This document shows positions 1 through 28,213 of a DNA stretch of 28,213 nucleotides, one piece after another. The notes beneath the pieces were generated by a model that was given only the letters and a program-made list of their open reading frames with translations, did no database searches and was not told the DNA's origin. The DNA comes from a virus: positions 1 to 28,213 of IMG/VR virus record IMGVR_UViG_3300048922_000163, one strand, 5' to 3'. The first letter of the stretch is position 1; each line of letters starts with the position of its first letter. The translations under genes and the position numbers were made by a program.

Positions 1-72
1 GTACCATCCGCGTGCCCGGGATGGCCGGGCTGCCAAGGATCGTCAGGCCCCTGGCCAACCGTGAGAGATCGA

Positions 73-438
73 ATGAACCTGATGCATTCGTCGATGGACG
101 AGCTTCGAAACTATCGGACGAGCACCAGGCAGCTCCTGGCTGAAGGCAAAGATGCCCTATCCGTGATGGTTGCTGTGGATAGTCGGCTGATTGAGGTTTC
201 GAATCATGTAGCCATCTGCCATCGTGTTCTGGCCGAGAGCAGGGCCAACCTACCCTTCAGCATGTTTGCCAGGCGGAAGAAGATCCTTGCCAGTATCGAG
301 CGGACAGGCAACATCCTTGAAGAGCTCGACCAAATTCAGTACGAGCTCGTTGATGTGAAGGGGCAATGCGTGGGCATGCTACGAAGCGAGCTCCAGGGAA
401 TGCAGCGCGCTATCAACCAGCTATTGGGGAAATCATGA
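73..438 (+). CDS. Hypothetical helical/coiled-coil protein, first gene of left cassette
   Basis: The protein is about 121 aa, cytoplasmic and almost wholly helical by composition, with no cysteine-rich or catalytic motif that I recognise. The heptad-like spacing of Leu/Ile in the C-terminal half (around ILEELDQIQYELVDVK) suggests a coiled coil. I chose ATG at 73 because GAGAG lies a few bases upstream; a GTG at 61 in the same frame would add four residues but has no ribosome-binding site. Its TGA overlaps the next gene's ATG (ATGA at 435-438), so the pair is probably translationally coupled. G+C over 61-360 is about 53% (159 of 300 counted), well below the virion genes, which suggests later acquisition. 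No function can be assigned; it may be a cargo (moron) gene. Confidence 0.6.
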   Translation: MNLMHSSMDELRNYRTSTRQLLAEGKDALSVMVAVDSRLIEVSNHVAICHRVLAESRANLPFSMFARRKKILASIERTGNILEELDQIQYELVDVKGQCVGMLRSELQGMQRAINQLLGKS

Positions 439-791
439 ACGACGAGCCATTCGACCGCGCCGCGCCTTCGTTGCCGCCGCCGATGACCGTTGGGCGGTAT
501 GTGCGTGAGCACTTCACCGGAACCGTTCGCAAGTACATCGCGTGGGCATCCATCAGCGTCCCCGCGTCGGGCGCAATTCGCTTGCGAGAATCAGGTTTCG
601 AGTGGTGGAAGCTGGCATTGCTGCCGCTGGCATGGGTGTTGGCCTGCACGCTTGCATGCGTGGTCGTAACAGTGGCGCTTGCGGCTACTGGCTGGTGGAA
701 GCTTCACACCCGCATCAACCCCTACATCCCGGTGACCATCGCCATGGTTGCAGCCATCCTTGGCTACATCCTGGTATTCAACTTCTACTGA
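435..791 (+). CDS. Hypothetical inner-membrane protein, second gene of left cassette
   Basis: This is a 118-aa protein with a polar, proline-containing N-terminus of about 55 residues, then a long hydrophobic segment (about 58-86) and a second one at the C-terminus (about 98-117). It is most likely a two-pass inner-membrane protein. The ATG at 435 overlaps the stop of the upstream gene; a GTG at 366 in the same frame would lie inside that gene and is unlikely. The gene converges on the ejection-protein gene on the other strand and the two coding ends overlap by 7 bp (785-791), leaving no room for a terminator. A membrane protein paired with a coiled-coil protein at the end of a late operon is a common layout for prophage superinfection-exclusion cargo, but that role is inference. 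Confidence 0.6.
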   Translation: MNDEPFDRAAPSLPPPMTVGRYVREHFTGTVRKYIAWASISVPASGAIRLRESGFEWWKLALLPLAWVLACTLACVVVTVALAATGWWKLHTRINPYIPVTIAMVAAILGYILVFNFY

Positions 792-3040
792 GCTGGATCG
801 TCCTCGCGGCGACCACCGGTGATTTCGATTTCCAGCGGTTCATCACTACCCGCAGTGGCCGTAGCGGTTAGGTAGGCAGCCAGGTCATTGGCCCGGCGCG
901 ACCCCGGCGGAAGCCTCGATAGCTCGATCAGTGCGCGGCGCCCATCCGAGTTCACCATCATCCTGGCCACCCGGTTGAAGCCTGCGATCGGTGCCGCGGT
1001 GCCGGCCGCAGCCCGCAGGCTGGCGTTCTTGAATGCGTCCACGAATCCGTTTGACGCTTGGACCACCTCGCCGTATGGGCCGGTACCACTGAAGTTCACC
1101 CCGAACTTGTCGCCCATCCGGCGAGCTGCCTGCATCGCGTCCATGATCTCCGCCATCTCGGAGGGGTCGAACGTGGCCTGAAGATTCTCGATCTTGTCCG
1201 GCTTGTCGCCGCCCAATGCCTTCACGAAACCACTGGCATTGAAGGGCACGTGGTTCGCACCCGCGGAGGCCGGTGCAGTCCGCGCCGTCGCCAGCGCATC
1301 CTCTACGATCATGCGCTTGTACTGGCCCCATACTTCAGGCTCGTTCCTTTCCATGAAGTAGCGGACCTGGGACAGCTCGGAGGGCTTCATGGAATTGATC
1401 CGCTGGATGACCGTCTCCGGCGGCAGCGAGTAGCTGGTGAAGCCATCCACGTCTACCTTGTCGCCCAGCAACCTGCGCAGCGGGCTCTGCTCGATCTTGC
1501 GCAACAGGTCCGTATGGTTGCGATACTCGTCGTTGGCCGCCTTCAGCATTTCGCTCGGGCGCGTGACGGTGGTCCCGGCAGGTACGACACCGTTCTGCCC
1601 GAAGCCCGCTGCCTCGTCCAGCCGCTGCCCGGCAGAGTCGATGTCATCGCTGATCGCCGCATACATGCGCTTGGCAAACGTCTTGTTGACGTTTCTATCA
1701 ACGTTGCTCAGCAGGTTGGCTTGGCCACGCGCTGCGGCACCATAGGAGCTGCGAGACTTGCGCGCCGAATCGAGGCTGAAGCCATCCTTGCCACTCAGCT
1801 CGTCCAGCATCCGCTGAGCCTGAGTCCGAACCCGACGGGCGTCAGCGCCGAGTACGTCGGTGTTTTCTCCGATGATGTCCTGTAGGACTTGGCGGGTCTT
1901 GGCATAGTCCACCACCGGGGCATCGCCCACCATGCGCCGAATTGCGCCGTACTGCTGCTTGGCCACGTCCTCCCGACGATCAACAACGCGCTTCACAGCC
2001 TGATCGACGGATTCCTGAACCCGCTGCCCAATGCCCTGAGCGGAAGCACTGTTGGGACTGATCCTGTCCATGATCCGATTGACGTTGGCGATAGCCTGGT
2101 TGGCGATCTTCTCGTCCGCCTGGAATGCTGTATCGGCAGAGAACACGCTTTGCCTGGCCATGTTCTCCAGCCCGGTCTGCGCCCGGCTGCCACTGACCAT
2201 GCCCGGCGTCAGGTCGATGCCGGTACGCTGGGCCAGCGCCTCACCCTCAGCAGCAAATGGCTTGGAATTCGCGCGCTCGTTGAAGTAGTTCAGCGCTCGG
2301 GCGGTCACGTTCTGCGGCAGGACGTTCTCGCCGACCGACATGGCTGCGCGGCCAAGGCCTGCCAACCCACCACCGAATGCTGCGCTCAGGGCGGTGTTGT
2401 TCAGTCGCTCGCCGTCCTGTGCGACGGGCTGCAGTGCACCCTGAATGGCACCGCCGGTGGCGGCTTGGCCGATGGCTCGCGCAGCACCGGCGCCGCGAGC
2501 GGCAACGCCCACCGGCAGCACCGGAGCCGTGTTCACAAAGTCCCCCAGAACCCCACCAACCATTCCTCCGCCCGAACTGGTCAGCGCCTGCGACGCAATC
2601 CGCTCCTGGTTCGTCTCCTGCTGCAGCTCGTTGGACAGTCCGCCGAAGTAGTCGGCAACGCTGCGGCGAGCGTCGGCGAGGCCTTGGCCACCGACATCGC
2701 CCCACAGGTCAGCGCCGAGCCGCGTGCCGCCGGCGAAAGAATCAACCAGAGCCTGCTTGGCGCCCTGGTACAGGTTCGGAAGTGAACGTCCGTAGCCGGC
2801 GGCGAAGTTGTCGAGGAAGCTGGTGTTGTCGATCTCGGCCTGCCGAGCAGCGGCCAGCGCATCGCGCTCGGCCTGCCAGCCGGCTTCCGTGAGCCGGCCG
2901 TCCGCGTGACGGAGGGGTGTATCGGCAGCTGGCTCCAATCCTTCGACCACGAATCCCGGCGGCGGCGCAGGCGATGCGACAGGCACTGCTGGCATCGAGG
3001 ATTCGAGAACGAACCCGGGCGGAAGCGGAGGCGTAGCCAT
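785..3040 (-). CDS. Large internal virion (DNA-ejection) protein
   Basis: At 751 aa this is the largest of three consecutive Ala/Gly/Gln-rich proteins downstream of the tail genes, the position held by the internal or ejection proteins of podoviruses (compare P22 gp7/gp20/gp16 and T7 gp14-16). Residues 1-40 carry two copies of a PPGFV[LV]E motif. Residues about 155-235 are small-residue-rich hydrophobic stretches that could insert into membranes, and the middle is long and helical (about 260-520). No lytic transglycosylase or peptidase motif is visible. The start overlaps the upstream stop (TAATG at 3038-3042). The call rests on position, size and composition rather than on a recognised domain. 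Confidence 0.6.
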   Translation of the reverse strand: MATPPLPPGFVLESSMPAVPVASPAPPPGFVVEGLEPAADTPLRHADGRLTEAGWQAERDALAAARQAEIDNTSFLDNFAAGYGRSLPNLYQGAKQALVDSFAGGTRLGADLWGDVGGQGLADARRSVADYFGGLSNELQQETNQERIASQALTSSGGGMVGGVLGDFVNTAPVLPVGVAARGAGAARAIGQAATGGAIQGALQPVAQDGERLNNTALSAAFGGGLAGLGRAAMSVGENVLPQNVTARALNYFNERANSKPFAAEGEALAQRTGIDLTPGMVSGSRAQTGLENMARQSVFSADTAFQADEKIANQAIANVNRIMDRISPNSASAQGIGQRVQESVDQAVKRVVDRREDVAKQQYGAIRRMVGDAPVVDYAKTRQVLQDIIGENTDVLGADARRVRTQAQRMLDELSGKDGFSLDSARKSRSSYGAAARGQANLLSNVDRNVNKTFAKRMYAAISDDIDSAGQRLDEAAGFGQNGVVPAGTTVTRPSEMLKAANDEYRNHTDLLRKIEQSPLRRLLGDKVDVDGFTSYSLPPETVIQRINSMKPSELSQVRYFMERNEPEVWGQYKRMIVEDALATARTAPASAGANHVPFNASGFVKALGGDKPDKIENLQATFDPSEMAEIMDAMQAARRMGDKFGVNFSGTGPYGEVVQASNGFVDAFKNASLRAAAGTAAPIAGFNRVARMMVNSDGRRALIELSRLPPGSRRANDLAAYLTATATAGSDEPLEIEITGGRREDDPAQ

Positions 3041-4254
3041 TATTCAGGCACCCATTGTCCGTTGATGAGGACCAGCACCTGGCCGGTCTGCGGGTTGCGG
3101 GCGCGCTGCACCGGTGCCGCCGGAGGGACTGAGCCGCCAAACGCAGCAGCAGCCGACGGCATTTCAAGGCGTGACCTCTCGCGCGGCGCAGGGATCGCGG
3201 CTTGCGCGTTGCCGAGGCCGGCCTTGATGCCTTCAAGGGCGCCTTGGCGAGCGACTGCCTTCTGTTCCAGGGTGGCCGCCGAATCGCCAGGCATCGGCAA
3301 ATACATGGGCCCGTAGATGTCGAACTCCTGCTTCGTGATGGCCGCGCCAGTGTCCTTTCGAAGGATCGCGGACAGGAACTCGGCGGCTGCCTGCTGTGCC
3401 TGCTGGCGATCGGAGGAAATGAGGCCGTTGACCAACCCTGAGTCGCCGACAAACGGGAGACCACGCAAAGCAGAGTCCAGGATGCCGCGAGCGCCCTGAT
3501 TCCCTTGGGTCATGAGGAGGTTGTCTCCGAACTTCTTCAGGAGGGCATTGGAATCACGGCCGCGGCTGAAGTAGACAATGTCCTTGCCCTGACCTTCGGT
3601 CAGCTTTCCCGGTCCGGCCGCCCCTCCTGCACCACCAGCGGTCTTGCCGCCTGGGTTCCACTGGCCGGCCACCGAAAGCGCGTGCTGCTGTCCATCCAGT
3701 GCCATCGCCTGCTGCGTTTTCGCTGCGGTGGCGTAGGAACTGGCAGCACTCGCATCCGACGCGCGCGCGCGTGCTGCATCCGCAGCGATGCTTGCCCGGC
3801 CCTGGTCAGTCGTGCTGATCCCGCCGCCGCCGGGCAGCAACCGGTTGTTGATCAGGTTCTGGCCTTGGATGGCGGCCAGGTCGACGGGGCCGTTCGCAAC
3901 GCCCATCAGGTACGCGTTTCCGCCGCCGAAATCGCCGGCCAGTGACCGAGCTACCGCTCCTTGGCGGAAGTCCTGCTCCTGCGTTGCCCCGGTGTATCCG
4001 CTGATCTTGGTCGGATCGAACCCACCGCGAAGCACAGTGGCCAGAAGATTCGCCTGAGCGGGATCCGCGACGGCGCCGCCGATGCTCGATTCCAGCTGAT
4101 CACGCGCCATCGCCTCGTCGCGCTTGATCTGTGCACCGGCCAGCAGCGTGGCCAGCTGCGCAGCACGCGTCTGGCCGGCCTGGTAGGCCCGGTCCTGCCC
4201 TGCGCCGCCACCGGCGAAGGCCTCGCCCAGCGATGCCCATCCGTTGCTTGCCAT
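3040..4254 (-). CDS. Internal virion protein (probable ejection protein)
   Basis: This is a 404-aa protein rich in Ala, Gly and Gln. I chose the start MASNGW because its ATG overlaps the TGA of the upstream gene (TGATG at 4252-4256); an open frame continues further upstream but is a shadow. The N-terminal 100 residues are helical, a Gly-rich low-complexity linker lies near residues 210-225, and the C-terminus ends with a proline-rich stretch followed by a short segment reading TGQVLVLINGQWVPE. Similar short endings occur on many phage structural proteins and may be a capping or recognition tail. It sits between two other Ala/Gly-rich virion candidates in one operon, which supports an ejection-complex role. 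No enzymatic motif was seen. Confidence 0.55.
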   Translation of the reverse strand: MASNGWASLGEAFAGGGAGQDRAYQAGQTRAAQLATLLAGAQIKRDEAMARDQLESSIGGAVADPAQANLLATVLRGGFDPTKISGYTGATQEQDFRQGAVARSLAGDFGGGNAYLMGVANGPVDLAAIQGQNLINNRLLPGGGGISTTDQGRASIAADAARARASDASAASSYATAAKTQQAMALDGQQHALSVAGQWNPGGKTAGGAGGAAGPGKLTEGQGKDIVYFSRGRDSNALLKKFGDNLLMTQGNQGARGILDSALRGLPFVGDSGLVNGLISSDRQQAQQAAAEFLSAILRKDTGAAITKQEFDIYGPMYLPMPGDSAATLEQKAVARQGALEGIKAGLGNAQAAIPAPRERSRLEMPSAAAAFGGSVPPAAPVQRARNPQTGQVLVLINGQWVPE

Positions 4255-4928
4255 CAGCCACCCCCTTGCAGACGAGCGAACAGGCTCGCGTTGTTCGCCT
4301 GCGTGATGTTGTTGGCCTGTTTGCTCAGGTCGGCCGTTCGGCCGAAGCCCGGCAGGCCGTTCATTGCGATTCCCGAGGCAGCCCCATTGGCGGCTTGGGC
4401 GGCGGCACTCAGCCACGGGTTCTGCTGGACCGACTGCAGGCGCAGCCGGGACAGGAAGTCGTCGGCCTGGGATTGGCGCCCAATCAGCCCCAGTCGGGTC
4501 TGAAGATCGCCCTCTTCCAATGCCTCTCGGGTTCGCCGCTGCTGCGGTGCGTCGATCCGCCCCATCAGGGTGGCGGCCGTTTGGCCGTAGTCGCTTACGC
4601 CCAGCGCAGCATCGTTGGCAGCAGTTCGGTATGCGTCGCTCACGGCTCCGGACTGACCCAGGCCATTTGTAGCGGCCGCCTGCGCCGCACGCGCCTGCTG
4701 CAGGTACTGCTGGGAAATGCTGCCACGCTCCGACGCCCCGTCGCTGACGGCGCGCTGAGCCAATAGGTCGGTGACCGCGCGGTCCGCTTCGTCCTGCCTG
4801 CGCGACTGCTGCCGGATCTGCGCCGCAGCCTCCCGGTCTTGGGATTTCGCGACGTTCCTCTGGTTGACGTAGTTGAGCCCTCCACCCAAGAGGGCAAGGC
4901 CTGCAGCGGCTGCCAGTTCAACGCCCAT
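4254..4928 (-). CDS. Internal virion protein (small)
   Basis: This 224-aa protein has a short hydrophobic N-terminus (about residues 4-20, Ala/Leu/Gly-rich), followed by a highly charged helical region with many Gln and Arg (about 25-75) and further amphipathic helices. A hydrophobic N-terminus followed by a coiled coil resembles the small core or ejection proteins of T7- and P22-type phages (gp14-like). The ATG at 4928 abuts the stop of the preceding gene, whose last coding base is also 4928. It is the second member of the three-gene ejection cluster. The assignment is by context and composition only. Confidence 0.5.
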   Translation of the reverse strand: MGVELAAAAGLALLGGGLNYVNQRNVAKSQDREAAAQIRQQSRRQDEADRAVTDLLAQRAVSDGASERGSISQQYLQQARAAQAAATNGLGQSGAVSDAYRTAANDAALGVSDYGQTAATLMGRIDAPQQRRTREALEEGDLQTRLGLIGRQSQADDFLSRLRLQSVQQNPWLSAAAQAANGAASGIAMNGLPGFGRTADLSKQANNITQANNASLFARLQGGG

Positions 4929-5542
4929 CAGCGGGTACCTCCTGCTCCAAAGCCGGGCTGATACAGCTGCCCGTAAACGTCACGGAAGCCGCGGCGATCC
5001 GCGGCAGATTCACGGCTGCGCCTGTAGACATCGCTCAGGCCGCCGAACACGTCACCCAGCGCATCAGTCTTCAGGCTCCCCTGTGCGGCCTGCAGATTGT
5101 TGCGGAGAGCGCTGGCGGCCTGTGTCGCGCCACCGGTCAGGCTCAACCCGCTGCCTGCTTGCGCGATCAGGTTCTGCCTGGCCGCCTCGTCCGCGTTGCG
5201 CAGGTCAGAAACTGCGCCCTGGGCCAGCCGCTCCGCAGATAGAACGCCGCGCTGGTAGTCCTCGCCGAGCGTCCGGTTTGCGTCCGCTGAGGCAGAACCA
5301 CCGGACAGGCCACTACGGGCCATGGCGAACTTCAGGCTGCGATCTGCGACGCCCTTTTGTCGCTCCAGTTCGTTGGTGTAGAACGAGCGAGTGGCGCCCA
5401 GGAAGTCATCGATCCCCGCCTGGCGACTGGGCGAACCGTAGATCGAGTTGATCTGGCCCACGGCGCGGTTGATGTTCGAAGTCCGCCATCCCTCCGCCTG
5501 TGCCGCCTCGTTGGCCGCCTTGCTCCCCTTCTGTGCGCCCAT
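4928..5542 (-). CDS. Virion-associated protein of the ejection cluster
   Basis: This is a 204-aa protein. The open frame runs upstream to 5752, but the likely start is the ATG at 5542 (MGAQKGSK), which overlaps the acetyltransferase-like gene's stop (TGATG). The sequence is rich in Ala, Ser, Gly and Arg and strongly helical, with no recognised motif. Residues about 25-70 (INSIYGSPSRQAGIDDFLGA and following) look like a segment often seen in podovirus proteins encoded next to the internal virion proteins. It is probably a virion or assembly factor. An unrelated role cannot be excluded. Confidence 0.5.
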   Translation of the reverse strand: MGAQKGSKAANEAAQAEGWRTSNINRAVGQINSIYGSPSRQAGIDDFLGATRSFYTNELERQKGVADRSLKFAMARSGLSGGSASADANRTLGEDYQRGVLSAERLAQGAVSDLRNADEAARQNLIAQAGSGLSLTGGATQAASALRNNLQAAQGSLKTDALGDVFGGLSDVYRRSRESAADRRGFRDVYGQLYQPGFGAGGTR

Positions 5543-6051
5543 CAGGCACCTCGCATCTTGGAAAAGTGGGCGATGTCCTCGCCATTGGCGCCGTACCCGC
5601 GCCACACGCCCTCTGGCTGCATGCCGAGGGATTGCTCGAACCATCGAATGGCTTCCGTGCGGCTGGTCAACGCGTTGGTCTGGACGCGCCGGGCACCGTT
5701 CTCGAACAGGCGATCCATCAGCCAGCGGCTCGCCTTGGTCATGGCCCGCCACTGCTCGGCCCAGCCTGCTTCATTGCCGACCATCCACGATTGCCAGACG
5801 CCGTTCCCGATGAACTCAAACCCGCCAGCAGCAGCGGGAGTGCCGTCGCGTCGCAGGGCTGTCACGGCATACGGGGCGGATCGAGACCATGCGCCAATCA
5901 GTGCATGTGCGGCGGTGTCCGGATCGAACTGATCGCCGCCGGTCACCGCAAGGAACTGTTCTTGCTCGCTGACGCGCATCTGGTCGGCCAGTAGCACCAG
6001 GTGCAACGGCCGACAGGCGACGATACTGCTGGGAAGATGGGCTGGAATCAT
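5542..6051 (-). CDS. GNAT-like acetyltransferase encoded among virion genes
   Basis: This 169-aa protein has the length and C-terminal signature of small GNAT proteins: ARRVQTNALTSRTEAIRWFE followed by a LGMQPEG-type turn, close to the pattern that ends RimJ/RimL-like acetyltransferases. The acetyl-CoA-binding Arg/Gln-x-x-Gly-x-Gly/Ala loop is not clear, so activity is uncertain. GNAT-like proteins are known from podovirus structural regions, where their substrate is generally unknown. No ribosome-binding site precedes the ATG at 6051; instead its ATG overlaps the TGA of a 14-codon open frame (6048-6092) that itself overlaps the upstream stop, so translation is probably coupled. Confidence 0.6.
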   Translation of the reverse strand: MIPAHLPSSIVACRPLHLVLLADQMRVSEQEQFLAVTGGDQFDPDTAAHALIGAWSRSAPYAVTALRRDGTPAAAGGFEFIGNGVWQSWMVGNEAGWAEQWRAMTKASRWLMDRLFENGARRVQTNALTSRTEAIRWFEQSLGMQPEGVWRGYGANGEDIAHFSKMRGA

Positions 6052-6092
6052 GCGGAAATGCTGACTTCCAGCCCACCTTGATCAATGGTCAT
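6048..6092 (-). CDS. Possible 14-codon coupling ORF between nozzle and GNAT-like genes
   Basis: The frame encodes MTIDQGGLEVSISA. Its ATG overlaps the TGA of the 826-aa gene (ATGA at 6089-6092) and its own TGA overlaps the ATG of the GNAT-like gene (ATGA at 6048-6051). It fills exactly the 37-bp gap between two genes, the second of which lacks a Shine-Dalgarno sequence. It may exist to carry ribosomes across the gap rather than to make a functional peptide. Chance cannot be excluded for so short a frame. Confidence 0.3.
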   Translation of the reverse strand: MTIDQGGLEVSISA

Positions 6093-8569
6093 GCCATGGG
6101 ACGGAAGTCCTGCACGTACAGGCCGAAGGCATTCCACTGCCACGCCTCGGTGCCGTCGTAGACCAGCCGCACAGCGAACGTCGGCGCCGCCATCGACATT
6201 GGCACCGGGCCACCGGTGAGCGTGTCCGGATCGACCTGGTATGCAGGCGTGAATGCCCCGCCATTGGTCTGGTCGAAGCCGACCTGGATGCCGACCTTGC
6301 CCCGCCCCACCACCTCGAACCCGTACAGCATCTTTGTGACGCCCGCCGGGCCGAAGTCCAGCCACGGCCACTGGATCACGCCTTGGAACGGGGTGAACAC
6401 ACCCGGGGAAAGCTCGTCCCCAATCACGCCGTCGACCATCCGATAGATGCGGTTGGCCGAACGCAGGTAGAGCGCGTCGCCCTGGATCGCCCAGGTGTGC
6501 ACCTCGAACGGGAAGACGTACCGCGACCACGCGCCCACCTGCCCGATCTGGGTCATGGTGTAGACGAACACCTCCGTTTGCCCACCACGGGCGAACATCA
6601 GCCAATACTGACCTGCCGCGGGGAAGTAGAGCCCGCGCGGCACCACCGCAGGATCGGCCAGCCACGCCTGCACCAGCGGGTCGATCGGCATGCCTACGTC
6701 GCCTGCCTGGAAGTTCGTGCTGCTGGCGGCGATGCCCACGCTGCGCACGCCCTGGCTGGCCAGGAACAGCAGATCGTTGCCAACCGCCGCAATGGCGCGG
6801 TGCTGGGTGCTTCCCACCGGCAGCGCGTCCAGCAGCGACATGCTGGACGGATCTTCATCGATCTGCCACAGCTGGAACGCCTCGGCGTTGAACACGGTCA
6901 GGTTGCCGCGGTAGAGGCCCATGGCCGCCACCGGATTCGCGCCGTAGTTCTGCAGGCCGGTGGGCAGGAACCCGGCATCGTTGGCGCTGCTCCAGTCCTT
7001 CGGCGCCACTGTGGCGCTGTATGGCACGGTGTCGCCATTTCCAGCGAACACTTTCGAGGCGCCGATCAGCACCACCTTGCTGTTGGGGCAGTTCGGGTCC
7101 TCTACCCGGCGGCTCACGGCCTGCCAGGTCACGCTGCCATCCACCACGGTGCCGCCAACGTTGGTTGGCCAGGCCGGCTCGCTGCCGCCGCTCACGTACA
7201 GCGGAGAAGCTGTCCAGGTGACGCGGGTGATCGCCACAGCTTCCCAGGTCACCCCGCCATCCACTACGCGCTTGCCGAGGATGTTCGGCCACGCCGGTTC
7301 GGTGGCACCGGTATGCGCCACCACGTCCTGCACGGCGCGGTATACCAGGCCTGCAGGGAGGCCATTCACGGCACCGCTGACAGAGAGGTTGTCGGCACCG
7401 GTCACGTGGTCATGGTCGCCAACCGACCACAGAGCGATGACGCCCCGGGCATACGACGCGCCGGCGGGCTTCGGCGAAACCGCAGTGGAGATCGCCGCAT
7501 CGCTGCTGACGATGTTCCCCTGCGTGTAGCTGATCATCACGTCGTCCTTGTCGTACCACCGGACCTCCACCCAGCCGCGCGTGGCGCCGGCCTTGGCCGG
7601 GCCCTGCTCGATCAGGCAGTTGGCCGTGAGCGACGCCCCATCAGCGACGACGAAGCGCGCCTGGTTCACCGCTGCGCCATCGCTGATGCGCCCGGGCAGC
7701 TCCAGCTTGCCCGAGACAATGTGCGCACCGCCTTCCAGATCCCAGCCGGTGTTGCCGTCGGTGAAGTTGCCGTTGATTGGAGCCGTCGCCGTCGGGCTCG
7801 GCAGGTTCACTGGCCTGATCAGATCGCCCTTGGCCGCCTGCTTGGCAGCAGTCCACTGCGGGACCGACCCTCCCGCCGTGCCGCTGCCCGCATTCCCCAG
7901 CGGGTTCTCCAGCGGAACGTCCTCGTTCACGGTGCCGCCAGCAGTTGCCGGCCACTGCGGTTCGGTGTCGCCGGAGCGCGCGTTGGCACCGCTCACCGAG
8001 CTGACCGTGTACTTGAAGCCGTTGTTGGCCGACGGCACCACCACATTGCCCACAGTGCGCGCCGCGTAGGCCTCCCATGTTGCGTGGCCACCACCGGTGT
8101 CCACCAGCGAATAGGCTAGGCCGTTGGGCGCTGTCGGGCTGACCAGCGCACCCGGCAGGTACGTGGTGTTGGGTGCCCAGGGTTTCCCCTCTTCCAGCCA
8201 GTAGTGATAGATCGAGCCGTCGGAGAACTCGGCCACCACGTACAGGAACCCCAGATACGGCAGCGAGTAGTGGATCTCCTTCAGCGTGGCCGCGCCGTTG
8301 CTCGGATGTTTCAGCACCACCACCGAGTAGCCGGGGCCAGCCGGCATCACCTGGTCGGCATAGACGACGAACGCTCCCTTGAAGGAGGTCAGCCCGATCG
8401 TTCCGGGCGGCAAGTCCAGCTGGATCCGCGCGGCCTGGCGCATGCGGATGGTGCGGGCAGCGGTCACGTAGCCGTTGAGCAGATCGAACAGCGCATCCTC
8501 CGACGCGCCGCCCTTGTCACGCAGGCGGGTGATGCCGGCCTTTACGGCGGACAGGTAGGTGGCACGCAT
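6089..8569 (-). CDS. Tail nozzle / packaged-DNA stabilisation protein with inserted binding modules
   Basis: This is an 826-aa beta-rich protein. Residues about 1-125 and about 495-826 look like the beta-propeller or tubular portal-closing proteins of podoviruses (P22 gp10 / T7 gp12 type), with strands such as LTVFNAEAFQLWQ and NDLLFLASQGVRSV. The centre (about 130-490) looks like an insertion. It holds ChtBD3/CBM-like segments beginning PWAPNTTYLPGALV, three copies of an EPxWPxxxGxxVxDG-type motif (about 203, 424 and 464), and a probable jelly-roll starting NGNFTDGNTGWDLEGG (about 266-400). Such modules often bind carbohydrate, so the nozzle may also contact the cell surface. The ATG overlaps the adaptor gene's TAA (TAATG). 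Confidence 0.65.
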   Translation of the reverse strand: MRATYLSAVKAGITRLRDKGGASEDALFDLLNGYVTAARTIRMRQAARIQLDLPPGTIGLTSFKGAFVVYADQVMPAGPGYSVVVLKHPSNGAATLKEIHYSLPYLGFLYVVAEFSDGSIYHYWLEEGKPWAPNTTYLPGALVSPTAPNGLAYSLVDTGGGHATWEAYAARTVGNVVVPSANNGFKYTVSSVSGANARSGDTEPQWPATAGGTVNEDVPLENPLGNAGSGTAGGSVPQWTAAKQAAKGDLIRPVNLPSPTATAPINGNFTDGNTGWDLEGGAHIVSGKLELPGRISDGAAVNQARFVVADGASLTANCLIEQGPAKAGATRGWVEVRWYDKDDVMISYTQGNIVSSDAAISTAVSPKPAGASYARGVIALWSVGDHDHVTGADNLSVSGAVNGLPAGLVYRAVQDVVAHTGATEPAWPNILGKRVVDGGVTWEAVAITRVTWTASPLYVSGGSEPAWPTNVGGTVVDGSVTWQAVSRRVEDPNCPNSKVVLIGASKVFAGNGDTVPYSATVAPKDWSSANDAGFLPTGLQNYGANPVAAMGLYRGNLTVFNAEAFQLWQIDEDPSSMSLLDALPVGSTQHRAIAAVGNDLLFLASQGVRSVGIAASSTNFQAGDVGMPIDPLVQAWLADPAVVPRGLYFPAAGQYWLMFARGGQTEVFVYTMTQIGQVGAWSRYVFPFEVHTWAIQGDALYLRSANRIYRMVDGVIGDELSPGVFTPFQGVIQWPWLDFGPAGVTKMLYGFEVVGRGKVGIQVGFDQTNGGAFTPAYQVDPDTLTGGPVPMSMAAPTFAVRLVYDGTEAWQWNAFGLYVQDFRPMA

Positions 8570-9981
8570 TAGTTGCCCTCCGGCCAGCCGCCAACGGGGA
8601 TCGGACGCCGCGCAGGCGGGATCTGCCGGGTGCCGGGGATGTAGCGGCGGGTGCCGTGGGAGCCGGCGATCAGCTGCCGCACGTAGGCCTGAGCCTGCTG
8701 CATGTAGTTGCCGGCGTCGGATTGCTTGTAATGAGCCTTGGCGTTCGCCAGCGCGTGCAGGAACACCGCGCGGCTGTTGACCGTTAGCAGGTCATCGTCA
8801 CCGGTGAGCCACTTCAGTCCCAGATGACCCCGCATCTTGATCGTGTAGGCGCGGTCCGGCGCCGGGAAGATCTCGATGCAGCCCGTGATCCGGTAATAGG
8901 CCGGTTTGCTCAGCGAGGTGCTGGTGTACAGCACCGGGTCGATGCCCTCGATCAGCGGCGTCCACTGCACGTCGTCCTGAATGCCCGCCCACGTGATGCG
9001 CCGGAAGTCCAGGTACTGGTCCAGATCCAGCGGCACGTCGTACAGATTGGCGCCGGGCACGCACTGGATGGTCCACCAGCGCTCGGTGCGCAGTTCCTTG
9101 TACTGCTGGTACAGCTGGTCCTGGGCGTCACGAATGAAGCTGTCGACCATCGCATCGAGGTCGAACGGCCGGCGCTGGGCCATTTCCTGCAGGCGGCTGT
9201 AGTAGGCCTCGGCATCCTTCTGGCCGTACTTCGCCTTCGCGTCGGCGATCGCCTGCATTTCCACGGCCACGCCGTCGATCACGGTCTTGTCGTCGCCTTC
9301 GATCAGCGGCGCCTTCCCGTCGCCGTAGCGGTCCATGGCGTACCGCTGCAGCAGCGAGTCCTGCGCGGTGTTGATGATCTGGTCCACGTCCGCAGACTTC
9401 GCCACGGTGGTGATGTAGCCGCCCAGCTGGTCGTAGTAGGCCTTCGAATCCTGTTGGCCGTGGTGGGCCTTGCCGTTGGCCAGAGCCAGTAGGAAGACTG
9501 CCCAGGGGTCGAGCGTTGTCACATCGGCGTCGTCATGGAACGGGGCCAGCGGCGTACTCACGCTCAGCCGGTACTGGTGCTGCAGCGCCACCTGCGCTTC
9601 GGACAGGAAGTTGGTCAGCAGCTCCTTGACGCCCGGCGCCCAAGCATCCGCAGTGGCCTGCGCAGAGAAGCCGAGCCGGCGCAGAAGGTCCAGCCGCAGC
9701 GATGCCATCGTGCGCGGTGGCGGCGTCCCCACGTAGGTGAAACCCAGCGCGGTCGATACCGTCTGCCGCAGCTGGTCGAAAGTGCGCTGCACCTTGACGG
9801 GCTCGACCACGAAGCCGAGGCGGCGGATCACCTCCTGCCGTGCCTTCTTCAGGGACCATTCCACGCCCAGCGATGACAGGTTCACCTGGCCGGTGTCGTA
9901 GTTGATCGGCGCGTCATACCCCAGCGGGCTGTCGTAGACGTTGCCGCCGTTGACCATGATCGGTGCGTTGTTGCCGCCCAT
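8569..9981 (-). CDS. Head-to-tail adaptor / tail tubular A-like protein with tandem modules
   Basis: This is a 470-aa protein encoded just before the nozzle gene, the place of the adaptor (P22 gp4 / T7 gp11 type). It contains repeated units. Three LR-x-x-L/V-x-x-x-LGF segments lie at about 47-56, 71-81 and 95-105. Three helical units with an AQxxLxQxY start and an ALANxKAHxxQxDxxxY-like end lie at about 120-195, 201-272 and 280-440. The third carries a beta insertion (RWWTIQCVPGANLYDVPL onward) typical of single-copy relatives. The start at 9981 has GGAG eight bases upstream. A terminator-like hairpin lies just upstream (9994-10030). Confidence 0.65.
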   Translation of the reverse strand: MGGNNAPIMVNGGNVYDSPLGYDAPINYDTGQVNLSSLGVEWSLKKARQEVIRRLGFVVEPVKVQRTFDQLRQTVSTALGFTYVGTPPPRTMASLRLDLLRRLGFSAQATADAWAPGVKELLTNFLSEAQVALQHQYRLSVSTPLAPFHDDADVTTLDPWAVFLLALANGKAHHGQQDSKAYYDQLGGYITTVAKSADVDQIINTAQDSLLQRYAMDRYGDGKAPLIEGDDKTVIDGVAVEMQAIADAKAKYGQKDAEAYYSRLQEMAQRRPFDLDAMVDSFIRDAQDQLYQQYKELRTERWWTIQCVPGANLYDVPLDLDQYLDFRRITWAGIQDDVQWTPLIEGIDPVLYTSTSLSKPAYYRITGCIEIFPAPDRAYTIKMRGHLGLKWLTGDDDLLTVNSRAVFLHALANAKAHYKQSDAGNYMQQAQAYVRQLIAGSHGTRRYIPGTRQIPPARRPIPVGGWPEGN

Positions 9982-9993
9982 ATCGTTCTCCAG

Positions 9994-10030
9994 AAAGAAA
10001 AACGGCCGACCGAGTCGCCCCGGCCGGCCG
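9994..10030 (-). terminator. Rho-independent terminator upstream of adaptor gene
   Basis: On the minus strand a 12-bp GC-rich stem (10003-10014 with 10019-10030, two G-U wobbles, 4-nt loop) is followed by TTTTTCTTT. The wobbles pair only in the minus-strand RNA, which sets the direction. It lies inside the late operon, between the head-protein block and the adaptor and tail genes. Confidence 0.75.
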
Positions 10031-10050
10031 CCAGCCCGCCGCCAGCGGAC

Positions 10051-10593
10051 TTAAACGGTTTCGCTGCCCTGGTCGCCCAGCGCCGCAGCAATGGCATCCA
10101 GCACGCCCTTGCGCGGCTTCTCGCGGGCGTTCTCGATCGCCGCCAGCTCGTGCAGGTCCTCGTCGGTCAGGTTGTCCAGCGCCGCCTCGATCTCGGCGAC
10201 GGTCTTGCCGGCGAGAGCTTCCAGATCGTCGGACTGGTCGTCCTCTTCTTCGTCCTCAGCTTCGACGCTTTCAGCGGAGGCGCTGGTCTTGGCTGCCGCG
10301 ATGCTCGCCGCCACCGCCTTGAAGAAGGCGCGTTCGTTGCGGTAAGCGGCTTTCAGGGCCTCAGCCCCTTCTGCCGTGCTGCCATACTTGTTCTTCAAAC
10401 CGGCAAACACCTCAGCCTCATCGAAGTTCTGCACATCGAACTTCTCGCTCTTGATCTCGGTGATCACCGCTCCTTCAGCGAACAGTTCTTCGAGAATCGG
10501 CAGCTCGTAGTCGAAAACCTGCACGGGCAGCTTGGTGGTTGCATCGCGGTCGATGACCAGCGTCAGCAACAGCAGGGATACGGTCTTGGCCAT
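10051..10593 (-). CDS. Acidic head-region protein with C-terminal helix-extended-helix motif
   Basis: This 180-aa protein has three visible parts: an N-terminal beta-like segment (MAKTVSLLLLTLVIDRD onward), a helical middle, and a strongly acidic linker (about 104-124, rich in E and D). It ends in a short segment of the form DEDLHELAAIENAREKPRKG followed by VLDAI. That ending recurs at the C-terminus of many phage head and tail accessory proteins, where it forms a small LEM/HeH-like helical fold. Its ATG overlaps the stop of the preceding probable decoration gene (TAATG at 10591-10595). A role in head completion or joining is plausible from position but is not proven. Confidence 0.55.
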   Translation of the reverse strand: MAKTVSLLLLTLVIDRDATTKLPVQVFDYELPILEELFAEGAVITEIKSEKFDVQNFDEAEVFAGLKNKYGSTAEGAEALKAAYRNERAFFKAVAASIAAAKTSASAESVEAEDEEEDDQSDDLEALAGKTVAEIEAALDNLTDEDLHELAAIENAREKPRKGVLDAIAAALGDQGSETV

Positions 10594-10904
10594 TACTGCA
10601 CGCCCTCCAGGGTGATCGGCGCCGTCGCGGCGGTACCGGTGCGGATGAAGTCCGGCAGGTCGGCGATCTCGACCACCGGCGCCAGGTTGGCGGACGCGCT
10701 CAGCAGGGTGAACCAGCCGGAGCTGCCAGCGGCCGGGGTGCTGCCGTCGGCCGGCGCTTCGTGTCCCTGCAGCAGAACGCCGGTGGTCACGGCGGTGTTG
10801 GCACCCAGATTTGCCAGGCCTTCGCGGCCCCAGCCGCCCAGCAGCGGGGTGGTGTTGAGCTTGACGATGGTGCCCCCGGTCGGGAGCGTCTTCACGTTCG
10901 GCAT
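10593..10904 (-). CDS. Probable capsid decoration / cement protein
   Basis: This is a 103-aa, Gly/Ala/Thr-rich, beta-prone protein starting MPNVKTLPTGGTIVKLN. The start at 10904 has AGGAG six bases upstream; an in-frame ATG at 10928 has no such site. It immediately follows the major capsid gene, and small beta-rich proteins at this position are usually capsid-stabilising (cement) proteins, as in other podoviruses with HK97-fold heads. No specific family motif is recognisable, so the call is by size, composition and neighbourhood. Confidence 0.5.
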   Translation of the reverse strand: MPNVKTLPTGGTIVKLNTTPLLGGWGREGLANLGANTAVTTGVLLQGHEAPADGSTPAAGSSGWFTLLSASANLAPVVEIADLPDFIRTGTAATAPITLEGVQ

Positions 10905-10916
10905 TTCAGTCTCCTG

Positions 10917-10940
10917 CCGGCGAGGCAATTCCCCGCCGGC
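10917..10940 (-). other. Intergenic hairpin between capsid and decoration genes
   Basis: A GC-rich inverted repeat (GCCGGCG...CGCCGGC on the minus strand) lies between the capsid stop and the next ribosome-binding site. No T-tract follows, so it is more likely an mRNA-stabilising or processing hairpin than a terminator. Confidence 0.4.
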
Positions 10941-10950
10941 TGTAGGTTGG

Positions 10951-12015
10951 TTACGAGATCGAGAAGACCGCGTTGCTGTTGCGCTTCTTCATGGTCACGC
11001 CGTAGTGGGCCGTGACGCCGAAGTAGTGCGTATGGCGGTCATACACGCGCGGCGGAGTGCGCGAGATCATCCAGCGGCCCTTCACGGGGCGCAGCTTGAT
11101 GGTCTTGCTGTTGAGGAAGTAGCCGCGCTTCTTCCACGGCACCGCGATGGTGCCCAGGCGGTCGTCCAGTGCGTCGAAGGTGGGATCCCACACGCACAAC
11201 ACGTTCTTGAAGCGCAGTTCCTTGGTGGTCGGATCCAGCGTCACACCGCCACCAGGGCCGCCCGTGCCAATGGTGATCTGACGGCCCATGACCGCCAGCG
11301 CGTCGGCCTGCAGCGCGTCGTACATGTCCGAACCCATCGGGATGAAGTCCGGAGCGCCCATCTTTCCGTAGGCGATGGTCTTGCGCCACAGCGTTTCCAT
11401 GCGCTTGATCAGGGTGCCGGGCGTGGTGGTGCTGATGCCGATATCGGCCCAGTTACGCCAGTAGGGCGTGGTGGCCGCATCAATGCCGCCAATAGTGCCA
11501 ACGGCCGGCGTGGTGCTGACCAGTGCATCCAGGCCAGGAACAGCCTTGGGATTGGTCGAGCCATCCAGATGGACCTCGATATCCCAGTTTTCCTGGAAGC
11601 CGTCCTTCAGGGTGGCGCGGTTCTCCGTCAGGATGTTGACGATCTGGATCTTCTCGGCCTCGGTCATCACCGCGTTGCGGTCATCAGTCAACAGGATGCC
11701 GTTGTTGGCCAGCTCGGTTTCGTTGAGGGTGAAGCCGTCGAAGGCTTCATACGACTGGTACGGCGCCAGACGAACGGTCTTCTTGCGGTTGTAGGTGACC
11801 TGATCGTCACCGGTGTAGTTCTGGTAGTTGGAGTCGTTGGTGTAGCGCACCTTCTCGTTGTAGACGCCGTTGCCGAAGACCGAATCCACCTTGTTGCGGA
11901 TCAGCCAGTCGGCGAATGGGCGATCAGTGGTGAACTGATCGATCGGATCTTCTTTGGAGAACGACTGCAGCTGGGTATTGGCGCCAGAAATCAGCTGGGC
12001 AGCGGTAAGCGGCAT
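10951..12015 (-). CDS. Major capsid protein
   Basis: This 354-aa protein follows scaffold and portal in the standard order TerS-TerL-portal-scaffold-capsid. The size fits an HK97-fold major capsid protein. The charged N-terminal arm (about 1-50), a central region with NETELANNGILLTDDRNAVM, and a C-terminal beta-rich segment (WKKRGYFLNSKTIKLRPVKG) are consistent with podovirus coat proteins. I see no propeptide cleavage signature, in keeping with a separate scaffold gene. GAGG lies eight bases before the ATG. Position and general character make the assignment secure; the exact family was not tested. Confidence 0.8.
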   Translation of the reverse strand: MPLTAAQLISGANTQLQSFSKEDPIDQFTTDRPFADWLIRNKVDSVFGNGVYNEKVRYTNDSNYQNYTGDDQVTYNRKKTVRLAPYQSYEAFDGFTLNETELANNGILLTDDRNAVMTEAEKIQIVNILTENRATLKDGFQENWDIEVHLDGSTNPKAVPGLDALVSTTPAVGTIGGIDAATTPYWRNWADIGISTTTPGTLIKRMETLWRKTIAYGKMGAPDFIPMGSDMYDALQADALAVMGRQITIGTGGPGGGVTLDPTTKELRFKNVLCVWDPTFDALDDRLGTIAVPWKKRGYFLNSKTIKLRPVKGRWMISRTPPRVYDRHTHYFGVTAHYGVTMKKRNSNAVFSIS

Positions 12016-12252
12016 AGGAATGGCCTCGGAAGGAAAGATGGCCAGCCCGCAGGGGCTGAGGGTCTTTCCGCGTTCCGAGGGCGCGAGGCTCGTTACAGCG
12101 CTACCGGCGGCGAACCCGGCTTACGTCACACGCGGGGCGGCTGGTGTGCCGCTCGGTGGTCAAGATGCCAGCGCTGGTGGGCGCGTCAATGGGCGCCGGC
12201 GGTACACTCGGCGAGCCGGGGCAAGCCGGCTATCTCAAACAGGGGCAATGGA

Positions 12253-12741
12253 ATGAGCTTTCCCGTAACCGCGTTCTTCGTGGCTGAAGCATCGGAAGTG
12301 CCAGCAGGACGCTTCTACATCAACGACGGCCAGTGGTTCATGTCTGTCGACGCCAACCAAGGCCAGGGCGGAAGTCTTTCGGCTATCTGCCTGACAGGCG
12401 ATCAAACCGGCGTGTTCTCCCCCCGAGAGAACGGAACCGTCACCTACGTGGGAGGCGAGTTCCAAGTGGAGATCCGGGTGGCCGGAATCGATGCGACCGT
12501 GGACCGGCAAGAAGGGAACTGGAACGCTTCGATCATCATCGGCGAGGAGTTCGCCATCTACGCCCAGCGCGGCAACGGCGACGCAGTTATCTCGCTAGAC
12601 GGGAAACTGAGTAGGGGCAACGGGCTGTCTGGATGCCGCCGGCGATTCACTGCGTGGTCGGCATGGCTGATCCGGCCGGACGGTCGGCAGATCGGGGAAG
12701 AGCCACTTTTCAGTGTGGTTTCGATTCCGAAGGTCGATTAA
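12253..12741 (+). CDS. Plus-strand cargo gene (moron) between scaffold and capsid
   Basis: This 162-aa, probably beta-rich soluble protein starts MSFPVTAFFVAEASEVPAG. The open frame extends far upstream, but only as the antisense of capsid and neighbouring genes. The ATG at 12253 has AGGGG seven bases upstream. It is the only plus-strand gene inside the late operon, and it ends 2 bp before a hairpin shared with the convergent scaffold gene, the classic layout of a moron that can be expressed in a lysogen. A weak -10-like TACACT lies at 12203-12208 without a convincing -35. G+C is about 57-62% in sampled lines, lower than in the flanking structural genes. No function is recognisable. Confidence 0.6.
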   Translation: MSFPVTAFFVAEASEVPAGRFYINDGQWFMSVDANQGQGGSLSAICLTGDQTGVFSPRENGTVTYVGGEFQVEIRVAGIDATVDRQEGNWNASIIIGEEFAIYAQRGNGDAVISLDGKLSRGNGLSGCRRRFTAWSAWLIRPDGRQIGEEPLFSVVSIPKVD

Positions 12742-12770
12742 AGAGAAAGGGGCCGAAAGGCCCCTTCTCT
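12742..12770. terminator. Bidirectional hairpin terminator between moron and scaffold genes
   Basis: A 12-bp stem with one bulged A (12742-12754 with 12759-12770) encloses a GAAA tetraloop. It lies between the convergent stops at 12741 and 12772. The stem is A/T-rich at its base, but both T-tracts are short, so termination may be partial. In the minus direction it precedes the capsid gene. Confidence 0.55.
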
Positions 12771-12771
12771 G

Positions 12772-13857
12772 TTACTGCCCGCGTGCCCTTGCCGCCTGGA
12801 CGCCAATGTCGAATGCGTTCTCGGGCGTGATCTGCGGAGCCACCGGTGCGGCGGAGTTCGCCCGGATCGGGTTGGGTGCGCTGCGGGCGACAGGTGCCGC
12901 TGCAGCTGGCACGGCAACCGCGGTGGCCGGCAGCGCCAGGTAGGCGCGGTGGATCTCGGTCTGCCACTGCGCCGGCGGCAGCGTGCGCTGGATGATGTCG
13001 ATCGTCGGCGCCAGTAGCGCCAGCTTCTGATCGAACTGCGCATCCCCTGCGCGGAGCTGCGTGCCAAGCTGCTGCACCGAGGCGAGCCCCTGCTGGTACT
13101 GCAGATCCTGCTGCTGGCGATCCTGCTGCGCCTGGGTGTGTGTCTGCTGCAGCTGGCCAGTCTGGCGATGCTGGGCCAGTTCCAGCGCCACGTCGCGGGT
13201 GATGTCGCCGGAGGTGACGCGGCCGGCCAGGTCCGGATGTGCGCTCAGCGGATCGAACCCAGGCGCCTCGCGGCCCAGCTGCTGGCCCAGCCACTGCAGC
13301 TCGCCCTGCATGCGATCGTAGGCGTCAGCCATACGCTTCGGGTCGCCCGAGTTGATGTCGGACAGGTAGCGCAGTGCACCGCCGAACTGCTCCGGCGTGG
13401 CACCGGTGCTCTGGACCGTTTCCTCCCACTGGCCGACCCGCTCGCGTGCATCACGGGCCTGGGTGTGCAGCTCCTGGAAGCGCTCGGCCGCGCGTTCCTT
13501 CAGGCCCAGCTGCTTCACCTCGTCATCTACCGTCGGCTGCTGCGGCTGCGCGGGCGGTGCTGGCGGCTGCTCGCCGGCGGGCGGTGCGTTCGGGTCGGTG
13601 GCGGCCGGCGTGGCCGGTGTCCCGTCCTGCGGCGGCTGGCCGTCTGCTGCCGTCGGGGAAGCGCCAGGCAGTGCGCCCTCCAGCGCCTCCTGCTCGCGTG
13701 CAGCTTCGACGCCAGCGGAGAACGCGTCGAGTTCGGCGGCAGCGGGCTGCGGTGCGTCTCCGCCGTCGGCAACCGGCGGTGCGCCAGTGTCGGCCGGCTG
13801 GACGTCGGTCGGGGTGGTATCCGGCGTGGCCGGAGTGTTCGGGTCTTCGATGTGCAT
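12772..13857 (-). CDS. Scaffolding protein
   Basis: This is a 361-aa protein with an N-terminal 100-residue low-complexity region rich in Pro, Ala, Asp and Gln, a charged helical middle (about 110-260) with many Gln/Glu/Arg heptads, and an Ala/Pro-rich C-terminus. This composition, together with a place between portal and major capsid, is typical of phage scaffolding proteins, which guide procapsid assembly and then leave. AGAGG stands eight bases before the ATG. No protease-like triad is visible, so it does not look like a fused maturation protease. Confidence 0.75.
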   Translation of the reverse strand: MHIEDPNTPATPDTTPTDVQPADTGAPPVADGGDAPQPAAAELDAFSAGVEAAREQEALEGALPGASPTAADGQPPQDGTPATPAATDPNAPPAGEQPPAPPAQPQQPTVDDEVKQLGLKERAAERFQELHTQARDARERVGQWEETVQSTGATPEQFGGALRYLSDINSGDPKRMADAYDRMQGELQWLGQQLGREAPGFDPLSAHPDLAGRVTSGDITRDVALELAQHRQTGQLQQTHTQAQQDRQQQDLQYQQGLASVQQLGTQLRAGDAQFDQKLALLAPTIDIIQRTLPPAQWQTEIHRAYLALPATAVAVPAAAAPVARSAPNPIRANSAAPVAPQITPENAFDIGVQAARARGQ

Positions 13858-13881
13858 GGTGGTACCTCTGTTGGCGGCGGG

Positions 13882-15927
13882 TTAGAGAGGCGGGGCGACA
13901 ACGCCGCCCACGGGTGCTGCGGTGGGTACCGGCGCTTCGGCCGGCGGAAGGGCTTGCATGGGATCGGCAGGCGGCATGCCGGGCATGGCCGGCGCGTCGA
14001 TCACGGCGCCAGGCGCAACCTGCGGCACCTGCGGAATGAAGGTGTAGGCATCGATGGATGTGTCGCCGGTGCGCTCGATGGTTTCGACCATCAGCTGTTC
14101 CAGGCTGTTGGCGATGTCAAGCGGCGTTGCGCCGCGCATCTCGCCGATGGTGACGACTGCCTGCTGCAGCTGCGGCAGGATCGCGCCCCACTGCTGCCGG
14201 CGCAGGTTGGACGCCGGGCGGCCCGAGCTGCCCGCGCGAATGTCGACGTTCAGCAGCGCAGTGACCAGCTCCGGCAGGGTCGCGTTGAACCACAGCGCCT
14301 CTGGCCCGGCGATGTCGCTCACCTCTTCCGGCGACAGGCCGGCGGGTGACATGGCTTCCTCAGCGGTGTACTGCGCGACCTCGCCCAGGACGTCGTCCAG
14401 GCTGTCGCGGCTGTAGCCCAGGCGCGACTCGGTTCCCTGCTGCTGGATGTCGGCCTCGGTGGCCGTCTTCGCGGTCTGGATGCTGGAGGACAGCGCCTCC
14501 TGGATGCCCCAGATCAGTTCCAGTTCGGCGCGGATGGGCGCGGTGTCGTACAGCGCGGCGTCGATCTGGTTGTACTGGATGGGGAACAGCACGCTGGTGG
14601 TGGGCAAGCCCTTCAGGTCCAGGCCGACCATCTCCCCGATGCCGGCGCCCTCCAGCTTCGCTGCGTCTTCCGGCTCTACAGCACCACGGTCGAAGCCCAG
14701 CTTCGGGATGGCCCGGCGGCGATGCTCGCGGTAGTTGGTGCGGGTGCGGTTGTACTCGTCCAGCAGGGCACGCGAGCGGTCCACCAGCGACTGCGGATGC
14801 CGCTCCCCATCCACCCACAGCGGCGCCCACTGGAAGAACGGGTAGAAGCGCGTGCTGCGCTGGTCGGGGGTGTACGGCTGGCGCAGGTTGCGGCGCAGAC
14901 CGGGCGTGATGGTGCGCACCAGGTTGGTGGTCAGGTCCCACACCTCCCATATGCACAGGAAGCGCGGGCCGGCATCACTGCCCTGCCCTGCCGCCGTGGC
15001 GCTGCGGAACACCTCGGCGTCGCTGTCGCTCACCACACCATCAGCCGGGGCGAACCCACCTTCGCGCGCGCGGCTCTCTGGCTGCACGTGGTAGTAGGCC
15101 TCGGCCTTCCCCAGCTCGTCGCGCAGCTCCGGGAACGTGGCCTGCGCCTTGTCGTACGGCATGAACGTGCGGTGGGCGATCCACGGCGAGATGGCGTAGT
15201 CCTTCAGCGTGGCCACGTCCATGGAGACCTGGATGTCTTCGCCGCGCACGAAGTCGAAGACCAGGCCGTTGTAGATGATGTGCTCGACCTGGGATTCCAG
15301 CGTCTGCATCTGCTGTTCGTACTGAGCCTTCAGCAGGTCCGGGTTGGCGGCGTTTCCCTCGGCCAGCTCGCTTTCCATCAGGGCCAGGGCTTCGAGCTTG
15401 GCGCGCAGGTCGGCGATGCGCTGATCGGTGGTCGGGTCGCGCTCGGTCTCGCGGTGCCATGCCGCCTTGATCCAGCCGATGCCGATGCTGAGGCCCGAAC
15501 GCACCATGGCGTCGGCAGCGTGCTTCAGGCGACCACGCTTCCACAGCGAGGCAATGACGATCTCCAGAGTGCGGCCGACCTGCTTGGCCAGCTTCACCCG
15601 GCTGGAGCCGACCGACTCGGCGGGCTGCACGGCAGGCTCAGGGTCGCGTGCGTACAGGAACGACGTCAACAGGTTCACGTAGGTGCCGGCGATCGGCACG
15701 CTCACGTCATAGACCGGATCGACCTGGTTGCGGCAGTAGCGACGGTCCAGCGCATAGCCCTTGCGGGCGTTCTTGTCGAACTCGCGCGACTCCTTGATGC
15801 GCTTGTGCCAGTTGGCGACGTCTGCTTCTTCCTGTGCCAGCGCCTGGGCCTGCGCCTCGCGCTCTGCGTCGGCTGCCTGCTCGGCCGCCAGTGCGTCGGT
15901 GAAGCTGTCGGCGGTGGGCATGGTCAC
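13882..15927 (-). CDS. Portal protein
   Basis: This 681-aa protein is encoded directly after TerL. Its length matches P22-type and other podovirus portals. The sequence has a charged N-terminal helix (about 15-45) and RRYCRNQVDPVYDVSVPIAG; a middle with KAAWHRETERDP followed by a long helical wing; and a low-complexity Pro/Ala/Met C-terminus (about 630-681) that may form the barrel end. The GTG start at 15927 overlaps the TerL stop (GTGA) and has AGGAG nine bases upstream. An ATG two codons later is the alternative but is farther from that site. The portal forms the dodecameric DNA channel and docking site of the terminase. Confidence 0.8.
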   Translation of the reverse strand: MTMPTADSFTDALAAEQAADAEREAQAQALAQEEADVANWHKRIKESREFDKNARKGYALDRRYCRNQVDPVYDVSVPIAGTYVNLLTSFLYARDPEPAVQPAESVGSSRVKLAKQVGRTLEIVIASLWKRGRLKHAADAMVRSGLSIGIGWIKAAWHRETERDPTTDQRIADLRAKLEALALMESELAEGNAANPDLLKAQYEQQMQTLESQVEHIIYNGLVFDFVRGEDIQVSMDVATLKDYAISPWIAHRTFMPYDKAQATFPELRDELGKAEAYYHVQPESRAREGGFAPADGVVSDSDAEVFRSATAAGQGSDAGPRFLCIWEVWDLTTNLVRTITPGLRRNLRQPYTPDQRSTRFYPFFQWAPLWVDGERHPQSLVDRSRALLDEYNRTRTNYREHRRRAIPKLGFDRGAVEPEDAAKLEGAGIGEMVGLDLKGLPTTSVLFPIQYNQIDAALYDTAPIRAELELIWGIQEALSSSIQTAKTATEADIQQQGTESRLGYSRDSLDDVLGEVAQYTAEEAMSPAGLSPEEVSDIAGPEALWFNATLPELVTALLNVDIRAGSSGRPASNLRRQQWGAILPQLQQAVVTIGEMRGATPLDIANSLEQLMVETIERTGDTSIDAYTFIPQVPQVAPGAVIDAPAMPGMPPADPMQALPPAEAPVPTAAPVGGVVAPPL

Positions 15928-17279
15928 AGGGCGGATCTCCTACGTTCGGCGAGTGAGGGCTGGTCGGAGTGCTCCAACCACTGGCGGCTATGGGGCACCA
16001 GCACCCGAGGCCGTTCAATGGACGGTCGGTCGCGCGCGCTTACTGCGGCGGGGAATTTGCTGTGGATGAAGTAGCCCAGGGCGTCCGGCGGATGGTCGAA
16101 ACCGGTCGTCTTGTCGGGCAGACCGTTGGCGTCGTACGGCTGCTTCTCCAGCGCCTCGGTCAGCTTCGGGCAGTTGCGCACGTTCACCAGGAAGCGGCGG
16201 CGGCGCTTGGCGTTGAGGATCATGGCGTTGACGCTGACCACGCGGGAGCGGATGCGCGGGTTGGCCGCCGGCACAACGATCGTCATCGACCGTTCGGCCC
16301 GGATCAGGCCCAGGTCGGACGTACTGGCGTTGTTGGTGTGCTGGCTGTCGCCGCTGGCGTCCGGGTAGATCGTCATCCGGTGGCCGCCGAACTGGTCCCG
16401 CAGCGCCTGGATCATCGCAGGGGTGTCGCGGATGCCGGTCAGCTCGGCCAGCGCCATCGGCTCGCCGTCGCGGATCACGCAGATGATGGCCGTCATGTTC
16501 AGCACGTTGAAGTCCATGCCGATGTGCAGCGCCTCGCCGTCCTGGATCTCGGCAGTGGTGTTGTTGGCCGTGCGGGAGAAGGCCGGATACACCGACCCCG
16601 TGGTCAGGTTGACGAACATCCCGTCGATGTAGGCCTGCACCAGCTGGGGCGGGTAGCTCTCGAACAGCGACTGGATGTAGTCGTCCGGCAGGTTGGCCTC
16701 GTTGTCGTAGGTGCTGGCGTGCACCAGGCCGTACAGCACCTGCAGCTTGGGGTTCTCGCTGGGTAGCTGGTGGAACTGCTCGTAGACGAAGTTGAACCCC
16801 TCGGGGGTAGTCGTCACATCGATGCCGTTCTGCAGGCCGTCGGCCTTCACGCGCAGGCGGGCAATGATCTTGCGCCAGGCGTCCTGGGCCTTCCGCTTCT
16901 TCAGCGTGTCGATCTCGTCGACCAGGGCCTTGCCGACCTTGAAGCCAACGATGCTGGCCGGGTTGTCCATCGACCGGCAGATGATCGTGCCGCGGTACTG
17001 GCGGCCTGAGTACAGATGGGCCTCCTTGTTCGACTCGACTATGCGCGCGCGCAGTCCCCAGTCGAAGGCCACTTCCTCGATGGTTGGATAGAAGATGTCG
17101 CGGATCTGCGGATAGCTGGGAGCGAAGTACCCGGCCGGCACGCGCGGATGCGTCCACACGTGGCTGCATAGCGAGCCGCAGCCGACCCAGGTCTTTCCAG
17201 AGCCGAACCCACCAACGAAGGCGCGGAACTTGTGCGGCAGCTGCAGGAACGCGGCCTGCGGTTCGTTAAGGGTTGGCAT
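15924..17279 (-). CDS. terL: Terminase large subunit
   Basis: This is a 451-aa ATPase-nuclease that pumps and cuts DNA during packaging. Walker A GGFGSGKT is at 23-30, Walker B ALVDEID at 118-124, and the coupling motif TTTPEGF at 156-162. Nuclease acidic residues are visible at D256 (GMDFN), D307 (YPDASGD) and D395/D399 (DHPPDA). The start overlaps the TerS end by 14 bp and the stop overlaps the portal GTG. All expected motifs are intact, so the gene looks functional. Confidence 0.93.
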   Translation of the reverse strand: MPTLNEPQAAFLQLPHKFRAFVGGFGSGKTWVGCGSLCSHVWTHPRVPAGYFAPSYPQIRDIFYPTIEEVAFDWGLRARIVESNKEAHLYSGRQYRGTIICRSMDNPASIVGFKVGKALVDEIDTLKKRKAQDAWRKIIARLRVKADGLQNGIDVTTTPEGFNFVYEQFHQLPSENPKLQVLYGLVHASTYDNEANLPDDYIQSLFESYPPQLVQAYIDGMFVNLTTGSVYPAFSRTANNTTAEIQDGEALHIGMDFNVLNMTAIICVIRDGEPMALAELTGIRDTPAMIQALRDQFGGHRMTIYPDASGDSQHTNNASTSDLGLIRAERSMTIVVPAANPRIRSRVVSVNAMILNAKRRRRFLVNVRNCPKLTEALEKQPYDANGLPDKTTGFDHPPDALGYFIHSKFPAAVSARDRPSIERPRVLVPHSRQWLEHSDQPSLAERRRSAL

Positions 17280-17784
17280 TCCGGCGGCGCCCGCTGACCA
17301 CGTTCACCGTGACCGCGACCGGTGCTGGTGTGTCGCCGTCGTCCTCGCCCTCCGGCTTGTCGCGCCAGCTGCCCGGCTTGCGGTTCTTCAACCAGAAGAT
17401 CGCCGCAGTCGTGTCCGGCGGGAACTGCTTGTCGGTCGAGGTGACCACGATCTCCCCTTCCACCACCCGGACGTCGTCCTCTCGGCAGCGGTAGCCGGTT
17501 GCCCGTTCGAACAGGGCGCGCTCCACCCGCAGGTCGGCCTCGGCCTTACTCAGCTTTAGGGCTTCCGAAAACTCGGGGTGCTTGATCTTCCACAGGTTGA
17601 CCGTGGACAGGGCCACGCCGAAGAACTCAGCCACTTCCGGGTCGGTGCAGCCCCTGCGGCCCAGCAGTGCGGCCTGGCGCGTGAACTCCGCGCGGTACTT
17701 GGTGGGCCGGCCACCCTTCGAGGGTGCTTTGGCTTCCTTCTTGGCCGGTTTGGCCTTCGGGGCGTCTGGCTTCTTGCGGGGCAT
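17266..17784 (-). CDS. terS: Terminase small subunit
   Basis: This 172-aa protein starts with a Lys/Pro/Ala-rich tail of about 25 residues, then GRPTKYRAEF and a helix-turn-helix (GCTDPEVAEFFGVALSTVNL, about 45-65) that would bind the packaging site. The C-terminal part has the conserved PPDTTAAIFWLKNRKPGSWRD segment seen in many terminase small subunits. Its ATG at 17784 overlaps the stop of a small upstream open frame (TGATG). It recognises phage DNA and hands it to TerL. Confidence 0.88.
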   Translation of the reverse strand: MPRKKPDAPKAKPAKKEAKAPSKGGRPTKYRAEFTRQAALLGRRGCTDPEVAEFFGVALSTVNLWKIKHPEFSEALKLSKAEADLRVERALFERATGYRCREDDVRVVEGEIVVTSTDKQFPPDTTAAIFWLKNRKPGSWRDKPEGEDDGDTPAPVAVTVNVVSGRRRNANP

Positions 17785-17978
17785 CAGCTCGCCCCTTGCG
17801 GGTAAAGCTGCCGATTCCCGGGGGCATGAACGTCACCATGGAGAGGCAAGTCCCCATGGCCGCCGCAACGCGGCTCTCCCCGTGTCGGCTGCACGCTGTT
17901 GTCGACACCTGCGTGCTGGTCGTCCCGGTACTCGCCCCGGGTGGCTTCCTGACTGGATGGCGTCTGGCGGTCGCTCAT
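17784..17978 (-). CDS. Small hypothetical protein upstream of terS
   Basis: A 64-codon frame starts MSDRQTPSSQEATRGEYRDD, hydrophilic and with no motif I recognise. It is supported mainly by its stop overlapping the TerS ATG (TGATG at 17782-17786), which is the usual spacing in this operon, and by filling the gap between TerS and the 137-aa gene. The ribosome-binding site is weak. It could be a short phage protein or simply a coupling frame. Confidence 0.4.
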   Translation of the reverse strand: MSDRQTPSSQEATRGEYRDDQHAGVDNSVQPTRGEPRCGGHGDLPLHGDVHAPGNRQLYPQGAS

Positions 17979-18018
17979 GCTGCTGTTATCCCAGCCTGAG
18001 CATTCCGATCAATGGCGA

Positions 18019-18432
18019 TCAGGCAGCAGCGAACAATTCCAGCTGCATCGGCCAGCGGATGGGCTCGGGCTGCTCCCAGCCGTAATGCTCCCGCAGGTCC
18101 TCGGCGATCTGCTCTGGGCTCGGGAAGCTGACCCGCTTGCCGTCGGCGGTGTCGGCGCCGTAGAGCCCGAACAACCAGTCAGGGTGCTCGCGCAGCATGC
18201 CCTCTCCCGCTGCCGATCCAATGCGCAGGGCGAAGATGCTGCAGGCCGGGTCTCCGAACACATAGCTGCCCTCTCCTTGGGCGTTGCGGATGTCGCGCAC
18301 GCGGGAAAGCACCTTCCTGGCCACCAGCAGCACGTCCGCCTCGCTGGCCACGGCAAGGCCGACCGCTGACCGGCGGAACTGCCGGTGCGGTGCTGCCTGC
18401 CTGGTCGTCTGGTTGTCGGTCTTCTTGCGCAT
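18019..18432 (-). CDS. Hypothetical protein at end of replication operon
   Basis: This is a 137-aa soluble protein with a basic N-terminus (MRKKTDNQTTRQAAPHRQFR) and a mixed alpha/beta body containing DPACSIFALRIGSAAGEGML and LREHPDWLFGLYGADTADGK. I recognise no family. It lies 29 bp downstream of the RusA gene, in the position where some phages keep a late-gene activator, but no HTH is evident. GGGGGA stands seven bases before the ATG and is part of a small CCCC-ACCG-GGGG hairpin that could limit access of ribosomes. Confidence 0.6.
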   Translation of the reverse strand: MRKKTDNQTTRQAAPHRQFRRSAVGLAVASEADVLLVARKVLSRVRDIRNAQGEGSYVFGDPACSIFALRIGSAAGEGMLREHPDWLFGLYGADTADGKRVSFPSPEQIAEDLREHYGWEQPEPIRWPMQLELFAAA

Positions 18433-18461
18433 GGTCGTTCCCCCGGTGGGGTTCGTCGGGA

Positions 18462-18938
18462 TCAGGCTGCGGCCTCACTGAACAGGCTGGGCGCAGCGGC
18501 CAAGTACTCGATCGCCACCTCCAGCCGCGCGCCCTTGTCATCCGGTTCCATGCGCTCCAGCACAATGCGGCGAATCTGCTTGTCGTCCGCCCATGCGATG
18601 CCGTTGAGGGCGTCGGACAGAACCTTCTCGCAGTTGCCGAGGTCGATGCACATCACGGTGTCGTCCCACGTATAGGGCTCTTTCCGGGCGCGCTTGGCCC
18701 AGTCCTGAGGCCGATTTGGGTACAACTGGACGTGCAACAGAACCCTGCCCGGCGTTGCGCCGTTGAGCCCAGCTGCCGATGCAATGGCACCAACCGCACG
18801 ACGGTAATCCTCGGCCTCTGGTGTCACGTAGGTCATGGCGCGGTGCTTGTTGGTGCCTTTCAGCTTGATGACGCGCGTTGCCCAGTAGCGGTTCGCACTG
18901 ATCGGGTACGGCAGGGTCAGGTGGGTCATGCTGCCCAT
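18462..18938 (-). CDS. rusA: RusA-type Holliday junction resolvase
   Basis: This 158-aa protein starts MGSMTHLTLPYPISANRYW, where the PxSxNxxW-type opening is typical of RusA. The acidic catalytic region follows as DDTVMCIDLGNCEKVLSDAL and ADDKQI (D93/D94, D99, D109, D118/D119). I chose the ATG at 18938, which has AAGGAG eight bases upstream; the open frame to 19142 is a shadow. Its first 13 bp overlap the end of the Ref-type gene. RusA cuts four-way junctions and resolves recombination intermediates; here it works with NinB and the Ref-like nuclease in the same operon. Confidence 0.85.
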   Translation of the reverse strand: MGSMTHLTLPYPISANRYWATRVIKLKGTNKHRAMTYVTPEAEDYRRAVGAIASAAGLNGATPGRVLLHVQLYPNRPQDWAKRARKEPYTWDDTVMCIDLGNCEKVLSDALNGIAWADDKQIRRIVLERMEPDDKGARLEVAIEYLAAAPSLFSEAAA

Positions 18939-19306
18939 GGGCGGCTCTCCTTCTGGTTCTTTTCGAGCAGGGTGTTCTGCAGGTCCAGCAGGTAGTCGTC
19001 GTTGCCGATCTCCTGGCGGAACCGGCGTGGCTGTTTGGCGTAGGACGGGCCGAACAGGCGCTCGCAGGTTTCCGCATCCATGCCGCCGAAGGGCTCGCCG
19101 CGGTGCGACCACAGGTTCAGGCCGATGGTGAAGTCGTGGCAACGCCGCTTCTGGCCGTGCTTGCCGCCCACGGTCAGGTGGTGCACCTCGCAGGGGATGT
19201 AGCCCAGACCGAGGGCATAGGCGACCACGCAGCCGACGTCCTTGATGGCGTCCATGCGCTGCTGCTGCTCAACGGTGGGCTTGCTGGTGCTGCGACCTCG
19301 CTTCAT
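18926..19306 (-). CDS. Ref-type (RecA-dependent nuclease) HNH protein
   Basis: This 126-aa protein starts MKRGRSTSKPTVEQQQRMDA. The core CEVHHLTVGGK...RRCHDFTIGLNLWSHRG followed by GPSYAKQPRRFRQEIG matches the pattern of the P1 Ref family, HNH-like nucleases that cut DNA at RecA-made displacement loops. The first Cys, the HH pair and the later H..G..W.HRG positions are all present. I chose the ATG at 19306 because GGTGG precedes it and it overlaps the previous stop (TGATG); a GTG at 19327 has no such site. Confidence 0.75.
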   Translation of the reverse strand: MKRGRSTSKPTVEQQQRMDAIKDVGCVVAYALGLGYIPCEVHHLTVGGKHGQKRRCHDFTIGLNLWSHRGEPFGGMDAETCERLFGPSYAKQPRRFRQEIGNDDYLLDLQNTLLEKNQKESRPWAA

Positions 19307-19464
19307 CAGCGTCCACCCATCTGCCACACGCAGTACAGAGCGCTATGCCCAACGCTTGTGCACTCCTTGAACTGCCAGCGAACACAACCTCCAACCAGAA
19401 GCAGAAAGCCCCCGATGAACACCAGGTAAGCCACAAGTTGAAGCTTTTCTTTGAACCATTTCAT
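19306..19464 (-). CDS. 52-aa single-pass membrane protein or lipoprotein
   Basis: The protein begins MKWFKEKLQLVAYLVFIGGF, a basic start followed by one hydrophobic helix (about 9-25), then a short tail with three cysteines (ECTSVGHSALYC). The end of the helix reads LLVGGC, a loose match to a lipobox, so it could be a lipoprotein. AGAGG lies eight bases before the ATG. Both ends overlap neighbours (ATGA with NinB, TGATG with the Ref-type gene), which supports that it is real. The pattern helix-x-ECxxxGHSxxYC recurs in small phage proteins of unknown function. Confidence 0.65.
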   Translation of the reverse strand: MKWFKEKLQLVAYLVFIGGFLLLVGGCVRWQFKECTSVGHSALYCVWQMGGR

Positions 19465-19913
19465 GCCGCATACCTCTGCAGTCGTCGGGGAGCTTGGTCG
19501 CTCAGGCGAACGTTGTTTTCCACGGCCCAGGCCTGCGCGAAGGTGATCAGCTCGGCCATCTGGCCCACCGTCATGCGCCTGGTCTGGATGGATAGGTTCA
19601 CGATGCTGGCGCCGTCGAGGGACGGGACCACGTCGCCCTGCTGGCGGTTGGATTCGCGCGCCCAGGCGTCGACCAGCAGGCGCTTCCAGCCCTCGGCGTC
19701 GATGTAGCGGCCGGCCCACTTCAGCTGGGTGGCCATCTCGCCGCAGATGGCATGGAACATGGCGTTCTGCTCCAGGCTGCGGCTGGGCTTGTACTCCTTG
19801 ACGGTCACACACACGTCCTGCCCCAGCTCCAGGAACTGGCAGGCGAAGTGCCATGCAGCTGCCATGCGGTCGCGGGCATTGCCGGCGCGCAGAATGAAGG
19901 TTCCGAGATTCAT
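19461..19913 (-). CDS. ninB: NinB-like recombination protein
   Basis: This 150-aa protein starts MNLGTFILRAGNARDRMAAA. It carries the typical NinB (lambda Orf) features: a Trp-rich core, KEYKPSRSLEQNAMFHAICG near residues 53-72, and a C-terminal half with TRRMTVGQMAELITF. Lambda Orf acts as a recombination mediator that loads on SSB-coated DNA. The longer frame to 20201 is the antisense of DnaB and is rejected; the ATG at 19913 has GAGGAG eight bases upstream. It overlaps the 56-aa gene by 4 bp. Confidence 0.85.
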   Translation of the reverse strand: MNLGTFILRAGNARDRMAAAWHFACQFLELGQDVCVTVKEYKPSRSLEQNAMFHAICGEMATQLKWAGRYIDAEGWKRLLVDAWARESNRQQGDVVPSLDGASIVNLSIQTRRMTVGQMAELITFAQAWAVENNVRLSDQAPRRLQRYAA

Positions 19914-20080
19914 GCGGCGCGCTCCTCTTCCGTCGCCAAGGTGGTGGCCATGCCCCTGCACCAGCCAGCGACTGCGTAGCCGATGGGGATCAGGTCCAGA
20001 TCGGCGTCGACTGACGGCAGGCCTGCCTCGATTTCCTCGGCCTGCTGAATGCACCAGTTCGCCCTCTCGTTTGGTGTCAT
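19910..20080 (-). CDS. 56-aa hypothetical protein between dnaB and ninB
   Basis: The protein starts MTPNERANWCIQQAEEIEAG and is acidic, with no recognised motif. It is flanked by ATGA overlaps with DnaB (20077-20080) and NinB (19910-19913), and GGAG lies seven bases before its ATG. Such four-base coupling on both sides is strong support for a real, small operon gene. No function is assigned. Confidence 0.65.
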   Translation of the reverse strand: MTPNERANWCIQQAEEIEAGLPSVDADLDLIPIGYAVAGWCRGMATTLATEEERAA

Positions 20081-21558
20081 GCGCGCTCTCCGGTTGCCAT
20101 GTCCTTGCCGCTCCTGCGGCGATCGCGCGGCGCGTCGAATCCGCCGCTGTCATCGTCTGCATCGCGCAGCACGGTTCTGAGCGAGTAGTTCGGCTTCTCA
20201 CCGTGGTAGTTCTCGAAGCGGCTGCATTCGAGGTGGTGCCGCAGGTAAGCGGTGCCCGTCTCGCCCTGGCGGTTCTTGGCCAGGATGAATTCCGAGATGC
20301 CGGGAGCGCCGCAGGCGTCCTTCGTGTAGTAGTCGTCGCGGTAGATGAAGGCGATCACGTCGGCGTCCTGCTCGATGCCGCCGGACTCGCGAAGATCGGC
20401 CATCACTGGGCGCTTGTCGGTACGCGTCTCCAGCGAGCGGTTGAGCTGCGACAGCGCGATCACCGGGCATTCCAGCGCCTTGGCCAGCTTCTTCAGCGTG
20501 CGCGAGATGTAGGAGACTTCCTCGGTGCGATTGCCGGCCTTGGCCGGACCCGACAGCAGCTGCAGGTAGTCGACCGCGACCACGCCCAACCCGCCCTTCA
20601 CCTTGGCGTGCATGCGCGACGCGCGCGCCACCAGCGAATCCACCGGCAGCGAGCCGCAATCATCGATCGCCAGCGGCAGGCCATGCAGGAAATTGCGGGC
20701 GATGCTCAGCTTGTGCCAGTCGTCATTGGTCAGTTCGCCCTTCACCCGCATGCGCGACAACGGCACGCCCGAGTGCATGCTCATCAACCGCGCCAGCAGC
20801 TGCCGGCGTCCCATCTCCAGGCTGAATACCGCAGCGTGCTTGCCCTGCACTGCCACGCTGTAAACCCACTCCAGCATGTTCGCCGTCTTGCCCATCGACG
20901 GCCGGGCCGCGAGGATCATCAGGTCCGTTGGTTCCAATCCGGGCAGCTTCCTGGCCACGTTCTGCCACGGCGGGATCAGGCCGAGGTCGGCGGTGCCCTC
21001 GAACCGCGCCTCCATTTCCTCCCACATGCCCTGCAGGTCGCTGCGCACCATCACCAGGCCGCCGTTGCCGCCTGACTGCACGCTGAGGTTGGCGAACTTC
21101 GCTGTAGCACTGGCCACCAGCGCATCAGCGTCCTCGTCGGCAGTGGCGTAGGCGTCGTTGGTGATCTCGGTCGCGCGCTCGATCACGCCCCGCAGCAGCG
21201 CCTTGTTGCGCACGACCTCGGCATAGCCGCGGATGTTGGCCGCTGACGGCGTGGTGCTGGCCAGCTCGACCAAGTACGCGCCGTCGCCCACCAGTTCCAG
21301 CTGGCGCTGGTTCTCGAACCAGTTGATCAGCAGCACGGTGTCGAAGGGCTGTTCGCGGTCGGCCAGATCGCAGATGGCGTGCCAGATCAGCTGGTGGTCG
21401 CGGCGGTAGAAGTCCCGCTCGGTCAACACATCGCGGACATCGCGCAGCGCTTCCGGCGCCAGCATCAGGCCGCCGAGGACGGACTGCTCAGCGTGGATCG
21501 AATGCGGCGGCACCGGCAGGTAGGCGTAGTCGTCGCGGTAGGCAGGCTGGGCGCTCAT
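20077..21558 (-). CDS. dnaB: Replicative DNA helicase, DnaB family
   Basis: This 493-aa protein has a DnaB N-terminal domain (PHSIHAEQSVLGGLML at about 18-33, IWHAICDL and following) and a RecA-like core. Walker A ARPSMGKT is at 218-225, Walker B VVAVDYLQLL ends near 335 (D330), and the SQLNRSLETRTDKRP and DLRESGGIEQDADVI segments match the conserved DnaB C-terminal motifs. The protein unwinds DNA at the phage fork, loaded by the initiator encoded just upstream. The ATG at 21558 overlaps the initiator stop (ATGA) and has AGGAG eight bases upstream. Confidence 0.93.
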   Translation of the reverse strand: MSAQPAYRDDYAYLPVPPHSIHAEQSVLGGLMLAPEALRDVRDVLTERDFYRRDHQLIWHAICDLADREQPFDTVLLINWFENQRQLELVGDGAYLVELASTTPSAANIRGYAEVVRNKALLRGVIERATEITNDAYATADEDADALVASATAKFANLSVQSGGNGGLVMVRSDLQGMWEEMEARFEGTADLGLIPPWQNVARKLPGLEPTDLMILAARPSMGKTANMLEWVYSVAVQGKHAAVFSLEMGRRQLLARLMSMHSGVPLSRMRVKGELTNDDWHKLSIARNFLHGLPLAIDDCGSLPVDSLVARASRMHAKVKGGLGVVAVDYLQLLSGPAKAGNRTEEVSYISRTLKKLAKALECPVIALSQLNRSLETRTDKRPVMADLRESGGIEQDADVIAFIYRDDYYTKDACGAPGISEFILAKNRQGETGTAYLRHHLECSRFENYHGEKPNYSLRTVLRDADDDSGGFDAPRDRRRSGKDMATGERA

Positions 21559-22472
21559 GGGGCCTGCTCCTGCTCACGGGCTTTCTCGGCATCGCGCTCA
21601 CGGGCCAGCTGCACACCGGCGGTCGTCAGTTCGCAACCACCTGCAGGCGGCAACCACCAGAGCTTGAACCAGTTCCGGCGAACGGCGTCGCGGAAGTGGG
21701 CGCGCCAGTCCTTCTGCATCTTGCCGCTGTCGCGATGCCGGCCAGCAAACTCCCGCCATGACAGGTGCAGGAAGTCCTTCGGGATCCCAGCGTCACGGGC
21801 GAAGGCAAAGATCGGATCCGTCCTCGGGATGGCCGATTCGCCAGCGTCCTGGCACTGGTCGAGGAAGGCAGCGAAGGTGATCTTCTCCCGCTTCTTCCGC
21901 CCAGGCTTCGCCCCTTCGGCGGTAGCCGAGGGGGTATGGGGGTGTTTTTCTTCTTTTGGAGACGGAGACGGAGACGGAGACGGAGCATTGCTAGTTCCTG
22001 CTGAGCGCATTGCCGGTGAACTGCTACCAGCATCCGAACCATTGCTACTAGCAGCATGTTCGGCAGATGCAGCACGGATTGCTGCATATTCGGGAACCTG
22101 ACGATTGGCCTCCGATTCACCGTGATGACGCTTCACCGCGTTCCACTTCGCCTTCAACGAACGAAGGTCGGAACCCGCCGACCAGGGCTGATGCTCGGCC
22201 CAGTCGTGCAGCTGGTAGGCGCCATCACTGCCGTCCAGGAACCCGACCGACGCCAGCTCACGCACCAGCGCGTCGTTGTCGCCCGCCCAGTCTGCGGCCA
22301 GCTCGATGTCCTCGGCGGTCATGCCTTCCAGATCACCATCCGGCCGGTTGGCGCGCGCCCACAGAATCAGGCACACCAGCGACCAGCCGGCGGCAGGGCC
22401 CAGCCGACGAACCAGCTTCTTCGTCTTCGGGTGGCCGGGCAAACCCGTGCTGAGACGCGCGTCGGTGCTCAT
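21555..22472 (-). CDS. Phage replication initiator (O-like)
   Basis: This 305-aa protein begins MSTDARLSTGLPGHPKTKKL. The N-terminal part (about 10-110) looks like the winged-helix domain seen in phage replication initiators and replisome organisers encoded before a DnaB helicase (segments LVCLILWARANRPDGDLEG and AVGFLDGSDGAYQL-type). A disordered linker with a Ser-Pro repeat follows (about 185-195), then a C-terminal helical region (FAAFLDQCQDAGESAI onward). I chose the ATG at 22472, which has GAGGGG close upstream and overlaps the regulator's stop; the longer frame to 22586 is antisense to it. Confidence 0.7.
   Translation of the reverse strand: MSTDARLSTGLPGHPKTKKLVRRLGPAAGWSLVCLILWARANRPDGDLEGMTAEDIELAADWAGDNDALVRELASVGFLDGSDGAYQLHDWAEHQPWSAGSDLRSLKAKWNAVKRHHGESEANRQVPEYAAIRAASAEHAASSNGSDAGSSSPAMRSAGTSNAPSPSPSPSPKEEKHPHTPSATAEGAKPGRKKREKITFAAFLDQCQDAGESAIPRTDPIFAFARDAGIPKDFLHLSWREFAGRHRDSGKMQKDWRAHFRDAVRRNWFKLWWLPPAGGCELTTAGVQLARERDAEKAREQEQAP
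21958..21985. repeat. Short hexanucleotide tandem repeat in initiator linker
   Basis: GGAGAC is repeated about four times. It encodes a Ser-Pro repeat in the linker of the replication initiator on the minus strand. Slippage here would change length in steps of two residues without breaking the frame. Confidence 0.7.
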
Positions 22473-22840
22473 ACGCCCCTCAGCATCCCGGCCAAGCGCG
22501 ACACTTCCGAGCGCCAGCACGGCGGCTCCATGGCAGCCTGAAGGTCGAAGAACTGGCGCAGCAGGTTCGATTCGGTCGCAGCGCACAGCGGACCGACCAG
22601 CCGGCGCGGGATCGGACGCATGCCGCGGCGCATGCGCGACACGTAGCTCTCCGACTTGCCGATGGCAGCGGCCACGTTGGCCAGCTTGTGGTCGCCGGCC
22701 TTCATCGCGATGGCCAGCGCCTGGTCTGGGGTCTCGATCTGCCGCACGACTTGCAGCGGTGCGTCCTTCGGCTTCCTGGTCACGCAGATACCCAGGTGAA
22801 GCCGTCCAGTTGGATCCGTCAGGTTGTCAGTGATTTCCAT
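22469..22840 (-). CDS. HTH transcriptional regulator, first gene of replication operon
   Basis: This is a 123-aa protein. After an N-terminal 30-residue beta-like part (RLHLGICVTRKPKDAPL) it has a probable helix-turn-helix at about 52-78 (KLANVAAAIGKSESYVSRMR). The ATG at 22840 is preceded by AAAAGG. It is the first gene after the structured leader region, so it is the probable target of any RNA-based control. Its stop overlaps the initiator ATG (ATGA). It could be a CII-, Cro- or antirepressor-like protein; which one cannot be told. Confidence 0.65.
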   Translation of the reverse strand: MEITDNLTDPTGRLHLGICVTRKPKDAPLQVVRQIETPDQALAIAMKAGDHKLANVAAAIGKSESYVSRMRRGMRPIPRRLVGPLCAATESNLLRQFFDLQAAMEPPCWRSEVSRLAGMLRGV

Positions 22841-22904
22841 GATTTGCCTTTTCTTGCCAGGGGGTTGGGGGCGGAAATGGAGGCCCACCACAACGGAAGG
22901 CCCC

Positions 22905-23030
22905 GATGCCCGGTTCACTGCGGAAAGCCCACGGAAACGTCGTCCAGATGATCTGGACCGGTGGGCGGTGCTTTGCCCTCGTAAGGGCGGGGGGAAAGAC
23001 CCACGTTCGTCCGCTGAAGCGGAAGACCCG
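22905..23030 (-). ncRNA. Structured leader resembling a C4-type phage antisense RNA
   Basis: The stretch contains a near-perfect hairpin (22942-22949 with 22951-22958), a GCCCT/AGGGC hairpin (22975-22979 with 22984-22988) and a CCGCT/AGCGG hairpin (23011-23015 with 23018-23022). GTGGGC at 22961-22966 (plus-strand reading) can pair with either GCCCAC at 22927-22932 or CCCAC at 23000-23004, giving two exclusive folds. A further complementary site (GGCCCACC, 22882-22889) lies about 45 bases before the regulator start. Antisense RNAs encoded in the leader they control are known for phage P1/P7 C4 and its many prophage relatives. I base the family name on layout and on a recalled leader-encoded peptide pattern (IIW..FPWAFR.EPG); a covariance-model search was not possible. 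Confidence 0.45.
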
Positions 23031-23101
23031 CGAGCCGATGGCAGCCGGTGCGGTGGGCGTGGTTTTGCCCTTCCCCACCAGGCCGGTGTGAGGTGGCCAT
23101 G

Positions 23102-23317
23102 TCAGGTGCCATCGGATGCGGACAGGCGCTCGTCCTGCCACTGACCGAACATGGCGGCCGCGAACTCGACGCTCGTGTGCGCTTCGACGCTGCGCCAGAA
23201 TTCGATCTCGGCCAAGGCCGACTCGGCGTAGCCTTCGGGCATGCCACCATTCGCGTCGCACCACACCAGCATCCGGCGGTGCGAGGCTTCCAACAGATCC
23301 GAGGTCTTTTCACACAT
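23102..23317 (-). CDS. 71-aa hypothetical protein, divergent start shared with 55-aa gene
   Basis: The protein starts MCEKTSDLLEASHRRMLVWC and is soluble and helical, with no recognised family. Its ATG and the ATG of the plus-strand 55-aa gene share the palindrome CATG (23315-23318), so the genes diverge from the same bases. GGTGG lies five bases before this ATG. It lies in line with the leftward early operon, between the two-pass membrane protein and the structured leader. Expression of both divergent genes at once seems difficult, so one of the two may not be translated. Confidence 0.45.
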   Translation of the reverse strand: MCEKTSDLLEASHRRMLVWCDANGGMPEGYAESALAEIEFWRSVEAHTSVEFAAAMFGQWQDERLSASDGT

Positions 23318-23483
23318 GGCAACCACCGAGCAGATCGAAGCAGCCCAGCGAAAGCTGGAACGTGCCCGCGCAGAGCGCGATTCGTGGAAGGGAAGCAACC
23401 GGCACAACTACGAGATGGCCTCGCACCTGGTGGCGGCGCTGGAGAAGGAGTTGGCGAAGCTGCTGGGCGAGGACGGGCATTAG
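23316..23483 (+). CDS. 55-aa coiled-coil protein on the opposite strand of the early operon
   Basis: The protein starts MATTEQIEAAQRKLERARAE and is highly charged, with heptads over most of its length. Small helical proteins of this kind are common in phage early regions, but no function is known to me. GAGG lies about ten bases upstream of the ATG. It ends with a 4-bp tail-to-tail overlap with the membrane-protein gene (23480-23483). If transcribed it would produce antisense RNA to the leftward operon. Confidence 0.5.
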   Translation: MATTEQIEAAQRKLERARAERDSWKGSNRHNYEMASHLVAALEKELAKLLGEDGH

Positions 23484-23671
23484 GAGGCGCCCTCCTTCTT
23501 GCGTGCGCGGATCTCTGCGATCGCTGCGGCGACAAGCAGCATCACGGCCACGCAGCCGCCGAAACCGTAGAGGCCGGTGTCAGTCAACGTCGCGAAGGTG
23601 ATGGGAATGATGTAGAGGCAGCTGATACCCAAGCCCCATACAACGCCGGCGGCGAATGGAGACTTGAACAT
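23480..23671 (-). CDS. 63-aa two-pass membrane protein
   Basis: The protein begins MFKSPFAAGVVWGLGISCLY and has two hydrophobic segments (about 7-28 and 33-53) and a basic C-terminal tail (EIRARKKEGAS), which would leave both ends in the cytoplasm. It starts immediately after the YdaS/Cro-like gene (TGA-ATG, no gap), so it is expressed from the same leftward promoter. Small membrane proteins directly after Cro in temperate phages may act in exclusion or host takeover. The function here is unknown. Confidence 0.6.
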   Translation of the reverse strand: MFKSPFAAGVVWGLGISCLYIIPITFATLTDTGLYGFGGCVAVMLLVAAAIAEIRARKKEGAS

Positions 23672-23926
23672 TCAGGCCTCCGTTCCGGCCGGCTCGTTTG
23701 CCGGCGCCGGGCCGAAGACGTCGGGGCGCAGTTCGCTGCGGTTGACCCGCCCCCGCGTGGCACGGTGGATTTCGTTTGCCAGCTTCGGACTGGGTTGCTT
23801 GTTCCCCAGCGCGATCTGGTAGAGCGTTCCAACGCTGCAGTTGGCCTTTTGGGCAACCGAAACCAGAACCGGGCACTTCAGCGTGCCGGTTCCCCCTTTG
23901 CTGGTGGCGTAGTTGGTCAGGTTCAT
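23672..23926 (-). CDS. YdaS/Cro-like DNA-binding protein
   Basis: This 84-aa protein starts MNLTNYATSKGGTGTLKCPV. Its HTH lies at about 21-50 (VAQKANCSVGTLYQIALGNK), followed by HRATRGRVNRSELRPDVFG, an ending that is typical of YdaS/Cro-like phage repressors (RxELRPDxxP-type). It would bind the shared operators and repress the repressor gene during lytic growth. Its promoter ends only 7 bases before the ATG, so the transcript is probably leaderless. An in-frame ATG at 23977 lies upstream of the -35 and is not usable from that promoter. Confidence 0.8.
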   Translation of the reverse strand: MNLTNYATSKGGTGTLKCPVLVSVAQKANCSVGTLYQIALGNKQPSPKLANEIHRATRGRVNRSELRPDVFGPAPANEPAGTEA

Positions 23927-23933
23927 GCGCCGC

Positions 23934-23962
23934 ACATTACCGTTTTGGTTATTGGCGGTCAA
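23934..23962 (-). promoter_or_regulatory. Leftward early promoter (PR-like)
   Basis: On the minus strand TTGACC (23957-23962) and TAATGT (23934-23939) are 17 bp apart. The start of transcription should fall at or within a base or two of the Cro-like ATG (23926). The -10 and -35 are overlapped by the two operators at 23936-23977, as expected for repression. Confidence 0.7.
23936..23952. promoter_or_regulatory. Operator O1 (immunity region)
   Basis: A 17-bp imperfect palindrome of the form ATTACCG-TTT-TGGTTAT. It covers the -10 of the leftward promoter. Its reverse complement differs from the operator at 24930-24946 at only three positions. Confidence 0.7.
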
Positions 23963-23977
23963 TACCGTTTCGGTCAT
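23961..23977. promoter_or_regulatory. Operator O2 (immunity region)
   Basis: A 17-bp palindrome AATACCG-TTT-CGGTCAT, centred 25 bp from O1, overlapping the -35 of the leftward promoter. It lies 36 bp before the repressor ATG and could also control that gene. Confidence 0.7.
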
Positions 23978-24012
23978 TCCCCTGCAGGTCTTCGCTTGTG
24001 ACCATTACCCCC

Positions 24013-24504
24013 ATGGACGCAAGCACCGCCCGAACCGAAAACATGCGCCGCCTGGTCAATCAGGCGGGCGGCCCAGCCGAATGGGCGCGACAGTACGGCG
24101 GCAGCCGCTGGGCACAGCCACAGGTGAGCCAATGGATCTCTGAAGGTTCTCCAAAGGGGATAGGCGGGAGACTTGCGCGTGATCTGGAATCAGCCATGGG
24201 CCTCGCTCACGGTGAGCTCGATAGGCCGCCAGTTGCTGCGTCTCAACCTGTGGGAATAGACGTCGCTACGCTCCGTTCCGCCCACCGGCTGCTTCAGCTG
24301 GTGGCGGAGATCAGGGGAGAACCACCTGTCCCAGACATCAACGTGGTTGCTCTGGCCGTTGCCTATGAAACGGTCAGAGCGGAGGCCGCAGGTCTGGACG
24401 ACAGCAACGTTCTCGACTTCATGCGGGCCTTTGTGGCTCGTCTGGAAAAGACCAAGGGAGCGCAGGATGGCATTGAGCGAAGAGCGGCTGAAGGAACTGG
24501 CTAG
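24013..24504 (+). CDS. CI-like repressor without self-cleavage domain
   Basis: This 163-aa protein starts MDASTARTENMRRLVNQAGG. It has an N-terminal HTH (PAEWARQYGGSRWAQPQVSQ, about 20-40, then GIGGRLARDLESAMGL) and a helical C-terminal part (about 75-160). It is divergent from the YdaS/Cro-like gene and flanked by the operators, the position of CI. There is no peptidase S24 domain with its Ser-Lys dyad and Ala-Gly cleavage site, and the length is too short for one. No Shine-Dalgarno precedes the ATG at 24013, so it may also be translated from a leaderless message. Confidence 0.7.
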   Translation: MDASTARTENMRRLVNQAGGPAEWARQYGGSRWAQPQVSQWISEGSPKGIGGRLARDLESAMGLAHGELDRPPVAASQPVGIDVATLRSAHRLLQLVAEIRGEPPVPDINVVALAVAYETVRAEAAGLDDSNVLDFMRAFVARLEKTKGAQDGIERRAAEGTG

Positions 24505-24820
24505 TCGAATGGCGAAGGCGATGGAGGCTGAGGTACGAATCGATCGACCCAGGCTTCGCCTAGTAAAGCCACAACCGCCCCCGCGCGGCATGGATGACCT
24601 GATGCGAGAGTCGCATTGCAAGATGATCAGGCACTTCCGGCGACGCTGGGGACACCCCATGCAGATGATCATCGACCAAGCAGTGTTTGGCCTTGCGGGT
24701 ATCGAACAGCTCGATGATGAAGCGCTGATCCAGCTACATAAGGATTTGGAGCGCGCGCAGGAGTGCATGCTGGACGGCGTCAGCTTTGAGGACGCTGGAC
24801 TGCTCCGCTACCGCTACTGA
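24467..24820 (+). CDS. Hypothetical protein co-transcribed with the repressor
   Basis: This 117-aa protein starts MALSEERLKELASRMAKAME. It has helical, charged ends, a proline-rich linker near residues 32-42 and a central RRRWGHPMQMIIDQAVFGLAG segment. It overlaps the repressor gene by 38 bp in another frame, with AGG close to the start and GGGAG farther back. The gene is followed by a strong terminator (24844-24870). It may act with the repressor, for example as a modulator of immunity, but nothing in the sequence proves it. Confidence 0.6.
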   Translation: MALSEERLKELASRMAKAMEAEVRIDRPRLRLVKPQPPPRGMDDLMRESHCKMIRHFRRRWGHPMQMIIDQAVFGLAGIEQLDDEALIQLHKDLERAQECMLDGVSFEDAGLLRYRY

Positions 24821-24843
24821 ATTCCCCCCTGAGCTTCCACAGG

Positions 24844-24870
24844 AACCCCGCCAGCGCGGGGTTCTTTGCG
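24844..24870 (+). terminator. Rho-independent terminator after the repressor operon
   Basis: AACCCCGC (24844-24851) pairs with GCGGGGTT (24856-24863) around a CAGC loop, followed by CTTTGCG and then TTT. It separates the repressor operon from the rightward early promoter. Confidence 0.85.
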
Positions 24871-24904
24871 TTTGGGTCCACCGACCCGAATCGGTCGCAA
24901 AAAA

Positions 24905-24921
24905 ATTACCGTTTCGGTATT
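24905..24921. promoter_or_regulatory. Operator O3 (upstream of RecT/Exo operon)
   Basis: A 17-bp palindrome ATTACCG-TTT-CGGTATT, the closest to the consensus ATTACCGNNNCGGTAAT. It overlaps the start of the -35 of the rightward promoter. Confidence 0.75.
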
Positions 24922-24948
24922 GACCATCAATAACCATTTCGGTAATGT
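24920..24948 (+). promoter_or_regulatory. Rightward early promoter (PL-like)
   Basis: TTGACC (24920-24925) and TAATGT (24943-24948) are 17 bp apart, identical in both hexamers and spacing to the leftward early promoter. It drives the small-membrane-protein, RecT and exonuclease genes. Confidence 0.7.
24930..24946. promoter_or_regulatory. Operator O4 (upstream of RecT/Exo operon)
   Basis: A 17-bp palindrome ATAACCA-TTT-CGGTAAT, centred 25 bp from O3. It covers the spacer and -10 of the rightward promoter. The 25-bp centre spacing matches that of O1 and O2. Confidence 0.7.
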
Positions 24949-24990
24949 TGCCCCGTCGGCCCACCCGGGCCATCCAAGACGGGGTCCACC

Positions 24991-25080
24991 ATGGCAGAAG
25001 CAACCCTCTACCTGATCGCTTGGGCAGCGCTGGTCGCCAGCGCGGTGCTGCGGTATCGCCGCCAGTGTGGGGAGGCCTGA
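24991..25080 (+). CDS. 29-aa single-pass membrane peptide
   Basis: The peptide starts MAEATLYLIAWAALVASAVL and continues with a short basic tail (RYRRQCGEA). It is one transmembrane helix with a cytoplasmic positive end. GGGG precedes the ATG. It is the first gene after the rightward early promoter, and the next gene's ribosome-binding site (GGAGG) lies in its last codons. Very small, so real expression needs proof. Confidence 0.5.
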   Translation: MAEATLYLIAWAALVASAVLRYRRQCGEA

Positions 25081-25083
25081 GCC

Positions 25084-25407
25084 ATGGCCCGCCACACTGC
25101 CAAAGATCTGGCCCGTGCCGCCCAGCGCAGCCACGACAGTCGCGCACCGGCTGAACCGAACGAAGAAGCCTTCCAGTTCGCCTGCGACCACGTGGCGGCG
25201 GAGCTGGAGCGCGAGGGTGACGTCGCCCCGCTGGTCGAGAAGCTGAGCCAGGCTCGGCACGTGATGACGCACCTCCTGTCGCAGGAGGTCCCGGCCTACC
25301 TGCTGCCCCACTTCCGCGAGCTGGCCGATCTGGTCCGCGACATGTCCCGCCGCGTGGACGCCTCGATGAAGGATTTCGAGGCCGGACACCTGGAGGACGC
25401 CGCATGA
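25084..25407 (+). CDS. Hypothetical early protein
   Basis: This 107-aa soluble helical protein starts MARHTAKDLARAAQRSHDSR. No family is recognised. GGAGG lies eight bases before the ATG and the stop overlaps the next start (ATGA at 25404-25407). The position in the RecT operon suggests an early host-takeover or recombination accessory role. Confidence 0.6.
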   Translation: MARHTAKDLARAAQRSHDSRAPAEPNEEAFQFACDHVAAELEREGDVAPLVEKLSQARHVMTHLLSQEVPAYLLPHFRELADLVRDMSRRVDASMKDFEAGHLEDAA

Positions 25408-25520
25408 CCGCCGCCGAACGCGATCAGCGCCACCACATGGTCGCCACCGTCGTAGCGAATGCCCTGTCGTTCTGCCTGGGCGTAGTGGCCACCGTACTGC
25501 TGCAGGCGGTGCTGTCGTGA
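25404..25520 (+). CDS. 38-aa membrane peptide
   Basis: The peptide starts MTAAERDQRHHMVATVVANA and has one hydrophobic helix in the C-terminal two thirds (about 12-37), with the charged end cytoplasmic. Both ends overlap neighbours (ATGA and GTGA), which supports that it is translated. No function known. Confidence 0.55.
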   Translation: MTAAERDQRHHMVATVVANALSFCLGVVATVLLQAVLS

Positions 25521-25666
25521 GCCGCCGCTACCGCATCGCCTGGGCCGCCGTCGCGCTGTTGGCCGCCGTCGTCGTGCCACTGCGCATCGCCGAAATCCAT
25601 CAGGGCCACATCGACCGTGACGCGGCGAAAGCTCGCTGGGCGGCAACCAGTTCTGTGCGCGGCTGA
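25517..25666 (+). CDS. 49-aa membrane peptide
   Basis: The GTG start overlaps the previous stop (GTGA at 25517-25520). The peptide begins MSRRYRIAWAAVALLAAVVV, with one N-terminal transmembrane helix (about 7-21) and a charged soluble tail (HQGHIDRDAAKARW). The tail resembles the periplasmic part of small type II membrane proteins such as spanin-like or exclusion proteins, but no specific match can be made. Confidence 0.55.
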   Translation: MSRRYRIAWAAVALLAAVVVPLRIAEIHQGHIDRDAAKARWAATSSVRG

Positions 25667-25716
25667 TCCGCTCCCTACTTCCGCCGGCGCTGCCGGCTCT
25701 ACGAGAGGCACCACCG

Positions 25717-26244
25717 ATGTTCGAACTGCGCGATGCGACCGCCAAGGTCGCCAACTTCAACCCCCGTGCGGAGAAGCACGGCGACGAAAACAAGCTGGCC
25801 GGCGACCTGAAGCTGGTCGTGGCCGTCAGCAGCAGCGTGCTGGACTACTTCCAGAAGGGTCTGCGCCAGGCCCTGTACCGCAAGGCTACGCAGGGCGAGC
25901 AGCAGGACCTGATCGAGGGCGGCGACGGCCTGACGGCGGTCAAGTTCCCGAAGTTGGGCGCGCTGCCGTGGGACGAAGAGTACCCGGGCTATTCCCTGTT
26001 GATCGGCGGCGGCCTTGGGCTGTCCGAGCCGCTGGTGATCAGCGACGTCACCCTGAAGAAGCTGTCCTTCGAGCCCCTGGAAGGCGGAACCCTGCAGCTG
26101 ACCTTCAGCGCCGTGTTCCACCCGACCAAGGCCGAAGCCGGTGCCTTGTGCGAGCAGATCAAGAACGAGGTGCAGCTGACCCTCGTTTCGCCGCTCAACA
26201 CCAGCAAGGGCGACAAGCCCGTGCAGGAAGACCTGGCCGCGTAA
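25717..26244 (+). CDS. Conserved-looking phage protein upstream of RecT
   Basis: This 175-aa protein starts MFELRDATAKVANFNPRAEK. It has a beta-rich pattern with alternating strands (DLKLVVAVSSSVLDYF, YPGYSLLIGGGLGLSEPLVI, LQLTFSAVFHPTKAEAGALC). Proteins of this size and shape are commonly found before RecT/exonuclease genes; a role in single-strand DNA binding or recombination would fit but I recognise no OB-fold signature. GAGAGG stands eight bases before the ATG. An imperfect small hairpin (GCCGGC-GCT-GCCGGC) lies just upstream. Confidence 0.6.
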   Translation: MFELRDATAKVANFNPRAEKHGDENKLAGDLKLVVAVSSSVLDYFQKGLRQALYRKATQGEQQDLIEGGDGLTAVKFPKLGALPWDEEYPGYSLLIGGGLGLSEPLVISDVTLKKLSFEPLEGGTLQLTFSAVFHPTKAEAGALCEQIKNEVQLTLVSPLNTSKGDKPVQEDLAA

Positions 26245-26315
26245 CGCATTCCCCCGCCCGCCCCCTGCGGGCGCCTGCGCCGGCCAGGCCTTCCACAAAG
26301 CCGGCACCTCATTTC

Positions 26316-26336
26316 ATGTCGAGAAAATACCCGTGA
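26316..26336 (+). CDS. Possible 6-codon leader ORF coupled to recT
   Basis: The frame encodes MSRKYP, and its TGA overlaps the GTG start of recT (GTGA at 26333-26336). recT has no clear Shine-Dalgarno of its own, so ribosomes may reach it from this frame. Chance cannot be excluded. Confidence 0.3.
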   Translation: MSRKYP

Positions 26337-27259
26337 ACCAGATCGTCACCATCGAGGATTCGGTCTACGGCACCAAGGATTCCTTCGCCTCGGTGCTGAC
26401 TGACCGGTCCATCAACTTTGACCGCGAGGCCGAGTTTGCCCTGCAGACGCTGTACGGCAACGACTACGCGATGAAGATCGCGATGCAGAACCGGGCGTCG
26501 GTTATCGCTGCGGTCGTCAACATCGCGGCCATCGGCATCAGCCTGAACCCGGCGAAGAAGCAGGCCTACCTGGTCCCGCGCGACGGCAAGATCTGCCTGG
26601 ACATCAGCTACATGGGCTTGATGGATCTGGCCATCGACTCGGGGTCGATCCGCTGGGGCCAGGCCGAGCTGGTCTACGAGAGCGACCTATTCGAGCTGGT
26701 CGGGGTGGACAAAGAGCCAATCCACAAGCGAGCTCCGTTCAGCCGCAACCGCGGCGAGATAGTGGGCGCCTATGTGGTGGTGAAGACGCCCGAAGGCGAT
26801 TACCTGACCACCGCAATGTCCGTGGATGAAATCAACGAAATCCGGGATCGCTCGTCGGCATGGAAGGCGTGGATCTCGAAAAAGAAGTCCTGCCCGTGGC
26901 TGACCGATTGGGGCGAAATGGCGAAAAAGACCGTCGTGAAGCGCGCCTACAAGTACTGGCCGAAGACCGAGCGCCTGGACACCGCGATCCACCACCTGAA
27001 CACCGATGGCGGCGAAGGGCTGGCCGTGATTGAAGGCCAGCAGGTGCCGAACAATCGCCCGGCCCTTCCTCCGCCGGACGACACCCCCGAGCGTCTGGAG
27101 CTGTACGCCAGCCTGCAGGACGTCGCCAGCGGCGGCGTCGATGCGCTCGGCGAAGCATGGTCGAAGCTGACCAAAGCCCAGCGCACGATGATCGGCCAGG
27201 CCGGTCTGGAAGCGTTGAAGGCTGAGGCCGAGAAGGCTGACGCCGAGGTGGTCCAATGA
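26333..27259 (+). CDS. recT: RecT-family single-strand annealing protein
   Basis: This 308-aa protein has the typical RecT core: MKIAMQNRASVIAAVVNIAA and ISLNPAKKQAYLVPRDGKIC (about 47-87), DISYMGLMDLAIDSGSI, then a C-terminal WGEMAKKTVVKRAYKYWPK segment. It anneals complementary single strands after the exonuclease has resected DNA, giving RecA-independent recombination. The start is GTG at 26333; upstream ATGs are out of frame. Its stop overlaps the exonuclease ATG (ATGA at 27256-27259). Confidence 0.9.
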   Translation: MNQIVTIEDSVYGTKDSFASVLTDRSINFDREAEFALQTLYGNDYAMKIAMQNRASVIAAVVNIAAIGISLNPAKKQAYLVPRDGKICLDISYMGLMDLAIDSGSIRWGQAELVYESDLFELVGVDKEPIHKRAPFSRNRGEIVGAYVVVKTPEGDYLTTAMSVDEINEIRDRSSAWKAWISKKKSCPWLTDWGEMAKKTVVKRAYKYWPKTERLDTAIHHLNTDGGEGLAVIEGQQVPNNRPALPPPDDTPERLELYASLQDVASGGVDALGEAWSKLTKAQRTMIGQAGLEALKAEAEKADAEVVQ

Positions 27260-28038
27260 GACTGATCCACTGCGACCAGGGCAGCGACGCGTGGCACAAC
27301 GCCCGCGCCGGCATCATCACCGCCAGCATGTTCGCCACTGCGCGCTCACGTGTGGGCGAGCTGACCGACCAGCAGCGCACCTACGTGGATTCGGTGCTGG
27401 CCGGCATGGCGCCCAAGGCTGCTGCCGAGGCAGCCAGCTACAAGGCCGTTCCGAAGTCGGCGGTGATCGAGAAGGCGCTGGCCGGCGAGCCCATCGGCGA
27501 CTTCAGCGAGGCGTCGAAGAACTACGCGTTCCGCCTGGCCATCGAGCGCATCAGCGGCGAGCCGCTGGACGAAGGTTTCGAGACGTTCGCCATGCGCCGC
27601 GGCCATGAGCTGGAACCGGAAGCCCGCGCCGAGCATGAGGTGCAGTCCGGCCTGCTGGTGAAGCGCGCCGGGTTCGTCCTGAGCGAATGCGGCGACTACG
27701 GCTGTTCGGCCGATGGCTTCATCGGCGAGGACGGCGGCAGCGAATACAAGTGTTTCATCAACCCCGAGAAGCTGCGCGCCTTCCACATCGACAACGATGC
27801 GAGCGAGGTGTTCGAACAGGCTCAGGGCTGCATGTGGCTGACCGGTCGGCAGTGGTGGCACATCGGCCTGTACTGCCCGGCGCTGGCCGCCGTGGGCAAG
27901 CAGCTGTGGTGGCGCCGCTTCGATCGCGACGAGGCGTTCATTGCCAAGCTGCGGTCTGACCTGGTGCCGTTCCGGCAGATGGTGGTCGGGTTCGAGCAGA
28001 GCCTGCGCGCTGGTGATCACCAGCAGGTGGCTGCCTGA
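27256..28038 (+). CDS. YqaJ / lambda-Exo-type exonuclease
   Basis: This 260-aa protein belongs to the PD-(D/E)xK group. It has an early GSDAWHNARAGIITAS signature (about 9-24), an acidic RRGHELEPEARAEHE motif (E118, E120), SADGFIGEDGG with D153, and SEYK with E163/K165, then a FEQAQGCMWLTGRQWWHIG helix. These are the expected catalytic positions of YqaJ-type recombinases. The enzyme digests one strand 5' to 3' to make the single strands that RecT anneals. The pair with recT is translationally coupled. Confidence 0.88.
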   Translation: MRLIHCDQGSDAWHNARAGIITASMFATARSRVGELTDQQRTYVDSVLAGMAPKAAAEAASYKAVPKSAVIEKALAGEPIGDFSEASKNYAFRLAIERISGEPLDEGFETFAMRRGHELEPEARAEHEVQSGLLVKRAGFVLSECGDYGCSADGFIGEDGGSEYKCFINPEKLRAFHIDNDASEVFEQAQGCMWLTGRQWWHIGLYCPALAAVGKQLWWRRFDRDEAFIAKLRSDLVPFRQMVVGFEQSLRAGDHQQVAA

Positions 28039-28213
28039 TGGACGTCGCCATCTACCCCTACCACGCCAAGAGCCTGCGCCGTGCCGGTCAGGCTCGCGCG
28101 CAGTTGTTCGCCCACGTCATCGAGGGCAAGCGCTACACCACCTCGCAGGTGGCCGAGATCCTGGACATATCCCACAGCGCCGCATACGAGCGGATCAAGC
28201 GGCGCCCTCACCC
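28038..28213 (+). CDS. HTH protein, cut by the window edge
   Basis: The partial protein starts MDVAIYPYHAKSLRRAGQAR and continues for 58 codons to the window end with no stop. The visible part ends in a helix-turn-helix-like segment (RYTTSQVAEILDISHSAAYE). Its ATG overlaps the exonuclease stop (TGATG). It may be a small transcriptional regulator or DNA-binding accessory protein of the early operon. Confidence 0.6.
   Translation, partial: MDVAIYPYHAKSLRRAGQARAQLFAHVIEGKRYTTSQVAEILDISHSAAYERIKRRPH

Follow-up and report, generated by a model that had tools for sequence, protein, structure and literature searches.

In tailed phages, the amount and timing of capsid protein are usually explained by promoters and gene order, and autoregulatory leader pseudoknots are known from T4 gene 32 and from ribosomal protein leaders. 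P2 and P4 phages reportedly carry hotspots of antiviral systems. The locus described here, between the scaffold candidate and the capsid gene of a temperate podophage, resembles the P2/P4 hotspots as a fixed phage cargo site with exchangeable conflict genes, although the phage group is a different one and the site lies inside the head operon, beside a capsid-leader RNA. Like the leaders of T4 gene 32 and the ribosomal proteins, this RNA is a 5' leader pseudoknot that could control access to the ribosome-binding site, but its topology and its gene differ from theirs and it has no Rfam match. The Swarozyc/DUF4062 proteins are described, in the accessible text of a 2026 preprint (PMC13174449), as TIR-like NADases of abortive defence that are triggered by the phage portal and work as a single protein. 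Chromosomal relatives of our cargo protein are encoded directly behind DUF4062 genes, whereas the phage cargo gene stands alone, without DUF4062, and the accessible text describes no such partner. The protein Nip of phi3T inhibits the portal-triggered TIR NADase SpbK, according to the available part of another report (PMC11984713). The job proposed below for the cargo protein, neutralising a portal-triggered NAD-degrading defence, would be that which the available part ascribes to Nip; the phage group is another, and the likeness proposed is one of role.

The window, i.e. the whole stretch of DNA that was analysed, is a virus record of 28,213 bases from a group of temperate podophages that occur as prophages in Stenotrophomonas and its relatives. 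The late genes lie on the minus strand in the order terminase, portal, scaffold candidate, capsid and tail genes. The major capsid gene (10951–12015, PHROG major head, 7e-27) is downstream of the leader RNA, and the scaffold candidate (12772–13857), which matches no family and was named by position and composition, delimits the cargo site upstream; portal and terminase lie further out. A prophage of S. maltophilia D5.1 (L083, in genome G001) is nearly identical to the window phage, with a 99% identical capsid, and a related prophage is present in the Stenotrophomonas genome G713, where three copies of the cargo gene and leader RNA were seen on three contigs (C1, C3 and C4). A tRNA search found none, and a megablast search with positions 4928–17279 returned nothing useful.

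The original prediction placed a single plus-strand gene between scaffold and capsid, interrupting the minus-strand late genes, and a real open reading frame of 162 amino acids is indeed found there, from the ATG at 12253 to the stop at 12741. Its product had been said to belong to no known family, and searches of Pfam, PHROGs and PADLOC returned no match; Pfam gave no family at E values up to 1, the Tad2-like Pfam model PF11195 did not match, a search of 50,697 phage records yielded nothing useful, and a search of genome contigs with the single protein found no relatives. Considering that many long shadow reading frames arise in GC-rich DNA, the frame might have been spurious. This explanation is refuted by Ka/Ks values of 0.17 against the 94% homolog in L051 and 0.11 between the alleles of L003 and L004, both from near pairs, as well as by family-profile matches outside the capsid site and a confident predicted fold, so that we regard its probability as negligible. 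The excess of synonymous over amino-acid change indicates that the cargo gene is coding and under purifying selection. Upstream of the gene, a -10-like element TACACT (12203–12208, plus strand) was recognised by eye with no clear -35, promoter prediction returned no consensus promoter, and a weak TAnAnT element is present in all nine aligned cargo-bearing phages. The 5' leader of the gene also contains a small hairpin (12214–12231, plus strand; AGCCGG/CCGGCT), likewise identified by eye and preserved in all nine phages of the alignment. The gene ends, as anticipated, at a shared hairpin (12746–12767), which lies between the convergent genes and is terminator-like for the minus strand. The hairpin is still present in the empty sites that were read, those of L006 and L086, and is therefore ancestral and best taken as the terminator of the scaffold candidate, common to both genes by position; the idea that it belongs to the cargo was rejected for the same reason. 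The interval between scaffold and capsid also holds more than the cargo gene, as positions 12016–12190 contain the capsid promoter and a structured RNA leader, and this leader RNA is the larger and stronger find of the two.

To compare the site among relatives, we used the best 80 of 95 capsid loci in IMG/VR together with 27 more from genomes. The reading as cargo has held in three respects: the gene is precisely absent from sister phages, its alleles are swapped, and the site also accommodates other cargo. The gene was present in nine of the 12 loci with capsids at least 82% identical (L003, L004, L005, L007, L008, L009, L051, L083 and L084), the other three closest (L006, L085 and L086) had a clean empty site of about 210 bases, and the gene occurred in nine of the 100 examined capsid loci, those with at least 700 bases upstream; thus it is not conserved in all relatives. 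The DNA of the window and L083 is 97% identical over 4954–12293 and 96% identical over 13880–17664, while the gene body does not align and the cargo proteins are 45% identical. Accordingly, Ks against L083 was 0.018 for the capsid gene and 1.24 for the cargo gene, and the relation was reversed against L051, with 0.49 for the capsid gene and 0.16 for the cargo gene. These values show that the cargo gene has been replaced as an allele, for which recombination in the conserved flanks of the slot, i.e. the leader RNA on one side and the terminator and scaffold end on the other, would be the simplest cause.

In sister phages, the site between scaffold and capsid is filled by other genes. L013 encodes a Tad2-like protein there (Thoeris anti-defence 2; PF11195, 3.5e-24), with homologs in L015 and L020, although the cargo protein of the window has no match to the Tad2-like model. 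Phage_gp49_66 proteins occupy the site in L013, L014, L027 and L028, and a crAss001_48-related protein occupies it in L025; all of these genes lie on the strand of the capsid gene, unlike the cargo gene of the window. On another branch, L077, for instance, carries a Tad2-like gene between portal and scaffold, at -1695 to -1374 from the capsid gene. This position, one gene further and before the scaffold, gives the head module a second cargo slot.

With the family profile, relatives of the cargo protein were found in 10 of the 91 Stenotrophomonas genomes and in 16 of the 297 Lysobacteraceae genomes, and matches outside the capsid site reached E values down to 2e-43. We viewed 14 Lysobacteraceae family loci with their flanks. 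In seven of them a DUF4062 gene of about 375 amino acids lay directly upstream of the family gene, L277 was an eighth case, and the other seven viewed loci had no DUF4062 neighbour. Pfam confirmed DUF4062 in the five upstream genes tested whole (1e-20 to 2e-23), and in G121 the DUF4062 reading frame was interrupted. In the reverse test, a DUF4062 protein matched in 12 of the 297 genomes, with eight full-length matches, and a family member was next door at seven of these eight. The profile, which had been built with one DUF4062-linked member (L277), matched seven further DUF4062 loci with E values of 1e-17 to 1e-34. In the tree, the capsid-site proteins formed one clade (89/83) and the DUF4062 partners another (98/98), with about 20% identity between them, so that the target of the phage copy may be a different one. 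No DUF4062 gene lies beside the cargo gene in the window, and no DUF4062 match was found in G001, the genome of the L083 lysogen. Other neighbours of family members were a type IIG restriction enzyme (L304) and MkoC (L277). Taken together, the DUF4062 operons, PDC-M32, MkoC and the Tad2-like genes at the same site support a link of the family to phage-host conflict, as judged from gene neighbourhoods. Two further arrangements were observed. In L272 (3572–7004) and L273 (4914–7378), genes for an 80-amino-acid protein, a cargo-family protein, PDC-M32A and PDC-M32B form a possible conserved module, and in L307 (4045–7495) a DUF4062 gene, a cargo-family gene and the SIR2 candidate PDC-S65 stand in a row on one strand.

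The product had been called beta-rich, which agrees with an AlphaFold2 model that consists almost entirely of strands. While the model computed with nine sequences was poor (pLDDT 75.9), that with 29 sequences was good (pLDDT 88.8, pTM 0.86), which also supports the remote homologs. Residues 8–66 resemble SH3-like barrels, e.g. domain I of EF-P; the best VIA-align hit was 3oyy_B (Z 4.0, rmsd 3.0, 52 residues), tied among many beta barrels. Foldseek against viral and PDB structures found no match at E 0.001 or better, and the family profile found no match among PDB sequences.

Considering the DUF4062 operons, the reported portal-triggered NADase and the precedent of Nip, we infer a counter-defence role for the cargo gene, directed against DUF4062-like NADases, its product being a putative phage inhibitor or regulator of these enzymes by analogy. 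The gene is hypervariable cargo in a group of Stenotrophomonas-type temperate podophages, flanked by the terminator of the scaffold on one side and the promoter of the capsid gene on the other. The phage copy may bind or block a portal-triggered NADase of the DUF4062 type, much as Nip blocks SpbK, and the protein may diversify to match host variants. A gene on the strand opposite to the late genes and with its own start region could also be expressed from the prophage and protect the lysogen by excluding other phages, i.e. act in defence, and the family members beside the candidate defence genes PDC-M32A/B and MkoC would suit such a moron. However, no effector domain was recognised in the protein, and its chromosomal relatives pair with an effector that is absent from the phage within the window. 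The Tad2-like anti-defence genes at the same site in sister phages suggest counter-defence over lysogen protection. We therefore consider counter-defence more likely and protection of the lysogen rather improbable. The position between scaffold and capsid would fit a late structural or assembly factor, such as a head accessory protein, that came to lie on the other strand by chance, but the gene is absent in close sisters, is on the other strand, and has relatives that neighbour DUF4062 on chromosomes or lie at other positions in other prophages, which makes this role very unlikely. On balance, we favour as the best joint explanation, with modest confidence, that the cargo occupies a counter-defence slot and is aimed at DUF4062-type NADases, and that the leader RNA beside it switches capsid translation. 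In that case, the cargo family would be a concrete lead on how phages control the newly reported DUF4062 NADases, and the scaffold-capsid slot a fixed site in which to look for further counter-defence genes.

On the capsid side of the slot, the 215 bases before the capsid gene form a strongly conserved block across loci. A sigma-70-like capsid promoter, TTGACG-N16-CATCTT, lies at 12162–12189 on the minus strand with its -35 at 12189–12184, and by position the leader transcript should start just after it. The motif TTGACn-N15..17-(C/T)AnnnT precedes 67 of the 87 distinct RNA copies and none of 87 shuffles; most copies that lack it are among the more distant. On the same strand, the leader comprises a 5'-end hairpin P0 (GCGGC/GCCGC, 12137–12152), a core (12065–12138) with the helices P1 (CCGCG/CGCGG), P2 (GCCGG/CCGGU), P3 and P4, the last crossing P3 as a pseudoknot, and a stem-loop P5 (12034–12067) between the core and the ribosome-binding site. 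In a MAFFT alignment of 40 leaders, 98.9% of the cells pair, compared with 88.3% in shuffles (0 of 500 as high), two-sided changes occur in 14 of the 18 pairs, and no slid version exceeds 50%. When 56 distinct copies were fitted to a model containing P1–P3 and lacking P4, 99.3% of the cells were paired and 15 of the 18 pairs had two-sided changes; for P4 itself, 99.5% were paired, with two-sided changes in three of its four pairs. P4 is thus strong by column counts but was not significant in a run-length permutation test (150/2000 and 1431/5000), probably because GAGG/CCTC and CGAG/CTCG cross-match when shifted. Rfam 15 gave no match in the window at the gathering score, none at E values up to 1 for 11900–12850, and none over the leaders in L018, L062 and L120. 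An HDV-like or twister-like ribozyme was rejected, as the helix order of these ribozymes presumably differs from that of the leader and no Rfam match was found. In the open-access literature, we found no capsid-leader RNA of this kind. Judged by its covariation, the capsid mRNA begins with a structured, pseudoknotted RNA located upstream of one gene family.

The Shine-Dalgarno region of the capsid gene (TTCCGAGG, 12024–12031, minus strand) offers an alternative to P4. Positions 12073–12080 (CCUCGGAA), i.e. the 3' strand of P4 and its flank, are complementary to 12024–12031 (UUCCGAGG), forming a helix that we denote as P6. The minimum-energy fold of the window leader contains P6 stacked on P5. 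Forced P6 scored -60.9 kcal/mol and the P1–P3/P5 form -50.4 kcal/mol; the latter value excludes P4, for which the energy model has no score. Since the 3' strand of P4 is common to P6, two exclusive forms are likely, one with P4 in which the ribosome site is free and one with P6 in which it is buried. Capsid translation would be on in the P4 form and off in the P6 form, and the leader RNA is probably a translation switch controlling the amount of capsid protein. The leader could instead be a static structure for 5' stability or ribosome loading, with P6 as a by-product of GAGG in both strands. Shine-Dalgarno motifs are GAGG-like throughout, so that part of P6 comes free, and the mRNA might owe stability to its 5'-terminal P0 hairpin. 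However, the P6 pairing exceeds GAGG and covaries beyond this core, with CCTCGAA/TTCGAGG, CCTCGGAA/TTCCGAGG, CCTCAGA/TCTGAGG and CCCAC/GTGGG as examples, and at least five pairs are formed in 41 of the 51 distinct leaders, P6 being weaker in the other 10. The mean Watson-Crick run was 6.12 against 5.16 with shuffled partners, and none of 5000 permutations was as high, a count that cannot be read as a probability, given that the sequences share ancestry. Only the windows around the Shine-Dalgarno sequence carry the signal. A static leader therefore seems doubtful to us, if a serious alternative to the translation switch.

With a model made from the IMG/VR loci and the window, the RNA was detected just before the capsid gene in 22 of the 27 genome loci at E 5e-5 or better, several of the 27 being identical or almost identical to phages used to build the model (e.g. 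L091 and L025) and about 10 being clearly new sequences (L092–L094, L096, L100–L103, L108 and L109). The missed loci, L097 and L104–L107, are Burkholderiales-type relatives, and L104 and L105 had weak signals in the right place. In the last 170 bases before the capsid gene of the beta-proteobacterial relatives L104–L107, the P2–P3 region seems kept, and P1 is apparently replaced, by eye, by a long pairing with the segment that precedes the Shine-Dalgarno site, e.g. GCATGTGAG/CTCACATGC in L106. A DNA pattern found at least 117 instances in further loci of viral contigs; among the 117 listed, 105 had a capsid homolog right behind and three were cut by the contig end, and nine were dismissed as chance matches in coding sequence. 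The RNA was present in 11 of the 91 Stenotrophomonas genomes (13 copies) and in three of 259 genomes of the order, in both sets always before a capsid gene. Weak matches in six genomes were rejected, L124 being a CRISPR array and the others lacking a capsid gene and looking like coding DNA. A weak match to the RNA was also noted in G588. Two named phages, of Microcystis and Rhizobium, have capsids about 27% identical to that of the window. In the Microcystis phage, a gap of 18 bases separates scaffold and capsid and no RNA was found; nor was there an RNA match in the stretch at the scaffold end of the Rhizobium phage.

One of the 297 genomes, G192, carries the RNA in a second setting. Here, at L130:5446–5887, the RNA occurs twice in tandem (73.2 and 45.7 bits) with a spacing of 15 bases; a gene for an AlpA-like regulator (Pfam 3.6e-17) follows the pair and a tyrosine integrase gene precedes it. 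By eye, both the P5 stem and a Shine-Dalgarno complement are kept. The RNA was found in none of 10 other genomes of the same genus. The G192 locus is an integrative element and a possible phage satellite, and the presence of the RNA in this setting indicates that it is portable, which favours a regulator responding to something in trans. A bolder joint reading can be offered tentatively, as one we hold to be possible rather than probable. The leader would stand for a new class of RNA switches that respond in trans, and a phage product such as scaffold, capsid or another late factor would flip it to time or balance capsid synthesis; the G192 element would have captured two copies before AlpA to sense an infecting helper phage; and the slot would serve counter-defence against NAD-degrading, portal-sensing immunity. 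If true, a widespread conserved RNA switch on capsid mRNA would add a new layer to the control of head assembly, and the G192 copy would tie this switch to phage-satellite conflict. Between the integrase gene and the RNA of the G192 element, a sub-threshold symR match (L120:896–968, 53.9 of 61 bits) was also observed.

Follow-up and report, generated by a model that had tools for sequence, protein, structure and literature searches.

The window analyzed here comprises positions 1–28,213 (28,213 nt) of IMGVR_UViG_3300048922_000163, a temperate phage record, and the block under study occupies positions 22841–23110. The minus-strand early operon contains, in order, a cro-like YdaS gene, small ORFs, the block, an HTH regulator gene, a replication initiator gene, and a DnaB gene (Table 1). 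This is the gene order of lambda, with the HTH gene filling the cII slot; within this lambda-like module for immunity and replication, the block is the cro–cII intergenic region. No sigma-70 promoter was recognized in the region, and no iterons that might mark a replication origin were seen besides the 10-bp boxes listed in Table 1. The phage collection searched gave no DNA or protein match. Two more small ORFs adjoin the block, at 23319–23483 on the plus strand and 23102–23317 on the minus strand; both have relatives in L006 and L007 (L numbers designate the loci compared), so that the interval from cro to the regulator contains interleaved genes of both strands.

Table 1. Features of the immunity and replication region of the window.
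Feature	Position	Strand	Basis
DnaB-like helicase	20077–21558	-	Pfam DnaB_C, E 4e-82
Replication initiator	21555–22472	-	phrog_9474, E 2e-15
HTH regulator of 123 aa; cII slot, after cro and ahead of the replication genes	22469–22840	-	phrog_35 transcriptional repressor, E 4e-4; XRE-like fold, pLDDT 76
Four boxes (TTGTC/TTTCC/TTGCC/TTGCC) in exact 10-bp phasing over the regulator start; probable operator	22824–22858	+	Phasing conserved
Terminator-like hairpin ahead of the regulator, early-operon strand	22880–22904	-	-15.0 kcal/mol in the window; relatives
Shine-Dalgarno sequence GGAAGG of the small gene	22895–22900	+	GGAAG/GGAAC core kept in close relatives, L053, and L088
Putative protein gene, unannotated, 61 aa (MPGSLRKAHGNVVQMIWTGGRCFALVRAGGKTHVRPLKRKTREPMAAGAVGVVLPFPTRPV); runs opposite to the early operon	22906–23091	+	Coding signature, start conservation, relatives
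Putative conserved early-leader RNA fold (helices 23079–23046, 23036–22998, 22989–22974, and 22966–22927)	22927–23079	-	Codon-column-shuffle null, pair counts
Cro-like gene (YdaS family)	23672–23977	-	Pfam PF15943, E 3e-8
CI-like repressor	24013–24504	+	phrog_12107 transcriptional repressor, E 5e-24

Relatives were collected using the HTH protein as the lead, which gave the viral contigs L002–L009 and L053, Stenotrophomonas maltophilia D5.1 (L010), and the 42-kb record NZ_CP090425 (L023). A block of 240–260 nt ahead of the regulator was conserved in all of the relatives reached in this way, and the sequences upstream of it were unrelated between several of these phages. The most strongly conserved stretch within the block, GTGAACCGGGCATCGGGGCCTTCCG, is complementary to the Shine-Dalgarno sequence and start codon of a protein gene on the plus strand, which the first-pass annotation of this DNA had overlooked.

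We evaluated the coding potential of the block in six representatives against 300 column shuffles. The frame of the small gene was the only one of the six frames with a coding signature (synonymous fraction, z 3.8; BLOSUM score, z 4.25; 0/300 for each), and it contained no stops. An ATG start and an open frame were present in all 12 close loci, and the indels within the gene were multiples of three. Every relative exhibited the same protein pattern, which starts with MPGS or MPSS and continues with NVVxLxW..GRxFALVRAGGKxRVRPLKR...GVVVPFP. The dN/dS values were 0.4–0.8 for most pairs and 0.6–1.2 for pairs with L006, which indicates that selection on the protein is moderate. Two frames of the minus strand were rejected: frame f1 over the leader gave a weaker synonymous signal (z 2.25) with no BLOSUM excess and is explained as a shadow of the plus-strand frame, and the FRSEPG frame is interrupted by a stop codon in L004. 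The small protein gave no PHROG match at E≤1 and no significant Pfam or NCBIfam match, and its AlphaFold model consisted of three strands of low confidence (pLDDT 53). The PLSDB gene table for NZ_CP090425, which is incomplete, lists no gene at this position. A putative small protein gene that lies antisense to the early operon and has been overlooked is well supported by these alignments.

Relatives of the small gene occur in nine or more diverged phage loci. A profile built from nine members of the protein family found L019, L079, L080, and L081, which had been left out of the profile-building set, at E values of 8e-17 to 6e-8. Protein searches added L088, L089, and L091, and phage contigs beyond the profile matches encode relatives at 56–65% identity. 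L019 was at first a short leader match; the covariance model and the antisense protein showed that it is a real member. The short leader matches in L016–L018 and L020 were taken as chance, and the weak covariance matches in L077, L078, and L082–L085, at which no convincing protein relative was found, were also rejected. The known hosts of the phages carrying the small gene are Xanthomonadaceae.

In these phages the small gene sits opposite the regulator in the cII slot, and the regulator types are swapped while the small gene stays. The regulator is of the HTH type in the window, L088, L063, and L064, is CII-like in L019 (phrog_101, E 3e-7), and belongs to another family in L080 and L091. In regards to the HTH regulator of the window, no Pfam family was found above the cut-off, and lambda CII was absent among the top 50 fold matches of its XRE-like model.

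Lambda CII uses direct repeats one turn apart, TTGC-N6-TTGC. In the window, the regulator gene lies between cro and the replication genes, and direct repeats one helix turn apart occur near its start, with the four boxes starting at 22824, 22834, 22844, and 22854. TTGC-N6-TTGC occurs once in the window, at these boxes, against 1.14 occurrences expected by chance, so that the evidence for the boxes is their conservation. The 10-bp phasing was kept in all of the 16 HTH-type loci examined, and nearly all HTH-type loci have TTGCC-N5-TTGCC over the start of the regulator. The TTGCC boxes are replaced in L080 and L091 by a pair of GTTATCAG boxes, spaced 10 bp apart and lying within the same interval ahead of the regulator start. 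The boxes of the window are the probable operator of the HTH regulator.

Box sequence seems to vary with regulator type, as seen on comparing L080 and L091 with the HTH-type phages. In the HTH-type loci compared by eye, a conserved GCGAAA/GCGGAA/GCGTAA element follows the last box at a constant distance of 13 nt (region 22858–22875 of the window, plus strand). This spacing looks like part of a rigid promoter; a sigma-70 -10 element was not recognizable there.

To assess the conserved fold, RNAalifold was applied to 12 codon-aligned relatives and to 300 shuffles of whole codon columns, in which the protein and the codon composition are kept. The minus strand gave a z value of -4.9 (0/300), and the plus strand gave -1.65. 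With one sequence per clade, the values were -4.65 and -0.4, respectively. The same test was tiled over the HTH, initiator, and DnaB genes, and all 12 control windows (8–11 sequences) fell within ±2.4, the extreme being -2.4; four DnaB windows were unscorable, and the four-clade control comprised only two sequences outside the HTH gene. Different helices of equal or greater length take the place of the helix at 22966–22927 in the L007 and L005 groups. Column shuffles leave relatedness uncontrolled, and the evidence for the fold is therefore moderate. The first-pass annotation had proposed a structured leader on the early-operon strand that precedes an HTH regulator and lacks an Icd-like gene. 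This placement is upheld, and as a predicted structure the leader is moderately supported among the close relatives.

A rival explanation is that selection acts on the small gene alone and that its codons and a GC-rich composition give rise to the minus-strand folds incidentally. Several results agree with this explanation. The 341-nt leader of the window, taken as a single sequence, folded no better than dinucleotide shuffles (z -0.12), L053 alone exhibited no fold excess, and conservation of the protein reaches further than that of the fold. Furthermore, the minus-strand z value fell to -2.5 when L088 was added and to -1.2 when L019 was added, which indicates that the fold belongs to the closer relatives. 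The codon-column null argues against the explanation, since the minus-strand excess survives it and is confined to that strand, whereas the control windows of the same phages do not exceed 2.4. We consider selection on the small gene alone to be rather unlikely.

A terminator-like hairpin precedes the regulator in most HTH-type relatives. The hairpin of the window has a strong stem and a weak U-tract (AUUUCC); stable hairpins with unrelated stem sequences and U-rich tails were found in L007, L053, L063, L064, L081, and L088. This hairpin downstream of a multi-hairpin RNA, together with the early-operon position ahead of the replication genes, is what would be expected if the RNA alone were functional, working in cis as a leader, for example as an attenuator or an antiterminator of the HK022 put kind, and the plus-strand ORF were accidental. 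The put RNA of HK022 is likewise a hairpin RNA in early phage transcripts and occurs twice per genome, as putL and putR (PMC9378689). In contrast, the leader described here is longer, is antisense to a protein gene, and is present once per phage: instead of two copies after pL and pR, leader model R1 gave a single match in each of six phage contigs, some of which are possibly incomplete. The protein family, moreover, can still be recognized in loci that retain the fold weakly or not at all (L019, L063, L064, and L080), and its conserved Shine-Dalgarno sequence and start and its in-frame indels also argue against an accidental ORF. A function of the RNA alone is accordingly improbable in our estimation.

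The first-pass annotation had described three hairpins, which are present on the minus strand at 23036–22998, 22989–22974, and 22958–22942, and two mutually exclusive folds in which GTGGGC (22932–22927, minus strand) pairs with GCCCAC at either 22966–22961 or 23058–23053. Both complements are present in the window. Pairing with the nearer complement was upheld in the relatives by two-sided changes (AU to CG and CG to UA), whereas pairing with the farther one was not kept in the L007 group or L053, as read from the alignment. Only one of the alternative pairings is thus retained, and the notion of two conserved exclusive folds is not borne out. The extra complementary site GGCCCACC (22882–22889, plus strand) fared no better; it is present in the window and was not kept in the L007 group or L053.

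On the basis of these elements, the leader had been assigned to the C4-type antisense immunity RNAs. We searched positions 22750–23350 with the Rfam models of C4 (RF01695) and the C4 target (RF03163), and no match was obtained at E≤10. Rfam over the whole window gave no C4, and neither model matched at the gathering threshold in ten relatives. The same search found the C4 of phage P1 (68.8 bits) and its target element, which served as the positive control. No a/b target sites complementary to the RNA loops were detected with RF03163. The leader shares with the C4 of P1 and P7 a structured RNA in a phage operon leader, and differs from it in having no model match, no conserved targets, and no icd/ant. 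That the leader is processed into an antisense immunity RNA of the C4 type or the P4 CI type is very improbable, because the hairpins and the short complements between leader segments in the window, on which the proposal was based, are not accompanied by any C4 match with a working control and the complements outside the main helix are not conserved; membership in C4 is rejected on these grounds, and there is no positive evidence for a C4-like action either. The conserved block is better explained by the plus-strand gene than by a C4 RNA.

With these alternatives weighed, the reading that we favor as probable is a lambda-like cro/pRE/cII region in which a small antisense gene takes the pRE position and the early leader is structured. 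The gene order and the boxes suggest a pRE-like regulation. In this scheme, the HTH regulator would bind the four phased boxes over its own start codon and, once bound, would activate a plus-strand promoter in the way that CII activates lambda pRE. The promoter would yield the small protein and a transcript that is antisense to the leader and cro and runs toward the repressor gene at 24013. On the opposite strand, the leader fold and the hairpin may act like lambda tR1, slowing or terminating early transcription ahead of the regulator and replication genes. More tentatively, the same DNA may be used twice at the lysis–lysogeny switch, one strand carrying a regulator-controlled small protein and the other a conserved regulatory leader fold, in which case the mRNA of the protein would automatically interfere with the leader; we regard this double use as possible and somewhat doubtful.

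The small protein belongs to a conserved family that gene finders omit and that holds the leader position of lambda pRE while the neighboring regulator is exchanged. If the antisense layout proves functional, the regulator, the small protein, and the RNA fold would be linked within a few hundred bases of the lysogeny switch, and the locus would be a case, open to direct testing, in which protein and RNA structure overlap on opposite strands.

In lambda, cI is driven by PRE, which is located between cro and cII, and YdaT has this role in CP-933P (PMC9986795). The locus resembles lambda and the ydaS–ydaT region of CP-933P in the order of repressor, cro, CII-slot regulator, and replication genes, in its YdaS-type cro, and in a regulator presumed to influence transcription toward the repressor from between cro and cII (PMC9986795). 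In contrast to these systems, a small protein gene of an unnamed family heads the antisense strand, and the regulator is XRE-like, a candidate CII counterpart by position, with four boxes rather than two. Apl of phage 186 also binds direct repeats one helix turn apart in the switch region (PMC7498355); unlike the regulator considered here, Apl is also an excisionase, and the boxes here lie over the regulator start codon. In phage Fc02 of Pseudomonas aeruginosa, olg1 is a small gene on the repressor strand that overlaps lytic genes, and Olg1 leads to superinfection exclusion (PMC9936078). The small gene described here, which also lies on the repressor strand over opposite-strand lytic genes, is likened to olg1 by its arrangement.

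In S. maltophilia GYH (L015, L021, L022, and L023), the chromosome and two circular "plasmid" records of 42,041 bp, apparently from one assembly, match the leader equally well. These copies are probably one phage, present as a prophage and as an excised or duplicated record.
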